This document shows positions 1 through 35,742 of a stretch of DNA of 35,742 bases, one piece after another. Each line of letters opens with the position of its first letter. The stretch's first letter is position 1. Both the position numbers and the translations under genes were made by a program. The notes beneath the pieces are model-generated. The model was not told the DNA's origin. It ran no database searches and worked only from the letters and a program-made list of their open reading frames with translations. This stretch comes from a virus: positions 1 through 35,742 of the IMG/VR virus record IMGVR_UViG_3300042525_000913. One strand, 5' to 3'.

Positions 1-3000
1 CCGACAGGGCCGGAGCCACCACGTTCAGGCTGCGCTCTAGGGCGGCGGTCTCCTTGGCGGTGAGGACGTAGCCGCTGCGGCTGGGGACAATCAGCTCTGG
101 CCCCACCTCGCCCACCAGGTAGGTTTGGCCTGCGCGGATGGGGCCACCGTCTTTGCGGGGGGTGGCTCCAGCGGGCTTGGCAGCGGCGAGGATCGCGGCG
201 ATTTGGTCGGCGTTCTGTTTGTCCAGTTGGCGCTGCTGCTCCTTGAATGCCCGGTCGGCCTCCCGCTGTTGGTTGGCGAAGGCTTCGGACGCCGCCTGCT
301 GTTCCTCCCGGAAGGCTTTGTCCTTGGCTCGTTGGTCTTCGGCGAAGGCTTCGGCGTTGGCCTCCTGCTGCTCCCGGAAGGCTTCGGCGTTGGCCTCCTG
401 CTGCTCCCGGAAGGCTTCGGCCTGGGCCTGTTGTTCCTCCTTGAAGGCTTGGTCGGCTTGGCGCTGGGTTTCGGCGAAGGCTTCGGCCTCTAGCGCCTGG
501 GCTTCCTGGAAGGCTTCGGCCTCGGCGGCTTGGGCTTCGGCGAAGGCAGCGGCCTTGGCCTGGATGCGCTCCTCAAATTCGGCGCGGGCCTTCTCCAATG
601 GCGACAGGTCGGTGTCGGCACTGGAGAGGATGGAGCCCCGTTGCCGCAGCACCTCCGCTTCGATTTTCTTGCGCTCCTTCAGCAGCCGATCCTCCTCAGC
701 GTACTGGGCCTTCAGGGCATCGGCTTCTTCCTTAGTGGCTTGGCTCAGGGCGAGGCGGCGCTCCACCTCCTGGCCCAGGGCATCAAATTCGCGGTTGCCT
801 TTGTCGCGTTCGGCCTCCAGCGCTTTTTGGAAGGCTTTGGCGGCGGCTTGCTGGCTATCCTGGAATGCCTTGGCCTCGGCCTGCTGCTGCTGTTGGAAGG
901 CTTTGGCCTGGGCGGCTTGGCCCTGGGCAAAGGCATCCTGGTCGGACTGCTGGCTGGACTGGAACGCCTTGGCCTCGGTGGACTGGGTTTTTTGGAACGC
1001 CTTGGCGTCGGCCTGCTGGGATTTGTTGAATGCTTTGGCGCTGGCCTGCTGAGATTTTTGGAACGCTTCGGCGTTCGCGGCCTGGGACTTGCTGAACAGT
1101 GCCCCCTCCTCCCGCTGGCTGTCGCCGAAGGTTTCCTCGGCGAGGCGCTTGGCTTCGTCGCGGGCGTCCTTCAGAGCATCGGCTTGGCGTTTGGCGGCTT
1201 CCTCTGCGGCCTTGGCGGCATCGGCTTGGGTGTCGGCGGCGTCGGTCACGGCGGTGGTGGTGGCCTCAGCGGTAGCCTCGGTATCGGCGACGGCTTCTTC
1301 GTTGGTGGCCTTCTGGTTGTCGAGGGTATCGCGGGCCATCTGAATCCGGGTCTGGGCCACGGCGGTTTCGGCAGCTTGGAGCTGCTTGTCTAGCTCAATG
1401 GCTTGGGCGCTGCCCTCCTCGGCCTCGGCCCGCAGCTTGCGGAGGTTGTTGAGGTTGTCGGTCTGTGCCCGGAAGCGTTGCTCTAGGGTTTGGCTTTCCA
1501 GGTTGGCCAGTTGGGTATCGGCCTGGTCTTGGGAAATTTCCCCACGGGCCAACTGCTCCAGGATCTTCGCCTGGGCTTGCAGCTTGGTGAGGTCGATGCC
1601 GCCCAGTGCCGACTTCAGCGCCTCGTCCATTTCCTTGATGCGGTCGGTCAAGCCTCCGGTGGCATCGCCCATGGCCGTTACGCCTGCGGTGGTCGCACCA
1701 ATGCGGTCGCGGTAGAGGTTGAGCTGTTTCATCTGGGCATCGCGACGGGCGATGTCTTCTTCGGTGACGGGCTTCTGTTCCTTCAGGGCATTGATGGCCG
1801 CATCAATCCCGGCGACGGTTTCCTCAATCACAGCGGGGTCAACGGCCAGCCCCTTCTCTAGGTCGGTGGCCACCTCTGCCGCTGCCAGCTTCACATCATC
1901 GGTGGCGGTGATGAGTTCATTGAAGGCGATGGCGCTACGGTTGCTGGCGGCCTCGGTGGCGGTGGCCAGTCCGGGGATAGGGCCACGGATCAGGTCGTCT
2001 AGCAGTCGCTGAAACCCGCCAATGTCTTCGCGTAGGGCGTTGAAGTTCTGCCCAGCCTCGGCCCCAATGCTGCGGCTGATTTCATCCCCGGCAGCGGTGC
2101 CAGCATCGGCCATCGCGGCCAGTGCGGTCTTGACCTCCTCGGTGCTTTTGCGCGTGGCTCCGGCCTGCTCGGTCACGGCGTTGAAGGTGTCGGCCACCAG
2201 GGCCACGCTGGCAGCGGCCCCGGCCACGGCCCCTAGGGCGATGGTGCCCTTGGCGATGGCAGCGGTCTGCGCCAGTTGGGCGGCGGTGGCTTGCCCGGTG
2301 GCCGCAGCGAGAACGCTTTTGGCGGCGGCGCTGGCCTGGGTAACGGCGGTGTTGGCAGCGGTGACGGTGGCGTTCTTGACCTGCCCTGCGCTGTCGGCCA
2401 GCAGCGCCCCGATGTTGGCTTGGTAGGCAAACACCAGGGCGGCTCTGGCCCCAGCAGCCCCGGTGGTGGCGGCGGTGTTGGCCAGTTGGGCGGCGGTGTT
2501 TTTGATGGTGCCTGCGCTGGAGATCACATCCTGCAAAATCTTGGTGCCGTTGGCGGCGTTGTAGGCGGTGACGGCAGCGGCGGCTGCGGCGAGGATGGTG
2601 GTGAAGGCGGCGGTACCAATCAGCGCTTTTTGAATTGGCCCCGGCAACCCTAGGAAGGTGTTGATCAACAGGGTGGCCCCGCGCACGGTCGGCTCAATGC
2701 CCACCGCCAGGAACTCGCCAATCGCGGCCAGCGCCCCTTGGGCCGAACCCTCGAACAACAGCAGTGCCCCGTTCAATCCTTCCAGTAGTTTCTTGCTGCT
2801 CTCCTCGGCCAGCCCCGCCGAGTTCTGCACGGCATCGTTCACCAGGGCGATCCGTTCGGGGGCGGTGTTGAGTAGCGCTTGGAAGGCGCGGCCACCCTCC
2901 ACGCCAAACAACGCCTTCATCAGCACGTCCTTGTCCTGCTGGCTGAGGCTGGTCATGTTCTGCTGAATCAGCGGCAGGATCTCCAGCACCGACTTCATCG

Positions 3001-3955
3001 AGCCATCGGCGTTTCTCACCCCTACCCCGATGGCATCGAACGCTTGGGAGGCACGGGCGCTCCCTCGCACCAACCCAGAGAACTCGGTCTCCATCCCGGC
3101 GCTGGCGATCTTCAGTCGCTCCAGTGCGGCGGCTAGGTTGGTGCCTGCCATGCTGCCCTGAATGCCCTGGTCGCCTAGCAGGCCCAGCAGCACGGCGGTG
3201 TCTCCCAGCGGTTGGTTGGCGGCGGCAGCAGCGGGGCCGACGTACTGAAACGATTCGCCCAGGGTGAGGATGCTGGAGTTGGTGTTGTTGGCGGTGGCGG
3301 TGAGGATGTCGCCCACCGTCCCGGCTTCGTCGGCAGAGAGGCCAAAGGTGCGGATGGTTTTGCCGATGATGTCGCCCGCCGCCAGCACCGATTCCCCGGT
3401 GGCTTCACTGGCACGGGCGATGCCTTCTAGCGCGGCGACCTGCTCGGTGGCGGTGAAGCCTGCGCGGGATAGGGCCACGCTCACCTGGCCGATCTCCTCC
3501 GGGCTTTTGGAGGTGACGATACCCAGCCGCTCGATTTCGCCGCGCAGGCTGGCCAGTTGTTCTTCGCTGGCCCCGCTGATTACCCCGCTCTGGCGCACGG
3601 CAGCATCGAACCCTCGGAAGGATTCGACGGCGGCGTTGGGCAATCCGGTGGCGAGGCGCTGCACCCCAGCCAACACGTTCTGGCCAAGCTGTTGCCCCAC
3701 CCCCTGAAAGATGGAGTTCATCACGTTCCCAGTCTTGGAGGTCTGATTCTCCAAGTCCTTCATCGCCCCAATGACCTGGCGGATCTCGGAGTCGTTGAGC
3801 TTGTAGGAATTTTTGAGGGCGGCAGCGGTGCGGGCCACCTGGGCATTCTCCTCGCGCACCTTCTTTAGGGCTTGCTCCATGCGGGCCACTTCCTTGGCCG
3901 CTTGGTCGCCGCCATCGGCGGAAATTTTGAAGCCCAGCTTAAAATCTCTAGCCAT
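1..3955 (-). CDS. Phage tail tape measure protein, TP901 type (C-terminus beyond the window)
   Basis: This protein sets tail length and is thought to act in DNA ejection. The reading frame is open for at least 1318 residues from ATG 3955 and leaves the window before its stop. The first ~110 residues are helical. Residues ~110-330 resemble the TP901 tape measure core, with runs such as SGVISGASEEQLASLRGEIE and LFGVEGGRAFQALLN. Small, Ala-rich segments follow. Residues 953-1051 and 1137-1246 are two arrays of 11-residue repeats (consensus AFxxxQQAxAx). Near the end lies the motif GGPIRAGQTYLVGEVGPELI, typical of tape measure C-termini. It overlaps the upstream tail gene by 8 nt. Many rightward reading frames here are only antisense shadows of this frame. 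Confidence 0.93.
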   Translation of the reverse strand, partial: MARDFKLGFKISADGGDQAAKEVARMEQALKKVREENAQVARTAAALKNSYKLNDSEIRQVIGAMKDLENQTSKTGNVMNSIFQGVGQQLGQNVLAGVQRLATGLPNAAVESFRGFDAAVRQSGVISGASEEQLASLRGEIERLGIVTSKSPEEIGQVSVALSRAGFTATEQVAALEGIARASEATGESVLAAGDIIGKTIRTFGLSADEAGTVGDILTATANNTNSSILTLGESFQYVGPAAAAANQPLGDTAVLLGLLGDQGIQGSMAGTNLAAALERLKIASAGMETEFSGLVRGSARASQAFDAIGVGVRNADGSMKSVLEILPLIQQNMTSLSQQDKDVLMKALFGVEGGRAFQALLNTAPERIALVNDAVQNSAGLAEESSKKLLEGLNGALLLFEGSAQGALAAIGEFLAVGIEPTVRGATLLINTFLGLPGPIQKALIGTAAFTTILAAAAAAVTAYNAANGTKILQDVISSAGTIKNTAAQLANTAATTGAAGARAALVFAYQANIGALLADSAGQVKNATVTAANTAVTQASAAAKSVLAAATGQATAAQLAQTAAIAKGTIALGAVAGAAASVALVADTFNAVTEQAGATRKSTEEVKTALAAMADAGTAAGDEISRSIGAEAGQNFNALREDIGGFQRLLDDLIRGPIPGLATATEAASNRSAIAFNELITATDDVKLAAAEVATDLEKGLAVDPAVIEETVAGIDAAINALKEQKPVTEEDIARRDAQMKQLNLYRDRIGATTAGVTAMGDATGGLTDRIKEMDEALKSALGGIDLTKLQAQAKILEQLARGEISQDQADTQLANLESQTLEQRFRAQTDNLNNLRKLRAEAEEGSAQAIELDKQLQAAETAVAQTRIQMARDTLDNQKATNEEAVADTEATAEATTTAVTDAADTQADAAKAAEEAAKRQADALKDARDEAKRLAEETFGDSQREEGALFSKSQAANAEAFQKSQQASAKAFNKSQQADAKAFQKTQSTEAKAFQSSQQSDQDAFAQGQAAQAKAFQQQQQAEAKAFQDSQQAAAKAFQKALEAERDKGNREFDALGQEVERRLALSQATKEEADALKAQYAEEDRLLKERKKIEAEVLRQRGSILSSADTDLSPLEKARAEFEERIQAKAAAFAEAQAAEAEAFQEAQALEAEAFAETQRQADQAFKEEQQAQAEAFREQQEANAEAFREQQEANAEAFAEDQRAKDKAFREEQQAASEAFANQQREADRAFKEQQRQLDKQNADQIAAILAAAKPAGATPRKDGGPIRAGQTYLVGEVGPELIVPSRSGYVLTAKETAALERSLNVVAPALS
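218..547 (-). repeat. Hendecad array 1 in tape measure (10 x 33 nt)
   Basis: Ten consecutive 33-nt units encode 11-residue repeats, from AFAEAQAAEAE through two identical copies of AFREQQEANAE to AFKEQQRQLDK. The span is exactly 330 nt. An 11-residue period fits a right-handed or nearly straight coiled coil rather than a heptad coil. Confidence 0.9.
803..1099 (-). repeat. Hendecad array 2 in tape measure (9 x 33 nt)
   Basis: Nine consecutive 33-nt units run from LFSKSQAANAE and AFQKSQQASAK to AFQKALEAERD. The span is exactly 297 nt. It is separated from array 1 by 85 residues of ordinary charged helix. It is richer in Lys and Ser than array 1, so it has diverged but keeps the same AF...Q register. 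Confidence 0.88.
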
Positions 3956-4586
3956 CGCCCTCGGCCTCCAGTCGGTTCAGCAGTTGGTCGATGCGGCTCA
4001 TGGCCTGGGGGGCATCGGCCATCATCGTGGCGTGGTGGCGTTCCTTCGCTGGCTTGGCCACCCAACTGCGATCCTCCGCCACCGCCAATAGCTCCCGGAA
4101 GGGGCGACTCATCAGCCCGTCCACCTCCGCGAGGCTGTTGCACTGGCCAACCAACGCCGCCAACAAACTGGCCTTGTCGCTGATGGGCAAGCCCGGATCG
4201 GCACCGGGGCTGTGGGGGTGGCGCTGGGCCGGGGGCTGGTTCAGCAGCAGCAGGGGGGCGGTGATAATTTCGTCGGCCTCCTTGCGGGCAAACAGCAGGC
4301 GCATCGCTTGGCGGACGCTGACGGTTTCGGCGGGGATGCCGGAAGCGATTAAACACCAATTAACCAGCCATTGAAACCGAGCATGGCTGACGTAGACCTC
4401 CTCCGGGCTGGCCTCAGAATCTTGGAGGATGCCCACCGCTTCCTCGCGTAGCTCCTGGAACACAAACCAGTCATCGGCATTGCAGCCGCCGCAGATGGCA
4501 TAGCGCCCAAACCTATCCCGATACTGGAGGTCGCCAGTACCGAGGAACTTGTAGTCGGGCGCGTTATCGGGTTCCAGCCAGGGCAT
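3948..4586 (-). CDS. Tail protein between tube and tape measure (possible assembly chaperone)
   Basis: 212 residues, family not recognised. It lies between a 55-residue ORF and the tape measure gene, overlapping the latter by 8 nt. This is the place where siphoviruses usually keep tail assembly chaperones. The N-terminus begins MPWLEPDNAPDYKFLG and contains a single CxxC (CGGC). The middle is hydrophobic and helical, and the C-terminus is helical. I saw no clear slippery sequence linking it to the 55-residue ORF, which ends 3 nt upstream, so the chaperone role is inferred from position only. Confidence 0.75.
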   Translation of the reverse strand: MPWLEPDNAPDYKFLGTGDLQYRDRFGRYAICGGCNADDWFVFQELREEAVGILQDSEASPEEVYVSHARFQWLVNWCLIASGIPAETVSVRQAMRLLFARKEADEIITAPLLLLNQPPAQRHPHSPGADPGLPISDKASLLAALVGQCNSLAEVDGLMSRPFRELLAVAEDRSWVAKPAKERHHATMMADAPQAMSRIDQLLNRLEAEGDG

Positions 4587-4589
4587 GGG

Positions 4590-4757
4590 TTAGGGCTTCG
4601 CGGATAGGGCTTGGTCGATGAGGCTGATAGCTTTGGCCAGGTGGGTCAGTGCCTCCGTGGCCTGGGGCGTGTTGGCAGGGCCGCTCTCATGCACCGCCAG
4701 CTTGTGGTGATAGGCGGTGAGGATGTTCAGCAGCGAAGACAGAAAAGCGTCACGCAT
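4590..4757 (-). CDS. Small tail-region protein, 55 aa
   Basis: The frame runs from ATG 4757 to TAA 4590 and encodes a helical protein starting MRDAFLSSLLNILTAYHHKL. It fills the gap between the tail tube gene and the 212-residue gene, whose ATG follows 3 nt after this stop. No strong Shine-Dalgarno is visible. A small first chaperone frame is a reasonable guess from position. The family is not recognised. Confidence 0.6.
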   Translation of the reverse strand: MRDAFLSSLLNILTAYHHKLAVHESGPANTPQATEALTHLAKAISLIDQALSAKP

Positions 4758-4783
4758 AGGAGGGCAAGCCTAAGAGGTCATGT

Positions 4784-4856
4784 CCCCCCTCTCCTCCCTG
4801 GGAGAGGGGGCTAGGGGGTGAGGGCTACGGGGTGGTGGGCGGTGCCCACCCTACGG
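4784..4856. repeat. Dispersed repeats A and D, intergenic
   Basis: A copy of the ~40-bp repeat A (CCCCTCTCC..GGGAGAGGGGGCTAGGGGGTGAGG) is followed at once by repeat D, which contains the inverted repeat GTGGGC-GGT-GCCCAC and ends CCCTACGG. Together they fill the spacer after the tail tube gene. Both families recur elsewhere in the window. Confidence 0.85.
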
Positions 4857-4858
4857 GT

Positions 4859-5653
4859 TTATGCCGTCATCGTCGCCAAGTTGTACTCTGCGTAAGGCTT
4901 TTCCCAGCCGTTGGGGATGCCCACCGACAGATCGAGCTGCACCGTCTGGATGCTGTTGTCGATGGTGAGGGCCGCGTCGGAAATCAGTTCGCACAGCGGG
5001 TAGTGGCGGATCACCTTTTGGGAGATGCCTGCCAGGTAGACCTCGGCCCACAGCTCGAAGATGCCGAACTTGGTGGCCGTGCCGGGGCCACCGTAGTACT
5101 GGATGCTGGTCGCCGTCGCCATGATGGGGATGTCGATGGGGGCACCCGCCTGGGCGGCATTGAATACCAACTTGGTATTGGCCGCATCTAGAACCACCTG
5201 GCCAGCACTGGGTGTGGTGGTGCCACGCACCAGGGAACCGGGCTGGCCCCATGCGCCCTCCTCGGAGACAAAGGCGTAGATGCCGTAGGTGGTGTCGTTG
5301 GCGGTGGTAAAGAAGGCGTTGGAAATTTCGTAGGGGGCGGTGGCAGGGACGGTGGTGCTGATGATGCTGGGCAGGGGCACGTTGCTCCCGGTCTTGGGGA
5401 ACTCGTTGCGGCCAAAGCCCATGTGGAACCAGTCTTGCTCGTTCCAGGAAATCTGGAGGCCGTAGGTGGTGGCCCCTTTGATTTTGCGCTTGGTCTTGTA
5501 TTCGCCGTTGATGAAGCGGTTGGTTTCCTGCTCCTCGCTCTCGCTGGAGTCGGCCCAGCTAATGGGGCCAAGGAAGAAGCCACGCTGCTGGGGGCGGCTG
5601 CCGTTGCCGAGCTGGGTGGTGCGTCCAAAAATTTTGCCGAGTCCTTGGGGCAT
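4859..5653 (-). CDS. Major tail tube protein
   Basis: 264 residues. It starts MPQGLGKIFGRTTQLGNG and continues as a beta-rich protein without a signal peptide or membrane segment. It follows the gp36/gp37-like connector genes and precedes the chaperone-position genes and the tape measure, which is the standard place for the tube subunit of a long-tailed phage. No sheath-sized gene accompanies it, so a non-contractile tail is likely. The assignment rests on position, size and composition; the sequence family was not identified. Confidence 0.75.
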   Translation of the reverse strand: MPQGLGKIFGRTTQLGNGSRPQQRGFFLGPISWADSSESEEQETNRFINGEYKTKRKIKGATTYGLQISWNEQDWFHMGFGRNEFPKTGSNVPLPSIISTTVPATAPYEISNAFFTTANDTTYGIYAFVSEEGAWGQPGSLVRGTTTPSAGQVVLDAANTKLVFNAAQAGAPIDIPIMATATSIQYYGGPGTATKFGIFELWAEVYLAGISQKVIRHYPLCELISDAALTIDNSIQTVQLDLSVGIPNGWEKPYAEYNLATMTA

Positions 5654-5657
5654 GGGT

Positions 5658-6125
5658 CTAGATCCTCTGCTGATAAACGAGATTGACTTGGTACAAACTG
5701 GCGAAGGCCATCACGCCGCTGGCGGCATCGCGGCCTAGGGGGGTGGTCTCTAGATGGAACAAACCGGGGATGCAAACCGTGTGGCCCGGTGTGGCCAAGG
5801 TGGGCATCAGGCCCGACAGCAGACTGCGCACCTGGGCCATGATTTCCCAGCCCTCCCGGTAGGCTTGTTCGCGCTTGGCCTTCAGGCCCAACGTCAGAAG
5901 CAACTGGGCTTCCTCGGTCTGGGTGAGGTAGCGCCCTGCCCCGGTGGGTTCGTTGCTGCGCAGGTCGTCCATCTCCACCGCCAGCACCGCCGCCCCTCGC
6001 ACCGCCCCGGTGGTTTCGGTCTCCGGGTCAACCGCCAGCTTCACCCGCGCCATCAGGGTCGCATTGCTTTGCAACGCCGCCACCACGGCAGACTCCAAAT
6101 CGGTTTGTAGGTTGGGGGTGGGCAT
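5658..6125 (-). CDS. Mu gp37-like tail-completion protein (DUF1834-like)
   Basis: 155 residues, starting MPTPNLQTDLESAVVAALQS. The pattern of an N-terminal helix, a central strand with LAVEMDDLRSNEP, a helix rich in AQLLLTLGLKAKREQAYREG and a C-terminal domain ending YQVNLVYQQRI fits the Gp37 family that terminates tails in Mu-like phages. It starts 2 nt after the DUF1320-like gene and ends 4 nt before the tube gene, so it is part of the same connector cluster. Overall similarity is judged by eye. Confidence 0.65.
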   Translation of the reverse strand: MPTPNLQTDLESAVVAALQSNATLMARVKLAVDPETETTGAVRGAAVLAVEMDDLRSNEPTGAGRYLTQTEEAQLLLTLGLKAKREQAYREGWEIMAQVRSLLSGLMPTLATPGHTVCIPGLFHLETTPLGRDAASGVMAFASLYQVNLVYQQRI

Positions 6126-6127
6126 GG

Positions 6128-6562
6128 CTAGAAATCGGCGAGGGTGTCGCGGCTGAAGACGGGGGCAGGGCTGGAGTAGGACGGACTACCTGGGCTGGGG
6201 GCCACCTCGGAGGCAGGCAGGCCCAGGCCCATCTTGCAACTGCCGATGAGCTGAAGCTGCTTGATGGCATCCTCGTACCGCGCCCGCACGTCGTCGCGAG
6301 GCTTGAGGCTGTCGAGGTAGTAACGCACCAGATCCAGCTCAATGGCCTTCAGGATCGCCGGGGCGGTGGCAAAGGGCATCGCCGCCGCCACGCTGGGGCA
6401 CCCGGCAATCATGCCGTCAATCAACGCCGTCGCCTTCTCCTGATTGCGGAGTAGGTTGGCGGTGTTGACGGTGGTGGCCTCTGGGTCGTGCAGGTTGGTG
6501 AGGTCGATCATCTCGTCCTCACCAAAGGCATCCAGGTAATCCTGAAGGGCGGCGTAGGGCAT
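6128..6562 (-). CDS. Mu gp36-like head-tail connector (DUF1320)
   Basis: 144 residues. The opening MPYAALQDYLDAFGEDEMID followed by helices carrying ATALIDGMIAGC and a segment with LDLVRYYLDSLKPRDDVRAR is typical of DUF1320 proteins, for example Mu gp36, which form the head-tail connector ring. The C-terminal ~35 residues are Pro/Ser rich and probably disordered. It abuts the small gene upstream and the gp37-like gene downstream, giving the expected order. Confidence 0.82.
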   Translation of the reverse strand: MPYAALQDYLDAFGEDEMIDLTNLHDPEATTVNTANLLRNQEKATALIDGMIAGCPSVAAAMPFATAPAILKAIELDLVRYYLDSLKPRDDVRARYEDAIKQLQLIGSCKMGLGLPASEVAPSPGSPSYSSPAPVFSRDTLADF

Positions 6563-6745
6563 CTACTTCACCAGCAATCCTTGGGCAATGAACGCGGCCA
6601 CCGTGGCGCTGGCGGGGTCAACCTCAATCACGCCGTTGGCAGGCACGGTGCCGATGCCCTCAATGAACAGATCGGCAGTAGCCCGGTAGGAGGCGAACTC
6701 TGGCAGGGCGTTTGGGGTTGGGTCGGGCTTGGGTTTGGTGGGCAT
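6563..6745 (-). CDS. Small connector-region protein, 60 aa
   Basis: The start at ATG 6745 (MPTKPKPDPTPN) is chosen over an upstream frame extension. The protein has a Pro-rich N-terminus and then a compact domain (FASYRATADLFIEGIGTVPA...AAFIAQGLLVK), matching the short Mu gp35-like proteins found before gp36. The N-terminal fold recalls the first ~50 residues of the gene at 7507-7950 (YRALTTISDG...ALLAVGYVE). It ends directly at the DUF1320 start. Confidence 0.65.
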   Translation of the reverse strand: MPTKPKPDPTPNALPEFASYRATADLFIEGIGTVPANGVIEVDPASATVAAFIAQGLLVK

Positions 6746-6796
6746 GGCGGGGATGGGTGAGGGGCGTTCCACAATTGTGGAAAAGGGGGGATGGGT

Positions 6797-6816
6797 TGGT
6801 GGGCGGTGCCCACTAC
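6797..6816. repeat. Dispersed repeat D copy
   Basis: TTGGTGGGCGGTGCCCACTA carries the GTGGGC-GGT-GCCCAC inverted repeat seen at 4835, 7977 and 8975. It overlaps the 3' end of the HU gene by a few bases. Confidence 0.6.
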
Positions 6817-7091
6817 GAGCCGCCGACTTGGGTTTTGAACTCTTTGCCGGGATGGAACCGGGGCACCAACTTGGCGGGGATGACGAGCTCTTCTCCGGTG
6901 GCGGGGTTGCGGCCCATACGTTCCTTGGTCAGCTTCGCCTCGAAGGCACCGAAGCCCACCAGGGTGACTTTCTCGCCGTTGGCTACGGTGGATTGAATCA
7001 CCTCAATCAGGCCATCCAGGGCACGGACCACGTCCTTCTGGGAGAGGTCGGTGACGGCGGCGGTGCGTTGAATCAACTCAGCTTTGTTCAT
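6813..7091 (-). CDS. HU/IHF-family nucleoid protein
   Basis: 92 residues from ATG 7091 (MNKAELIQRTAAVTDLSQKD), a full-length HU-family protein. The beta-arm signature GRNPATGEELVIPA and the core VTLVGFGAFEAKLTKER are intact. HU/IHF proteins bend DNA. In Mu, host HU and IHF assist the transpososome, so a phage-borne copy may serve transposition or genome packing. It sits unusually in the late head-tail region rather than among early genes. An upstream TTG at 7115 is a less likely start. Confidence 0.95.
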   Translation of the reverse strand: MNKAELIQRTAAVTDLSQKDVVRALDGLIEVIQSTVANGEKVTLVGFGAFEAKLTKERMGRNPATGEELVIPAKLVPRFHPGKEFKTQVGGS

Positions 7092-7139
7092 GGGGTTCTT
7101 GGGGTAGCTGGGCAAATGCGACGGGCATGTCGCTTTTGG

Positions 7140-7358
7140 CTAGGCGGGGAAGTCGTCATCCTCGGCGGGCTCTACAAACCCCCGACTGCCACCGCCTTGG
7201 CGACGGCCAGGGAATTGATCTCGGTCGCCCTTCCTCACCACTGGGCCGCTCTCCTCGCGACGAGGGTTGGCCTGGATGGCGGAGAACATCATCCCCATGG
7301 CCGCGCTCATGGTGGCGATGGAGATGATGAGGATGGCAACGGTCAGTAGGTCGGTCAT
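7140..7358 (-). CDS. Small membrane protein, 72 aa (holin-like candidate)
   Basis: One N-terminal transmembrane segment (LLTVAILIISIATMSAAMGM) is followed by a charged, Arg/Gly-rich tail ending EDDDFPA. Its ATG overlaps the TGA of the 51-residue membrane protein upstream (ATGA), which implies coupled translation. Size, topology and pairing recall small phage holins, but no endolysin is adjacent, so function is not established. Confidence 0.7.
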   Translation of the reverse strand: MTDLLTVAILIISIATMSAAMGMMFSAIQANPRREESGPVVRKGDRDQFPGRRQGGGSRGFVEPAEDDDFPA

Positions 7359-7510
7359 CGGTGAAAGGTGGGTAGGCCCACGGGGAATTGGTCTCGGTCG
7401 GGGGGCGGGGTTGGGTCGGCCCTAGCGGCTAGCACCACCCAAAAGAAGAAGGTCACGCTGACCAGCACCAGGGCCAGGGCAAACAGGTCGGCTTGGCGGA
7501 GGGGTGTCAC
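7355..7510 (-). CDS. Small membrane protein, 51 aa, GTG start
   Basis: GTG 7510 is preceded by a clear Shine-Dalgarno (GGAGGT, 7 nt upstream). The protein begins MTPLRQADLFALALVLVSVT, has one transmembrane helix (about residues 9-29), and ends in a Pro-rich tail. Its GTG overlaps the stop of the gene upstream (GTGA), and its own stop overlaps the next ATG (ATGA). It forms a tightly coupled pair with the 72-residue membrane protein. Confidence 0.75.
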   Translation of the reverse strand: MTPLRQADLFALALVLVSVTFFFWVVLAARADPTPPPDRDQFPVGLPTFHR

Positions 7511-7950
7511 GGGCGTACCTCCGTGTGATGGATCACCTGCACCAGGGGGGCCACCTCGGCCCAGCGGGTGTCACTCATCCCCGCTACATGCTGGGCATCC
7601 TTGAGATTGGCCAAGGGGCGGGCGGCAATCAGCTTGGCGGCGGTGACTTCCCCAATCCGAGGCAGGGCAGTTAGCTCCTCCAGGGTGGCGGAATTAAGAT
7701 CCACCAAAAACGACACAGTGTCGTTTTTGGCCTCACCCCCCTTCCCAAGGGGGGCAGGGGGGATCTCCGGCTCCGGCACCCCCTCGCCCTCCTGGGAGAG
7801 GGGGCTAGGGGGTGAGGGCGGCTCGGCCTCCACATAACCCACCGCCAACAGCGCCGCCGCATCCTCCTCCCCCAGCGCCACGGTTTCCCCCGCCTGGTAA
7901 TCGCGGGAGCCATCGCTGATGGTGGTGAGGGCACGGTAGAAATGCAGCAT
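7507..7950 (-). CDS. Connector-like N-domain plus helix-hairpin-helix domain, joined by repeat-derived linker
   Basis: 147 residues. Residues 1-43 (FYRALTTISDGSRDYQAGET...) resemble small phage connector proteins. Residues ~82-125 (VDLNSATLEELTALPRIGEV, then KLIAARP) are a classic ComEA-type helix-hairpin-helix that contacts DNA backbone. Everything between comes from dispersed repeats read in frame: PPSPPSPLSQEGEG (repeat A), EPEIPPAPLGKGGEA (repeat B) and KNDTVSFL (palindrome E). It follows the major capsid gene and is translationally coupled to the 51-residue membrane protein. The role of the HhH domain in the virion is unknown. Confidence 0.8.
   Translation of the reverse strand: MLHFYRALTTISDGSRDYQAGETVALGEEDAAALLAVGYVEAEPPSPPSPLSQEGEGVPEPEIPPAPLGKGGEAKNDTVSFLVDLNSATLEELTALPRIGEVTAAKLIAARPLANLKDAQHVAGMSDTRWAEVAPLVQVIHHTEVRP
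7704..7730. repeat. Palindrome E, copy 1
   Basis: A perfect inverted repeat with arms CCAAAAACGACAC and GTGTCGTTTTTGG around one A (27 bp). It is read in the gene as KNDTVSFL. A second copy with 12-bp arms lies at 24443-24467. Confidence 0.9.
7733..7820. repeat. Dispersed repeats B and A in tandem, inside a gene
   Basis: Repeat B (CCCCCTTCCC..GGGGGGCAGGGGGGATCTCC) is followed by repeat A (CTCCTGGGAGAGGGGGCTAGGGGGTGAGG). Both are read in frame on the minus strand as IPPAPLGKGGE and PPSPPSPLSQEGEG. Confidence 0.88.
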
Positions 7951-7975
7951 GGTTCAGGGTGGGGTTAGGGGCTGG

Positions 7976-8000
7976 GGTGGTGGGCGGTGCCCACCCTACG
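7976..8000. repeat. Dispersed repeat D copy
   Basis: GTGGTGGGCGGTGCCCACCC lies directly after the major capsid gene stop, in the spacer before the connector/HhH gene. Its inverted repeat could form a short hairpin in the late mRNA. Confidence 0.75.
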
Positions 8001-8001
8001 A

Positions 8002-8940
8002 TTAGGCGACGGCGTTCTCAATGAAGTAGCCCAGGTCAGGCGCGGAGATGATCTCCTTGAGGCTCCAACCCACGCGGGTGATCTGGCCGCCGCGCATCCC
8101 GATGTGGGGGTCGGGGATGGTGCCCGCGATGCGAGACCCGAACTGGCCCGTGAACCCAAAGGTGGTGCCCCGCTGTGGGCCTGCCAGGGTATCGCGGTAC
8201 AGCAGGGCAATGTGCTTGCCCCACACCCGCGCATAGGTGGCGGCTTGGCCACGGGCGGCGGTGTTCAGCCAGCCTTGGCCCACGTAGATTTGTTCGATCT
8301 CCAGCAGCTCAGCCACCTGCTCACGGGTCACGGTGCCCGCCGCTCCGGTGCCTGCCCCAGTGCCCTTGATGGCCTCAATCATCTTGGGATGCTGGCGAAG
8401 GACGCGCCACGCATCCTGGCCGATGACCATGATGTTGGGGCGCATCAGGGGGATGTCGAGGCGTAGCAGCAGGTCGCTCAGGGGGTTGCTGTCGGCGTGG
8501 CTGTATTGGGCGGTGGAGGTGTGCGCCACCTTGTTACCGCTGGGGTAGGTGCCCGCCGCAAACACCAGGTTGGCCACCCGGATCTCATGTCGCAGCGTTA
8601 GCAGGTTAGACAGGAACTCGGTACTCTTGCCCACCACGTCATAGCCGGGGATGTTGTTGGCCTCCAGGTCGTCCTGGGGGATGGGGTCATCGTAGGCGTA
8701 ATCCTCGGTGCTGTCGGTCACTTCCGTCCCGGTGAAGCTGAGCTGGTTAGGACGGCTCTTGCGGCCCACCTTGTCATCGGGCGCGGTAAAGCCTTCTTCC
8801 TTGGTGTGCTTGATGTAGGTGAACTTTTTGGGGACCGGGGTGATGGGCAGCACCTCCGCCCCAATCAGCGCCGGGTTGCGGTGGGCAATCGCCACCGCCG
8901 TGTATTCGTTGTTAGTCGGAAACGGGTAGTTCGCAGTCAT
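8002..8940 (-). CDS. Major capsid protein
   Basis: 312 residues, starting MTANYPFPTNNEYTAVAIAH. The pattern of an N-terminal arm (ALIGAEVLPITPVPKKFTYI), the PIPQDDLEANN segment, a central helical domain with IMVIGQDAWRVLRQHPKMIE, and a C-terminal beta domain is that of the HK97-fold capsid proteins found in many transposable and related phages. It follows the DUF2190 protein and the protease/scaffold gene, the usual head gene order. Size fits an unprocessed capsid subunit. Confidence 0.9.
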   Translation of the reverse strand: MTANYPFPTNNEYTAVAIAHRNPALIGAEVLPITPVPKKFTYIKHTKEEGFTAPDDKVGRKSRPNQLSFTGTEVTDSTEDYAYDDPIPQDDLEANNIPGYDVVGKSTEFLSNLLTLRHEIRVANLVFAAGTYPSGNKVAHTSTAQYSHADSNPLSDLLLRLDIPLMRPNIMVIGQDAWRVLRQHPKMIEAIKGTGAGTGAAGTVTREQVAELLEIEQIYVGQGWLNTAARGQAATYARVWGKHIALLYRDTLAGPQRGTTFGFTGQFGSRIAGTIPDPHIGMRGGQITRVGWSLKEIISAPDLGYFIENAVA

Positions 8941-8969
8941 GGCGTTCAGAGGTTAAAGGGTGGGTCAGG

Positions 8970-8991
8970 CGTAGGGTGGGCACCGCCCACC
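8970..8991. repeat. Dispersed repeat D copy, inverted
   Basis: CGTAGGGTGGGCACCGCCCA sits between the decoration-protein and capsid genes. It is the reverse complement of the copies at 4830 and 7976, showing that this family inserts in both directions in spacers. Confidence 0.75.
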
Positions 8992-9002
8992 ATCAATCAG
9001 GT

Positions 9003-9380
9003 CTAGGCACCTTGCACAGAGCCAGGGCCAATCAGCACCGCGCCAATGTCGCCGGATACCCCAGCAACCAGGGCTGTGCCAACGATGCGGTTGTTCACGC
9101 CAGCGGCAGGCGCAGCGGCCACAGCATAGCCACTGCCATTAGCCGTCACCAAGTCACCCGCGCTCACGTTGCCGCCGTAGATCACCTCGGCGATGCCAGA
9201 GACAAACACATCCACCCGGTCGCCACTGGCAGCGGCCACCTCGGTCGAGATGCCAATCAGCTTGTCGGTTGCGGCGGCTCCGGCCACCACCTCGCCAGCG
9301 GTGCTGTGGGGTTTCACAATGATCCGGGCAGGGATGGCCCCGCCAGCATTAAACGCTTTTACCAGTCCGTCAGTACGCAT
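9003..9380 (-). CDS. Capsid decoration protein (DUF2190 family)
   Basis: 125 residues, Gly/Ala/Val rich and beta-type, starting MRTDGLVKAFNAGGAIPARI. DUF2190 proteins stabilise or decorate phage capsids. Recognisable elements are the N-terminal ARIIVKPHSTAGEVVAGAA, the middle DVFVSGIAEVIYGGNVSAGD and the C-terminal GTALVAGVSGDIGAVLIGPG. It lies between the protease/scaffold gene and the major capsid gene, as expected. Confidence 0.88.
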   Translation of the reverse strand: MRTDGLVKAFNAGGAIPARIIVKPHSTAGEVVAGAAATDKLIGISTEVAAASGDRVDVFVSGIAEVIYGGNVSAGDLVTANGSGYAVAAAPAAGVNNRIVGTALVAGVSGDIGAVLIGPGSVQGA

Positions 9381-9423
9381 AGGGAATCAGGGGTTAGAGG
9401 TCAGGGGTCAGGTCTTCTCCTGT

Positions 9424-9463
9424 CCCCCCTCTCCTTCCTAGGAGAGGGGGCTAGGGGGTGAGG
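9424..9463. repeat. Dispersed repeat A copy
   Basis: A repeat A copy (CCCCTCTCCTTCCTAGGAGA...) lies in the spacer between the protease/scaffold gene and the decoration gene. It has the same orientation as the other copies. Confidence 0.85.
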
Positions 9464-9487
9464 TTCCAAGGCCAGGGGTGAGTGCCG

Positions 9488-9913
9488 TTATTTTTTGGCG
9501 ACCTTGGCTACCGCTTCGGCGGCTCCGATGGTGATGCCCTTGGCGGCTTGCTCAGCCTGGTAGGTGCGGGCCGCTTCGGCTAGGGCAATGGGGTTCTCGG
9601 CAAAGTCCACGGTGTCGCTGGGCTTGGCCACCTCACCAAATTCCACCAGCTTTGGAAGGCCGTTTAACAGCCCCTTAAACCGCTCTAAAGGGGTCTCGCC
9701 TTCGGCAAATTCCACCTCGGTCGGGTGGCCAGGGTCGAGGTGGCAGAGGAGCGAAACCACGGTGTCCTTCTGACTGGGGTGCAGTTTCTCCTTCAGGCTC
9801 TCGGCAAAGGCAACGTGCTCGGCCTTGGTTAGCTCCGCTTCCTTGGCGGCTAGCTTGGCCTCGCGTTCAGCCAGGGCCGCTTCACGGGCAGCAATCTCTT
9901 CAGCAGTGGGCAT
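9488..9913 (-). CDS. Possible nested scaffold protein, in frame within the protease gene
   Basis: ATG 9913 (MPTAEEIAAREAALAERE) begins just at the coiled-coil scaffold part of the protease gene. AGGTAG lies about 6 nt upstream. The product would have 141 residues, keep only the scaffold segment, and correspond to Mu gpZ. This is based on analogy and the internal start signal. Confidence 0.45.
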   Translation of the reverse strand: MPTAEEIAAREAALAEREAKLAAKEAELTKAEHVAFAESLKEKLHPSQKDTVVSLLCHLDPGHPTEVEFAEGETPLERFKGLLNGLPKLVEFGEVAKPSDTVDFAENPIALAEAARTYQAEQAAKGITIGAAEAVAKVAKK

Positions 9914-10453
9914 AGGGTCTACCTGGGTAGGGGTGTCGTCAGGGTCAAACTCTTGTCCCCCCTCTCCTTCCTGGGCTAGGGGGCTAGGGGGTGAGGGCGG
10001 CTCGGCAGTGGGGGCATCCTCAGCAAAGGCCACCTCCACCACGTCGCTCTCTTCTTCGGCAAAGCTCACATCGGCCAGCCCCTTAATCGCCGGAGGCTGA
10101 GCACCCAACAGCCCAACGTCCCTGAGGTAGTAAACGCCAGGGACAGGGTTGCGGGGAGAGGTGGGGGTATAAAATCGGGCGCTGCGTTTCTTGAAGGGGC
10201 CACTCACCAACTCGGCAAATTCGGCCACGGTGTTATGGGCGGTGGCCACCAAGCCCCCCTCGCCAAACTCCAACGCCTGCACCCAGCCATAGGCCGGGGC
10301 GGTGTCTTTGGGATGGCCAATGACCACAGGCGCTTCGTGCTTGGCAGGGTCGTAGGCGGCGGCGCTGGCCACCAGGTCGGCCTCCGAAAACACAACCGAG
10401 GTGCCGTTCTGGTCGGTAAAGCTGCCCGGTCGGGCAAGGGGCAAACGGGGCAT
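9488..10453 (-). CDS. Capsid maturation protease with C-terminal scaffold (Mu I/Z-like)
   Basis: 321 residues from ATG 10453 (MPRLPLARPGSFTDQNGTSV); the longer upstream frame overlaps the divergent gene start region and looks non-coding. Residues ~1-145 match the Mu gpI protease family, with APVVIGHPKDTAPAYGWVQA and FAELVSGPFKKRSARFYTP. A linker containing repeat A (PPSPPSPLAQEGEG) follows. Then comes a charged, helical scaffold region (EEIAAREAALAEREAKLAAK) ending in AVAKVAKK. In Mu the scaffold gpZ is translated from an internal start, and a matching ATG with upstream AGGTAG is seen at 9913. Confidence 0.9.
   Translation of the reverse strand: MPRLPLARPGSFTDQNGTSVVFSEADLVASAAAYDPAKHEAPVVIGHPKDTAPAYGWVQALEFGEGGLVATAHNTVAEFAELVSGPFKKRSARFYTPTSPRNPVPGVYYLRDVGLLGAQPPAIKGLADVSFAEEESDVVEVAFAEDAPTAEPPSPPSPLAQEGEGGQEFDPDDTPTQVDPMPTAEEIAAREAALAEREAKLAAKEAELTKAEHVAFAESLKEKLHPSQKDTVVSLLCHLDPGHPTEVEFAEGETPLERFKGLLNGLPKLVEFGEVAKPSDTVDFAENPIALAEAARTYQAEQAAKGITIGAAEAVAKVAKK
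9957..10000. repeat. Dispersed repeat A copy inside the protease/scaffold gene
   Basis: It is read in frame as PPSPPSPLAQEGEGG and lies between the protease and scaffold domains, so it lengthens a linker without touching either domain. Confidence 0.85.
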
Positions 10454-10587
10454 AGGGCGCACAGAAAAACCACTGCGCCCAGTATCGCCACCCGGCCCGC
10501 CCATGGGCAGGCGGCAGCCCTGCCACCTGCCCAATGCCCCAACCCCGCCCCACAATGGAGGCTGACCCCAAGGAGCCACCCCGGCCC

Positions 10588-10920
10588 ATGAGCATCAAAT
10601 CTAGCCCCGACCGCATTCTCGATATTCTGGAAGCCCGGTTCCAGCCCAGCACCGTCAGCCGCACGGCAGTGAATGCCAGCGCCAGCAGCGTGGCCCTCGT
10701 TGCCGCTAATGCTGGCCGGGTGGGCCTCGCGATTTTTAATAATGGCAGCACCGATCTGCATCTGGCCTATGGAACCACGGCGGCTACCACGACGAGCTTT
10801 TCGGTGCGGGTTTCCCCTGGTGGATTCTATGAGGCTCCGGTGGGCTGGGCGGTGCTGGCGGTGCAAGGGATTTGGTCGGGTTCGCCCACGGGGACGGCTC
10901 AAATCACGGAGGTGCTGTAA
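10588..10920 (+). CDS. Unknown rightward late gene, 110 aa
   Basis: It starts at ATG 10588 (MSIKSSPDRILDILEARFQP) with AAGGAG 12 nt upstream; an in-frame ATG at 10555 is an alternative. The protein is beta-rich (AGRVGLAIFNNGSTDLHLAY, then SPGGFYEAPVGWAVLAVQGI). The look is that of a small virion or adhesin-associated protein that binds in a beta-sandwich, but no family was recognised. It is the first gene of a rightward trio and diverges from the protease gene. Its stop overlaps the next ATG by one base. Confidence 0.75.
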   Translation: MSIKSSPDRILDILEARFQPSTVSRTAVNASASSVALVAANAGRVGLAIFNNGSTDLHLAYGTTAATTTSFSVRVSPGGFYEAPVGWAVLAVQGIWSGSPTGTAQITEVL

Positions 10921-11450
10921 TGCCTTTGTTTCTGCCTAGACCTACCCTCGCTGATCTTGGTGGGCAATCCCTAGACAGCGACTTGACTGACATCGCCACC
11001 CTCGCCACGACGCCTTTTGGGCGTGCGTTTTTGACCCTGGCAGACTCTAGCGGAATCACGGTGCAGCAAAGCACCTGGACTCCGGCGTATGTAATGACGA
11101 CAAGCGGCAGTGTGACGGCTTCTACGGCTGAGGGGCGATGGTGGGCCATTGGAAAATTAAGGGTCGTCACAGGGTTTTTAGTTGCTAGCGGAGTGATTAG
11201 CCCTGTAGGCAGTGTGCGAAGTAGCCTACCGTTTGCCGTCCTGACGACTACTATTCCTGCCGCTGTTCGTGGTGCGGCATGGGCGGAAACGGTCACAAAC
11301 TTGTCAGCCGAAGCGCATGAAGGGGGTAGTTTATTGGTGCTAAGAAAAAACAGCCCAGGGGCCGCTAGTTCTCTAGTGAATGCGGCAGATTTAGCTACTA
11401 ATGCCGGCAGTAATCAAATTAGATTCTGCGTTATTTACGAGGTAGCGTAA
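10920..11450 (+). CDS. Tail-fibre or adhesin-like protein, 176 aa
   Basis: ATG 10920 overlaps the previous TAA by one base. The N-terminal motif LADLGGQSLDSDLTDIATLA, then FGRAFLTLADSSG, resembles the linker repeats common in tail-fibre and host-recognition proteins. The rest is a beta-rich domain, perhaps the receptor-binding part. It is followed by a DUF4376 gene, a frequent partner of tail fibres. Base composition is a little less GC-rich than the surrounding genes, which suggests a separate origin. Confidence 0.75.
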   Translation: MPLFLPRPTLADLGGQSLDSDLTDIATLATTPFGRAFLTLADSSGITVQQSTWTPAYVMTTSGSVTASTAEGRWWAIGKLRVVTGFLVASGVISPVGSVRSSLPFAVLTTTIPAAVRGAAWAETVTNLSAEAHEGGSLLVLRKNSPGAASSLVNAADLATNAGSNQIRFCVIYEVA

Positions 11451-11965
11451 TGGTTACTATTCACAACGGCGTAATTTTCCACCGATCCGAAAACAATCAC
11501 ATTCGGTCTTTCTATCCGCACCAGCCCTTGCCCAATGACGCGCCTACAGAGGTGCAGATAGCGGCGGCAGAACTATGGACGCCTGAGTTTGTGGCAGAGT
11601 GGGTCGCTCAGCAAAACCCAGCGCCCACGCTGGAAGAAGCCATTGCGGCCAAGGTAGCCGAAATTAAACAGCACTACTCCCGCCTGTCCTTTGAATACCA
11701 GGGCCATGTTTATCAATCTGACAAGGCTGCTGTCGCTGACCTAACGGCGTCTTTGTTGGTGGTTCAGACGGGCCTTCTGCCTGCTCCTCCTCCCTGGCGC
11801 ACGATGGATAACGAGATGGTGTCCTTTACCAGTGCTGAGTTTGTGGCTTTCGCCACTGCGGTGTTTCAGCACAAGGAAGGGTTGTTCACTGAGATGGTCG
11901 GCCATGTCGATGCTGTCCGTGCTCTGGCGACGGTTGAGGCGGTGCAAGCCTACTCATTCGGGTAG
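11450..11965 (+). CDS. DUF4376-domain protein (tail-fibre-associated)
   Basis: 171 residues; ATG 11450 overlaps the preceding TAA. The N-terminus (MVTIHNGVIFHRSENNHIRS) resembles short tail-associated proteins. Residues ~65-160 match the DUF4376 pattern: EAIAAKVAEIKQHYSRL, the WRTMDNEMVSFTSAEFVAFA block and a C-terminal helix. Such proteins usually lie beside tail fibres. The gene ends within a hairpin shared with the convergent gene at 11984. Confidence 0.82.
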   Translation: MVTIHNGVIFHRSENNHIRSFYPHQPLPNDAPTEVQIAAAELWTPEFVAEWVAQQNPAPTLEEAIAAKVAEIKQHYSRLSFEYQGHVYQSDKAAVADLTASLLVVQTGLLPAPPPWRTMDNEMVSFTSAEFVAFATAVFQHKEGLFTEMVGHVDAVRALATVEAVQAYSFG

Positions 11966-11971
11966 GCTTGC
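11944..11971. terminator. Hairpin between convergent genes
   Basis: Arms GCAAGCCTAC (11944-11953) and GTAGGCTTGC (11962-11971) pair perfectly around an 8-nt loop. The stop codon of the DUF4376 gene lies in the second arm. There is no long U-tract, so it may work as a weak bidirectional terminator. Confidence 0.55.
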
Positions 11972-11983
11972 CTTCGCCAGGGG

Positions 11984-12556
11984 CTAGGCCGCTAGGGCCA
12001 TCAGCACCTCCCGGTCGGTGGGTAGGGCGGCTAGCAGTTGCGCCTTGCGGGCGGCGCGGGCACCGGGCACCTTGGCTTGCTGGCCCAGGGTGCGCAGTTG
12101 GGGCACCGTCAGCCCTGCGTAGGTGCAGGTGATGGTGGCGGGGTAGTGGGGGTTGGCCTCAGTGCCAAAGGGGTCTGCGGGTTCGGCAGCGGGAGCCTCA
12201 GCGATGGGCCGCTCCAGGCAGGTCTCCACCTGGGCATCCACCCAGGACTGAATGATGATCCGGGCGGTTTGCCCCAGGGCGAAGGCGACGACGGCCCCGA
12301 CGTACAACGACCAGACGGCCACCTTGACCGCTTGCACGGTACGAGGATGGGTGACCAGGGCATGGATGCGCCAGCAGTCGCGGCGGGCCTTGCGGTAGCA
12401 GATGGCAGCGGTGTCGGCGGCGCTGTGGGCGGTGATGGTCAGGAGGTTGAAATAGGAAGAAGACTGCATGGTGGTGTCCCGTGTAGAGGTTGGGTGGTCA
12501 ATGTGGGGCTCTGTATTGATGTCGCTCAACTCGGCCCCGCGACCAAAGCGCCCCAA
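11984..12556 (-). CDS. Membrane protein with C-terminal SAP/Rho_N-like motif, 190 aa
   Basis: A TTG start at 12556 is preferred because a perfect Shine-Dalgarno AGGAGGT lies 7 nt upstream (12564-12570). ATG 12469 would give 161 residues. A single transmembrane helix (VAVWSLYVGAVVAFALGQTA) sits mid-protein. The C-terminal 40 residues (LTVPQLRTLGQQAKVPGARA, then KAQLLAAL) look like the small SAP/Rho N-terminal helix-extended-helix fold. The gene is not part of the standard Mu set and looks like a cargo gene. The gene at 13025-13321 ends in a similar motif. Confidence 0.65.
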   Translation of the reverse strand: MGRFGRGAELSDINTEPHIDHPTSTRDTTMQSSSYFNLLTITAHSAADTAAICYRKARRDCWRIHALVTHPRTVQAVKVAVWSLYVGAVVAFALGQTARIIIQSWVDAQVETCLERPIAEAPAAEPADPFGTEANPHYPATITCTYAGLTVPQLRTLGQQAKVPGARAARKAQLLAALPTDREVLMALAA

Positions 12557-12786
12557 ATTTTTTACCTCCTAGGGGATGTGAGGTCTCAGGTGATTGGCAG
12601 TTAGCGGCGGCCTATTTGCCGATCCTGCCTTGTAGAGGTTGGGGTTTGTTTTGTCCTGGCCGCTGCTCTTCCGGCCCGTCACCCGATTTGGTATCCCGCT
12701 GGGGTGCGGCTCTGTGGTGTGGGGCGGTGTGGTGTGTGCCCCGTTGATATAGTTATAATTCCTTTGTAGGGATTAAGTCAACCCCC
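12557..12786. promoter_or_regulatory. Divergent spacer with a candidate -10 for the 12787 gene
   Basis: TATAAT at 12754-12759 lies 27 nt before the ATG of the rightward gene. It is AT-rich against a GC-rich background. No good -35 is seen at 17 bp. The other side of the spacer carries the strong Shine-Dalgarno of the leftward TTG-start gene. No ORF is apparent here. Confidence 0.5.
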
Positions 12787-13068
12787 ATGTACAAAAAAAG
12801 TTTAGAGGCCGTCCAGGCCGCAGCAACAGAACTCCCCAGCGCTCCGGTGGTGGTGCTGTCTGGGGTCATGCTCACGGCTCGGCATTGCTACGATGTGCTG
12901 GCCGCTGCCACGGGGCCGATGGTGGCCCAGGCGGTGGCCGACCAGGTGAGCCACCGCACCGGGCGATTGATTGGCGCGGAAACCGTGCGGCAAATCCTCC
13001 GGGCCTTGCAGGCGGGTGGTCTGCCTATCGAGTCGCTGAATCGGAAGGGCTACCAACTGAAGCGCTAG
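12787..13068 (+). CDS. Unknown rightward gene, 93 aa (possible moron)
   Basis: It starts MYKKSLEAVQAAATELPSAP at ATG 12787. The protein is mostly helical; the C-terminal half (VSHRTGRLIGAETVRQILRA, then GYQLKR) could be a winged helix. It runs against the late genes with its own possible promoter, and its 3' end overlaps the convergent gene at 13025-13321 by 44 nt. That isolation is typical of genes expressed from the prophage. The family was not recognised. Confidence 0.6.
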   Translation: MYKKSLEAVQAAATELPSAPVVVLSGVMLTARHCYDVLAAATGPMVAQAVADQVSHRTGRLIGAETVRQILRALQAGGLPIESLNRKGYQLKR

Positions 13069-13321
13069 CCAACGCCGCCACCAGCTCGGCCTTGGTCATG
13101 GTTGAGTAGCCGGGGAGCTTCGCCGCCTTCGCCCTATCCTTCAGGTCGCGGATAGATAGAGTGGCTAGGTCAGGGGTGCTGGCCACCTGCATCCAGCCTT
13201 CGATCTGGGCTTGGGCTACCTCGCGAATCAGCGCTAGGCGAAGGCTAGTCCGTTGAGCAGGGGGGATCTGAAATTCTGCCAAGACCCTATCAATGCGTTG
13301 GGAGAGATCGGTGCTGTTCAC
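13025..13321 (-). CDS. Small protein with Rho_N/SAP-like C-terminus, 98 aa
   Basis: It starts MNSTDLSQRIDRVLAEFQIP. An N-terminal helical part is followed at residues ~50-85 by LATLSIRDLKDRAKAAKLPG, then MTKAELVAAL, matching the Rho-termination-factor N-terminal or SAP-like fold seen in some phage head-associated proteins. It lies just after the gpG-like gene in the direction of late transcription, with a 107-nt spacer, and is convergent with the gene at 12787. Confidence 0.7.
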   Translation of the reverse strand: MNSTDLSQRIDRVLAEFQIPPAQRTSLRLALIREVAQAQIEGWMQVASTPDLATLSIRDLKDRAKAAKLPGYSTMTKAELVAALASASVGSPSDSATR

Positions 13322-13428
13322 GGTCGTCCTCTGGATCAGCGATCCGCTATCCCTCTAGCCTAGCCGAATCCGTCTTAGGTGCTCTGATGCCCCCAATTCG
13401 TTCTAGGGCATTCTGAGCGGGCTGAGCG

Positions 13429-13887
13429 CTAGGTGATGTAGTCGCCCAAGATCCGCAGGATCTCTTCCTGGTCTTGGGGGCTAATGCCCAGGAAGGGGCG
13501 GGCGGGGATGGTGGCCTTGCGGCCTCGGCCTGCTTGGCCCCCTAGCTGATGGATGGCGGCATAGACCTCGTTGCTGCCAATCACCACATCGCTGCGGCTG
13601 GCCTTGTAGCGGATGGTGTCGCGCAGGGTGCCGCGTTTGGCGAGGATTCTTTTGCCACCGTCTACAACACTCCTCATCCGGGCCTTGCGGGCGGCATAGC
13701 GGGGGGAGAGCGCAGCCCACTTGCTGCCGTCTGGGGCGGTCTCGGTGTCGAAGCGGTCGCGGGTGGCCGTGATCATGTAGTCGCCAATCTCTTGCATGGC
13801 GGGGGTGAGGTCGGCCATGTGGTCTATCACCCGGTCAATGGCCTTGCGGAGTTCGGCATCGTCGATGCGGACGGTGATGTTAGCCAT
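13429..13887 (-). CDS. Virion morphogenesis protein (Mu gpG family)
   Basis: 152 residues, beginning MANITVRIDDAELRKAIDRV. The core YMITATRDRFDTETAPDGSK, then WAALSPRYAARK, is the hallmark of the phage virion morphogenesis family (Mu gpG, P2 gpS-like), which acts in tail or head completion. The C-terminal part AIHQLGGQAGRGRKATIPAR and FLGIS is also typical. It overlaps the small Cys gene upstream by 8 nt, giving the usual MuF to gpG order. Confidence 0.93.
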   Translation of the reverse strand: MANITVRIDDAELRKAIDRVIDHMADLTPAMQEIGDYMITATRDRFDTETAPDGSKWAALSPRYAARKARMRSVVDGGKRILAKRGTLRDTIRYKASRSDVVIGSNEVYAAIHQLGGQAGRGRKATIPARPFLGISPQDQEEILRILGDYIT

Positions 13888-14059
13888 TGGTTTCTAGTGG
13901 TTCATAAAGGATGCCGTCCTTCTCGTTGCCCACGGGATTGATGTGCTCCACGTCGCCACTGGCAAACCAAATCGGAATCCCATCTGGATAGGCCGCGCAC
14001 CCACGGGGTTCTCCCTTCCGGTAAGGGTAGATGTGCTTACACGTTTGACAGCTAATCAC
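13880..14059 (-). CDS. Small Cys protein next to MuF-ART, 59 aa
   Basis: GTG 14059 overlaps the MuF stop (GTGA); TTG 14062 is an alternative. The protein has CQTCKHIYPY at the N-terminus and RGCAAYPDGIPIWFASGDVE, HINPVGNEKDGI afterwards. This C-x2-C ... C-x-A-x-P-x-GIP ... H pattern is shared by small proteins I have seen beside phage portal/MuF genes. It may bind a metal. Its place directly after the MuF-ART fusion makes a partner or neutraliser of that enzyme possible, which is only an inference. Confidence 0.75.
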   Translation of the reverse strand: MISCQTCKHIYPYRKGEPRGCAAYPDGIPIWFASGDVEHINPVGNEKDGILYEPLETNG

Positions 14060-15927
14060 CAATCACCTCCCCAATCTTCCTCTTCACTTACCGCCCCTGG
14101 ATTGTAGTTATCCAGATCGCCTAAGCCCATCCATTCATCCTCCAGCGGGTCGCCTGCAATCACTCGGCTAGGGGCACTCCTGAGGGTGGCGGCAGATTCG
14201 TTCCCTTCGGCCACCATGTCCTTTGCGCTCACACTAGGATCAATCACGATCCTATCTAGCTGTTCACTGTTTAGCCGTTCGTTTTCTACTGTCACCACCT
14301 GGCGCTGGTCAAAGGCAACGCCGTATCCCAGGTCGGTCAGGTAAATCGAATCATGCCCACGGGCCTTTAGGAATGCCGTTAGAGTTGCTGAGTCCACGCC
14401 GTTGCTTTGGCTTCCGGGGAAGGATGCGCCCAGAGCGTCCAAATCTGCGGAGGTCACCACATAGGGGTTGTTCGCTTTGATGTGGCTCGTAACTAAGCCA
14501 ACCTCGACGTTGCCGTTTTGGCTGGCTGCTTTGGCGTACAACTCCCCAATCCCTCGGTCTACGCCGAAGTAGGTTCCCTGGCCGTAGATGCCCTTGTCGT
14601 TCAGCCAGGGCTTGGCCCCATCGCCAGCAATGTCGTCGGTGATGCTGCGGCGGTTGCCGTGGTAGAACCGAGTCGTTCCGAAGTAGGAATCCTGGAGGTA
14701 GGCGGCGGCTTCGGTAGGGGTCATCTGGGGTTTCCAGCCCCGTGTACTATCCCCCGGCATCAGCGGCGCATTGATGGCCTGGTCTATGTCAGCAATCAAT
14801 CGGTTCCGCCCTTGGGCGGCTTCTCGCGCCTGCTCCAGCCTGGACTGTTCAGCCTTATTAAATTTCACAGACGCCAAGGCCGCATCGATGGGGATGTAGC
14901 CATTCAGGGAAACCGCATCCTTGACCGCTGTTTGATAATCGCCTTTTCGTGCCCTGGGGTTGGCCGCTTTGTATTCGTCCCAGCTCAGGTTGTGGGCAGC
15001 GGTGGGGTTGTCCTGGTTCTTCTGCCAGTAGCGGGCATCCACATACTCGCGGAATTGTCCCGGGGTGAGATCCGTTTTAGCGTTGGGGTTCCAGTTCGGA
15101 TCGCCCTTCAGGCTTGGGGGCACCGTGGTAGAGGCTGGGCTGGCGGGAGTCGCCGCAGGCTGCGGGGCTGGCTTGGGTTGATACGCCGCTGCCTCGGCTC
15201 GCACCTGGGCGGCAATGGCCGGGTCTAGCCTGCGGGTCACGGCATCCAGCAGTTGGGCGCGATGCTGGGGGCCACTGCTGCCGTGCATGTGGCCCCAGCC
15301 TGCCGGGGGGTTCATCGCTGTGGTTTGCCCTGGCAGGTCGGGGATGGGCAAGCGGTCGCCCAGTTGTGGCCCTGGCTCTGCGGCCAAGCCCCGCCGCTCT
15401 AGGTCTCGGTCGCTGAGGGTGAAGACGCTGCACCGACAGCCGTAGCCCTGGGGCGGACTGCCGAAGCTGCTCCAAAAGGGATCGTCGTGGCGGAACACTC
15501 GGCCATCCAATGAGAGGTGTTGGGGGCGGGGGTGGGCGCTGCCGCCGTGTCGCCATTGCCAGTAGGGGCGGCTGGTGGTCACTTGCTGCATCTGCTCGTA
15601 GCGGCCAGCGGCGTAGCTGGTTCGCAGGTTGGTGTCCCAAATCACGTTGGCCCGCCATGCGCTGCCGCCCCGGAACGTCCAGCCCGTGCGCTCCACAATG
15701 CTGTCAAACTCTTGCCGGAACTGCTCTAGGGTTTGCCCCGTGGCAATGGCCCGATCCACCGCCGACCGAAAATCATTCAGCACCGCGCCCTTGGCCCCAG
15801 CCACCACAAAGGCGGCATCGTGCTCGGCCCCAGACACATCCCGGTAGCTGTCGGTGGGCACATTCACCCGCTCGGCCAGAAAGGCGATCTGCTCCTCAAA
15901 CGGTAGCCGTTGCCAGGGTTCAGCCAT
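14056..15927 (-). CDS. MuF minor head protein fused to an ADP-ribosyltransferase-like domain
   Basis: 623 residues from ATG 15927 (MAEPWQRLPFEEQIAFLAER). Residues ~1-220 are the MuF (Mu gp30/SPP1 gp7) head morphogenesis domain, ending in the signature block with LDGRVF, DPFW, PPQGYGCRCSVFTLS. A Pro/Ala-rich linker and a helical middle follow. Residues ~416-560 look like a mono-ADP-ribosyltransferase of H-Y-[E/Q] type: FYHG (H423), GQGTYFGVD (Y453), IKANNPYVV, GHDSIYL and FDQRQV (Q543). MuF proteins enter the virion near the portal, so the C-terminal enzyme could be carried into the new host. Overlaps of a few bases on both sides place it in the late operon. Confidence 0.88.
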   Translation of the reverse strand: MAEPWQRLPFEEQIAFLAERVNVPTDSYRDVSGAEHDAAFVVAGAKGAVLNDFRSAVDRAIATGQTLEQFRQEFDSIVERTGWTFRGGSAWRANVIWDTNLRTSYAAGRYEQMQQVTTSRPYWQWRHGGSAHPRPQHLSLDGRVFRHDDPFWSSFGSPPQGYGCRCSVFTLSDRDLERRGLAAEPGPQLGDRLPIPDLPGQTTAMNPPAGWGHMHGSSGPQHRAQLLDAVTRRLDPAIAAQVRAEAAAYQPKPAPQPAATPASPASTTVPPSLKGDPNWNPNAKTDLTPGQFREYVDARYWQKNQDNPTAAHNLSWDEYKAANPRARKGDYQTAVKDAVSLNGYIPIDAALASVKFNKAEQSRLEQAREAAQGRNRLIADIDQAINAPLMPGDSTRGWKPQMTPTEAAAYLQDSYFGTTRFYHGNRRSITDDIAGDGAKPWLNDKGIYGQGTYFGVDRGIGELYAKAASQNGNVEVGLVTSHIKANNPYVVTSADLDALGASFPGSQSNGVDSATLTAFLKARGHDSIYLTDLGYGVAFDQRQVVTVENERLNSEQLDRIVIDPSVSAKDMVAEGNESAATLRSAPSRVIAGDPLEDEWMGLGDLDNYNPGAVSEEEDWGGDW

Positions 15928-16087
15928 AAATCGTCCCTCGGTTTTGCTCCTTCTCCCACAGCACATCCCGCAGCGCTAGATAGTCCTCCAGCAAGAACTG
16001 CCCCTCCAGCAAATCCCGTGGCATCAGCGCCAGGTGGCAGCGGGTAGAGTGCAGCGTGAACTCTCGCTCTAGGGTGGGTGGGTTCAT
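15920..16087 (-). CDS. Small late protein, 55 aa
   Basis: It starts MNPPTLEREFTLHSTRCHLA at ATG 16087, which overlaps the upstream stop (ATGA), and it overlaps the MuF start by 8 nt. Mostly helical. No family recognised. Tight packing between the portal and MuF genes supports a real gene. Confidence 0.65.
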   Translation of the reverse strand: MNPPTLEREFTLHSTRCHLALMPRDLLEGQFLLEDYLALRDVLWEKEQNRGTIYG

Positions 16088-16290
16088 GCGTCTTCCTGCT
16101 CCCACTGGTGGTCAAGCTCTTGGCGGATGCAAAGCGCCGCCGCCTCTTGCAGCACCCGCGCCCACTCCAGCGGCGTGGTGTGTGGGTCGGCCTGCATGAT
16201 GCGCATCAACTCCAGCTTGGCCTTGCTCATGCGGCCCAGGCTGTGGCACTCGGCACTGGTGCAGTGGCTCGGATGGTCGCTCAAAATCAT
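16084..16290 (-). CDS. Small late protein, 68 aa
   Basis: It starts MILSDHPSHCTSAECHSLGR. Two Cys and several His in the first 20 residues may bind a metal; the rest is helical and ends EQEDA. ATG overlaps the portal stop (ATGA). It lies between the portal and MuF genes. No family recognised. Confidence 0.65.
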   Translation of the reverse strand: MILSDHPSHCTSAECHSLGRMSKAKLELMRIMQADPHTTPLEWARVLQEAAALCIRQELDHQWEQEDA

Positions 16291-17882
16291 GGGGTCTCCT
16301 CCTGGGCAATCTCGGTCTGTACGGCATAGCGGCCCGTCAGCCTAGCGGCGGTCATCGCCTGGGTCAGCGTCTCTGCTAGGGGGCCGCTCTCAAGCTCCGG
16401 GAACAGGGTGATTAAACGGTCGTTAAATTCCTCCAGGCTCTCGGCCTCGCCCAGCTCCCGCCGCACCACCTCCACCATCGCCACAATCTCCGGCTGCGCC
16501 TGCGCCCGCAACCGCAACAGCAGCGGCCCAATGGGGTCGTCCTCACCCTCCGCCATCTCCACCTCCTCCACCTCTTGTTCCCCCTCTCCTCCCTGGGAGA
16601 GGGGGCTAGGGGGTGAGGGCTCCGGGGATTGGGCTGAGGGCATCTCCATCAACTCATACCCATCCCCATACACCTCCGCCACACTTTCCACCGTGCGCCG
16701 AAAGCCCATCTCAAACAGAAGCTTGTCGCGGGTGGCCACCTCGGTCAGGTCGTCCTCATCCTCAAAGATCCAGGCGAACTGCGGCGGCTTGGCCCCCTCT
16801 CCCAGGATGGGGCGGTTCAGTTCCACAATCCAGCGAATCAGGGTGCGGTCTAGGGTGCGGCTCAGTAGGTCGGCATCGGCCTTGATGATGGCCCCCATGC
16901 CTTCACGGGCCACCTCGTCACGGGCACGGCTACCGCCGCCGTCGCTCTGGTTGGTGGTGCCCGTCTGGCCCAGGATGCACTCACTGATCTGCTCGTCGCA
17001 CCACCGGGCCAGCCCCTCATAGGTGGTCACGTTGCCGGATCGGGTGGCCTCCAAAAACTCAATCAGCATCCCCTCAGGCAGGGTGGTGGCCATGCCCTGG
17101 GTGAGGTTGGCCAGCGCCTCTAGGAGGATGGCCTTGTCGGCTTCGCTGGTGCCCGGTGGGTATTTGCCCACGGGGGTGGGGCTACCAAACTTGTCGGCAA
17201 ATATCAGCCAGAACTGAATGTTCTGCCGCTTAAAAAATACAGGCCAAAACACTTTGCTGCACAGGCCCAAACCGTAGGGGTTGGCATCGCTGGCGGTGGG
17301 GCTGTGGTAGATGAACTTGCGGTCGGGGATAGGCTCTCCCCGGCTCCCGCTGGCATCGGTAATCAGCCGCAGTTCCCAGGCTCCGGCTTCGCCCAGCACC
17401 CAACCAAACCGCCGTTGATCCTTGGGTCGCACCTCGGCCACAAAGATTTCCTGGCCATCCTGCGCCCACATAATCTCGCCGACGCCATAGCCCTTGGCCG
17501 TCGCCTCCAACAGGTTCAGGGCCACGCCATCAAAGCCAGACCCACCGTAGTAGTTGGCCAGGGCATACTCCCTCGCCCCCAGCGCCTCTAGCTGGGCATC
17601 CACTAGGTCGGCGGCTTTGATGTCGGCCTCGTCGTCGCTGGCAGGTTCTAGCTTCCAATCACGGGCAATCAGTTCCAGCTTGCGCTGCTGAAAGACGGCA
17701 TGGGCGTGGGGGTCTTCCATCACTCGGTCATACAGCAACAAGCCTTGCCCACCGCCACGGGCTTGCAGGGTGCGGTCGGGGTTTTGCAATACAAAGCCCT
17801 GGCCCCCAAAAAAGCCCATGAAGCTGAGGAAGGATTTTTGCAGGGTGGCAAATTCTTGGCGCAGGTTGGCGGGTACTGGCAT
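16287..17882 (-). CDS. Portal protein (Mu gp29 / DUF935 family)
   Basis: 531 residues, starting MPVPANLRQEFATLQKSFLS. DUF935 portals form the dodecamer through which DNA enters the head. Typical blocks are DRVMEDPHAHAVFQQRKLEL, YGVGEIMW, GRNRKFIYHS-like RKFIYHSPTASDANPYGLGL, and FWPVFFKRQNIQFWLIFADK. Also seen is the GQTGTTNQSDGGGSRARDEV loop. Repeat A is read in frame as SPEPSPPSPLSQGGEGE in the C-terminal part (about residues 420-433). A final helical region follows. It lies 15 nt after the terminase gene. Confidence 0.95.
   Translation of the reverse strand: MPVPANLRQEFATLQKSFLSFMGFFGGQGFVLQNPDRTLQARGGGQGLLLYDRVMEDPHAHAVFQQRKLELIARDWKLEPASDDEADIKAADLVDAQLEALGAREYALANYYGGSGFDGVALNLLEATAKGYGVGEIMWAQDGQEIFVAEVRPKDQRRFGWVLGEAGAWELRLITDASGSRGEPIPDRKFIYHSPTASDANPYGLGLCSKVFWPVFFKRQNIQFWLIFADKFGSPTPVGKYPPGTSEADKAILLEALANLTQGMATTLPEGMLIEFLEATRSGNVTTYEGLARWCDEQISECILGQTGTTNQSDGGGSRARDEVAREGMGAIIKADADLLSRTLDRTLIRWIVELNRPILGEGAKPPQFAWIFEDEDDLTEVATRDKLLFEMGFRRTVESVAEVYGDGYELMEMPSAQSPEPSPPSPLSQGGEGEQEVEEVEMAEGEDDPIGPLLLRLRAQAQPEIVAMVEVVRRELGEAESLEEFNDRLITLFPELESGPLAETLTQAMTAARLTGRYAVQTEIAQEETP
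16580..16620. repeat. Dispersed repeat A copy inside the portal gene
   Basis: It is read as EPSPPSPLSQGGEGE near the portal C-terminus, outside the conserved DUF935 core. Confidence 0.88.
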
Positions 17883-17897
17883 GGCGGTGGGTGGGGG

Positions 17898-19208
17898 TTA
17901 GAGGGTGAAGCCGTCAAGTTGGTAGCCCAGGCGAGGGGTGCCCAGGCTGGCGTATTCGATGGGCTGGTGAGGGTTGGTGGCCGCATGGACGGCTAGCGCC
18001 TGCGCCCAAAAATAGTCGGCGTGGCCAGCGTCGGTGCGCTCGGCATCAAAGCGGATGTTGCCCGCCGAGGTGGTCAGGCGCTTCACGGCATGGAGGCTAT
18101 CGCGCACATCGCGATGGATGGGCACCGTCACCTGGCGATCTTCGTAGCGCTGCTTGAGTACCGTGGCCAGGTCTTGCTTGGTGGTGCCGCTAAACAGCAC
18201 CCCCTCAATCCGGCTGGTGCCGTACTCTCGCTGGGCCAGCTCCACCAATACCTCGCCCATCCCGGTCTGGTCTAGGCAGGCACGGCGCACGGGGTAGGCA
18301 TCCATCAAGAACCGGAATTGCTTTTGCTGAAATTCAAAGTTCCGGCCCCGCATCCGCACGATCTCCGCCGTCTTGAATTGGTCGTCTATCAACCAGAGAA
18401 TCGATAGGTCCCGGCGACGGGCGATGTCCCAGCCCAGATAGTACGCTTTAGCTCCGGTATGCGCTCGAACCCATCTGTCATCGCTAAAGATCAGGTCGGC
18501 CACCTCGCAGGGGGCAATCAGGTCATAGGGTAACCAAGCGCTGGCCTCATCCAACCACTGAAGCTCAAATTCCGTAGCCCAAGCATCGGGGTCGTTGATG
18601 GCCTCCCGCAGTTGCTCCACGTCGCGGGGCAAGCCATCGGCCACCGCCTGGTAGATGTCCACCTGGTGGCGGCTCCACTGCTCATCCGTCCCGGTCATCA
18701 GCTCATAGAACTTGTTGCCTTTGCCGTTGGGCGTGGAGGTGATCCGCAGCTTGAGACCGGGCTTGGAGATGACCGGGAACAACGCCTGCCAAATTTTGCG
18801 GCTGTCGGCGTGGAAGGCGAACTCATCTAGGAACACGTTGGCGCTAAAGCCCCGTGCGGTGTCGGGGTTGGCGGGTAGGGCGGTGATTCTAGAACCGTTG
18901 GGCAAGGTCACTTCCAGCGCTTTATAGCTGCCCTCCCAGTCGTAGGAGAGGGATTCAAAGCCCACTTGATAGGCGTTTAAGTGGCGCTTAATGCCCTCCT
19001 CCATCGCCTCCCTAGCTTGGCGTTCCCCACGGGAAAGAATCACCCAGCGCTCCCGTCTGCCCTGGCTCTCGGCATCCAGGCAATCGTCGGTAATCTCCAG
19101 GGTGGTGGTAAAGGTTTTGCCCGTCTGTCGGGCGAACATGCCGATCTTGAAGCGTTGCTGATCCTTCAGCCACCGCTGTTGATAGGAGTAGAGTTCAATG
19201 GCTGGCAT
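17898..19208 (-). CDS. Terminase large subunit (Mu gp28-like)
   Basis: 436 residues, starting MPAIELYSYQQRWLKDQQRF. The ATPase part shows a Walker A-like ARQTGKTFTT near residue 27, Walker B NVFLDEFAF near residue 125, and the coupling motif ITSTPNGKGN. The C-terminal RNase H-like nuclease has GWDIARRRDLSILWLIDDQ, then CLDQTGMGEVLVEL, and HADYFWAQALA near the end, supplying the acidic residues. It packages DNA into the prohead with the small subunit and portal. The ATG falls inside the preceding small ORF. Confidence 0.96.
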   Translation of the reverse strand: MPAIELYSYQQRWLKDQQRFKIGMFARQTGKTFTTTLEITDDCLDAESQGRRERWVILSRGERQAREAMEEGIKRHLNAYQVGFESLSYDWEGSYKALEVTLPNGSRITALPANPDTARGFSANVFLDEFAFHADSRKIWQALFPVISKPGLKLRITSTPNGKGNKFYELMTGTDEQWSRHQVDIYQAVADGLPRDVEQLREAINDPDAWATEFELQWLDEASAWLPYDLIAPCEVADLIFSDDRWVRAHTGAKAYYLGWDIARRRDLSILWLIDDQFKTAEIVRMRGRNFEFQQKQFRFLMDAYPVRRACLDQTGMGEVLVELAQREYGTSRIEGVLFSGTTKQDLATVLKQRYEDRQVTVPIHRDVRDSLHAVKRLTTSAGNIRFDAERTDAGHADYFWAQALAVHAATNPHQPIEYASLGTPRLGYQLDGFTL

Positions 19209-19326
19209 CGCTCTTGCCCTCCTGTTTGCCCTGGAGGTACTGATCGTTGATGGCCTCCCGCAGCGGCTTGCGGGGGGTGTCGTCGCCCAAGGGGCGCTTC
19301 TCCTTCTTGTCCTCAGAGGAGCCCAT
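19195..19326 (-). CDS. Small charged protein, 43 aa
   Basis: It starts MGSSEDKKEKRPLGDDTPRK and ends EGKSDASH. It overlaps the small-terminase gene by 14 nt and the terminase large gene by 14 nt, filling what would otherwise be a 104-nt gap in a very compact operon. The protein is highly charged with one central helix. It is below usual gene-calling size, and the function is unknown. Confidence 0.55.
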   Translation of the reverse strand: MGSSEDKKEKRPLGDDTPRKPLREAINDQYLQGKQEGKSDASH

Positions 19327-19831
19327 AAATTTCCTGCCTCACACGGTTAAGGGTCTCAGCGTCCAAGCCCTTGGCGGTGGCTCCCTCCTCCAGGGATTTG
19401 AACTTCGCCTCCACTTTGGCCCGCACCTCCTCGGCAAACTTCTTCTGCTGCACCGCCGCCCGGTTCAGCTCGGCAATGCTGCGGGTCAGCTTGCTAAAGT
19501 CTTGGGTCTCGGCGTCGATGTCCATGTCCATCAACACCTGAAAGGCTTTCTCCTGCGCCAGGTTCACCAGCGCCTCACCCATCGCGTTCTGGTCATCGCC
19601 CACCGCCTCGGCAATCGCTTTGGCCTGTTGGCTGGCCACCCGCAACGCCCCCAGCTTCTTCTCAAACTGCGAGCCGTACCGCTGCAAGGAGGATTTAGAA
19701 ATTTCTAGCCCCTGCTCCGCCAGCCAGTCGGAAAGCTGCACATAGCCCCCAAAGCCACTCGCCACCAACCGCCGATCCAGTTCGGCGCGGACATCCTCCG
19801 GGAGTTGTTGAACAGCAGATCGAGCAACCAT
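19313..19831 (-). CDS. Small terminase-type protein (Mu gp27 / DUF3486)
   Basis: 172 residues, starting MVARSAVQQLPEDVRAELDR. DUF3486 proteins have an N-terminal DNA-binding helix region (FGGYVQLSDWLAEQGLEISK, SSLQRYG) and a long C-terminal helix. They are the likely small terminase of Mu-like phages. All parts are present. The spacer before it (19832-19943) holds only repeats A and C. Confidence 0.92.
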   Translation of the reverse strand: MVARSAVQQLPEDVRAELDRRLVASGFGGYVQLSDWLAEQGLEISKSSLQRYGSQFEKKLGALRVASQQAKAIAEAVGDDQNAMGEALVNLAQEKAFQVLMDMDIDAETQDFSKLTRSIAELNRAAVQQKKFAEEVRAKVEAKFKSLEEGATAKGLDAETLNRVRQEIYGLL

Positions 19832-19858
19832 AGGGCAACAGGGTTAGAGGTTTCTTGT

Positions 19859-19936
19859 CCCCCTCTCCCCCCTGGGAGAGGGGTTAGGGGTGAGGGCTCC
19901 GGGGCTGGTGCATTGCTTCGCGAATGCACCCTACGG
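19859..19936. repeat. Dispersed repeats A and C, intergenic
   Basis: Repeat A (19859-19898) is followed by repeat C, GGTGCATTGCTTCGCGAATG..., whose 8-bp arms GGTGCATT and AATGCACC can form a hairpin (19907-19930). They fill the space between the gp26-like and gp27-like genes. Confidence 0.85.
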
Positions 19937-19943
19937 GTGAGGG

Positions 19944-20543
19944 CTACTCCCAATACTTGTCAATCAGCTTTACGCCAGCCGGAGCAGGGATGTTGTACTC
20001 CATCACGTCCTGGCCGCTGGCGGTTAGGGCCGCACTCCAGCCGCCTAGGGCCACGTCGCCATCGATGGCGATCAGGTTCTTGCCTGCCAGATAGTCCGCC
20101 TCGCGGCTTAGCTCCTTGTCGCTCACGGGCAGGTCGCTGTCATCGAGCGCCCGCCACAGCAGCGCCGCCGTCGCCCCGTGGGGTCGGGCAAAATATAGGG
20201 CCATCAACAGCCGTCCCCGCACCTCCTGCCGATAGGCCAGGGTCTCTGGGCTCAGGGCACCGTTGACCGGGATGCCGGGGATGTCGGGCACGTTGTGCTC
20301 TAGCACGTCCACGCCCAGGGGTAGGAGCTGCCACCGCACGTCGTGGTGCAGCGTCAGCCCCTTCGCCTCCAGATAGGCCAATTCCTGGATCAGCAGATCC
20401 AGGTTGAGGGCAAGACCATTCTGGAGGAGGCTACGCATCAGCACGCTCTCGGCCACGGGCTTGGGGCGTTCGCGGTCGAGGGCTTTGAGCAACTGGGCGC
20501 GGATCTCTTGCTGCTTGGCACGGGCCAGGTCGGGGTTGGTCAT
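19944..20543 (-). CDS. Mu gp26-region protein with duplicated winged-helix-like half
   Basis: 199 residues. Two halves align by eye: residues ~15-88 (RAQLLKALDRERPKP ... LGVDVLEHNVPDIPGIP) and ~108-190 (RGRLLMALYFARPHG ... ASGQDVMEYNIPAPAGV). Each half has the helix-helix-wing look of a winged helix. It lies between the DUF2730-like gene, whose stop overlaps its ATG (ATGA), and the small terminase, the position of Mu gp26. A DNA-binding role in packaging or regulation is possible. Confidence 0.75.
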   Translation of the reverse strand: MTNPDLARAKQQEIRAQLLKALDRERPKPVAESVLMRSLLQNGLALNLDLLIQELAYLEAKGLTLHHDVRWQLLPLGVDVLEHNVPDIPGIPVNGALSPETLAYRQEVRGRLLMALYFARPHGATAALLWRALDDSDLPVSDKELSREADYLAGKNLIAIDGDVALGGWSAALTASGQDVMEYNIPAPAGVKLIDKYWE

Positions 20544-21181
20544 GGGCTGGGCTCCAAAAATCGTTGGCCACGGTGGCCGAGGGTCGAATCAATCCGCTCC
20601 CATACGGCATCGATCCGGCTGGTCAGGACGGTCATTTCGCGGACGTATTTTTCCTCGCTGATGTAGCCCGCTGCCACCTCGGCCCGCAGGCTCAGCACGT
20701 CGCGCTGGCACTGTTGCAATAGTTCCTGGGTTTGGCGTAGCACCAGCTTCACGTTGTCCAGGCGCTGCACACGTTCGCTTAGTTGGCCGTTGTCGGTTTG
20801 CAGCTTGGCCACCTGCTCCAGCAATCGGGGGAGGTCGGCCAGAGCCTTGATGGCGTCGGCTAGCTCTTGCTTGATGCGCTCCTGATTGGCTTCTAGTCGG
20901 GCGATCTGGGTGAGGTCGAATTGTTGGTTGGTATCGCTTTTCTGGAGGATTTCGATAGCCCGGTCGTGCCGATCCAAAATCTCAGTGAAGCGCTTGAACT
21001 CCCGCGCCGCCAAAACCTTGAACAACCACAACACCCCGCCCAGCGCAGCCGCCACCAAAAACTCAGTAGGGATAGCCACCGCCCCATCACGGATCTCAAC
21101 GGGCACCTCCAAGAAAAAAGCAGCGCTCCCCAGCCCATCACTGGGCCAAAGAACGCTGGCGACTAGCACGGAGATATCCAT
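20540..21181 (-). CDS. Membrane-anchored coiled-coil protein (Mu gp25 / DUF2730-like)
   Basis: 213 residues, starting MDISVLVASVLWPSDGLGSA. A transmembrane helix at residues ~40-60 (EFLVAAALGGVLWLFKVLAA) is followed by a long coiled coil with LEANQERIKQELADAIKALA and LERVQRLDNVKLVLRQTQEL-like runs. This topology matches DUF2730 proteins of Mu-like phages at the same position. Membrane anchoring plus coiled coil also recalls inner-membrane spanins, so a lysis role remains an alternative. Confidence 0.7.
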   Translation of the reverse strand: MDISVLVASVLWPSDGLGSAAFFLEVPVEIRDGAVAIPTEFLVAAALGGVLWLFKVLAAREFKRFTEILDRHDRAIEILQKSDTNQQFDLTQIARLEANQERIKQELADAIKALADLPRLLEQVAKLQTDNGQLSERVQRLDNVKLVLRQTQELLQQCQRDVLSLRAEVAAGYISEEKYVREMTVLTSRIDAVWERIDSTLGHRGQRFLEPSP

Positions 21182-21203
21182 TTGGCTGTTGTCTAGCTGA
21201 CGC

Positions 21204-21611
21204 TCAGAACAGCCTTAATTGTCTCCCCCAGGGTGCGGCGGCATCAGGCGGCAGGGCTGCCAAGCACACGGGCGGCTGGTGCAGAATGGCCCGGATCTGG
21301 CGGTGGCTGAGGTCAAACCGTTGGGCCAACTCTGGCCCCGTCAGCCCCGCCGCACTGGCCTCGCGGATGGCCTGGTTGCGCCGCACAATGGCAATCTCGT
21401 AGCCCTTCGGAATCAGCAGCCGCATCCCGCCGTAGTGCCAAATCAGTCGCTCTGCCGCCTCTGGCCCCAGCAGCACCGCTAGGGGATGGTCGGCCTCTAG
21501 GGTGTGGGGCACCGTCAGAAATTGGTTGCCGTAGTGGTCGATCAATTTCTGCGCCGCCCCAAACCCCACCAACCGAATCAGCTCCGCCGTGAATCTGCCT
21601 TTGCTATTCAC
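21204..21611 (-). CDS. mor: Mor-type transcription activator
   Basis: GTG 21611 is preferred: a good Shine-Dalgarno (GGAGG) lies 5 nt upstream, and the 135-residue product is close to Mu Mor in size. TTG 21653 would add 14 residues. The N-terminal dimerisation part carries LIRLVGFGAAQKLIDHYGNQ. The C-terminal helix-turn-helix carries GGMRLLIPKGYEIAIVRRNQ and LTGPELAQRFDLSHRQIRAI. Mor/C proteins switch on middle and late genes. The gene lies just past the early terminator, so it needs its own promoter or readthrough, and it heads the late gene block. Confidence 0.9.
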   Translation of the reverse strand: MNSKGRFTAELIRLVGFGAAQKLIDHYGNQFLTVPHTLEADHPLAVLLGPEAAERLIWHYGGMRLLIPKGYEIAIVRRNQAIREASAAGLTGPELAQRFDLSHRQIRAILHQPPVCLAALPPDAAAPWGRQLRLF

Positions 21612-21713
21612 GATCCCCTCCAGCCCAGTCGGGGCAAGCTCTACACCCCACAATCTAACCGAGACCCCCCGTACTGCGATCTGCCCCCAGCCCTTTGGTT
21701 ACAGGCACTCAAC

Positions 21714-21742
21714 AAAAAAACCGGGGCTCCGTCAGAACCCCG
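21714..21742 (-). terminator. Intrinsic terminator ending the early operon
   Basis: On the minus strand, GCCGGGGTT and CCCCGG form a stem around CTGACGGAG, followed by TTTTTTT. It lies between the last early gene (21795) and Mor. This fits a switch from early to middle transcription. Confidence 0.88.
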
Positions 21743-21756
21743 GCTATCTTCCGGCT

Positions 21757-21795
21757 CCCCTCTCCCAGGGGGGAGAGGGGCTGGGGGTGAGGGCT
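21757..21795. repeat. Dispersed repeat A copy at a gene 3' end
   Basis: CCCCTCTCCCAGGGGGGAGA... lies directly after the stop of the gene at 21795-22055, and between it and the terminator. Confidence 0.8.
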
Positions 21796-22055
21796 CACAG
21801 GCTTCTCAGCTTGCCCAGCAGTGCCCTCAGTGCCGCCGCATCCTGGCCATCCAGCGTAGGGCGGCTGGGGTTGCACCGGGCAAAGAACGCCCGCACCCGC
21901 TCACTTTTCCAGGTCAGGCCCAGGCGGGTTAGCTCCACCTCGCAATCGAACCTCAGCGTCAGGAACTCGCCTGGTGGCAGGGGATTCCCCACCTCATCTC
22001 GGTCTAGCTCCAGGCGCTCGGCAATGCTGGCCAAAATGCCCGCCACATCATCCAT
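21795..22055 (-). CDS. Last early gene, 86 aa, unknown
   Basis: It starts MDDVAGILASIAERLELDRD at ATG 22055, overlapping the gp16-like gene by 8 nt. The core GEFLTLRFDCEVELTRLGLT and a C-terminal helix ending LLGKLRSL are visible. It follows gp16 and precedes the terminator and Mor. No family recognised. Confidence 0.75.
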   Translation of the reverse strand: MDDVAGILASIAERLELDRDEVGNPLPPGEFLTLRFDCEVELTRLGLTWKSERVRAFFARCNPSRPTLDGQDAAALRALLGKLRSL

Positions 22056-22581
22056 CAGCCTCACCCCCCTTGGTAAGGGGGGCAGGGGGGATCTCCGGCT
22101 CCGGCTTCTCCCCCGTCTTCCGCTCATACATGGCCTTCAGCGCCTCAATCACCTTGTTGGCATCGTAGGAACTCCGAAGCCAGTCCACCCGCTCTACCTT
22201 GGCCATGCGCTTCACAAAGGCATTCAGCCCTTGCTCGTAGCGGTTGCTCACCGCACCCACTTCGGCGCAGGCGATCCACAGCGCCCGAATCTTGTCGATC
22301 TGGGTTTTGGTGGCCGGATCCTTGTGGCGGGTCTTGGGGCTGAGCTTGCCGCCCTTGGCCGACCGCCCACCACTGGGTTTAAAGCCCAACTCTCGCAGCC
22401 GATCCATCACCCGGTTCAGTTCCGGTAGGCTCATCTCTGCACAGCTCTCCTTGCCCGTGGCACTGGCCAGCACCGTGCGGTAGTCGTCTTCGCTCAGGCC
22501 CAGTTGCCGCTTGGCAACGTGGATCAGCTTGATCGCCTGCTTGCGGTAGGGCGATAGGTCGTCATCAGTCAGTGGTTTCAT
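22048..22581 (-). CDS. Mu gp16-like regulatory protein (DUF1018)
   Basis: 177 residues, starting MKPLTDDDLSPYRKQAIKLI. DUF1018 features are all present: the N-terminal HVAKRQLGLSEDDYRTVLAS, the central RVMDRLRELGFKP, and TKTQIDKIRALWIACAEVGA. The C-terminus NKVIEALKAMYERKTGEKPE is also typical. These proteins sit near the end of the early region in Mu-like phages. Repeat B adds EIPPAPLTKGGEADG as a new C-terminal tail. Confidence 0.93.
   Translation of the reverse strand: MKPLTDDDLSPYRKQAIKLIHVAKRQLGLSEDDYRTVLASATGKESCAEMSLPELNRVMDRLRELGFKPSGGRSAKGGKLSPKTRHKDPATKTQIDKIRALWIACAEVGAVSNRYEQGLNAFVKRMAKVERVDWLRSSYDANKVIEALKAMYERKTGEKPEPEIPPAPLTKGGEADG
22062..22104. repeat. Dispersed repeat B copy at the gp16 C-terminus
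   Basis: It is read in frame as EIPPAPLTKGGEA on the minus strand. It forms the tail of the gp16-like protein and the overlap with the next gene. Confidence 0.85.
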
Positions 22582-22816
22582 TGCGGTTAAACCCCTTATA
22601 AAGCCCCCTTAAGGGGGTGAGAATGTAGCACTCTGCCAGCCGTGGGTTCAGCGTTCCAGCCCGGTACGCTTCCACCCAGCCGTCGAGTTTGTCGAGGCAG
22701 GTGGGCAGGTAAATCACTCCGCCCACCCGCAACGGCAGCGCCGCCGCCACCGCCTCCCGGTTCTCCGCCAGCCACGCCAGCGCCCGGTCAATCCGTTGGG
22801 GTAGGGGGTCGGTCAT
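22565..22816 (-). CDS. Early accessory protein, 83 aa
   Basis: It starts MTDPLPQRIDRALAWLAENR at ATG 22816, overlapping the previous gene by 29 nt, and it overlaps the gp16-like ATG by 17 nt. The protein is helical with a hydrophobic GGVIYLPTCLDKLDGWVEAY core. No family recognised; dense packing supports coding. Confidence 0.65.
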   Translation of the reverse strand: MTDPLPQRIDRALAWLAENREAVAAALPLRVGGVIYLPTCLDKLDGWVEAYRAGTLNPRLAECYILTPLRGLYKGFNRNETTD

Positions 22817-23114
22817 GGTGGATGCCAAGTAGGTTGTCCTGCTCTGCATTGAGCTTGTCGAACTGTTTTTCGATGGAGTCCAGGCGTTTTTGAATTGACC
22901 ACCACGCCTCTCCCCGCTCAGTCTTGCTGCTCTCTATGAGTGCCTTGGCCTCGGCTTGCAACTTTGCCCCTTTTAACTGGTTCCTCTCAAAATCGAGCTT
23001 CCGCCAGTCGATGCCGTTCAGTAGGCCAAAGCCGTACCGAGCGTCTAACAGATAGTCCACCAGCACTTCCTTGGGGTAGGTCATCAGCCGCCGCCGATCC
23101 TCATCCTGGCTCAT
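22788..23114 (-). CDS. Early accessory protein with coiled coil, 108 aa
   Basis: It starts MSQDEDRRRLMTYPKEVLVD; ATG overlaps the upstream stop (ATGA). A YLLDARYGFGLLNGIDW segment is followed by a long charged helix (FERNQLKGAKLQAEAKALIE ... SIQKRLDSIEKQFDKL). No family recognised. Confidence 0.7.
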   Translation of the reverse strand: MSQDEDRRRLMTYPKEVLVDYLLDARYGFGLLNGIDWRKLDFERNQLKGAKLQAEAKALIESSKTERGEAWWSIQKRLDSIEKQFDKLNAEQDNLLGIHHDRPPTPTD

Positions 23115-23485
23115 GACTCAATCTCCCAAATCGGCACCCACCGTTCCGCCTTGGGCATAGCGGGTTCCTGTCCCCCCTCTCCTCCCTGGGAGAGGGGGCT
23201 AGGGGGTGAGGGCGGCTGTCCCTCCTCAAACCGCTGCTCCAAATAGCCCCAATCCCCCTGGCGGATCTTGTTGCGGATGGCGTTGATGGCATCGCCCACC
23301 TCGGCGGGTAGGTCGTGCTTGCGCAGGAACTTGCGCGTCCCCATCACCAACTGGGGTTGAAAATCGTTGAACCCCGGCCCCGTCCACAGGTGGCCCAGGC
23401 CCACGCCCACCAGCTCCGGGTATTTGTGCCGCTGAAAGGCAGCGGCCTGTCGGTCAATCGGCTTGCCACAGTGAGGACAGTGCAT
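23111..23485 (-). CDS. Zinc-ribbon protein, 124 aa
   Basis: The N-terminal MHCPHCGKPIDRQAAAFQRH has one CxxC, half of a zinc ribbon. A basic middle region (MGTRKFLRKHDLPAEVGDAI) follows. Repeat A is read in frame as PPSPPSPLSQGGEG and separates the body from a short tail ending WVPIWEIES. Overlaps the next gene (ATGA). Function unknown. Confidence 0.75.
   Translation of the reverse strand: MHCPHCGKPIDRQAAAFQRHKYPELVGVGLGHLWTGPGFNDFQPQLVMGTRKFLRKHDLPAEVGDAINAIRNKIRQGDWGYLEQRFEEGQPPSPPSPLSQGGEGGQEPAMPKAERWVPIWEIES
23172..23212. repeat. Dispersed repeat A copy inside a zinc-ribbon gene
   Basis: It is read as QPPSPPSPLSQGGEGGQ near the C-terminus of the 124-residue protein. Confidence 0.85.
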
Positions 23486-23487
23486 AG

Positions 23488-23781
23488 CTAAAAATCGCTC
23501 CCGTCAAAGGTTTCGTTTTCGTCAGCCACAAACCGCCCCGCCTGCCGCCGCAACTGCACCAGCAGCCGCAGTTCGGTGGCCGCTTTCAGGGTGCTCAAAA
23601 TGGCCGCATTCAGATCGACCAGGATAGGGAGGTCGTCCAGCCCTAGCCCGTCTGCCATCGTTGATTCAATCCCCTCAAGGATGTTGCGCTCATGGGCAAT
23701 GGCCTGCTCCAGGGAAATCAGCCTATGCTTGCTCCGAAAAACGGCATCCTTCACCAGCGCGTCTAAGTTGTTCTCGTTCAT
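23488..23781 (-). CDS. Early accessory helical protein, 97 aa
   Basis: It starts MNENNLDALVKDAVFRSKHR at ATG 23781, 4 nt after the methylase stop. Entirely helical (HERNILEGIESTMADGLGLD ... TELRLLVQLRRQAGR). No family recognised. Confidence 0.7.
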   Translation of the reverse strand: MNENNLDALVKDAVFRSKHRLISLEQAIAHERNILEGIESTMADGLGLDDLPILVDLNAAILSTLKAATELRLLVQLRRQAGRFVADENETFDGSDF

Positions 23782-23785
23782 CGGT

Positions 23786-24808
23786 CTAGTCCTCAAGTAA
23801 CTTCCGCATCCAAAAATCGCCCAGGTGGGCAAAGGCATCCCAAAACGCGCCCTCATTGCGGCCCAGGTAAAACAGCGCCGAGGGGAACCGGGCCGCGTCG
23901 GCGTTGCCCTTAAAGGTCAGCCGTCCGCGAATTAGGCACACCGGAAAATCCCGTAGCTCATACCACCACTGGGTGTCGGTGTAGGCAGGCACCAGGTAGA
24001 TCGCCTCGGTCACGCTGCCCTCGCGATACTGGCGCAACAGCCACTCCGTCCAGCGGCCCAGCTCCCCCGTGGGGCTGTAGGGCGGATTGGCAAACACCCG
24101 CCCCCGCCACGTCCGCCGCAGGCCGTCATCCTCCCGCCGATAGTGAGCCGCCGCCTTCACGTTCGGCTCTCCAGGGTTGCAGCACGGGTCAAGATCCACC
24201 TCCCACAGACAGGCATAGACCGCCTCCAAGATGCGATCCGGCGTGTAGTGCTCGTTGTGGGCCTCTGGGTTATCCAACCGCTTCGGCCCTTCCGGTTCTT
24301 GGGCCTGGTGCATTGCTTCGCGAATGCACCCTACGGAATCGGGTTCCACCACCTCAGCATCAATCACCTCAATCTCCGGTGCAGGCGGCAACTGGGGCGC
24401 TTCCCTCGGTTCCGCCAAAAGCGCCAGCGCACCGCGAAGGCTCAAAAACGACACAGTGTCGTTTTTGGGGGCGGCGTCGGAATTGGCCAACACCACAGGC
24501 TCCAGCACCGCCCAATCCCGCGCAATCTGCATGTAGCGCTGGGCCTCGCGAGAGCTGCCCTCAAAGCACTCGGCCAAGGTGCGGCCCCAGTCGCCATGGC
24601 GGCATAGGCGCTTGGCCTCCAGCAACAGCCGCCCACAGTCGCGGGCATCAAAGAGCATGGTGCCCATCGCCTGCCGAATCGCCGAGTGCTTGGCGTTCGC
24701 CTGCTCTAGCCTGAACTCAACCGCCAAGTCCTCGTTAGTCTTGCCCTCCAAGCTCCCCGGCTGAATGTCCAGGATCTCGGCTAGCTCTCCTCCAAAAAAC
24801 TCACTCAC
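23786..24808 (-). CDS. Phage N6-adenine DNA methyltransferase with DUF3102-like N-domain
   Basis: 340 residues with a GTG start overlapping the upstream stop (GTGA). Residues ~30-105 resemble DUF3102 (FDARDCGRLLLEAKRLCRHG, DWGRTLAECF..SSREAQRYMQIA). Residues ~190-330 are a Dam-type phage methylase: EHYTPDRILEAVYACLWEVD, LDPCCNP and the catalytic FANPPYS (DPPY-like NPPY). The linker contains KNDTVSFL from palindrome E and VGCIREAMHQAQ from repeat C, both in frame. It probably protects phage DNA from restriction or marks it; it is the only clear DNA-modification gene here. Confidence 0.93.
   Translation of the reverse strand: MSEFFGGELAEILDIQPGSLEGKTNEDLAVEFRLEQANAKHSAIRQAMGTMLFDARDCGRLLLEAKRLCRHGDWGRTLAECFEGSSREAQRYMQIARDWAVLEPVVLANSDAAPKNDTVSFLSLRGALALLAEPREAPQLPPAPEIEVIDAEVVEPDSVGCIREAMHQAQEPEGPKRLDNPEAHNEHYTPDRILEAVYACLWEVDLDPCCNPGEPNVKAAAHYRREDDGLRRTWRGRVFANPPYSPTGELGRWTEWLLRQYREGSVTEAIYLVPAYTDTQWWYELRDFPVCLIRGRLTFKGNADAARFPSALFYLGRNEGAFWDAFAHLGDFWMRKLLED
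24307..24330. repeat. Dispersed repeat C inside the methylase gene
   Basis: GGTGCATTGCTTCGCGAATG... matches the copies at 19907 and 27398. It is read in frame as VGCIREAMHQ in the linker between the two domains. Confidence 0.88.
24443..24467. repeat. Palindrome E, copy 2
   Basis: 12-bp arms CAAAAACGACAC and GTGTCGTTTTTG surround one A. It is read as KNDTVSFL, the same frame as the copy in the gene at 7507-7950. Confidence 0.9.
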
Positions 24809-25014
24809 TTCAAAATCTCCCCAATCACTTCACGGTTGTCTCGGTCGTCCTTCACCCACTCCAGCCACACCCGCCGAGTCGTCTCTAGATGGGCCGCACT
24901 CACCCCCATGTCAACAGCGGCAATGATGTCGTCCTCCACCCGCCGCTCACTCAACCCGTCCGTCACATCCTCCACACACACGACATAAACAAATGGGAGC
25001 CGCCTTGCTGCCAT
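24805..25014 (-). CDS. Early accessory protein, 69 aa
   Basis: It starts MAARRLPFVYVVCVEDVTDG at ATG 25014 (GTG 25017 is also possible), coupled to both neighbours by 1-4 nt overlaps. Contains RRVEDDIIAAVDMGVSAAHL. No family recognised. Confidence 0.7.
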   Translation of the reverse strand: MAARRLPFVYVVCVEDVTDGLSERRVEDDIIAAVDMGVSAAHLETTRRVWLEWVKDDRDNREVIGEILK

Positions 25015-25337
25015 CACCCCGCCCTCCGCCGAGGCCGACGCAACCGCCCCTCCAGTTCCCCCTCTCCCCCCGGGGAGAGGGGGCTAGGGGGTGAGGGCTC
25101 CGAGGCCAGGGGTGTGGGGATCTCCAACTGCCGCCCCGTCAGGTAGTAGGGGTCAATCACCGCCAACAGGCTGGCCGTCTCCTGGGCATTCAGCAAAGCC
25201 GGGTTGTTGTTCGCCGTCCACCACAGCTTGCTGGAGCCATCGCTGCTCACATCCAATCCCCGCGCCGAATCCAGATTGATCCACCGATCCGGCTTCTCGC
25301 TCACCAACACCCAACCGTTCCGTCTGTTCAAGTCCAT
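25014..25337 (-). CDS. Early accessory protein with repeat-derived tail, 107 aa
   Basis: ATG 25337 (MDLNRRNGWVLVSEKPDRWI) has AAGGGA 8-10 nt upstream; GTG 25373 would add 12 residues. The body (GSSKLWWTANNNPALLNAQE, TASLLAVIDPYYL) looks like a small beta-rich domain with a helix. Repeat A adds EPSPPSPLSPGGEGELEG, followed by an Arg-rich end. No family recognised. Confidence 0.7.
   Translation of the reverse strand: MDLNRRNGWVLVSEKPDRWINLDSARGLDVSSDGSSKLWWTANNNPALLNAQETASLLAVIDPYYLTGRQLEIPTPLASEPSPPSPLSPGGEGELEGRLRRPRRRAG
25057..25098. repeat. Dispersed repeat A copy at a gene 3' end
   Basis: It encodes EPSPPSPLSPGGEGE at the C-terminus of the gene at 25014-25337. Confidence 0.85.
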
Positions 25338-25476
25338 CACCGTTGTTCCCTTCAATCTGTTTTCCGATCTCACTCAGCAGTTGCCACCAGGCCCTAGCGC
25401 AGTAGTCCTCCCAGCACCGCTGGCAGTACAACTCCAGATGCTCCGCAGGCTCGGCGGGGCAGTTCACACAGTTCAC
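25153..25476 (-). CDS. Small CxxC zinc-finger protein; frame continues into the next gene
   Basis: A GTG start at 25476 overlaps the upstream stop (GTGA). MNCVNCPAEPAEHLELYCQR, then CWEDYC, gives CxxC...CxxC, a likely zinc-binding site. After about residue 45 the frame continues for 60 residues in low-complexity Gly/Glu/Gln sequence. That part overlaps the gene at 25014-25337 in another frame and looks non-coding. The true protein may be only the first ~45 residues, with a lost stop codon. Confidence 0.6.
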   Translation of the reverse strand: MNCVNCPAEPAEHLELYCQRCWEDYCARAWWQLLSEIGKQIEGNNGDGLEQTERLGVGEREAGSVDQSGFGAGIGCEQRWLQQAVVDGEQQPGFAECPGDGQPVGGD

Positions 25477-26741
25477 GCCGCCACCTCCGGCTCCGGCTCC
25501 CCCTCTCCTTCTTGGGAGAGGGGGCTAGGGGGTGAGGGCTCCAACAACGCCATCGCATGGGCAATCGCCCGCAAGTCCTCCATCCGCGCCAACTGTTCAT
25601 TCCCAAGCCGCTCCATCTCTGTTTGGATGGCCGCAATCTGCCGTTGCAACTCCACCCGCCGCACCATCAGCGCCTCCATCGGGTCAACGGCCTGCCGTTC
25701 CAACACCGCAGACTGCGCCTCCAGTTCCGCATTGCGCCGCGCCGTCGCCGCCAGTTGCTCCTGCAACTCCCGAATCTGCCGCTCATAGTCCTCCCGCAAA
25801 TCCGCCTCCCGAAACTCCAGAGAAGCCACCTCCTCCTCAAGCTCCGTCGCACGATCAGTGCCGTTGGGCAGAACCCCCTCCGGTTCCCCCTCTCCCAGGG
25901 GGGAGAGTGGGCTAGGGGGTGAGGTCTCCAAGACCTTAGCCGCCGCCTCATCCCGCCGCCGCTTCTCCTCCTGCAAGGCCACCTTTACCCGCTCACGCTC
26001 CCCAGTGTGCCGATGGAAAAATCCCGTACTCAGCCCCGCCGCCTCGGCCACCCTCGTCTGCATCAAGTCGGCATCTTCCCAGTACGGGATCTGCTTGAGC
26101 ACCGCCGTCAGCGCCGCCTTACACGCCTCAGTTGTCCGAGTCTGCTTCCGTGCCATGGTCTCCATCTCCGTAGTAGTTGTGTTCTCATCAGCCTGGTAAT
26201 TGCCTCCCGACAGTGCCCGGCCCAGTTCCCCCTGGGAGAGGGGGCTAGGGGGTGAGGTCTCCGGGGCCGTGGGCTTCCCCGCCCACTCCCGCGCCGCCTC
26301 AATCTCCTCCCGCCGTTCCGCATCAAAGGCCGCTTGCCGTTCCCGTCGCAACCGCCGCGCCTCTAGTTCGTCCTCCGCCAGTTGCCCCGGTCGCCAGGTC
26401 GCCAAGTAGGGGTCAACCGTCACCGTCACCTGGCCCTGGGGCCGGGGAGGGAAGCTCGGCGGCTTGGGCGGCTTCAGGTGATACCGCACCTCCCAGTGGC
26501 TTGTCCCTTGCCCCGTCTCCACCCGGCAATCTGGGCTAGCCAGCAGCGGCCTCACAATCGAGTCAACCTTGCGGGCGGTGTGGTAGGCTTTGCCGTTCCC
26601 CTTTTTGGGCTGGATGGGCAGGTTGATCGCCGTGCAAAAGCTCGACAACTTCACCACCTCCCGCTGCTTCAGGTAGGCCAAAAAGCGATCCTGGATCTCC
26701 TGCTTCGTCAGCCGCAACGATTGAAAAACTGTCTGCCCCAC
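25473..26741 (-). CDS. DNA-binding/coiled-coil protein, likely fusion through repeats, 422 aa
   Basis: GTG start 26741. The N-terminal ~90 residues contain a helix-turn-helix-like region (LTKQEIQDRFLAYLKQREVV ... YHTARKVDSIVRPLLA). A charged helix and repeat A (PETSPPSPLSQGEL) follow. Then comes METMARKQTRTTEACKAALT, which carries its own ATG (26156/26165) with GGAGA upstream and resembles the start of DUF6262/TnpC-like proteins. A second repeat (SPPSPLSPLGEGEPEG) precedes a long coiled coil, and a third (EPSPPSPLSQEGEGE) forms the end. The best reading is two former genes joined in frame by repeat insertion. Confidence 0.75.
   Translation of the reverse strand: MGQTVFQSLRLTKQEIQDRFLAYLKQREVVKLSSFCTAINLPIQPKKGNGKAYHTARKVDSIVRPLLASPDCRVETGQGTSHWEVRYHLKPPKPPSFPPRPQGQVTVTVDPYLATWRPGQLAEDELEARRLRRERQAAFDAERREEIEAAREWAGKPTAPETSPPSPLSQGELGRALSGGNYQADENTTTTEMETMARKQTRTTEACKAALTAVLKQIPYWEDADLMQTRVAEAAGLSTGFFHRHTGERERVKVALQEEKRRRDEAAAKVLETSPPSPLSPLGEGEPEGVLPNGTDRATELEEEVASLEFREADLREDYERQIRELQEQLAATARRNAELEAQSAVLERQAVDPMEALMVRRVELQRQIAAIQTEMERLGNEQLARMEDLRAIAHAMALLEPSPPSPLSQEGEGEPEPEVAA
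25499..25540. repeat. Dispersed repeat A copy at a gene 3' end
   Basis: It encodes EPSPPSPLSQEGEGE, close to the C-terminus of the 422-residue protein. Confidence 0.85.
25885..25924. repeat. Dispersed repeat A copy inside the 422-aa gene
   Basis: A repeat A copy read in frame as SPPSPLSPLGEGEPEG, between the helix-turn-helix-like second half and the coiled coil. Confidence 0.82.
26226..26257. repeat. Dispersed repeat A copy at a likely gene-fusion point
   Basis: A shorter copy encoding PETSPPSPLSQGEL. It lies about 70 nt upstream of the internal ATG of the second half of the fused gene. Confidence 0.82.
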
Positions 26742-26743
26742 CG

Positions 26744-27265
26744 CTACACCCCCGCCTCGCCCAGGAACACCCAGCGAAACTCGCCGCTCTCGGCAAAGTG
26801 GCGCACCTGGTCAAACTCGGCCTGCGTCACCAGTTCCCAGTCGCTCACCTCCACCACCCAGTAGGTGCCGTCCTCGCCCTCGCGCTCCACCGCCCGCAGG
26901 CCCAACCGCACCGCACTCGGATGCAGGCGGCTGTGGCTCGTCAGACGCAGGTCGCTCGTAAAGGTCTCAATCAGGTTGATGGCGCTTTCCTTCTTCAGGG
27001 CCATCACGCCCACCACGCCCTGCTCATCCACAAAGGCCAGGTCGATCCAGGTTTGGTTAGGTCGGCCCCAGCGCTCCCCCGTCACCAATCGACGGTTAAA
27101 CAACTGGATGCTGATCGCCTTGCCAGCCCCAATCTCCCCCACCAAAAACTCGCCCACCTCGCCATCAAACCGATACTGCCGAGGCACCCCATCAAAGGTC
27201 AGCGCAGGCTGTTCCTCAATCGCCCAGGCAGGCACATTCGCTTCATTCAAAGGCTGCTTAAACAT
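26744..27265 (-). CDS. Early accessory protein, 173 aa
   Basis: It starts MFKQPLNEANVPAWAIEEQP. The protein is beta-rich: FLVGEIGAGKAISIQLFNRR, then RPNQTWIDLAFVDEQGVVGV, then GTYWVVEVSDWELVTQAEF. GEIGAGKA resembles a P-loop but the fit is weak and no Walker B is seen. It ends 2 nt before the 422-residue gene. No family recognised. Confidence 0.78.
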   Translation of the reverse strand: MFKQPLNEANVPAWAIEEQPALTFDGVPRQYRFDGEVGEFLVGEIGAGKAISIQLFNRRLVTGERWGRPNQTWIDLAFVDEQGVVGVMALKKESAINLIETFTSDLRLTSHSRLHPSAVRLGLRAVEREGEDGTYWVVEVSDWELVTQAEFDQVRHFAESGEFRWVFLGEAGV

Positions 27266-27547
27266 CGTCTAAATCCTCCATAAACATCTGGTCTTCTTTC
27301 ACTCACCCCCCTTCCCACGGGGGGCAGGGGGGGATCTCCATCTCCTGTCCCCCCTCTCCCCCCTGGGAGAGGGGGCTAGGGGGTGAGGTCTCCGGTAGGT
27401 GCATTGCTTCGCGAATGCACCCTACGGGTGAGGGCTCTACCGCCCCGATCCACGTCCGCTATCCATCGCGTCCTCCTCTCTGCTAAACAACGCTGTCCCT
27501 TCTCTTGCTCCCCTCTCCCAAGGGTGGGAGAGGGGCCGGGGCTGAGG
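27266..27547. repeat. Spacer filled by dispersed repeats B, A, C and an A variant
   Basis: Repeat B (27302-27340), repeat A (27348-27390), repeat C (27398-27421) and an A variant (27509-27547) sit one after another. Only the ~85 nt between C and the last A show no repeat similarity. No ORF is apparent. It is the densest repeat cluster in the window and splits the early operon. Confidence 0.85.
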
Positions 27548-27808
27548 TCAAAACCTAGGCAACCTCGGCTCCCGTCTGGGTCGGGTCGGCGGAGCACTCG
27601 CCGGGGTCGGCCACGGGGCAATCCGTTCCCGCACTGCCATCCCCGGCCTGCACCCCTCGATCACATCCAGGCAGGCCAACACCGTCTGGCACGTCACCAG
27701 GTTCGCCAACATCCGCTGGCGCACCTCCGCCCGCTCCACTGGCCCCATCCCCTCCAACTGCTCCAATAGCCCGTCGTGGCTGTCCCGCAATGCTGCTAAA
27801 TCGTCCAT
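27548..27808 (-). CDS. Early accessory protein, 86 aa
   Basis: It starts MDDLAALRDSHDGLLEQLEG at ATG 27808 and shows a clean helical body with MGPVERAEVRQRMLANLVTC and QTVLACLDVIEG. The Arg/Pro-rich end is REPRLPRF. It overlaps the C-terminal extension of the gene at 27555-28208 in another frame; this frame looks the more protein-like one over the overlap. Confidence 0.7.
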   Translation of the reverse strand: MDDLAALRDSHDGLLEQLEGMGPVERAEVRQRMLANLVTCQTVLACLDVIEGCRPGMAVRERIAPWPTPASAPPTRPRREPRLPRF

Positions 27809-28208
27809 TCCACTCGCTCCGTTCAACCGGGGTTAAATCACACAGTTCCAACAGCACCATCGTTTCCGTCAGCAGTTGCCGCAGGTTTTGCCGCGCCACC
27901 TGGATGCTGTATCCCGGCACCGCCTGCATCGCCCTGGCCGTCGCCTCGGTGGTCATCGCATCCCGCGCCTCGGCCACCAACGCCTCCACGCGCTCAAAGA
28001 TGTCGTCCACCTGCTCCAGTTGCTCATCGCTCCAGTTCCACGTATCCACCGTCATTCCTCCAAAAAAGGGTTTGTCTTCTCTCCTGTCCCCCCTCTCCCC
28101 GTGGGAGAGGGGGCTAGGGGGTGAGGTCTCCGAAGGCAACTGGGCAGGCAGCCAATCGCCATCGCACCCCGCCAACCCCAGCACCACGGCCAACACCAAC
28201 CAACGCAC
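27555..28208 (-). CDS. Lipoprotein-like leader fused by repeat A to a helical protein
   Basis: A GTG at 28208 follows the upstream stop by 1 nt and has GGAGG about 6 nt upstream. It begins MRWLVLAVVLGLAGC, a lipoprotein signal with lipobox LAGC. A Pro-rich stretch containing repeat A (ETSPPSPLSHGERG) leads into MTVDTWNWSDEQLEQVDDIF. That part has its own ATG (28055) and Shine-Dalgarno (GGAGGA), so it was probably a separate gene. The last ~80 residues (from about 27810) are Gly-rich, overlap the 86-residue gene and look like a non-native extension. A repeat-mediated join is likely. Confidence 0.65.
   Translation of the reverse strand: MRWLVLAVVLGLAGCDGDWLPAQLPSETSPPSPLSHGERGDRREDKPFFGGMTVDTWNWSDEQLEQVDDIFERVEALVAEARDAMTTEATARAMQAVPGYSIQVARQNLRQLLTETMVLLELCDLTPVERSEWNGRFSSIAGQPRRAIGAVGGDGASGAGGGAPADVGEPGDVPDGVGLPGCDRGVQAGDGSAGTDCPVADPGECSADPTQTGAEVA
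28087..28126. repeat. Dispersed repeat A copy at a gene-fusion point
   Basis: It encodes SETSPPSPLSHGERGD between the lipoprotein leader and the MTVDTWNW protein. Confidence 0.85.
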
Positions 28209-28209
28209 C

Positions 28210-28401
28210 TCACACCTCCACATCAAACTCAGCAATCACGGGCATCTCCTTCTGTCCTGCCACCTCCCGCTGCACCACAATCCGCAGCAGTTGTCGGCCT
28301 CCCTCCCGGCGAGGCGACACCATCACATGGCATCCCCAAAGCCCCGCCAAATGCACCGCCATGCCATAGAAAAAAACCTGCCAAAGCCGTGGTGCGCTCA
28401 T
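28210..28401 (-). CDS. Small membrane protein, 63 aa
   Basis: It starts MSAPRLWQVFFYGMAVHLAG at ATG 28401, which overlaps the upstream stop (ATGA). One transmembrane helix is followed by a soluble tail (RQLLRIVVQREVAGQKEMPV). Its stop is 1 nt before the lipoprotein GTG. Inner-membrane protein plus lipoprotein is the layout of spanin pairs, but no coiled coil is present, so this is only a suggestion. Confidence 0.65.
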   Translation of the reverse strand: MSAPRLWQVFFYGMAVHLAGLWGCHVMVSPRREGGRQLLRIVVQREVAGQKEMPVIAEFDVEV

Positions 28402-28733
28402 GCCGCCACCCCAGCCCGTGCCGCCTTTTCCTCCCGCTCCAGCCGCTCCAGGCGCATCCGCCACTCATGCCGCGCCGCCACCAACTGGCCATGCACATCG
28501 GTGCTGTCCAGCCATTCCCGCGCCGCCGCCATCGCCCCCAGTCGCTTGACCTGGGCCGCACACAGATCAGCCCCCAAGTCCAGCCCCGCCTGTAGCTCCG
28601 GCTCACTGGCCAGCTTCCCCGCCCAGGCCAGCAGCTCCTCGGCCATCCGCAGGTAGTGCAACTGCCACGCCTTCAACGTCTCCACGTCCTTCAGGCCCAG
28701 CCGCAACTCACTCTCCAAAAACTCCAACGCCAT
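28398..28733 (-). CDS. Early accessory helical protein, 111 aa
   Basis: It starts MALEFLESELRLGLKDVETL at ATG 28733. Almost fully helical, with a long charged C-terminal helix (AARHEWRMRLERLEREEKAA). It lies 130 nt after the Cys/HTH gene. No family recognised. Confidence 0.7.
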   Translation of the reverse strand: MALEFLESELRLGLKDVETLKAWQLHYLRMAEELLAWAGKLASEPELQAGLDLGADLCAAQVKRLGAMAAAREWLDSTDVHGQLVAARHEWRMRLERLEREEKAARAGVAA

Positions 28734-28863
28734 CGTGTTTCTCCGTTGTGTTTGCAAAAAGAACGCACGATCCCACCAGCCCCAAGGGCCGCTTTTCCCG
28801 TGCCAGTTGTCGTCATCTCGTAGGGGCGGGGTCTCCCCGCCCTCCCCATCTACGCGCTAGCCG

Positions 28864-29199
28864 TTACCAATCGCCGTACTCGTTTTCCAAAAAGCTGTTC
28901 TCACACCCGCTCCGGCAAGCCTTCCAGCAGGCCACCCGATCCGGGTCAGACACCAAGAAGGGAAGCGCCTGGTGGTCGATGCAGTTGCGGCGGCTGATGT
29001 CGCCATACACCGGGCAATACACCTTCTTGCCCATAAACTCCCCACGCACCCGCTCGGCCAGCTTCTCTAGGTCGGCGGGGTACTTGCCGCTAATCACCTG
29101 GGAGATCATGGCGGAGCTAACCCCTAGTCGTCTGGCCACCTGGGCCTGGGTCTTCTGAGCCACCTTCTCCCGCAACACCGTCAACCAATCCTCAGTCAT
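28864..29199 (-). CDS. XRE-type HTH protein with Cys-rich C-terminus, 111 aa
   Basis: It starts MTEDWLTVLREKVAQKTQAQ. Residues ~12-55 form a helix-turn-helix (AQVARRLGVSSAMISQVISG). The C-terminal half has four or five Cys (CPVYGDISRRNC, VACWKACRSGC) and one His, enough for a zinc site. This combination is found in Mu-like early regions. It overlaps the wHTH gene upstream by 8 nt. A regulator of early or prophage genes is likely. Confidence 0.8.
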   Translation of the reverse strand: MTEDWLTVLREKVAQKTQAQVARRLGVSSAMISQVISGKYPADLEKLAERVRGEFMGKKVYCPVYGDISRRNCIDHQALPFLVSDPDRVACWKACRSGCENSFLENEYGDW

Positions 29200-29809
29200 G
29201 GCAGCGCTCCTTCACCCGTTGGGTTAGCTTGTTCAAGTCCAGCAAGGTTCCATCCCGTCGTCGCATCGGTGGCAGTGGGCCAGGGTCGCCCACTAGGCGG
29301 TAGGTCGTCCAGCTTCCGGCCTTGCCGTTTTGGTTGGGGTCAATCACCACCACAAATTCGTGATCCGCCAAAAACTTCAGGTATCGGCTGGCCGTCACCA
29401 CCCGCTGGCGGGCCACGCTGGCCAGGTGGGGCGCATCCACCACCCGCATCTCACACAACCCCTGCCACATCCGGCTGTTGGCATCGCGCTGGCGGGGGTG
29501 AGCGTTCCAGTCCATCACCGTCCCCTGGCGCACCAGCGGCGCATACAGTCCGGTGTCCTTCACCAGGCGATACTGGGCGGCGTTGCCCCGTTCCCCCTGG
29601 GGGTCGTAGGCGCTTTCCTGCCTCACGTAGCCCACCGTTAATAGGGCTTTAACGTAGTCGTAAACGGTGCGCTCTGGTAGCTCTGTCACCATCACCAGCC
29701 GCCGAATCGTGAACGTCCGCAGGCACCGCATCGCCTGCCAACACAGCAGCTTGGCCGCTGGGTTTTTGGTGCCCTTGGGGGTCGTCGTCTTTGCCATCGT
29801 CGCCACCAT
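29192..29809 (-). CDS. Winged-helix protein after MuB, 205 aa
   Basis: It starts MVATMAKTTTPKGTKNPAAK at ATG 29809, sharing ATGA with the MuB stop; a longer frame starting inside muB is not needed. Two winged-helix-like parts are visible: residues ~25-85 (RTFTIRRLVMVTELPERTVY, DYVKALLTVGYVRQE) and ~115-170 (ASVARQRVVTASRYLKFLAD). It probably binds DNA and acts with the transposition proteins or as a regulator. Confidence 0.78.
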   Translation of the reverse strand: MVATMAKTTTPKGTKNPAAKLLCWQAMRCLRTFTIRRLVMVTELPERTVYDYVKALLTVGYVRQESAYDPQGERGNAAQYRLVKDTGLYAPLVRQGTVMDWNAHPRQRDANSRMWQGLCEMRVVDAPHLASVARQRVVTASRYLKFLADHEFVVVIDPNQNGKAGSWTTYRLVGDPGPLPPMRRRDGTLLDLNKLTQRVKERCHD

Positions 29810-30519
29810 CACAACCCCCGCTCCAAGAAGTAGGGCCGCTCTGCCCGTTTCCAATCCGCCAGCGTCACCCGATCCATGCCAGAGCGCAGGCCAAAGGCTT
29901 CTACCTGGCTCAGCCCCACCTTCAGCCGCCGAATGTTGCCGTTGGATTGCCCATGCAGATCCGCCAGCACATCCTCGGCAATGGCCACCTCGCACAGGGT
30001 ATCGGCCACCTTGCGGGCGTCCTCAATGTCGGTCGGGTCGAACTTCACCTCAGCGCTCACCCGGCTGGCCAGCAGTTCCCGGTTGCCAATCTTGCGGCTA
30101 ATCCGTTCCATCCCCACCAGCACCACGGGCACCCCGGCCATGTCGTGCAGGTCGCGCAGCAAGTCCAGCAGTCCCCGCCGCTCAAACAGATAGTCCGCCT
30201 CATCCACAAACAGGGGTTTGTTGCCGATGGTCAGCAGGCGGGTAATTTCGTCAAGCTGGTCTTGGATGCCGTTGATGTCCTCCCGGCCCATCCGCCGCAG
30301 GATGGTGCGCAGCATGGTGCGAGGTGTCCAAGCTGCCGTGGCCCGCACATAGCAGCCGCCCACGTCGTTGCTCAACACGCTAATCGCCATGGTCTTGCCC
30401 GCCCCCGGAAAGCCATGCACCAGGCCAAACCGAGGGGTGCGCGGTTCCGCATCGCGCAGATATTCGTAGGCTTGCTCCAACCGCAAGGCATTCTTAACGT
30501 AGACAAAGTGATGCTTCAT
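29809..30519 (-). CDS. MuB-type AAA+ ATPase (target DNA activator)
   Basis: 236 residues, starting MKHHFVYVKNALRLEQAYEY. Walker A GFPGAGKT near residue 36 and Walker B PLFVDEADYL near residue 100 are intact; PVVLVGMERISRK gives sensor 1. In Mu this protein binds target DNA and stimulates the MuA strand transfer step. It lies 30 nt after the transposase gene. The protein is shorter than MuB (312 aa) at its N-terminus, where MuB has an HTH, as in several MuB relatives. Confidence 0.95.
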   Translation of the reverse strand: MKHHFVYVKNALRLEQAYEYLRDAEPRTPRFGLVHGFPGAGKTMAISVLSNDVGGCYVRATAAWTPRTMLRTILRRMGREDINGIQDQLDEITRLLTIGNKPLFVDEADYLFERRGLLDLLRDLHDMAGVPVVLVGMERISRKIGNRELLASRVSAEVKFDPTDIEDARKVADTLCEVAIAEDVLADLHGQSNGNIRRLKVGLSQVEAFGLRSGMDRVTLADWKRAERPYFLERGL

Positions 30520-30548
30520 TGCCTAAGATCTCCGTAGTAATTGAGTTT

Positions 30549-32828
30549 TTACATGGCCTGGTCGAGGGTCACGCCGATGACGCGATACTTATAAGCGCGT
30601 TCGGCAAGCCTCTCGAACTGGCCTTTTATCTTGGGATGCAGGCCGTCAATCTCGGCCCGCAAGGCTTCGCCCTCCGCCGTCAACGGTTCGCCCTGGCGAG
30701 TCGGGTAATACACCAACTCGTAGTAGCGCTCCTGTTCGGCCACGGGGTCATACTTCGCAGGCCGCTTGGCCTGTTCTTCCACCTCCCGCTGGCGGGCCTC
30801 CAAGCGTTGCCGCTCGTCTGGGGTCAGGGGTTGTTGGGCCACCGCTGCCACCGGGGCCAACATCGCCTCAAACTTCTCCGCCTCCGCCATCGCCGTCGCA
30901 CTCGGCAGGGCATAGGGTTCCGCCTGGGCAGGCAGGCTCAGAATGTTGTCGGCAATAGCCTTGTTGCCCGCCAACACTTCCTGGGGCAGGTTGGCAATGT
31001 TGGCGTCCTTGGTGGCCGCTCTCAGGCTACGCACCTGGGCAGCTTGCACCTTGGCCCAGTTCTTGGCGGCAATGGCCACCTCACGGCGGCTAATGCCCGT
31101 CACCTCTGGGTTCTCGGCAATGCAGATAAACTGGGCACAGGTCTCATCGGCAAACACATACACCCGGCCTGCATCGTCGGGCAGGCGCAAATGCACCCGG
31201 TTGCCAATCTGTGGGGCCAGTTCCTCCGCCACAAACCAGCCGTTCTCAAAGCGAATGCCTTTTTTCACCACAGCAGCCCACTTGCCCGGTGCCATCAGCA
31301 GATCCAGCACCCGCTCATCCTCCAGCTTGCGCACCTTGGCCCCAGCAAAGGCTTGCTGGGGGCTCATCTTCAGGCCGTCATGCACCGCCAATTCATACAC
31401 CGTCCGCAGCCATTCGTCGCAGTAGGTTTGCAGATCGCCGCTGCCCAGGCTCACCGCCACCGCAGGCCCGCCCCCAAACTTTTCGGCCCAGCTTTGTTGT
31501 GCCCGCAGGGCCTGTCGGTCGTTCACGTTGTGGCCAATGTATCCCGGCAGCATCTCCAGCAGCCCGCCGCTAAAGGTGCCAAAGAACCGTTCAATGTGGG
31601 GCTTTTCCTCCGGCGTAAAGGGTTTGCACAGGTGATGCTGAATGCCCAGCGCCGCCAGGGTGTGCTGCACATGAAAGCTCGTATAGTCTTTGCCGTTGTC
31701 GGTCTTAATTTCCTCGGGCACGCCCCAATCGAGGATGCACCGCCGCAGCAGGTTGATGATCGCCAGCGCTTTCGATGTCTTGCTCACCACCAGCTTGGCC
31801 CGCCGAGAGTACACGTCAATGCAGCCCACAATCGTCCAGCGGCCATCCAGCAGCATCACGTCTGCCGGGGTGCTATCCAGTTCCCAGCGTTGGTTCACCC
31901 GTTCAATGCCTTCGCTCCGGCTGCCAAAGGCGGGCATGTAGATGTTCTTCCAGCGGTCGGGGTTGCTCAGCCGCATATAAAAGTTGTGGTTGGCCGTTTT
32001 CCACCCGTTCAGCCAGCGCTGAATGGTGGCATGGGTGGGCACTTCGGCAAAGCGGGCCTTCAGTAGTTGGTGGGCCTGTCTGCCGCCCATGTGGGGCCAG
32101 GTCGCCAGCATCTCTACCAGCATGGCGCTCATGGCCGGGTTGCGGTCAATCACTTTGCCTGTCCCCGGTGTGCGTCGCCGTTGAAGGCGCATTAAACCCT
32201 CTTCACGGGCCACCTGTTTCCAGCGGGCCAGGGTGGTGCGGCTGGGCATCCGCTGGGCACGGCTCACCCAGTTGGGCACCGCCAGCGCTCCAGCTTTCAG
32301 CGCCTTGCAAAATTCATACTCGCAATCCACCAGGCTCAGCCCAAAGTGCTCACAAAACCGTAGATGCGCCTGGATGTACCACGTCCGCGCCAGGGCTTTG
32401 GGGTCGCCCTCCTGCGCCACTTCAGCCAGTTCGGCCCCATCGTCGGGAACGCTCACCTTCAGCAGGTTGGCCAGTGGCCCCGTCATCTCGGCCAGCACCA
32501 GGCCACCCGCTTCACCACCCTTTGCAAGGGGGGCAGGGGGGATCTCATCCACCACCACCTCACAATCCACCGCCACCGCCTCATCCACGGGCTGGGCACC
32601 GCCCACCATCTCCCCGGCCTCCTTATATAGAGAGAGGCCCATTTTCTCAACGATGATCGCCTGCCAATCTGAGCGGTAGGCAGGGTGAAGGACGTTTGCT
32701 TCCTGCCCCTTGACCCCTGACCGTGGCCGGGTCGGCACATCAGCACCCCTTAAATAGTCGTTAATCGCCTGCCTCGAAACTCCGATCAGGCTTGATTGTT
32801 CAGGAGAGGAAAGCCAAATCTCTTTCAT
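30549..32828 (-). CDS. MuA-type DDE transposase
   Basis: 759 residues. ATG overlaps the upstream stop (ATGA). Order: N-terminal Mu-type DNA-binding HTH (~1-60, LIGVSRQAINDYLRGADVP and DWQAIIVEKM); a linker with repeat B (IPPAPLAKGGEA) at ~95; a second HTH region (RTTLARWKQVAREEG, HATIQRWLNGW); and the RNase H-like core. Catalytic acids are D in RWELDSTPADVM, D in IKTDNGKDY, and E in PEEKPHIERFFGTF. A beta-barrel domain and a C-terminal MuB-contact region follow. It catalyses integration and replicative transposition. The long rightward frame opposite (30519-32066) is a shadow. Confidence 0.97.
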   Translation of the reverse strand: MKEIWLSSPEQSSLIGVSRQAINDYLRGADVPTRPRSGVKGQEANVLHPAYRSDWQAIIVEKMGLSLYKEAGEMVGGAQPVDEAVAVDCEVVVDEIPPAPLAKGGEAGGLVLAEMTGPLANLLKVSVPDDGAELAEVAQEGDPKALARTWYIQAHLRFCEHFGLSLVDCEYEFCKALKAGALAVPNWVSRAQRMPSRTTLARWKQVAREEGLMRLQRRRTPGTGKVIDRNPAMSAMLVEMLATWPHMGGRQAHQLLKARFAEVPTHATIQRWLNGWKTANHNFYMRLSNPDRWKNIYMPAFGSRSEGIERVNQRWELDSTPADVMLLDGRWTIVGCIDVYSRRAKLVVSKTSKALAIINLLRRCILDWGVPEEIKTDNGKDYTSFHVQHTLAALGIQHHLCKPFTPEEKPHIERFFGTFSGGLLEMLPGYIGHNVNDRQALRAQQSWAEKFGGGPAVAVSLGSGDLQTYCDEWLRTVYELAVHDGLKMSPQQAFAGAKVRKLEDERVLDLLMAPGKWAAVVKKGIRFENGWFVAEELAPQIGNRVHLRLPDDAGRVYVFADETCAQFICIAENPEVTGISRREVAIAAKNWAKVQAAQVRSLRAATKDANIANLPQEVLAGNKAIADNILSLPAQAEPYALPSATAMAEAEKFEAMLAPVAAVAQQPLTPDERQRLEARQREVEEQAKRPAKYDPVAEQERYYELVYYPTRQGEPLTAEGEALRAEIDGLHPKIKGQFERLAERAYKYRVIGVTLDQAM
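32512..32546. repeat. Dispersed repeat B copy inside the transposase gene
   Basis: It is read in frame as DEIPPAPLAKGGEA in the linker between the N-terminal DNA-binding domain and the rest of the transposase. Confidence 0.85.
32592..32608. repeat. Dispersed repeat D core inside the transposase gene
   Basis: CTGGGCACCGCCCACCA keeps the GGGC-ACC-GCCC core of family D and is read as GAQP in the same linker as the repeat B copy, just upstream in the gene. Confidence 0.6.
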
Positions 32829-33271
32829 GACACCATCGCCTTTCTCAAAACCGTATCAATCACATCACGCCGCCATTCCAGGCCCAGCGCCTCGCAAATT
32901 ATCCGCTGCCAAGCCTGAGGAAACCGAGGGTCAAGCAGCCAAAATTCACAGCCACGGTCGTCAACGCCAGACGTTACCAGGTGAGCTTCAACCATCTCTG
33001 CCCGTTCACCCAGCATCAAGGCCACCCGGTCAACCTCAACCCAAACATCTAGCGCCACGCGAGGCTTCGGCAGGCTATAGGGGATCTGATAAACCTCCCC
33101 AACGATCTCCCGCCAGTCGGGAGGTAGCTGATCTATCGTCCAGCACGAAGCCTTAGAACTAGGCAACTTCGTAGGCGCAATGCCAAGCCGCCACATCCGT
33201 TGGATGACTGCCTGAACCGTTACGCCAACGGCATCAGAAATAAGCTTCGCGGATAGAATCTGTCCGGTCAT
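32825..33271 (-). CDS. Stand-alone Mu-type DNA-binding protein, 148 aa
   Basis: ATG 33271 overlaps the upstream stop (TGATG); GTG 33274 is an alternative. Residues ~1-60 (ILSAKLISDAVGVTVQAVIQ, then WTIDQLPPDWREIV) match the Mu-type HTH shared by MuA and the Mu repressor. The rest contains ALDVWVEVDRVALMLGERAE. It could compete with the transposase for end or operator sites. It sits between a Ner-position gene and the transposase in one coupled operon. Confidence 0.8.
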   Translation of the reverse strand: MTGQILSAKLISDAVGVTVQAVIQRMWRLGIAPTKLPSSKASCWTIDQLPPDWREIVGEVYQIPYSLPKPRVALDVWVEVDRVALMLGERAEMVEAHLVTSGVDDRGCEFWLLDPRFPQAWQRIICEALGLEWRRDVIDTVLRKAMVS

Positions 33272-33570
33272 CACGCCACCTCGTCAGCAGTTGCCGTCAC
33301 CTTCAGAGTTCTAAGGAACTCACTCACGTCTTCCCGCGCATCCCTGGCGCGACGGTAGTCTTCCCGGAACAGGTCAAGCCCACGGATCAGGACTTCCTTT
33401 GAGAGGCCCGTGCGAAGGCTAGCCTGTTCCAGCAACTTCCCAGAGATGAAGCTGTTTCCAGAGCGCCAGTTGTAGACCGTCTGCTCTGTCGTGCCGAAGA
33501 TCTGGGCAATCTGCCTAGACTCGGCTCGTCGGATGTGATTAGGGGTCAACCCCTCTTCGGTCTTCGTCAT
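33271..33570 (-). CDS. Ner-position HTH regulator, 99 aa
   Basis: The first gene of the early operon. Residues ~10-50 form a helix-turn-helix (RQIAQIFGTTEQTVYNWRSG), and the rest is helical with an acidic Arg-rich segment (DYRRARDAREDVSEF). It diverges from the repressor and occupies the place of Mu ner, which turns down early transcription. A 23-bp site upstream of it matches one upstream of the repressor. Confidence 0.85.
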   Translation of the reverse strand: MTKTEEGLTPNHIRRAESRQIAQIFGTTEQTVYNWRSGNSFISGKLLEQASLRTGLSKEVLIRGLDLFREDYRRARDAREDVSEFLRTLKVTATADEVA

Positions 33571-33754
33571 ACCGCCTAACCTTCGATCACGTCGAATAAC
33601 TTAAGAATACCAAAACACCTAATAAAAAATATGTCAACCGTATGGAATTAACAATTTTCAAGGTGTGTAGGCAATCTTAGTAAACTTGAACTATCGACGC
33701 CATAGAGAACTTAACGGTATATTTAAGTTATTCAACGTATTCCAAGAGATTCGG
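33571..33754. promoter_or_regulatory. Divergent early/repressor control region with paired 23-bp sites
   Basis: The region is AT-rich, unlike its surroundings. Site 1 (33589-33611, read on minus) and site 2 (33716-33738, plus) share GGTATNNTTAAGTTATTCNA then CGT, with 20 of 23 bases identical. Each ends 16-18 nt before the ATG of its gene. Each begins with a -10-like hexamer (TATTCT, TATATT). A TTGACA lies 22 nt upstream of TATTCT on the minus strand. Confidence 0.7.
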
Positions 33755-34024
33755 ATGCAATTCGGAGAAGCCCTACGCCGCACCATGTTCGAGTTCCGCA
33801 TCAGCGGAGCCAGGTTGGCGCGTGAGACTGGGGTCAACCAGTCACAGATCAGTGAGTTCAAGAATGGGGGCGACAGCGTTTCCGTAGCCAACCTGCAGAA
33901 AATCATCCACGCGCTCCAAGAGGATCAGCGGGCATACTACCTGGCTCTGGTTGGCGACCTGCCGGTTGAGGAGAACCCAGATCGTCAGCGCAGTACCAAG
34001 GCGAAAAACGGCTCGGCTATTTAA
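33755..34024 (+). CDS. Phage repressor-type XRE protein, 89 aa
   Basis: ATG 33755 (MQFGEALRRTMFEFRISGAR); an upstream frame extension to 33686 would cross the operator-like site and is rejected. The helix-turn-helix runs through LARETGVNQSQISEFKNGGD, then SVANLQKIIHAL. It is divergent from the early operon, so it probably maintains lysogeny, as Mu c does, though it is of the Cro/CI type rather than the Mu c type. The C-terminal tail is short and charged, without a peptidase domain. Confidence 0.88.
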   Translation: MQFGEALRRTMFEFRISGARLARETGVNQSQISEFKNGGDSVSVANLQKIIHALQEDQRAYYLALVGDLPVEENPDRQRSTKAKNGSAI

Positions 34025-34087
34025 ACACCAGCGACTAGCATCGAGCCGCCGTGTTTAAATTCCTTCCGCAACGATGGCTCCCCGGTG

Positions 34088-34189
34088 CTTTCCATGTGTG
34101 GGGAAATTCGCTTTCCATAGCTTTCCATAGCTTTCCATAGCTTTCCATAGGTGAGGAAATTCGCTTTCCATAGCCCCTGCTTTCCATAG
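34088..34189. repeat. Tandem decamer array CTTTCCATAG
   Basis: Seven CTTTCCAT cores lie at 34088, 34111, 34121, 34131, 34141, 34164 and 34180. Four are head-to-tail with a 10-bp period (34111-34150). Two copies carry the same upstream flank, GAGGAAATTCG or GGGGAAATTCG, before the decamer. The region 34025-34251 holds no convincing gene. A 10-bp period places sites on one face of the helix, as in iterons or regulator-binding arrays. Confidence 0.9.
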
Positions 34190-34251
34190 CCCCTGGCCCC
34201 CAACTGGCACACCCGCCTTAACACCCCGCAACACCACCCCCAAACCCAGCA

Positions 34252-34283
34252 AAAGCCCCGCAGCCATTAGGTTACGGGGCTTT
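34252..34283. terminator. Hairpin after the decamer array
   Basis: AAAGCCCCG (34252-34260) pairs perfectly with CGGGGCTTT (34275-34283) around a 14-nt loop. It can act in both directions. It separates the repressor/decamer region from the KilA-N gene. Confidence 0.72.
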
Positions 34284-34284
34284 C

Positions 34285-34300
34285 GGCTACCATAGTAGCC
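34285..34300. promoter_or_regulatory. Palindrome upstream of the KilA-N gene
   Basis: GGCTAC-CATA-GTAGCC is a perfect inverted repeat 21 nt before ATG 34322. AACGGTATTTAT (34309-34320) next to it resembles the AACGGTATATTTA in front of the repressor gene. An operator for this gene is possible. Confidence 0.5.
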
Positions 34301-34321
34301 ACACATTCAACGGTATTTATT

Positions 34322-34936
34322 ATGCCATCCACCCTTCCCCGCCTCTTCCAAGACGCCCAAATCAGCCAGCGCACCGCCGACGGCTACATCCACGCCACCA
34401 AAATGTGCGAGGCCAACGGCAAAAAGCTGCGTCAATACCTTGCCCTCGAATCCTCAAAGGCTTACCTAGAGGAGCTTTCAGGGTCGGTCGGGATTTTGAC
34501 CGAACATCTAATCCACAAAATCACCTCCGGCCCCAACGAACTGCGCGGCACCTGGATTCACCCCCAAGCCGCCATCCACCTCGCCATGTGGTGCAGCCCC
34601 GCCTTCGCCGTCGCCGTCACCGCCTGGGTCGTCGAATGGATGAGCGGCCAGGGCAGCCAGCCCGAACTAGAAGCCACCATGCAGGCCCAGCTCCACCAGT
34701 GGCGGCAAGAGCACAAAGAACCCTACCTCGAAGCCTACGCCCACGCCACAGCCGGGGCCATCGAAGCCGCCCAACTCAAAGCCTGCCTCACCGCCTTCGG
34801 AGCCGCCTTCCTCCCCACCGACAACAGCGAAGCCAGCACCATGCTCGGCCTCATCCAAATCCAAGCCACCACCGTCAACCATCGGCTCCGCTCCCTCAGC
34901 CGCATCCTCGAAAGCTACCAAGGCAACTACCTCTAA
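34322..34936 (+). CDS. KilA-N domain protein, 204 aa
   Basis: Residues ~10-110 form a KilA-N domain: RTADGYIHATKMCEANGKKL, YLEELSG, RGTWIHPQAAIHLAMWCSPA and FAVAVTAWVVEWM. The C-terminal ~95 residues are helical and unrelated to known partners. KilA-N domains bind DNA and are common in phage antirepressors. No Shine-Dalgarno is visible. It is the main gene between the repressor and the phage terminus, outside the normal Mu set. Confidence 0.93.
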   Translation: MPSTLPRLFQDAQISQRTADGYIHATKMCEANGKKLRQYLALESSKAYLEELSGSVGILTEHLIHKITSGPNELRGTWIHPQAAIHLAMWCSPAFAVAVTAWVVEWMSGQGSQPELEATMQAQLHQWRQEHKEPYLEAYAHATAGAIEAAQLKACLTAFGAAFLPTDNSEASTMLGLIQIQATTVNHRLRSLSRILESYQGNYL

Positions 34937-34947
34937 CCCCCAGCAAA

Positions 34948-34978
34948 AGCCCCCTAGTGGCACAGCTACCAGGGGGCT
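34948..34978 (+). terminator. Hairpin after the KilA-N gene
   Basis: AGCCCCCT (34948-34955) pairs with AGGGGGCT (34971-34978); one mismatch allows three more pairs. It follows the KilA-N stop by 11 nt. An A-tract precedes the stem, and only a weak U-tract follows it. Confidence 0.7.
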
Positions 34979-35026
34979 AAAATCAAGCTATCTCAGGGCT
35001 TCACCCCATTTTACCCAGGTAAAGCC

Positions 35027-35263
35027 ATGTTCACCGTAGACCCCATCACCGAGGCCCGCTGGGCCTTAGAAGAAATGCGCCAAGCCCAACGCGACCAGCT
35101 CCGCCTCGAAGCCATCGAAGCCCTACTCACCAAAGCCCACGCCCTCGCCACCCACCCCGACTTCGACAACCCCGAACAACTAGAACCCATCCTCACCTGC
35201 CTCCACCAGCTCACCACCCTAGACCTCAGCAAACTCCCCCCCACCAAAGACCCCACCCCGTAG
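35027..35263 (+). CDS. Small helical protein, 78 aa; stop supplied by repeat C
   Basis: It starts MFTVDPITEARWALEEMRQA. Two or three helices are visible (LRLEAIEALLTKAHALATHP, EQLEPILTCLHQLTTLDL). The TAG stop is the GTAGGGTG at the start of a repeat C copy, so the ancestral C-terminus may differ. No family recognised. Confidence 0.65.
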   Translation: MFTVDPITEARWALEEMRQAQRDQLRLEAIEALLTKAHALATHPDFDNPEQLEPILTCLHQLTTLDLSKLPPTKDPTP

Positions 35264-35563
35264 GGTGCATTCGCGCAGCAATGCACCACCACCGCCCTGG
35301 CCACCACCACCAGGGCCACCGCTCCCACCCCACCTTAAAGCCCCCTTAAACCCGCCACCGTGTCGCAAACCACCCAACTGTCACACACCCCCAGATCCCA
35401 AATTCCTGATCCACCCCAACCGTCACACCCCAACAACCTGATCCACCCACAAAAAAGCGCCACCATGTCGCAGCGCCCAAAACCCAGTCAGCCCAATACA
35501 TCCCGGCTCATCCCATCTCAGCCCACCCAACCCCCCAGATCCCATCCCCCCCGATCCGTAACA
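35264..35563. repeat. Phage left-end region: repeat C then clustered direct repeats
   Basis: Repeat C lies at 35264-35287. From 35354 onward, short repeats recur: GCCACCGTGTCGCA / GCCACCATGTCGCA (35354, 35459), CCCAACTGTCACAC / CCCAACCGTCACAC (35373, 35415), CCTGATCCACCC (35405, 35437) and CCCCCAGATCCCA (35388, 35532). The stretch is C/A-rich and has no convincing gene. Repeated sites at a Mu-type end suit transposase binding. Confidence 0.65.
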
Positions 35564-35565
35564 AA

Positions 35566-35742
35566 CAGCAACTTCAGGCCGATGTGATTGCCCCCGCCGC
35601 CGCCGCCTGCCAGCAGGCCCAAGCCCAGGCTAAGGGGGAAGCCGCCAGCATCATCGAAGACGGACGCGCCCGGGCCGAGGGTCTACGCGCCCTGGCCGCC
35701 ACCTGGCAAGCCGCCGGAGACAACGCCAGGGAAATTTTCCTA
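35566..35742 (+). pseudogene. Flotillin-like (SPFH) gene, 3' part only
   Basis: The frame reads QQLQADVIAPAAAACQQAQA, then AKGEAASIIEDGRARAEGLR and TWQAAGDNAREIFL, the conserved C-terminal coiled-coil part of flotillin/SPFH membrane-scaffold proteins. It runs off the window. Upstream, the sequence is C/A-rich phage-end DNA with no SPFH domain. The N-terminal two thirds are therefore missing here, most simply because the phage integrated into this host gene. The other part would lie beyond the far phage end. Confidence 0.82.

Follow-up and report, generated by a model that had tools for sequence, protein, structure and literature searches.

Paired 11-residue repeat arms that appear to vary in lockstep around a conserved hinge in the tape measure protein of a Mu-like phage

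The tape measure protein (TMP) of a Mu-like virus holds two arrays of 11-residue (hendecad) units, one on each side of a conserved hinge. Sequence comparison among related TMPs argues strongly, if not finally, that the two arrays change in lockstep, i.e., that the arms they build stay length-matched. The best explanation we can offer, to which we give an even chance of being right, is a TMP whose paired hendecad arms fold at the hinge into an antiparallel hairpin outside the tail tube.

Results

Genome context and identity of the tape measure gene

The window, i.e., the whole stretch of DNA analysed here, is an entire IMG/VR record of 35,742 bases. As in Mu-like transposable phages, it encodes a MuA-type transposase, a MuB-type ATPase and proteins of the Mu Gp27, Mu F and Gp36 kinds, and the genes follow each other in the order terminase, portal, Mu F-like, neck, major head, Gp36-like, candidate tube and TMP. 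The major head protein has a close relative (77%) in the genome of Tildeniella torsiva, a cyanobacterium; the virus is related to cyanobacterial prophages. Among the families matched in the window there is no sheath-like gene, which makes a non-contractile tail likely.

The features that identify the tape measure gene are the following.

2..3955, minus strand: TMP gene, 1318 aa visible (PF10145, tape-measure PHROGs, homologue in relative L014)
2903..3535, minus strand: PhageMin_Tail domain, TMP residues 141-351, family match
83..151, minus strand: TMP C-terminal motif DGGPIRAGQTYLVGEVGPELIVP, phrog_1538 match at residues 1252-1302, kept in relatives

PF10145 matches with E 5.7e-35 and many tape-measure PHROGs match the window TMP with E down to 6.5e-58. 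The gene is furthermore the longest tail gene and lies 3' of the head, neck and tube genes. Judged by its sequence, the product of 3955..2 is firmly assigned as a phage tape measure protein, and the PF10145 and PHROG matches bear out the earlier note, which had placed the arrays in such a protein. The 3' end of the gene is cut by the left end of the contig; about 62 aa are absent judging from the homologue in L014, which is complete. A tblastn search against phages and plasmids gave no match to the linker or the arrays, and among the phage matches listed only the N-terminal domain of the TMP was covered. The direct search for TMP relatives in genome contigs returned none.

Some observations concern other parts of the window. 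The Mu F-like head protein (14056-15966, minus strand) has 636 aa, with family matches mainly to the first 265; by eye, its C-terminal part (YHGNRR...GIYGQGTYFGVDR) resembles a separate fused domain, perhaps ADP-ribosyltransferase-like. A GC-rich dispersed repeat with core CCTCACCCCCTAGCCCCCTCTCCC occurs inside many reading frames (10-12 copies of its 12-mers; sites at 7779, 9418, 9951, 16573, 23166, 25485, 27342 and others), where it encodes peptides like PSPPSPLSQGGEGE. Positions 34110-34195 hold perfect short tandem repeats of GCTTTCCATA (x4.1) and GCTTTCCATAGCCCCT (x2.1).

Two hendecad arrays around a linker

Both arrays sit in the C-terminal third of the window TMP, which is laid out as follows.

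1127..1162, minus strand: start anchor of arm 1 (RDEAKRLAEETF), homologous motif among relatives
818..1147, minus strand: array 1, N-terminal arm, 10 hendecad slots, 330 nt, residues 937-1046
596..817, minus strand: linker between the arrays, 74 aa, conserved
725..742, minus strand: hinge QATKEE (AxPxER/ADPEER in relatives), helix break in both AlphaFold models
602..643, minus strand: loop QRGSILSSADTDLS before array 2, low model confidence, shortened in L034
233..595, minus strand: array 2, C-terminal arm, 11 hendecad slots, 363 nt, residues 1121-1241
344..421, minus strand: perfect 33-nt tandem duplication, AEAFREQQEAN AEAFREQQEAN AEAF, 45-nt identity run at lag 33
215..238, minus strand: end anchor of arm 2, QQRQLDKQ, homologous motif among relatives

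Phe recurs at 11-residue spacing in array 1 (10 F, residues 943-1042, window 1129-832) as well as in array 2 (11 F, residues 1127-1237, window 577-247). The counts of 10 and 9 units given by the earlier note are right for the AF...Q units of arrays 2 and 1 (330 and 297 nt), i.e., for the last 10 of array 2 and the last 9 of array 1, but the F register adds one starting unit to each (11 and 10). That AF...Q is kept in all 19 of these units is slightly overstated, given that A precedes F in 18/19 and Q follows four residues after F in 18/19.

The lag-11 self-identity of the arrays is 43-46% (z about 10-11), and self-identity at lags 11, 22 and 33 lies 7 to 11 standard deviations above shuffled sequences. 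TMP residues 1-925 show no periodicity comparable to the arrays, and an F run of 5 arose in just 3/20,000 shuffles. Across the arms the slot consensus is Q-A-A-x-x-A-F-x-x-x-Q, Q being the most frequent residue in slots -6 and +4 (at +4 in 97/136 units). In 14/14 arms the hydrophobic moment is highest at 97-99 degrees per residue, which fits 11/3 and not 7/2, i.e., 11 residues per 3 turns. Relative to L014, nucleotide differences in the arrays are distributed 45/35/78 over codon positions 1/2/3, with dN 0.22 and dS 0.78; thus, the arrays are coding-constrained. Antisense to them runs a 304-aa open frame (138-1052, plus strand) that the periodic codons probably bring about as a side effect.

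AlphaFold places helices with pLDDT about 97 across both arrays; the helical run is interrupted at the hinge, and a loop precedes array 2. The structure prediction proposed as a check by the earlier note, for a coil of 11-residue period, returns the long helices over both arrays. The pTM values of 0.42 and 0.57 are about what is expected from one rigid arm plus a short helix, such that AlphaFold neither supports nor excludes packing of the arms. A Foldseek search with the predicted models gave no significant match, and a sequence search against solved structures found nothing matching the repeat region.

Units are gained and lost in 33-nt steps

L014 is the nearest relative, with 98.8% identity over window 3821-11116. 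From about TMP codon 45 onward (window about 3821) the identity falls to about 70-73%, which indicates that the tape module was exchanged inside the TMP gene. The L014 arrays align unit by unit with those of the window and have one unit fewer in each (9+10 vs 10+11). Within array 2, neighbouring 33-nt copies at window 344-421 are identical at 33/33 nt in the best register, which is stronger than the near-identity claimed before. Together with the L014 counts, this exact duplication confirms the proposed change in 33-nt steps. Relatives likewise differ by whole units (7+8, 8+9, 9+10, 10+11 and 15+15).

The extra unit of array 1 relative to L014 is not a perfect copy, its best neighbour matching at 23/33 nt. 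The newest unit of array 2, by contrast, matches its neighbour perfectly, so the two arrays changed in separate events.

The arms stay matched across lineages

To collect relatives, we used a DNA pattern for AF-x3-Q in register together with linker profiles. TMPs of the same plan were found in L031 (= L037), L032 and L112, L034, L110 (= L134) and L135. Further cases have the linker kept or the arrays cut: L029 (contig 3300022222_000017) has 23 slots in array 1 but could not serve to test the lockstep, as its contig ends inside array 2, L113 keeps the linker with arrays too degenerate for counting, and L136/L137 keep the linker with arms of 110/108 and no F arrays. The linker of the window is 58-60% identical to those of L014, L031 and L032. 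Linker-profile searches for more lineages yielded none further with countable F arrays. An F-x3-Q DNA pattern run on 386 cyanobacterial genomes matched 7, the stretches shown resembled simple repeats, and its reversed control also matched a few genomes; these matches were left unused. F-x3-Q hendecad arrays of different composition (e.g., QLGRDFSADQA) also occur in other viral-contig proteins (L059, L068, L074, L084, L089, L095 and others).

The F-slot counts of the seven lineages are 10+11, 9+10, 8+9, 7+8, 15+15, 8+9 and 8+9. Arm length was counted in residues between motifs shared by homology across all lineages, i.e., from start anchor to hinge for the first arm and from SPLE to end anchor for the second. 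In six lineages the arms differ by exactly 17 residues (140/123, 129/112, 118/101, 107/90, 118/101 and 118/101); in the seventh, L034, the difference is 16 (183/167). That is, the first arm spans 107 to 183 residues across lineages at a nearly fixed offset to the second, as a hairpin about the hinge would have it. Length changes in multiples of 11 follow from the register of the units, while the constant arm difference does not.

A permutation test of the constant difference gives 6/5040, or 1/120 with 5 distinct pairs when related lineages are merged, for a statistic that was picked post hoc on seven lineages, some of them related. Independent random walks on an assumed tree reproduce a constant difference with that spread in at most 3/10,000 runs. 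Assembly collapse is an unlikely source of the matched counts, as L032 and L112 agree from different metagenomes and as L110, a metagenome-independent record, gives the same result as a genome from GTDB (L134).

Array length does not follow tape length

The earlier note read the arrays as a way to tune tail length. This corresponds to the tape of Belcaid et al., in which every 11-residue unit is one mark along a straight tape and the tail is as long as the number of units dictates; that both arms are equal would then be a coincidence of descent. The F-every-11 pattern is the same as in the published unit TMPs (PMC3271669): their pattern 1, F or W at every eleventh residue over seven F/W positions, is found from 9 start points in the window and from 7 in L014. 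Deletions in the TP901-1 TMP shorten the tail by about 0.15 nm per residue, the loss of 347 residues taking it from 118 to 65 nm (0.153 nm/aa; PMC5099701), in agreement with the about 1.6 nm per unit that had been estimated for the arrays and that is correct for a straight helix.

For the relatives we took TMP length as a proxy for tail length. Among eight related TMPs, array length is unrelated to TMP length (r = -0.16); the tracking of tape length by unit number, a trait of TMPs with 11-aa units, is thus not seen here. L032 and L112 both have 7+8 units although their TMPs differ in size (about 1329 and 1514 aa), and of the 122 aa by which the window and L014 TMPs differ the arrays account for 22. 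A tail tube ring measures about 4 nm, i.e., more than one unit (1.65 nm), so single steps cannot each alter the tail. Finally, the arrays vary in lockstep, a behaviour not expected of a pure length ladder. Tuning of tail length is therefore not borne out by the proxy nor by the lockstep, and we hold this account to be rather unlikely.

Less likely readings: chaperone docking or an envelope conduit

The F residues may instead be docking marks for a tail assembly chaperone, with the arrays kept similar by the length of the chaperone or by drift from a shared ancestor. F/W marks were proposed as chaperone anchors (PMC3271669; PMC5099701), and a 212-aa ORF (3948-4586) occupies the chaperone slot, though without a chaperone family match. 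Exchanging one TP901-1 repeat for 11 alanines had little effect (PMC5099701). L110 and L135 carry R, Q, H, A or L at several F slots with register and arm length kept, and docking gives no reason for a constant arm difference. We consider it very improbable.

Another possibility draws on the pilot protein H of phiX174: ejected arms of several TMPs would form a parallel hendecad bundle, i.e., a Q-lined alpha-helical conduit across the envelope, with an arm length (16-27 nm) matching the distance spanned. The H-tube hendecads are Q/N/R-lined and 17 nm long (PMC7354561), TMPs leave the tail on ejection and have been associated with DNA channels (PMC11329794), and the arms of 107-183 residues would correspond to that 16-27 nm. 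Hendecads and Q-rich slots are present in the arms, Q being commonest at the two slots named above. On the other hand, H does not appear among the matches obtained, no solved structure matched the region, and the plan of two arms and a hinge is absent from H. This reading appears quite improbable to us.

Discussion

A proposed hairpin outside the tube

In the hairpin reading, which we prefer, the C-terminal third of the TMP would consist of two very long alpha-helices of hendecad (3-turn) units that flank the conserved hinge. Units come and go singly as 33-nt tandem duplications or deletions. For helices of equal length that flank a hinge, mutual pairing is the simplest arrangement, and an antiparallel helical hairpin would give the reason for the matched length. 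Folding at the hinge puts the end anchor near the start anchor, alike for arms of 107 or 183 residues; in L034, with its shorter linker, the two sides of the hinge have 183 and 191 residues. A unit added to one arm would persist only when the second arm already matches it or comes to do so. Against the hairpin stand L136/L137, which have the linker and arms of 110/108 without F arrays, and the separate changes of the two arrays in the window. Two candidate indicators of pairing were set aside: in charge, array 1 is near neutral and array 2 negative in the window and L014 but both are negative in other relatives, and the mirrored F-slot loss in L110 and L135 overlaps for antiparallel and parallel arrangements, i.e., it does not discriminate.

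The TP901-1 TMP lies straight in the tube at about 0.145 nm per residue (PMC5099701), and the diffocin TMP is a straight coiled-coil homotrimer in the tube, for which its authors expect refolding after release (PMC11329794). As measured TMPs are straight in the tube, a hairpin is ruled out for the in-tube form unless six helices fit into the lumen, and the paired state would more likely exist before the protein is loaded or once it has been ejected into the envelope. While in the tube, these residues would probably be extended at about 0.15 nm each, such that, going by TP901-1, a matched pair of units would add about 3.3 nm. Going further, we tentatively suggest, as a possible but doubtful extension, that the arrays are the arms of one long hairpin (or of a hairpin bundle, three copies giving six helices) formed outside the tube, that selection keeps the arms equal, and that unit number reflects the length of the refolded device, e.g., its envelope reach, and not tail length.

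Relation to known systems

The repeats themselves and the idea of a unit tape are already known (PMC3271669); what is new are the paired, co-varying arms about a hinge. In the accessible text of Belcaid et al. from 2011, F/W units of 11 residues make up a tape to which units are added and from which they are lost. Their TMPs from Clostridium, Bacillus and Staphylococcus prophages share with ours the long F-every-11 runs, whole-unit variation and 33-nt duplications (PMC3271669). Here, in contrast, two arrays flank a conserved hinge and co-vary, the unit is A/Q-rich (xAxxxAFxxxQ), and co-varying arrays are not described in that text. The TP901-1 TMP, whose repeats were dissected genetically in 2016, also has aromatic-marked 11-residue repeats in a mostly helical protein, but its 29 repeats of 11 or 18 aa with mixed spacing form one repeat region with no paired arms described (PMC5099701). 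The diffocin TMP is helical like ours; it is a straight homotrimer, with no hendecad arrays described in the accessible text (PMC11329794). The phiX174 H protein likewise has Q-rich hendecad helices and helps DNA to cross the envelope, but belongs to an unrelated small ssDNA phage and has 3 hendecads followed by heptads in a decameric tube, with no hinge-linked arm pair described (PMC7354561). In the literature searched, with most subscription journals outside its scope, we found no report of paired co-varying TMP arms.

Implications

How a TMP changes shape from loading to tube to release is poorly known, because the protein is flexible and rarely resolved. The matched arms suggest that they zip together and are not two independent rulers. 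With lengths of 107 to 183 residues, they provide a natural experiment on which parts must meet, and they separate the role of a ruler from that of a refolded device, which are normally tangled. The arms further show that the partner array has to be checked before a difference in unit number is taken to mean a difference in tail length.
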